A DNA stretch of 11,195 bases from Actinomycetes bacterium. GTDB taxonomy: Bacteria > Actinomycetota > Actinomycetes > Mycobacteriales > Micromonosporaceae. How positions within the stretch are numbered: the first letter of the stretch is position 1; each line of letters starts with the position of its first letter. A program made the translations under genes and the position numbers. The stretch is taken from NCBI GenBank assembly GCA_023437285.1, contig JAEZGP010000075.1:1-11195 (forward strand), read 5' to 3'. Of the stretch, positions 1 to 11,195 are shown piece by piece. The notes beneath the pieces were generated by a model. It was not told the origin of the DNA, ran no database searches, and worked only from the letters and a program-made list of their open reading frames with translations.

Positions 1-1485
1 GGACTCGGCCGCGACCTACGCGCCGCGATCTTCGGCCGGGTGCAGACGTTCTCCGCCCGCGAGGTTGGCCGCTTCGGCGCCCCGTCGCTGATCACCCGTA
101 CCACGAACGATGTCCAGCAGGTACAGATGCTGACGCTCATGACGCTGACGCTCATGGTGTCGGCGCCGATCATGTGCGTGGGCGGCGTCATCCTCGCGCT
201 CAGGCAGGACGTACCGCTGTCGGGCCTGCTGCTCGTCATCGTCCCGGCCCTGGTGGCGGTCATCGGCATCGCCGTGGTGAAGATGCGGCCGCTGTTTCGC
301 GCCATGCAGGTGCGCATCGACGCGGTGAACCGCATCCTGCGCGAGCAGATCACGGGCATCCGGGTGATCCGGGCGTTCGTCCGCGACGAGCACGAGCAGC
401 GGCGCTTCGCCACGTCCAACACGCAGCTGACCGACGTGGCGCTGGGGGCCGGACGGCTGATGGCGACCATGTTCCCCGCGGTCATGTTCATCATCAACGT
501 CTCCAGCGTGGCGGTGATCTGGTTCGGCGGGCACCGGGTGGCCAGCGGCGGCATGGAGATCGGCGCGCTCACGGCGTTCCTGAGTTACCTCATGCTGATC
601 CTGATGTCGGTCATGATGGCGACGTTCATGTTCGTCATGGTGCCGCGCGCCGAGGTCTGCGCCGAACGCATCGACGAGGTGCTGACCACCGACACCAGCG
701 TCGTGCCGCCGGTCACGCCGGTCACGCCGGCGACCAGCCGGGGCGAGCTGGCGCTGCGCGGCGTCTCGTTCCGTTACCCCGGCGCGGAGGAGCCGGTCGT
801 CAAGGACATCGACCTGGTGGCCCACCCGGGCGAGATAACGGCGATCATCGGGAGTACGGGCAGCGGCAAGACCACGGTCCTCAACCTCATCCCCCGGCTG
901 TACGACGCGACGGACGGCGAGGTCACGATCGACGGGGTCGACGTACGGGACCTGGACCCGGCCTACCTGACCACGGTCATCGGGCTGGTCCCCCAGAAGC
1001 CGTACCTGTTCACCGGTACGGTCGCGAGCAACCTGCGCTACGGGCGGCCCGACGCCACGGACGAACAGCTGTGGCACGCCCTGGAGGTGGCTCAGGCGCG
1101 CGACTTCGTCGAGAAGATGCCCGAACAGTTGGCCGCGCCGATCGCGCAGGGCGGCACGAACGTGTCGGGCGGACAGCGCCAGCGCCTGTCAATCGCTCGC
1201 GCGCTGGTGCGGCAGCCGAAGATCTACCTCTTCGACGACTCGTTCTCCGCCCTGGACTACGCGACCGACGCGGCGCTGCGGGCCGCGCTGGCAAAGGAGA
1301 CCACCGCGGCCACGGTCGTCATCGTGGCGCAGCGGGTCAGCACGATCCGCTCGGCCGACCGCATCGTCGTGCTCGACGAGGGTCGCGTGGTCGGCGTGGG
1401 TACGCACGCCGAACTGATGGCCGACAACGACACGTACCGCGAGATCGTCCTCTCCCAGCTCACCGAACAGGAGGCCGCGGTATGA
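1..1485 (+). CDS. ABC exporter half-transporter, degenerate-site subunit (5' partial)
   Basis: Fused membrane domain plus ATPase of an ABC exporter. The reading frame is open from base 1, so the N-terminus (roughly the first 90 residues by family length) lies outside the window; 494 residues are visible. The membrane domain opens with the family signature RFGAPSLITRTTNDVQQVQ, followed by hydrophobic helices to about base 650. The ATPase follows: Walker A GSTGSGKT (850-873), Q-loop VPQKPYLF, signature VSGGQ (1162-1176), Walker B IYLFDD (1222-1239) and D-loop SALD. Two key residues are not canonical. The catalytic Glu after Walker B is Asp (codon 1237-1239), and the switch His is Gln (AQRVSTI, codon 1330-1332). 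In heterodimeric exporters such as TM287/288 and BmrCD, this marks the subunit whose own ATP site hydrolyses poorly. The gene overlaps the next by ATGA, so the two are coupled and probably form the dimer. The substrate is unknown; drugs, lipids or peptides are typical for the class. Confidence 0.93.
   Translation, partial: GLGRDLRAAIFGRVQTFSAREVGRFGAPSLITRTTNDVQQVQMLTLMTLTLMVSAPIMCVGGVILALRQDVPLSGLLLVIVPALVAVIGIAVVKMRPLFRAMQVRIDAVNRILREQITGIRVIRAFVRDEHEQRRFATSNTQLTDVALGAGRLMATMFPAVMFIINVSSVAVIWFGGHRVASGGMEIGALTAFLSYLMLILMSVMMATFMFVMVPRAEVCAERIDEVLTTDTSVVPPVTPVTPATSRGELALRGVSFRYPGAEEPVVKDIDLVAHPGEITAIIGSTGSGKTTVLNLIPRLYDATDGEVTIDGVDVRDLDPAYLTTVIGLVPQKPYLFTGTVASNLRYGRPDATDEQLWHALEVAQARDFVEKMPEQLAAPIAQGGTNVSGGQRQRLSIARALVRQPKIYLFDDSFSALDYATDAALRAALAKETTAATVVIVAQRVSTIRSADRIVVLDEGRVVGVGTHAELMADNDTYREIVLSQLTEQEAAV
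1469..1474 (+). promoter_or_regulatory. Ribosome binding site AGGAGG of the second ABC gene
   Basis: A perfect AGGAGG lies inside the end of the first ABC gene, seven bases before the ATG at 1482. It fixes that start and supports coupled translation across the ATGA overlap. Confidence 0.8.
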
Positions 1486-3446
1486 GCGAGCGTAGCCAAC
1501 CGAGGCGCGGGCACGGCGGGCCCGGGTTCGCCGCCATGATGGGCGGCGGGGCGCCGCCCGCGAAGCCGCTGGACTTCAAGGGGACCACCAAGCGGCTGGT
1601 CGGCATGCTGCATCCCGAGCGGGCGACCGTCATCGTGGCGCTCGCGCTGGGCATCGTGAGCGTGTTCCTGTCCGTCCTCGGCCCGCGCATCCTGGGTCAC
1701 GCCACCGACCTGGTCTTCGCGGGCGTCATCGGCAGCCGGCTGCCGGCGGGCGTCACAAAGGAGCAGGCCATCGAGCAGTTGCGGGCGTCCGGGCAGGACC
1801 GGATGGCCGACCTGCTCAGCGGCATGACGGTCACCCCGGGGCAGGGCATCGACTTCGACGCCGTCGGCCGGGTCCTGATCTGGGTGCTGGTCATCTATGT
1901 GGGCGCGTCGCTGTTCGCGCTGCTGCAGGGCCGGCTGACCGCGCTGGTTGTACAGCGCACCGCGTACCGGCTGCGCGAGCAGGTGGAGGCGAAGCTCGCC
2001 CGGTTGCCGCTGAGCTACTTCGACAAGCAGGCGCGCGGCGAGGTGCTCAGCCGGGCCACCAACGACACCGACAACGTCGGCCAGACGTTGCAGCAGACGC
2101 TGAGCATGCTCATCACGTCCGTACTGACGATCATCGGCGTACTCGGGATGATGGTCTGGATCTCGCCGTTGCTGGCGGTCATCGCGCTCGTGGCGGTGCC
2201 GCTGTCGGTCGTGCTGACCGCGAAGATCGGCAAGCGCGCGCAGAAGCAGTTCATCGCGCAGTGGGCGACCACGGGCCGGCTCAACGCGCACATCGAGGAG
2301 AACTTCACCGGGCATTCCCTGGTGAAGGTGTTCGGCCGCCAAGCTGAGGCCGAGGAGACGTTTGCCCAGCACAACGGCGAGCTGTACGGGTCGAGCTTCA
2401 AGGCGCAGCTCATCTCGGGCACGATCCAGCCCGCGATGATGTTCATCGGCAACCTGACCTACGTGATCATCGCCGTGGTGGGTGCCGTACGGGTGCTCAA
2501 CGGCGGCATGACGCTGGGCGAGGTGCAGGCGTTCATCCAGTACTCCCGGCAGTTCACTCAGCCGCTGACCCAGGTGGCGAGCATGGCCAACCTGGTGCAG
2601 TCGGGCATCGCCTCGGCCGAGCGGGTCTTCGAGCTGCTCGACGCCCCGGAGCAGGAGGCCGACCCGGTCGAGCCGGCGCGGCCGGCGCAGCTGCGCGGGC
2701 GGGTCGCGTTCGAGCACGTGGGCTTCAGCTACGACCCGGAGCGGCCGCTCATCGAGGACCTGTCGCTGGTCGCCGAGCCGGGCCAAACCATCGCCATCGT
2801 CGGGCCGACCGGCGCCGGCAAGACGACGCTGGTCAACCTGCTCATGCGGTTCTACGAGGTGGACCGGGGCCGGATCACCCTCGACGGGGTGGACATCCGG
2901 ACCATGTCACGCGACGAGCTGCGGGACGCGATCGGCATGGTGCTGCAGGACACGTGGCTGTTCGGGGGCTCGATCGAGGACAACATCGCGTACGGGGCCG
3001 GCGACGGGCCGGTGCCGCACGAGCGGATCGTGGAGGCCGCCCAGGCCACGCACGTCGACCGGTTCGTGCGTACCCTGCCCGACGGGTACGGCACGGTCAT
3101 CGACGAGGAGGGCGGCAACGTCTCGATGGGCGAGAAACAGCTCATCACGATCGCCCGCGCGTTCCTCGCCGAGCCGACGATCCTCATCCTCGACGAGGCG
3201 ACCAGCTCGGTGGACACCCGCACCGAGGTGCTCATCCAGCGCGCCATGAGCACCCTGCGGACGGGCCGGACGAGCTTCGTCATCGCCCACCGACTCTCCA
3301 CGATCCGCAACGCCGACCTGATCCTGGTCATGGAGAACGGCGCGATCGTCGAGCAGGGCACCCACGACGAACTGATCGCGGCCGGCGGCGCATACGCCCG
3401 CCTGTACGCGGCCCAGTTCGCCGCGCCGCTGGCCGAGGTCGACTGA
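1482..3446 (+). CDS. ABC exporter half-transporter, canonical-site subunit
   Basis: Second half of the exporter, 654 residues. The start is the ATG at 1482, which overlaps the previous stop (ATGA) and has AGGAGG seven bases upstream; the open frame further upstream is a shadow of the first gene. A Gly/Met-rich cytoplasmic N-tail (MMGGG near 19-23) leads to membrane helices spanning about 45-340, with a long loop of about 55 residues after helix 1. ATPase motifs: Walker A GPTGAGKT (441-448), Q-loop Gln489, Walker B ILILDE with catalytic Glu572, and switch His603 (IAHRLSTI). All of these are canonical. The signature motif is VSMGE (547-551) instead of LSGGQ. This complements the first subunit: its Walker motifs pair with the first subunit's good VSGGQ in an active site, while its poor signature faces the first subunit's Asp/Gln site. 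The last 20 codons are duplicated at 4419-4481. Transport substrate unknown. Confidence 0.95.
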   Translation: MSERSQPRRGHGGPGFAAMMGGGAPPAKPLDFKGTTKRLVGMLHPERATVIVALALGIVSVFLSVLGPRILGHATDLVFAGVIGSRLPAGVTKEQAIEQLRASGQDRMADLLSGMTVTPGQGIDFDAVGRVLIWVLVIYVGASLFALLQGRLTALVVQRTAYRLREQVEAKLARLPLSYFDKQARGEVLSRATNDTDNVGQTLQQTLSMLITSVLTIIGVLGMMVWISPLLAVIALVAVPLSVVLTAKIGKRAQKQFIAQWATTGRLNAHIEENFTGHSLVKVFGRQAEAEETFAQHNGELYGSSFKAQLISGTIQPAMMFIGNLTYVIIAVVGAVRVLNGGMTLGEVQAFIQYSRQFTQPLTQVASMANLVQSGIASAERVFELLDAPEQEADPVEPARPAQLRGRVAFEHVGFSYDPERPLIEDLSLVAEPGQTIAIVGPTGAGKTTLVNLLMRFYEVDRGRITLDGVDIRTMSRDELRDAIGMVLQDTWLFGGSIEDNIAYGAGDGPVPHERIVEAAQATHVDRFVRTLPDGYGTVIDEEGGNVSMGEKQLITIARAFLAEPTILILDEATSSVDTRTEVLIQRAMSTLRTGRTSFVIAHRLSTIRNADLILVMENGAIVEQGTHDELIAAGGAYARLYAAQFAAPLAEVD

Positions 3447-3447
3447 G
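3384..3447 (+). repeat. Direct repeat copy A: in-frame 3' end of the second ABC gene
   Basis: These 64 bases encode the last 20 residues of the exporter (GGAYARLYAAQF onward), its TGA and one more base. They match 4419-4482 at 61 of 64 positions with no gaps. Two of the three differences are silent third-position changes (GCA/GCG, TAC/TAT) and one changes Ala648 to Glu. The offset is 1035 bases. Similarity stops abruptly on the left, one base before the repeat (3383/4418 still agree). To the right both copies continue into a GC hairpin of the same type. Confidence 0.92.
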
Positions 3448-3454
3448 TACGTGA

Positions 3455-3488
3455 GGGCGCGGCGGCAGGCCCCAACGCCGCCGCGCCC
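3455..3488 (+). terminator. GC hairpin after the exporter operon
   Basis: A perfect 12-bp stem (3455-3466 with 3477-3488, arm GGGCGCGGCGGC) closes a 10-base loop nine bases after the exporter stop. There is no U-tract, as is common for actinomycete hairpin terminators. It lies between convergent genes and could act in both directions. A hairpin of the same size and loop length lies after copy B of the repeat. Confidence 0.6.
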
Positions 3489-3502
3489 CGTCAATCCTTC
3501 GT

Positions 3503-3522
3503 GCCGCGCGCCTCGGCGCGGC
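3503..3522 (-). terminator. Short GC hairpin after the 253-aa gene
   Basis: A 7-bp stem (3503-3509 with 3516-3522, arm GCCGCGC) and 6-base loop begin about 12 bases beyond the TAG of the minus-strand gene. No U-tract follows, so this is a plausible but weaker terminator for that gene. Confidence 0.4.
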
Positions 3523-3533
3523 GGCGTCAGGCG

Positions 3534-4295
3534 CTAGGCCCGGCGGTACTCCGAATGAAGCCACGGGCCGTCCACAACGAACGACCGAGAGGTACATGTG
3601 AAGGTACCTACGCCGTCGGCGAAGATCGGCCCGTACACCTGATTTGTCATGACGCGGTTGCGGTAGTAGTAATGCCATCCCTCGGAGGCGGTGACTTTCT
3701 CGCTGAGCCTGTCGCCGGTGACGGTGTACCGTCCCATTCCCGTGCCCTGATAGCCATGCGCGAGGCGATCCCCGCTCGGCGCGTGTCCTTCGACAACAAA
3801 ATTTGCGGTTGTCGACCAGGTCCCATTAGCGCGGTAGACCACAGTTGAGGTTCCCTGCGTCAGCGTCATACGAACCGTGCCAACGCCGGAGACGGCCTCA
3901 TAGATCGTCATGCTCGCGAGTGACCACGTGCCCTCGACGCAAGGATGCGGCGAGCTGGATTCAAGGGCAGGCTCGGGCTCCTCGTCGTCCGTGGGTTGGG
4001 GCTCCTCCGTGGGTTCGGGCTCCTCGGTGGGCTCCTCCTCGGTCGGCCGCTCTACGCGCTCCGTCTCGCGAACACCGCTGTCCGATGTCCTTACCAATGA
4101 GGGCGTGGTGGGCGGCGCCATCACGTACGTCGCGCCACTCTTCGGCTCCGGACTTGGCTCGATGGCCGAACGGATGCCGAGGACGTCAGCGACGAACCCG
4201 ACCGCACCCAGGAGGACCGTGAGGACGAGCCCGAGCACACCGAGGAGCCCTTTGCGCCTACGCGACAGGGAATCCTCTTGTGCCTCGGCTCCCAT
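3534..4295 (-). CDS. Hypothetical membrane-anchored protein with PTEE linker and beta-rich C-terminal domain
   Basis: A 253-residue protein I cannot assign to a named family. The start is the ATG at 4295, with AGGAG five bases upstream; the longer open frame is a shadow running across the galactanase. Layout: a charged cytoplasmic N-tail with SRRRKG (11-16), one hydrophobic helix at about 17-38, and a linker at about 45-115 rich in Pro, Thr and Glu with repeated PTEEEP/PTEEPQP units. The C-terminal domain of about 135 residues (119-253) is rich in aromatic and beta-forming residues. It opens with CVEGTW, carries YTVTGDRL near 190-197, and has only two cysteines (119 and 234), placed at the two ends of its core and able to form a disulfide. 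The positive-inside rule puts that domain outside the membrane. The GTW opening and strand pattern recall lipocalin-like small beta-barrels, which is inference only. Base composition is lower in GC than the neighbours, and the gene is enclosed by the duplicated exporter tail, suggesting acquisition. A ligand-binding or envelope-sensing role is conceivable but unproven. Confidence 0.82.
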   Translation of the reverse strand: MGAEAQEDSLSRRRKGLLGVLGLVLTVLLGAVGFVADVLGIRSAIEPSPEPKSGATYVMAPPTTPSLVRTSDSGVRETERVERPTEEEPTEEPEPTEEPQPTDDEEPEPALESSSPHPCVEGTWSLASMTIYEAVSGVGTVRMTLTQGTSTVVYRANGTWSTTANFVVEGHAPSGDRLAHGYQGTGMGRYTVTGDRLSEKVTASEGWHYYYRNRVMTNQVYGPIFADGVGTFTCTSRSFVVDGPWLHSEYRRA

Positions 4296-4300
4296 GACTA

Positions 4301-4305
4301 CTCCT
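4301..4305 (-). promoter_or_regulatory. Ribosome binding site AGGAG of the 253-aa gene
   Basis: Read on the minus strand, AGGAG is followed by five bases and then ATG at 4295. It decides the start and rejects the long upstream extension of the same frame. No convincing promoter was identified in the about 120 bases upstream, although a TTGTCC hexamer occurs there. Confidence 0.7.
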
Positions 4306-4418
4306 ATGTTGGCTGCCCAGGCTGGTACACAGAACGGTAGCGATTTCCATACGGACAACATTCCGCCGGACGGGTACACGTGGGAGCCTGCCCGGTGCAT
4401 CCGACTCATCCACGGGTC

Positions 4419-4482
4419 GGCGGCGCGTATGCCCGCCTGTACGCGGCCCAGTTCGCCGAGCCGCTGGCCGAGGTCGACTGAG
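4419..4482 (+). repeat. Direct repeat copy B: orphaned 3' end of an ABC exporter gene
   Basis: The sequence still reads in frame as the exporter tail (GGAYARLYAAQFAEPLAEVD, then TGA at 4479-4481) but has no gene body in front: upstream bases do not resemble the exporter. It matches 3384-3447 at 61 of 64 bases. Because two of the three differences are silent, the two copies probably diverged while both were coding, for example in different strains or gene copies. It is a gene remnant, not an expressed gene. Confidence 0.9.
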
Positions 4483-4487
4483 ACGAA

Positions 4488-4521
4488 CCGGGGGCGCGGT
4501 GCCGAACCGCCGCGCCCCCGG
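4488..4521 (-). terminator. GC hairpin after the galactanase gene
   Basis: A perfect 12-bp stem (4488-4499 with 4510-4521, arm CCGGGGGCGCGG) with a 10-base loop lies just beyond the galactanase stop. It also sits seven bases after the stop of the orphaned exporter tail. Before the insertion it would have separated the convergent exporter and galactanase genes. It shares the core GGGCGCGG and CCGCCGCGCCCC with the hairpin at 3455-3488. No U-tract. Confidence 0.6.
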
Positions 4522-4525
4522 TCGG

Positions 4526-6118
4526 TCAGTACTCGCCGAAGACCTTCAGGGCGGGCAGCGCCCTGCCGTCGTAGTCGAAGAGGGCCTGGTTCTCCCAGGC
4601 GTTGCCCGAGGTCGGGTCGGCCGGGTCCCAGCCGCCGCCCGCGACGGCGGTCCAGGTGGGCTCCCAGTAGAAGACGCCCAGGCCCCGCCCGTCGGGCACG
4701 GCGGCGACGACGTTGAACATGTCGCGCAGCGCCTGCGCCTGGCCCGCCGGCGTGGCCGGATAGCCGGCCGTGGCCTGCAACGTCGGGTTGAAGATGTTCG
4801 CCAGGGCGTCGTCCTCTTCGAGGGTGAACCCGTAGGCGGTCTCGACCACCATGACGTCCTTGTCGTAGCGCTTCACCAGGTCGAACAGGTTGGCCTGCAG
4901 GTAGCCCAGCGGCCCGTGCCAGTACGTGTAGTGCGACACGGCGATCACGTCGAACGGCACGCCCCGGCTCACGGCGTTGTCGAACCACCAGACATGCCCG
5001 CCGTTGTTGCCGCCCTCGGCCAGATGCAACACCACCTTGGTACGCGGCGACGCGGCGCTCACCGCCGTGCTGGCGGCGGTGAGCAGGGCGGCCAGGCCGT
5101 CCCAGTTGTCCCACCGGCCGTCGGGCCACAGCAGACCGCCGTTGATCTCGTTGCCGATCTGCGCCAGGTCGGCCGGCGTGTGCTGGCGGCGCAGCGCCGA
5201 CAGCACGTCGTACGTGTGGTTGTAGACCGCCTGCTTGAGCTCCTCGAACGGCAGCGCCGCCCAGGCGGCGGGCTTGTTCTGCTTGCCGGGGTCGGCCCAC
5301 GCGTCGGAGTAGTGGAAGTCGACGAGCAGCTTCATGCCCTGCTTCTTGACCCGCTTGGCCAGGGCCAGCACCTGTGCCTTGTTGCTGTAGCCGTCGGCCG
5401 GGTCCACCCAGACCTTGACGCGGGCGTAGTTGACGTCGTTGTCGGCGAGGATGCGCAGCGCGTCGCCGCGCCTGCCGTTCGCGTCGCGGTACACGGCCCC
5501 GTGGTCCTCATTCTTGGGCAGCTGCGACACGTCGGCGCCGGAGATGTCGACCTTGCCGGCGGCGCCGGGGGTCAGGCTGACCGCGTCGACGTTGAGCCAG
5601 CTGCCGGCCACGCCGTCGGAGTGCACGCCGATCGTGCACGCACCGCCCTTCACGCTGGTGCTGAGCACGATCTGCACCCACCACTGCGGCCCGGTGTGGG
5701 GCAGGGCGATGGTGCGCTGCGGGCCGCCGCAGTCGCGCAGGAACAGGTACGCGGCGCTCTGGTCGCCGCTGGTACGCACGGACGCGCGCAGCGTGTATGA
5801 GGCCTTCGACAACCCGGTCACCCGCTGGAAGGTCTCCACCTGGTAGGCCGACGCCGACCAGTGGGTCAGCCGGTAGGCGCCGCTGGCGCCACCCGCTTCG
5901 GTGTAGCTGGCGTCGGCCAGCCCGGCCTCCGACCACCCGGCGGGCGTGGCGACGCCGGTCGCGTCGTCCTCGAAGTCAGGATTGACGACCATGGCCGGTG
6001 CGGGCGACGGCCTGGTCGGGCCGGCGGACGCCACGCCGGGGACGGTCGCCACGGCGACCACGAGCACACCGACGCCGAGCAGCCGCACCGGCCGGCGTCG
6101 AAACGGTTGGCTGAGCAT
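4526..6118 (-). CDS. Secreted endo-beta-1,4-galactanase (arabinogalactan endo-galactosidase), GH53
   Basis: A 530-residue secreted enzyme that cleaves internal beta-1,4 bonds of galactan and type I arabinogalactan side chains of pectin. A signal peptide is clear: arginines at 7-9, a hydrophobic core at 12-27, and likely cleavage after ASA (32). Residues about 43-185 form a separate beta-rich domain beginning NPDFEDD, resembling a galactan-binding module such as CBM61; this assignment is inferred. The GH53 catalytic domain covers about 190-530, with landmarks GADVSQL (194-200), RVKVWVDP (233-240), LLVDFHYSDAWADPGKQNKP (264-283), IGNEINGG with acid/base Glu324, and VVETAYG with nucleophile Glu426. 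The pairing of these glutamates with strands 4 and 7 is the GH-A clan pattern. The start is the ATG at 6118 with a modest GAGAGG four bases upstream. The gene stands alone: no galactosidase or importer is in the window. A LacI-type operator lies over its likely promoter. Confidence 0.95.
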   Translation of the reverse strand: MLSQPFRRRPVRLLGVGVLVVAVATVPGVASAGPTRPSPAPAMVVNPDFEDDATGVATPAGWSEAGLADASYTEAGGASGAYRLTHWSASAYQVETFQRVTGLSKASYTLRASVRTSGDQSAAYLFLRDCGGPQRTIALPHTGPQWWVQIVLSTSVKGGACTIGVHSDGVAGSWLNVDAVSLTPGAAGKVDISGADVSQLPKNEDHGAVYRDANGRRGDALRILADNDVNYARVKVWVDPADGYSNKAQVLALAKRVKKQGMKLLVDFHYSDAWADPGKQNKPAAWAALPFEELKQAVYNHTYDVLSALRRQHTPADLAQIGNEINGGLLWPDGRWDNWDGLAALLTAASTAVSAASPRTKVVLHLAEGGNNGGHVWWFDNAVSRGVPFDVIAVSHYTYWHGPLGYLQANLFDLVKRYDKDVMVVETAYGFTLEEDDALANIFNPTLQATAGYPATPAGQAQALRDMFNVVAAVPDGRGLGVFYWEPTWTAVAGGGWDPADPTSGNAWENQALFDYDGRALPALKVFGEY

Positions 6119-6209
6119 AGTGCCTCTCTCGGGGACGGAACCGGCACAACTCTGGAAGCGCGCACAGCGGCTTCGCCATTCGTTCAGTTATGAATATGCC
6201 GCCGCTTCC

Positions 6210-6223
6210 TGCGAGCGCTCACG
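6210..6223 (-). promoter_or_regulatory. LacI-family-type operator upstream of the galactanase
   Basis: TGCGAGCGCTCACG carries the perfect 8-base palindrome GAGCGCTC (6213-6220) and agrees with the actinomycete CebR-type consensus TGGGAGCGCTCCCA at 11 of 14 positions. It sits about 92 bases before the galactanase start and overlaps the predicted -10 and start point of the promoter at 6221-6249. Such placement fits repression relieved by a galacto-oligosaccharide. No LacI-family gene is in the window. Confidence 0.55.
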
Positions 6224-6249
6224 ACACCACTGAAGTCACGCAATGTCAA
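6221..6249 (-). promoter_or_regulatory. Candidate promoter of the galactanase gene
   Basis: On the minus strand a perfect -35 TTGACA (6249-6244) is followed after exactly 17 bases by TGTCGT (6226-6221), a weak -10 that keeps the first and last T. Transcription would start near 6214 and leave a leader of about 95 bases. Overlap with the GAGCGCTC palindrome strengthens the case. Confidence 0.4.
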
Positions 6250-6262
6250 TACGTCGATACGC

Positions 6263-6298
6263 GATCGAGGCACCGCCCGGTGGGGCGGCGCCTCGATC
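6263..6298 (-). terminator. Strong hairpin after the sigma/membrane-protein operon
   Basis: A 9-bp stem (6263-6271 with 6290-6298, arm GATCGAGGC), one mismatch, then a 6-bp inner stem (6273-6278 with 6283-6288) and a four-base loop. It begins 16 bases after the stop at 6315. It ends 14 bases before the galactanase -35 on the same strand, so it would insulate the two units. No U-tract. Confidence 0.6.
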
Positions 6299-6314
6299 TG
6301 TCGACTTTGGAGGA

Positions 6315-6962
6315 TCAGCCGTGGCCCGGCTGGGCATCCGCGTGTACGTGTATGCCGGCTGCCAGGTCAGCGATGTCGTCGACGCTCATGCCGAGCCCGC
6401 GCCAGACCTGGACAAGCACCCACGCGTCGGCGGAGTGCTTGATCCACAGCGTCCGGGCCAGGCCGTCCGGGCTGTCGACCAGCACGCCGCTGCGGTCGCC
6501 GACGCGTACTGTCGTCCCCTCGGGAACGAACCCCTCGTCGGACTGGAGCATCACCACAATCTTGCCGGCGAAGCTGTCCGGCTCCTGATCGCTCGCGCCG
6601 ATGGGCGCCAGCGTCAACCTGTACGCGTTGACGCCCTGAATCTCCCAGCCGTCCGGGATCGTGTCGAGGGTGTACCCCTCCGGCTGCTCACCCTGGAAGG
6701 CGACGAGGCGCAAGGGCGTGGTGGCGGCCGGGGCGGACGATCCGGCCGCGGTGGACGGCACCGAGGGGTTCGAGCCGACCGCGCCGTAGGTGAGCGCCGC
6801 CGCCAGGACCGCGGCGGCGACGGCGGAACCTCCGGTCGCCTGGAGGGCGCGGCGACGGCGCAGGGCGCGCCGGCCACGGGCCACGTCCGCGTCCACCTGC
6901 TCGGGCGACGGCTGAGTCAGCGGGCCCGCGAGTTCATTGAGCTGGTCGTGCAGGGTTGTCAT
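6315..6962 (-). CDS. Single-pass membrane protein, probable partner/anti-sigma of the adjacent SigE-family factor
   Basis: A 215-residue protein. The cytoplasmic N-terminal part (1-40) ends in a strongly basic stretch (RGRRALRRRRAL, 29-40). One hydrophobic helix follows at about 42-62, then an Ala/Ser/Thr/Pro spacer (about 63-83) and an extracytoplasmic domain (about 84-215) with no recognised motif. It has no cysteine, so it cannot be a zinc-binding anti-sigma factor of the HxxxCxxC type. Its position directly after an ECF sigma gene (15 bases apart) and the topology of a cytoplasmic segment, one helix and an outer domain are those of membrane anti-sigma or sensor partners of actinobacterial SigE-family factors. 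The role is inferred from context. The start is the ATG at 6962 with GGGAG six bases upstream. The upstream sigma gene probably drives transcription of both. Confidence 0.8.
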   Translation of the reverse strand: MTTLHDQLNELAGPLTQPSPEQVDADVARGRRALRRRRALQATGGSAVAAAVLAAALTYGAVGSNPSVPSTAAGSSAPAATTPLRLVAFQGEQPEGYTLDTIPDGWEIQGVNAYRLTLAPIGASDQEPDSFAGKIVVMLQSDEGFVPEGTTVRVGDRSGVLVDSPDGLARTLWIKHSADAWVLVQVWRGLGMSVDDIADLAAGIHVHADAQPGHG

Positions 6963-6977
6963 GGGGTACTCCCGAAT

Positions 6978-7484
6978 CTAGGAAAGGGCCGGCGAGACGG
7001 GGCCGAGGACCGCGCGGACCCGGTCGAGGGCCCGGGCGGTCTGGCTCTTCACCGTGCCCTCGGAGCAGCCGAGGGCATCGGCGGTGGCGGCGACATCGAG
7101 GTCGTAGACGTAGCGGAACACCAACGCGGCCCGCATCCGGGGCGGCAGGTCCCGCAGGGCCGCGCGCAGCCCGTCGGCCAGTTCGGCGCCGTCCGCCTCG
7201 GTGCCCGGCCGGTCCGGCAACTCGGCCATCGGCCGTTCCCGCCGACGCCATCCCCGTCGGTGTTCGTCCGCCAGAACGTTCACCAGTACGCGACGCACGT
7301 AGCCGTCGGGGTTGTCCGCCCGCCGGTACGCCGGCCACGCCACGTACAGCTTGGTCAGGGTGGACTGCACCAGGTCCTCGGCGAGGTGCCGGTCGCCGGC
7401 GGTGAGCAAGGTGGCGGTCCGGACCAACGCGGCGCGGTGGGTGACCACAAAGCTGTGGAACTGCGCATCACGCTCGCTTGTCAC
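6978..7484 (-). CDS. ECF RNA polymerase sigma factor, SigE family
   Basis: A 168-residue sigma-70-type factor with only regions 2 and 4, as in extracytoplasmic-function sigmas. Region 2 spans about 7-80, with AEDLVQSTLTKLYVAW (35-50) for core binding and NPDGYVRRVLVNV (58-70) toward -10 recognition. Region 4 spans about 106-158, with the LPPRMRAALVFRY helix (113-125) and the helix-turn-helix DVAATADALGCSEGTVKSQ (130-148). I chose the GTG at 7484 because AAGGAG lies five bases before it. Upstream in-frame ATGs at 7520 and 7541 would add 12 or 19 residues unlike a sigma N-terminus and run through a hairpin. It is the first gene of a pair with the membrane protein at 6315-6962, which probably controls it. 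The promoters it recognises are unknown; a likely self-promoter lies upstream. Confidence 0.93.
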   Translation of the reverse strand: MTSERDAQFHSFVVTHRAALVRTATLLTAGDRHLAEDLVQSTLTKLYVAWPAYRRADNPDGYVRRVLVNVLADEHRRGWRRRERPMAELPDRPGTEADGAELADGLRAALRDLPPRMRAALVFRYVYDLDVAATADALGCSEGTVKSQTARALDRVRAVLGPVSPALS

Positions 7485-7489
7485 ATCTT

Positions 7490-7495
7490 CTCCTT
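7490..7495 (-). promoter_or_regulatory. Ribosome binding site AAGGAG deciding the sigma gene start
   Basis: Minus-strand AAGGAG, then five bases, then GTG at 7484. Neither alternative ATG (7520, 7541) has comparable spacing. Confidence 0.75.
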
Positions 7496-7506
7496 CGCTG
7501 TCACGC

Positions 7507-7535
7507 CCCCCTGACGCCATCAGCGCGTCCGGGGG
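7507..7535 (-). terminator. Hairpin between hrpA and the sigma gene
   Basis: Five G:C pairs (7507-7511 with 7531-7535), one mismatch, five more pairs (7513-7517 with 7525-7529) and a seven-base loop. It starts 12 bases past the hrpA stop on the minus strand, where a terminator would be expected. It overlaps the candidate sigma promoter. Confidence 0.45.
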
Positions 7536-7539
7536 TTGC
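7513..7539 (-). promoter_or_regulatory. Candidate ECF-type promoter of the sigma operon
   Basis: On the minus strand GCAACC (7539-7534), a 17-base spacer and CGTC (7516-7513) match the general ECF pattern of an AAC-containing -35 and a CGTC -10. A start near 7506 would give a leader of about 20 bases that includes the AAGGAG site. Autoregulation by the encoded sigma factor is common in such units and is inferred here. Confidence 0.4.
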
Positions 7540-7547
7540 ATGACCCG

Positions 7548-10500
7548 CTAGGGAATCTGGTCGAGGGCCTTGAAGATCCGCTTTTCGGAGATCGGGTACG
7601 CCGTGCCGAGCGTCTGCGCGAAGTAGCTGACCCGCAGCTCCTCGATCATCCAGCGGATCGCGACGATGTCGGGCTCGGCGGCCCGGGCGGCGCTCACCTC
7701 GGCCAGCAGCGCGTCGTACTCCTCCTGGACGCGGGCCACGTCGTCGGCGAGCTGGTCGTCGCGGGCCGGGTTGGCGGGCAGCTTCTCCAGCCGTTGCAAG
7801 ATCGCCCGCAGGTAGCGGGGCAGGTCCGCCAGGTGCGCCCAGCCGGTCTCGGTGACGAAGCCGGCGTACACGAGCTTGTCGAGCTGGTCGCGGATGTCGG
7901 CCTTGGCGCCCGCGTAGACGGCCGGGGCGAAGGTCGGCGCCTCCAGCCGGGACCGCACCTCATGCGCCGCCGTCAGGATCTTCTCCACCGTCCCGACGAC
8001 GCCGAGCGTCACGTCGACCAGGGCGGCGCGGACGGCGTCGCGGAGGCGGGCGAAGCCGGCCTCGTCCCACGCGGGGCCGCCCGCGTCGGCGACCAGCTTG
8101 TCCACCGACGCGGCCACGCAGTCGTCGAGCAGCGCGGGCACCCCGCCGTGCGGGTTGCGCATCAGCGCCAGCTTCACGGCCGGCGACAGTTGCTTGCCGA
8201 GGTACGGCACCGGCGACGGTACGGTCAGCAGGAGCAGCCGCCGGGTGCCGCGCGTCATCGCGTACCGCTGCTCCTCCTCGCTGGCGAAGACGCGGACCGC
8301 GACCGACCCACCTTGCTGGACGCCTGCGGCGCCTGGACCACCCCGCTGGACGCCTGCGGCGCCTGGGCCAGACTGGTCGACCAGCGCGGGCCAACCCGTG
8401 ACCCGGAAGCCGCCGCGGGAGCGCTCGACCGAGCGCGGCAGTGTCCCGCCGGGCCACTGTTTGAGGCCGGCGCGCTCCAGGTCGTCGGCGGCTGCGGCGA
8501 TGGTCGCGCGGACCTTGGGACGCAGTTGGGCGCGCAGCGCGTCGAGGTCCTTGCCCTCGGCGACGGCCTTGCCCTTGTCGTCCTCGATCCGGAACGTCAT
8601 GCGCAGGTGGTCGGGGAGCTTGTCGAGCTGCCAGTCCCCCGGGTCGATGACGACGCCGGTCATGCGGCGCAGCTCGCGCTCCAGCGCGGGCAACAGCGCG
8701 CCCTGCGGCTCACCCAACCGTTCGAGGACGGCCCTCGCGGTGTCGGGCACCGGGACGAAGTTGACCCGCACCGGTTTGGGCAGGCCGCGCAGCAACGCGG
8801 TGACCAACTCCTCGCGCAGCCCGGGGATCTGCCAGTCGAAGCCGTCGGCGCTCAGCCCCTGCAGTGCGGGCAGCGGAATGTGGACGGTCACGCCGTCGGC
8901 CGCGGTGCCGGGCTCGAACTGGTACGTCAAGCCGAACTCGCCCCAACGGTCCGGATAGTCGGCCGCGTCGATGCGGCCGGCCACCTCATTGACCAGCATG
9001 GACTTCTCGAAGTTGAGCAGGTCCGGGTCGTCGCGGCGGGCCTTGCGCCACCAGCTGTCGAAGTGCCGGCCGGACACGATGTCGTCGGGCAGCCGCTGAT
9101 CGTAGAACGCGAACAGCGTCTCGTCGTCGACGAGGATGTCGCGGCGGCGGGTACGGTTCTCCAGCTCCTCGACCTCGTCCAGGAGCGCGCGGTTGGCCTC
9201 GAAGAACGTGTGGTGGGTGCGCCAGTCGCCCTCGACGAGGGCGTGGCGGATGAACAGCTCCCGCGACAGGGCCGGGTCGATGCGGCCGAAGTTGACCGCG
9301 CGGCGCGCCACGATCGGCAGCCCGTACAGGGTCACCTTCTCGTACGCGATGACGGCGGCCTGCTTCATCTCCCAGTGCGGCTCGGAGTACGAGCGCTTCA
9401 CCAGGTGCTTGGCCAGCGGCTCGACCCACTCGGGGTCGATGCGCGCGTTCACCCGGGCCCACAGCTTGCTCGTCTCCACCAGCTCGGCCGACATGACCCA
9501 GCGCGGGTTCTTCTTGAACAGCACCGACCCGGGGAAGATGGCGAACCGGCCACCGCGCGCGCCGAGGTAGTCGCGCTTGTCGGGGTCGTAGAGGCCCAGG
9601 TGGGACAGCAGGCCGGCGAGCAGCGCGGTGTGCACCTTCGCCGCCTCGGCCGGCTCGCGGTTCAGCGCGAACTTGAGCGTCTTGGCGACCTGGCGCACCT
9701 GGCTGACCAGGTCCTGCCATTCGCGTACCCGCAGGTAGTTGAGGTATTCGTTCTTGCACAGGCGCCGGAACTGGTTGCTGGACAGCTCCTTGCGCTTGTC
9801 GACGAGATAGCGCCACAGGTTGAGCAGCGCCATGAAGTCCGAGTCCGGGTCGGCGAAGCGGGCGTGCGACTGGGTCGCCTGGGCCTGCTTGTCAACGGGC
9901 CGCTCGCGCGGGTCCTGGATGGACAGCGCGGCCGCGATGACGATGACCTCGTCGAGGCAGCCGTTGCGGTCGGCCTCCAGCACCATGCGGGCCAGCCGCG
10001 GGTCGATCGGCAACTGCGCGAGCTGGCGGCCGATCTTCGTAAGGCGCTTGTCCTCCAGGGCGCCCAGCTCATGCAGCAGCGCCACGCCGTCGGCGATGTT
10101 GCGCTTCTCGGGCGGGTCGAGGAACGGGAAGTCGGCGATCTCGCCCAGCTCCAGCGCGGTCATCTGCAGGATGACGCTGGCCAGGTTGGTGCGCAGGATC
10201 TCCGGGTCGGTGAACTCCGGACGGTTGGCGAAGTCCTGCTCGTCGTAGAGGCGGATACAGATGCCGTCCGACGTACGGCCGCAGCGGCCCTTGCGCTGGT
10301 TGGCCGACGCCTGCGAGATGGCCTCGATCGGCAGGCGCTGCACCTTGAGCCGGTGGCTGTAGCGGGAGATGCGCGCCGTGCCCGGGTCGATGACGTACTT
10401 GATGCCCGGAACGGTCAGCGACGTCTCCGCGACGTTCGTGGCGAGCACGATCCGCCGGCCCGTGTGCGGCTGGAACACGCGATGCTGCTCGGCCGTCGAT

Positions 10501-11195
10501 AGTCGGGCGTAGAGCGGCAGGACCTCGGTGAAGCGCAGGTTGGCTTTATTGAGCGCGTCGGCCGTGTCGCGGATCTCGCGCTCACCGCTGAGGAAGACCA
10601 GGATGTCGCCGGGGCCCTCGCGCTCCAGCTCGCGCACCGCGTCGAGGATCGCCTCGGTCTGGTCCCGCAGAACGTCCTCGTCCTCGTCGGTCGTCTCGAC
10701 GAGCGGGCGGTAGCGGACCTCGACCGGGTAGGTGCGGCCGGACACCTCGATGATCGGCGCGTCGCCGAAGTGCCGCGAGAACCGCTCGGGGTCGATCGTC
10801 GCCGACGTGATGATGAGCTTCAGGTCGGGCCGTTTCGGCAGAATCTGCTTGAGTACGCCCAGGATGAAGTCGATATTGAGGGACCGCTCGTGCGCCTCGT
10901 CGATGATGAGCGTGTCGTACTGGCGCAGCAGGCGATCGTGGGCCAACTCGGCCAGCAGGATACCGTCGGTCATCAGCTTGACCATGGTGTCGCCGCCCAC
11001 CTGGTCGGTGAAGCGCACCTTGTAGCCGACCAGCTCCCCCAGCGTGGTGCCCAGCTCCTCGGCGATCCGGTCGGCGACCGTACGGGCTGCCAGCCGCCGG
11101 GGCTGGGTGTGGCCGATCATGCCGCGCACGCCGCGGCCGGCCTCAAGACAGAGTTTGGGCAGCTGGGTGGTCTTGCCGGAGCCCGTCTCGCCGGC
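7548..11195 (-). CDS. hrpA: ATP-dependent DEAH-box RNA helicase HrpA (N-terminus outside window)
   Basis: The frame is open to the right edge, so the gene starts outside; 1,215 residues are visible of an expected about 1,300. Helicase motifs, numbered from the first visible codon: motif I GETGSGKTTQ (2-11), motif II DEAH (99-102), motif III SAT (131-133), motif VI QRKGRCGR (300-307). The winged-helix, ratchet-like and OB-fold regions of DEAH helicases follow. A long C-terminal region starting after PALVDQ (about residue 940) corresponds to the HrpA-specific DUF3418 domain and reaches the stop at 7548. HrpA unwinds RNA with ATP; in E. coli it has been linked to fimbrial mRNA processing and to relief of stalled ribosomes. 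Unusual here is a Gly/Ala-rich 10-residue unit, present twice (8311-8370), between PALVDQS and GSVAVRVF, where relatives usually join these directly. The following sigma gene is separated by 63 bases and a hairpin, so it is probably an independent unit. Confidence 0.95.
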   Translation of the reverse strand, partial: AGETGSGKTTQLPKLCLEAGRGVRGMIGHTQPRRLAARTVADRIAEELGTTLGELVGYKVRFTDQVGGDTMVKLMTDGILLAELAHDRLLRQYDTLIIDEAHERSLNIDFILGVLKQILPKRPDLKLIITSATIDPERFSRHFGDAPIIEVSGRTYPVEVRYRPLVETTDEDEDVLRDQTEAILDAVRELEREGPGDILVFLSGEREIRDTADALNKANLRFTEVLPLYARLSTAEQHRVFQPHTGRRIVLATNVAETSLTVPGIKYVIDPGTARISRYSHRLKVQRLPIEAISQASANQRKGRCGRTSDGICIRLYDEQDFANRPEFTDPEILRTNLASVILQMTALELGEIADFPFLDPPEKRNIADGVALLHELGALEDKRLTKIGRQLAQLPIDPRLARMVLEADRNGCLDEVIVIAAALSIQDPRERPVDKQAQATQSHARFADPDSDFMALLNLWRYLVDKRKELSSNQFRRLCKNEYLNYLRVREWQDLVSQVRQVAKTLKFALNREPAEAAKVHTALLAGLLSHLGLYDPDKRDYLGARGGRFAIFPGSVLFKKNPRWVMSAELVETSKLWARVNARIDPEWVEPLAKHLVKRSYSEPHWEMKQAAVIAYEKVTLYGLPIVARRAVNFGRIDPALSRELFIRHALVEGDWRTHHTFFEANRALLDEVEELENRTRRRDILVDDETLFAFYDQRLPDDIVSGRHFDSWWRKARRDDPDLLNFEKSMLVNEVAGRIDAADYPDRWGEFGLTYQFEPGTAADGVTVHIPLPALQGLSADGFDWQIPGLREELVTALLRGLPKPVRVNFVPVPDTARAVLERLGEPQGALLPALERELRRMTGVVIDPGDWQLDKLPDHLRMTFRIEDDKGKAVAEGKDLDALRAQLRPKVRATIAAAADDLERAGLKQWPGGTLPRSVERSRGGFRVTGWPALVDQSGPGAAGVQRGGPGAAGVQQGGSVAVRVFASEEEQRYAMTRGTRRLLLLTVPSPVPYLGKQLSPAVKLALMRNPHGGVPALLDDCVAASVDKLVADAGGPAWDEAGFARLRDAVRAALVDVTLGVVGTVEKILTAAHEVRSRLEAPTFAPAVYAGAKADIRDQLDKLVYAGFVTETGWAHLADLPRYLRAILQRLEKLPANPARDDQLADDVARVQEEYDALLAEVSAARAAEPDIVAIRWMIEELRVSYFAQTLGTAYPISEKRIFKALDQIP
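8311..8370 (-). repeat. 30-bp in-frame tandem duplication inside hrpA
   Basis: Two adjacent 30-base units (8311-8340 and 8341-8370) agree at 27 of 30 positions. They encode GPGAAGVQRG and GPGAAGVQQG, placed just before the C-terminal HrpA domain. The period of ten codons keeps the frame. It probably arose by slippage and forms a flexible linker. Confidence 0.9.

What the first reader, a model, noticed from the sequence alone, without database searches (positions are those of the whole stretch)
3384..4482. Duplicated exporter 3' end flanks a one-gene cassette
The last 20 codons plus stop of the second ABC gene occur twice, 1,035 bases apart, at 61/64 identity. Copy A completes the functional gene; copy B is an orphan beside the galactanase. 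Between them lies a lower-GC gene of unknown function on the other strand. Two of the three differences are silent, suggesting the copies diverged while both were coding. Insertion that regenerates the 3' end of its target is well known for tRNA genes and some protein genes. Here it appears without any integrase, so a small passenger cassette, homology-assisted capture of a neighbour's exporter tail, or loss of a larger island are all possible.
Basis: partly seen in the sequence, partly recalled or inferred. Interest (0 to 1): 0.72.

Follow-up and report, generated by a model that had tools for sequence, protein, structure and literature searches.

The report
Displaced exporter tail beside captured gene
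A Luedemannella-like actinomycete carries the last 64 bases of a transport gene twice, at 61 of 64 identical bases, with one foreign-looking gene in between, likely because incoming DNA joined at the transport gene's end and pushed the original end aside; this would be an ordinary way for bacteria to gain genes, caught here at an unusual spot.

Summary
The repeat is real: 3384-3447 and 4419-4482 match at 61 of 64 bases, 1,035 apart, each followed by its own hairpin. None of 40 Micromonosporaceae relatives read (of 344 with an exporter match) has a second tail copy in the stretch read. The closest exporters are from Luedemannella. A database exporter, P0001, equals the window's at 653 of 654 residues. 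The one difference, residue 648, lies in the tail: the window gene (copy A) has Ala; P0001, L. helvata, L. flava and two more have Glu, which orphan copy B encodes. So B keeps the lineage's own end and A is altered or imported. The insert gene had no homologue in a single-sequence search of 5.8 billion proteins, has foreign codon usage, a Shine-Dalgarno, and a divergent domain shared with C-termini of Hsp70-like proteins. Best reading: capture of a neighbour's exporter tail plus next gene, displacing the old tail. The route is not shown. New member of a known kind.

The parts
1482..3446 (+). ABC exporter, 654 aa, ABC_membrane plus ABC_tran; MsbA-like by the best-scoring NCBIfam models, those shown all below cut-off; 96% to L. 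helvata P0002, 653/654 identical to P0001
3384..3447 (+). tail copy A: last 20 codons, stop and one base; completes the exporter; residue 648 Ala
3455..3488 (+). hairpin A between exporter and the insert gene; possible terminator, but no T run
   Evidence: one search found no terminator-like site with a T-rich tail
3534..4295 (-). insert gene, 253 aa: short N-terminus, one hydrophobic segment, Pro/Glu-rich linker, C-terminal domain of about 140 aa shared with C-termini of Hsp70-like proteins of Micromonosporaceae; foreign codon usage
4301..4305 (-). AGGAG Shine-Dalgarno, 5 bases before the ATG of the insert gene
   Evidence: read directly
4296..4418 (.). upstream region of the insert gene, GC 0.60; its right end is the junction with copy B
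4419..4482 (+). tail copy B: orphan copy of the exporter's last 20 codons, stop and one base; encodes Glu as in P0001-P0005
4487..4522 (+). hairpin B, between copy B and the galactanase stop

Best explanation
The insert is likely a short piece of DNA from a close relative (an exporter tail, its hairpin and one predicted surface-protein gene) that would have recombined at the exporter's 3' end, supplying tail copy A and pushing the recipient's own tail, copy B, aside next to the galactanase. Shown: the two copies, their separate hairpins, the Glu state of copy B shared with exporters P0001-P0005, and the foreign codon usage of the insert gene. Inferred: that one homologous exchange in or just before the tail fixed the left side, and that the right side was closed either by end-joining within the recipient's tail (homology-facilitated illegitimate recombination) or because the fragment had circularised and entered by one crossover within the 33 identical bases 3396-3428. 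Either route would keep the exporter intact and leave a non-coding orphan tail. The insert gene would be expressed on its own from the minus strand and is predicted to put a small domain outside the membrane.
For: Copy B's tail equals the P0001 and L. helvata tails at 20 of 20 residues, copy A at 19. Residue 648 is the only difference in 654 between the window exporter and P0001; a random single change would fall in the 20-residue tail with chance 20/654, about 3%. Against 38 parsed relatives of the 40 read, copy A has the rarer codon at two of the three sites (GCA in 1 against GCG in 22; GCG in 2 against GAG in 4, CAG being commonest with 22), copy B at one (TAT in 1 against TAC in 37); a decaying local duplicate should rather show the reverse. 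Both copies have the form YAAQFA.PLAEVD, with Glu at the dot in P0001-P0005 (P0005 ending in E) and not seen in the nine other tails printed, so the source of A lies near that clade. Homology stops one base after the stop and each copy has its own hairpin, as for two orthologous gene ends. Exporter and galactanase share contig length 32,378 in L. flava. The insert gene had no homologue at E 1e-3 by single-sequence search of the protein database; GC3 0.76 against 0.94-0.96; CAI-like 0.385 against 0.75-0.80 (those four genes form the reference set; the sigma gene and its neighbour, outside it, score 0.56 and 0.60). Second tail copy in 0 of 40 relatives.
Against: No DNA of an empty site was seen. 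P0001 could come from a cell that has the insert but kept Glu. Three differences are few. Hairpins A and B are not clearly more alike than those of unrelated pairs: alignment score 40, reached by 79 of 780 relative-relative pairs, and A or B against relatives gives up to 38 and 39, so orthology of the hairpins is not shown. No donor locus (exporter followed by this gene) was found. The right junction shows no diagnostic mark. Published homology-facilitated illegitimate recombination is rare (PMC3240628, abstract and passages; PMC5361080, passages).
Confidence: 0.5

Rival explanations
1. Remnant of a genomic island or a CIME-like element: an integrase-bearing element used the exporter's 3' end as attachment site, its attP carried a replacement tail (copy A), copy B is the displaced host end, and integrase and most cargo were later lost or acted in trans.
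For: Direct repeats flank the insert and one of them restores the 3' end of a protein gene, as described for IMEs, whose att repeats are generally 8-60 bp and which decay to CIMEs (PMC5704250, passages; the repeat here is 64). The 33-base identical run 3396-3428 would suit a core. The pattern of differences (host 5', element 3' in copy A) fits one crossover there.
Against: No recombinase among the six window proteins scanned. No second tail copy in 40 relatives read nor in the listed part of a 354-genome tail search, where only two candidates per genome were scored (four of the second hits were read and lie in unrelated genes). No match to a tyrosine-recombinase motif in up to 7 kb downstream of the 40 relatives' exporters (a crude regular expression that does not cover serine recombinases). 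The insert gene had no match in viral contigs or phage records, its C-terminal domain none in plasmids.
Confidence: 0.25
2. Local event: the tail was duplicated within this genome (slippage or unequal exchange) around a gene that came in separately; copy A later changed Glu to Ala.
For: Both copies share clade-specific residues. P0001 with Glu is also what an unmutated copy A would give.
Against: Homology does not extend into the hairpins. Copy A, the working copy, carries the rarer codon at two of three sites. The only amino-acid change against P0001 falls in the 20-residue tail. It needs two events.
Confidence: 0.13
3. Assembly chimera: the 11,195-base record joins two strains of a metagenome.
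For: The window galactanase is listed with contig length 11,195, so the window appears to be a whole contig, perhaps metagenomic. P0001 is a variant with the copy B tail residue on contigs of at most 4,483 bases.
Against: A join at the shared 33-mer would still need a real molecule with a tail copy next to the insert gene's upstream region. The insert gene reads as one intact gene with Shine-Dalgarno and a homologous domain.
Confidence: 0.1

Closest known systems
Homology-facilitated illegitimate recombination (three naturally competent species and E. coli conjugation; PMC3240628, abstract and passages)
   Same: Foreign DNA enters through homology at one end; the E. [quoted passage not shown]
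   Different: Here inferred from sequence only; the second junction bears no diagnostic mark.
Displacement of T6SS effector 3' ends (PMC5361080, passages) and Rhs C-terminal displacement (PMC2935791, seen in search listing only)
   Same: A new 3' part plus its following gene arrives; the old 3' end is shifted downstream as an orphan.
   Different: The gene is an exporter, the new tail is nearly identical to the old one, no toxin or immunity gene was recognised, and the displaced part is only 64 bases.
IME/CIME insertion at 3' ends of housekeeping genes (PMC5704250, passages)
   Same: Direct repeats, target 3' end restored, no integrase as in a CIME.
   Different: One-gene size, no related element found at this site, repeat not identical and slightly longer than the usual 8-60 bp.

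Membership tests
CIME (decayed integrative element) | flanked by direct repeats (attL/attR), one restoring the target gene end | tested here: met
   61/64 repeat; copy A completes the exporter; that these are att sites is not shown
CIME (decayed integrative element) | lacks integration and transfer genes | tested here: met
   one gene recognised between the repeats; no Pfam match in it, no recombinase in the six proteins scanned
CIME (decayed integrative element) | site used by a related integrase-bearing element | tested here: inconclusive
   none seen in 40 relatives; no Luedemannella DNA found
CIME (decayed integrative element) | excision or transfer in cis/trans | not testable with these tools
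   needs PCR or reads
Homology-facilitated illegitimate recombination product | homology between incoming and resident DNA at one side | tested here: met
   tail homology, clade-type residues in both copies
Homology-facilitated illegitimate recombination product | non-homologous joint at the other side | tested here: inconclusive
   copy B homology begins near 4415-4419 with no diagnostic mark
Homology-facilitated illegitimate recombination product | uninserted allele in the same species | tested here: inconclusive
   P0001 carries the copy B residue at position 648, but no DNA was available
Rhs/T6SS 3'-end displacement | toxin-type variable 3' domain with immunity gene | tested here: not met
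   insert gene: no Pfam or NCBIfam family at E 0.001 and only weak Pfam hits up to E 10; exporter: ABC families only in Pfam and among the 25 NCBIfam models shown of 184; insert gene against PADLOC: one weak hit, E 0.0065, over residues 12-116, mostly the linker

The most novel reading that the evidence does not exclude
The exporter's 3' end is an attachment site for a minimal one-gene cassette that moves without an integrase of its own: the 64-base repeats recombine, so one population holds cassette-in cells (this window) and cassette-out cells whose exporter ends with the copy B tail (P0001).
Probability: 0.13. Interest if true: 0.55.

Novelty: new member of a known kind. Interest (0 to 1): 0.33.

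Why it matters
It is a small, readable example of how a bacterium can gain a gene at the end of a coding gene without damaging it, with the displaced old end still present as a fossil and relatives that polarise the event. If the repeats prove to recombine in the living population, ABC exporter tails would join the protein-gene ends used as insertion sites. The cargo carries a domain that no Pfam model covered above its cut-off, in the insert gene or in the four relatives scanned.

Tried and rejected
A search for the insert gene in 354 Micromonosporaceae genomes gave 23 genomes with weak hits. Several are only linker matches (for example L162 and L164, whose C-termini do not fit the domain alignment). 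The domain itself was then supported with an HMM of 11 relatives built without the insert gene: 47.3 bits against at most 9.0 for 2,000 shuffles. Those 11 were first found with the insert gene as query, so the test is not fully independent.

Single-sequence structure prediction of the C-terminal domain was uninformative (mean pLDDT 34.9); no fold search was made. Pfam Lipocalin_4 at E 0.57 is below its cut-off and not claimed. PHROGs gave one match at E 0.55.

Hairpin orthology test: inconclusive. A plasmid search with 3300-4700 matched 71 records, none over 80% of the query; the best, a Nonomuraea record, has no annotated gene in that stretch. Exporter-like loci in viral contigs (L182-L184) were not analysed further. 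Rfam and tRNA scans of the window were empty, so a tRNA-type site is rejected.

The 40 relatives were 34 of the 35 best exporter matches (G043, whose exporter lies near a contig end, was left out) plus six genomes; one search had matches in 344 of 354 genomes. Downstream DNA read was 6.9-7.2 kb, except 1.6 kb for L148. Two of the 40 tails could not be parsed for the codon count, and 9 of 120 listed proteins for the residue count.

Full report
Observation. The last 20 codons, the stop and one further base of the second ABC gene occur at 3384-3447 and again at 4419-4482, 61 of 64 bases alike and 1,035 apart. The homology ends one base after the stop. The following sequences differ, yet both fold into hairpins, 3455-3488 and 4487-4522. 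The match is far above background: in 40 relatives a 68-base exporter tail finds at best 33-40 of 68 forward and at most 42 on the reverse strand in the downstream DNA, against 63 in the window.

Who it is. No genome is held for the window. By protein the exporter is 96% identical to Luedemannella helvata (P0002), 91% to L. flava (P0003), and 653 of 654 residues identical to P0001, an ENA-sourced sequence on two contigs of at most 4,483 bases. Luedemannella belongs to Micromonosporaceae. In DNA the best of 354 genomes of the family of Rhizocola hellebori is 79% over the membrane part, so no close relative's DNA could be read. The window galactanase is listed with contig length 11,195, so the window appears to be a whole contig.

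Which copy is original. The single difference from P0001 is residue 648, inside the tail: Ala in the window gene, Glu in P0001 and in P0002-P0005. Orphan copy B encodes Glu. Copy B's 20 residues equal those of P0001 and L. helvata; copy A differs by one. Of the 120 listed homologues, the 111 that could be parsed give Gln-Ala 69, Ala-Ala 17, Glu-Ala 13, Glu-Pro 7, Gln-Pro 5 and no Ala-Pro at this place. In 38 parsed tails of the 40 relatives, copy A has the rarer codon at two of the three sites and copy B at one. This polarises the event: B looks like the lineage's own end, A like the newcomer or the altered one. It does not prove an empty site, because P0001 could carry the insert with an unchanged copy A.

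Neighbourhood. In L. flava the exporter (P0003) and an 85% galactanase (P0122) both have contig length 32,378, so they very probably lie on one contig; adjacency is not shown. The insert gene had no homologue at E 1e-3 in 5.8 billion proteins, so none was detected among the L. flava or L. helvata proteins held there. That search is limited: it needs shared 5-residue words, it missed the distant relatives that a genome search later gave, and it also returned no copy of the window's own protein, which suggests that the gene was not called in the source annotation. In the 40 relatives, none from Luedemannella by DNA identity, the downstream neighbour varies; 21 share one family of long convergent genes, and none has the galactanase or the insert gene in the stretch read.

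The insert gene. 3534-4295 minus, 253 aa, with AGGAG five bases before the ATG, one hydrophobic segment and a Pro/Glu linker, then a domain beginning C-x-x-G-x-W. An HMM of 11 relatives built without it scores 47.3 bits against at most 9.0 for 2,000 shuffles. In three of four scanned relatives the domain follows an Hsp70-like part; the fourth, like others in the alignment, is a small protein with a hydrophobic segment and linker. Its GC3 is 0.76 against 0.94-0.96 for the two ABC genes, the galactanase and the helicase, and 0.88-0.89 for the sigma gene and its neighbour. A surface location is a prediction.

Mechanism. The best reading is capture by recombination at the exporter end: donor DNA with tail A, hairpin A and the insert gene joined the resident exporter, and the resident's tail B with hairpin B was left beside the galactanase. 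The published parallels are homology-facilitated illegitimate recombination and single crossover of circularised DNA (abstract and passages of PMC3240628), the former proposed also for displaced T6SS effector ends (passages of PMC5361080). A decayed integrative element (CIME; passages of PMC5704250) gives the same anatomy and remains the main rival. The 40-relative reading and the 354-genome tail search, which scored only two candidates per genome and listed only part of its hits, showed no other insertion at this site. Local duplication and assembly chimera are less likely but not excluded.

Verdict. A real and partly polarised but ordinary kind of event: new member of a known kind, with an unresolved route.

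Noticed in passing
3537-3956 (-); L163, L168-L170, L172, L175, L177: A domain of about 140 aa (C-x-x-G-x-W ... C) at the C-terminus of Hsp70-like proteins and on small proteins with a hydrophobic segment in Micromonosporaceae; no Pfam model covered it above its cut-off in four members scanned.
   Followed up: partly
3534-4295: The insert gene is absent from the protein database although the window's galactanase is in it with contig length 11,195: the source annotation seems to have missed this gene.
   Followed up: no
L123-L145 and others, downstream of the exporter: 21 of 40 relatives share a family of long convergent genes (several frames of about 980 aa) within 3 kb downstream of the exporter; not identified.
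   Followed up: no
6315-7541: ECF-type sigma factor gene and a following gene without Pfam match, with codon usage less biased than their neighbours (CAI-like 0.56 and 0.60; sigma match).
   Followed up: no
L182, L183: Viral-collection contigs carry an exporter 65% identical to this one.
   Followed up: no
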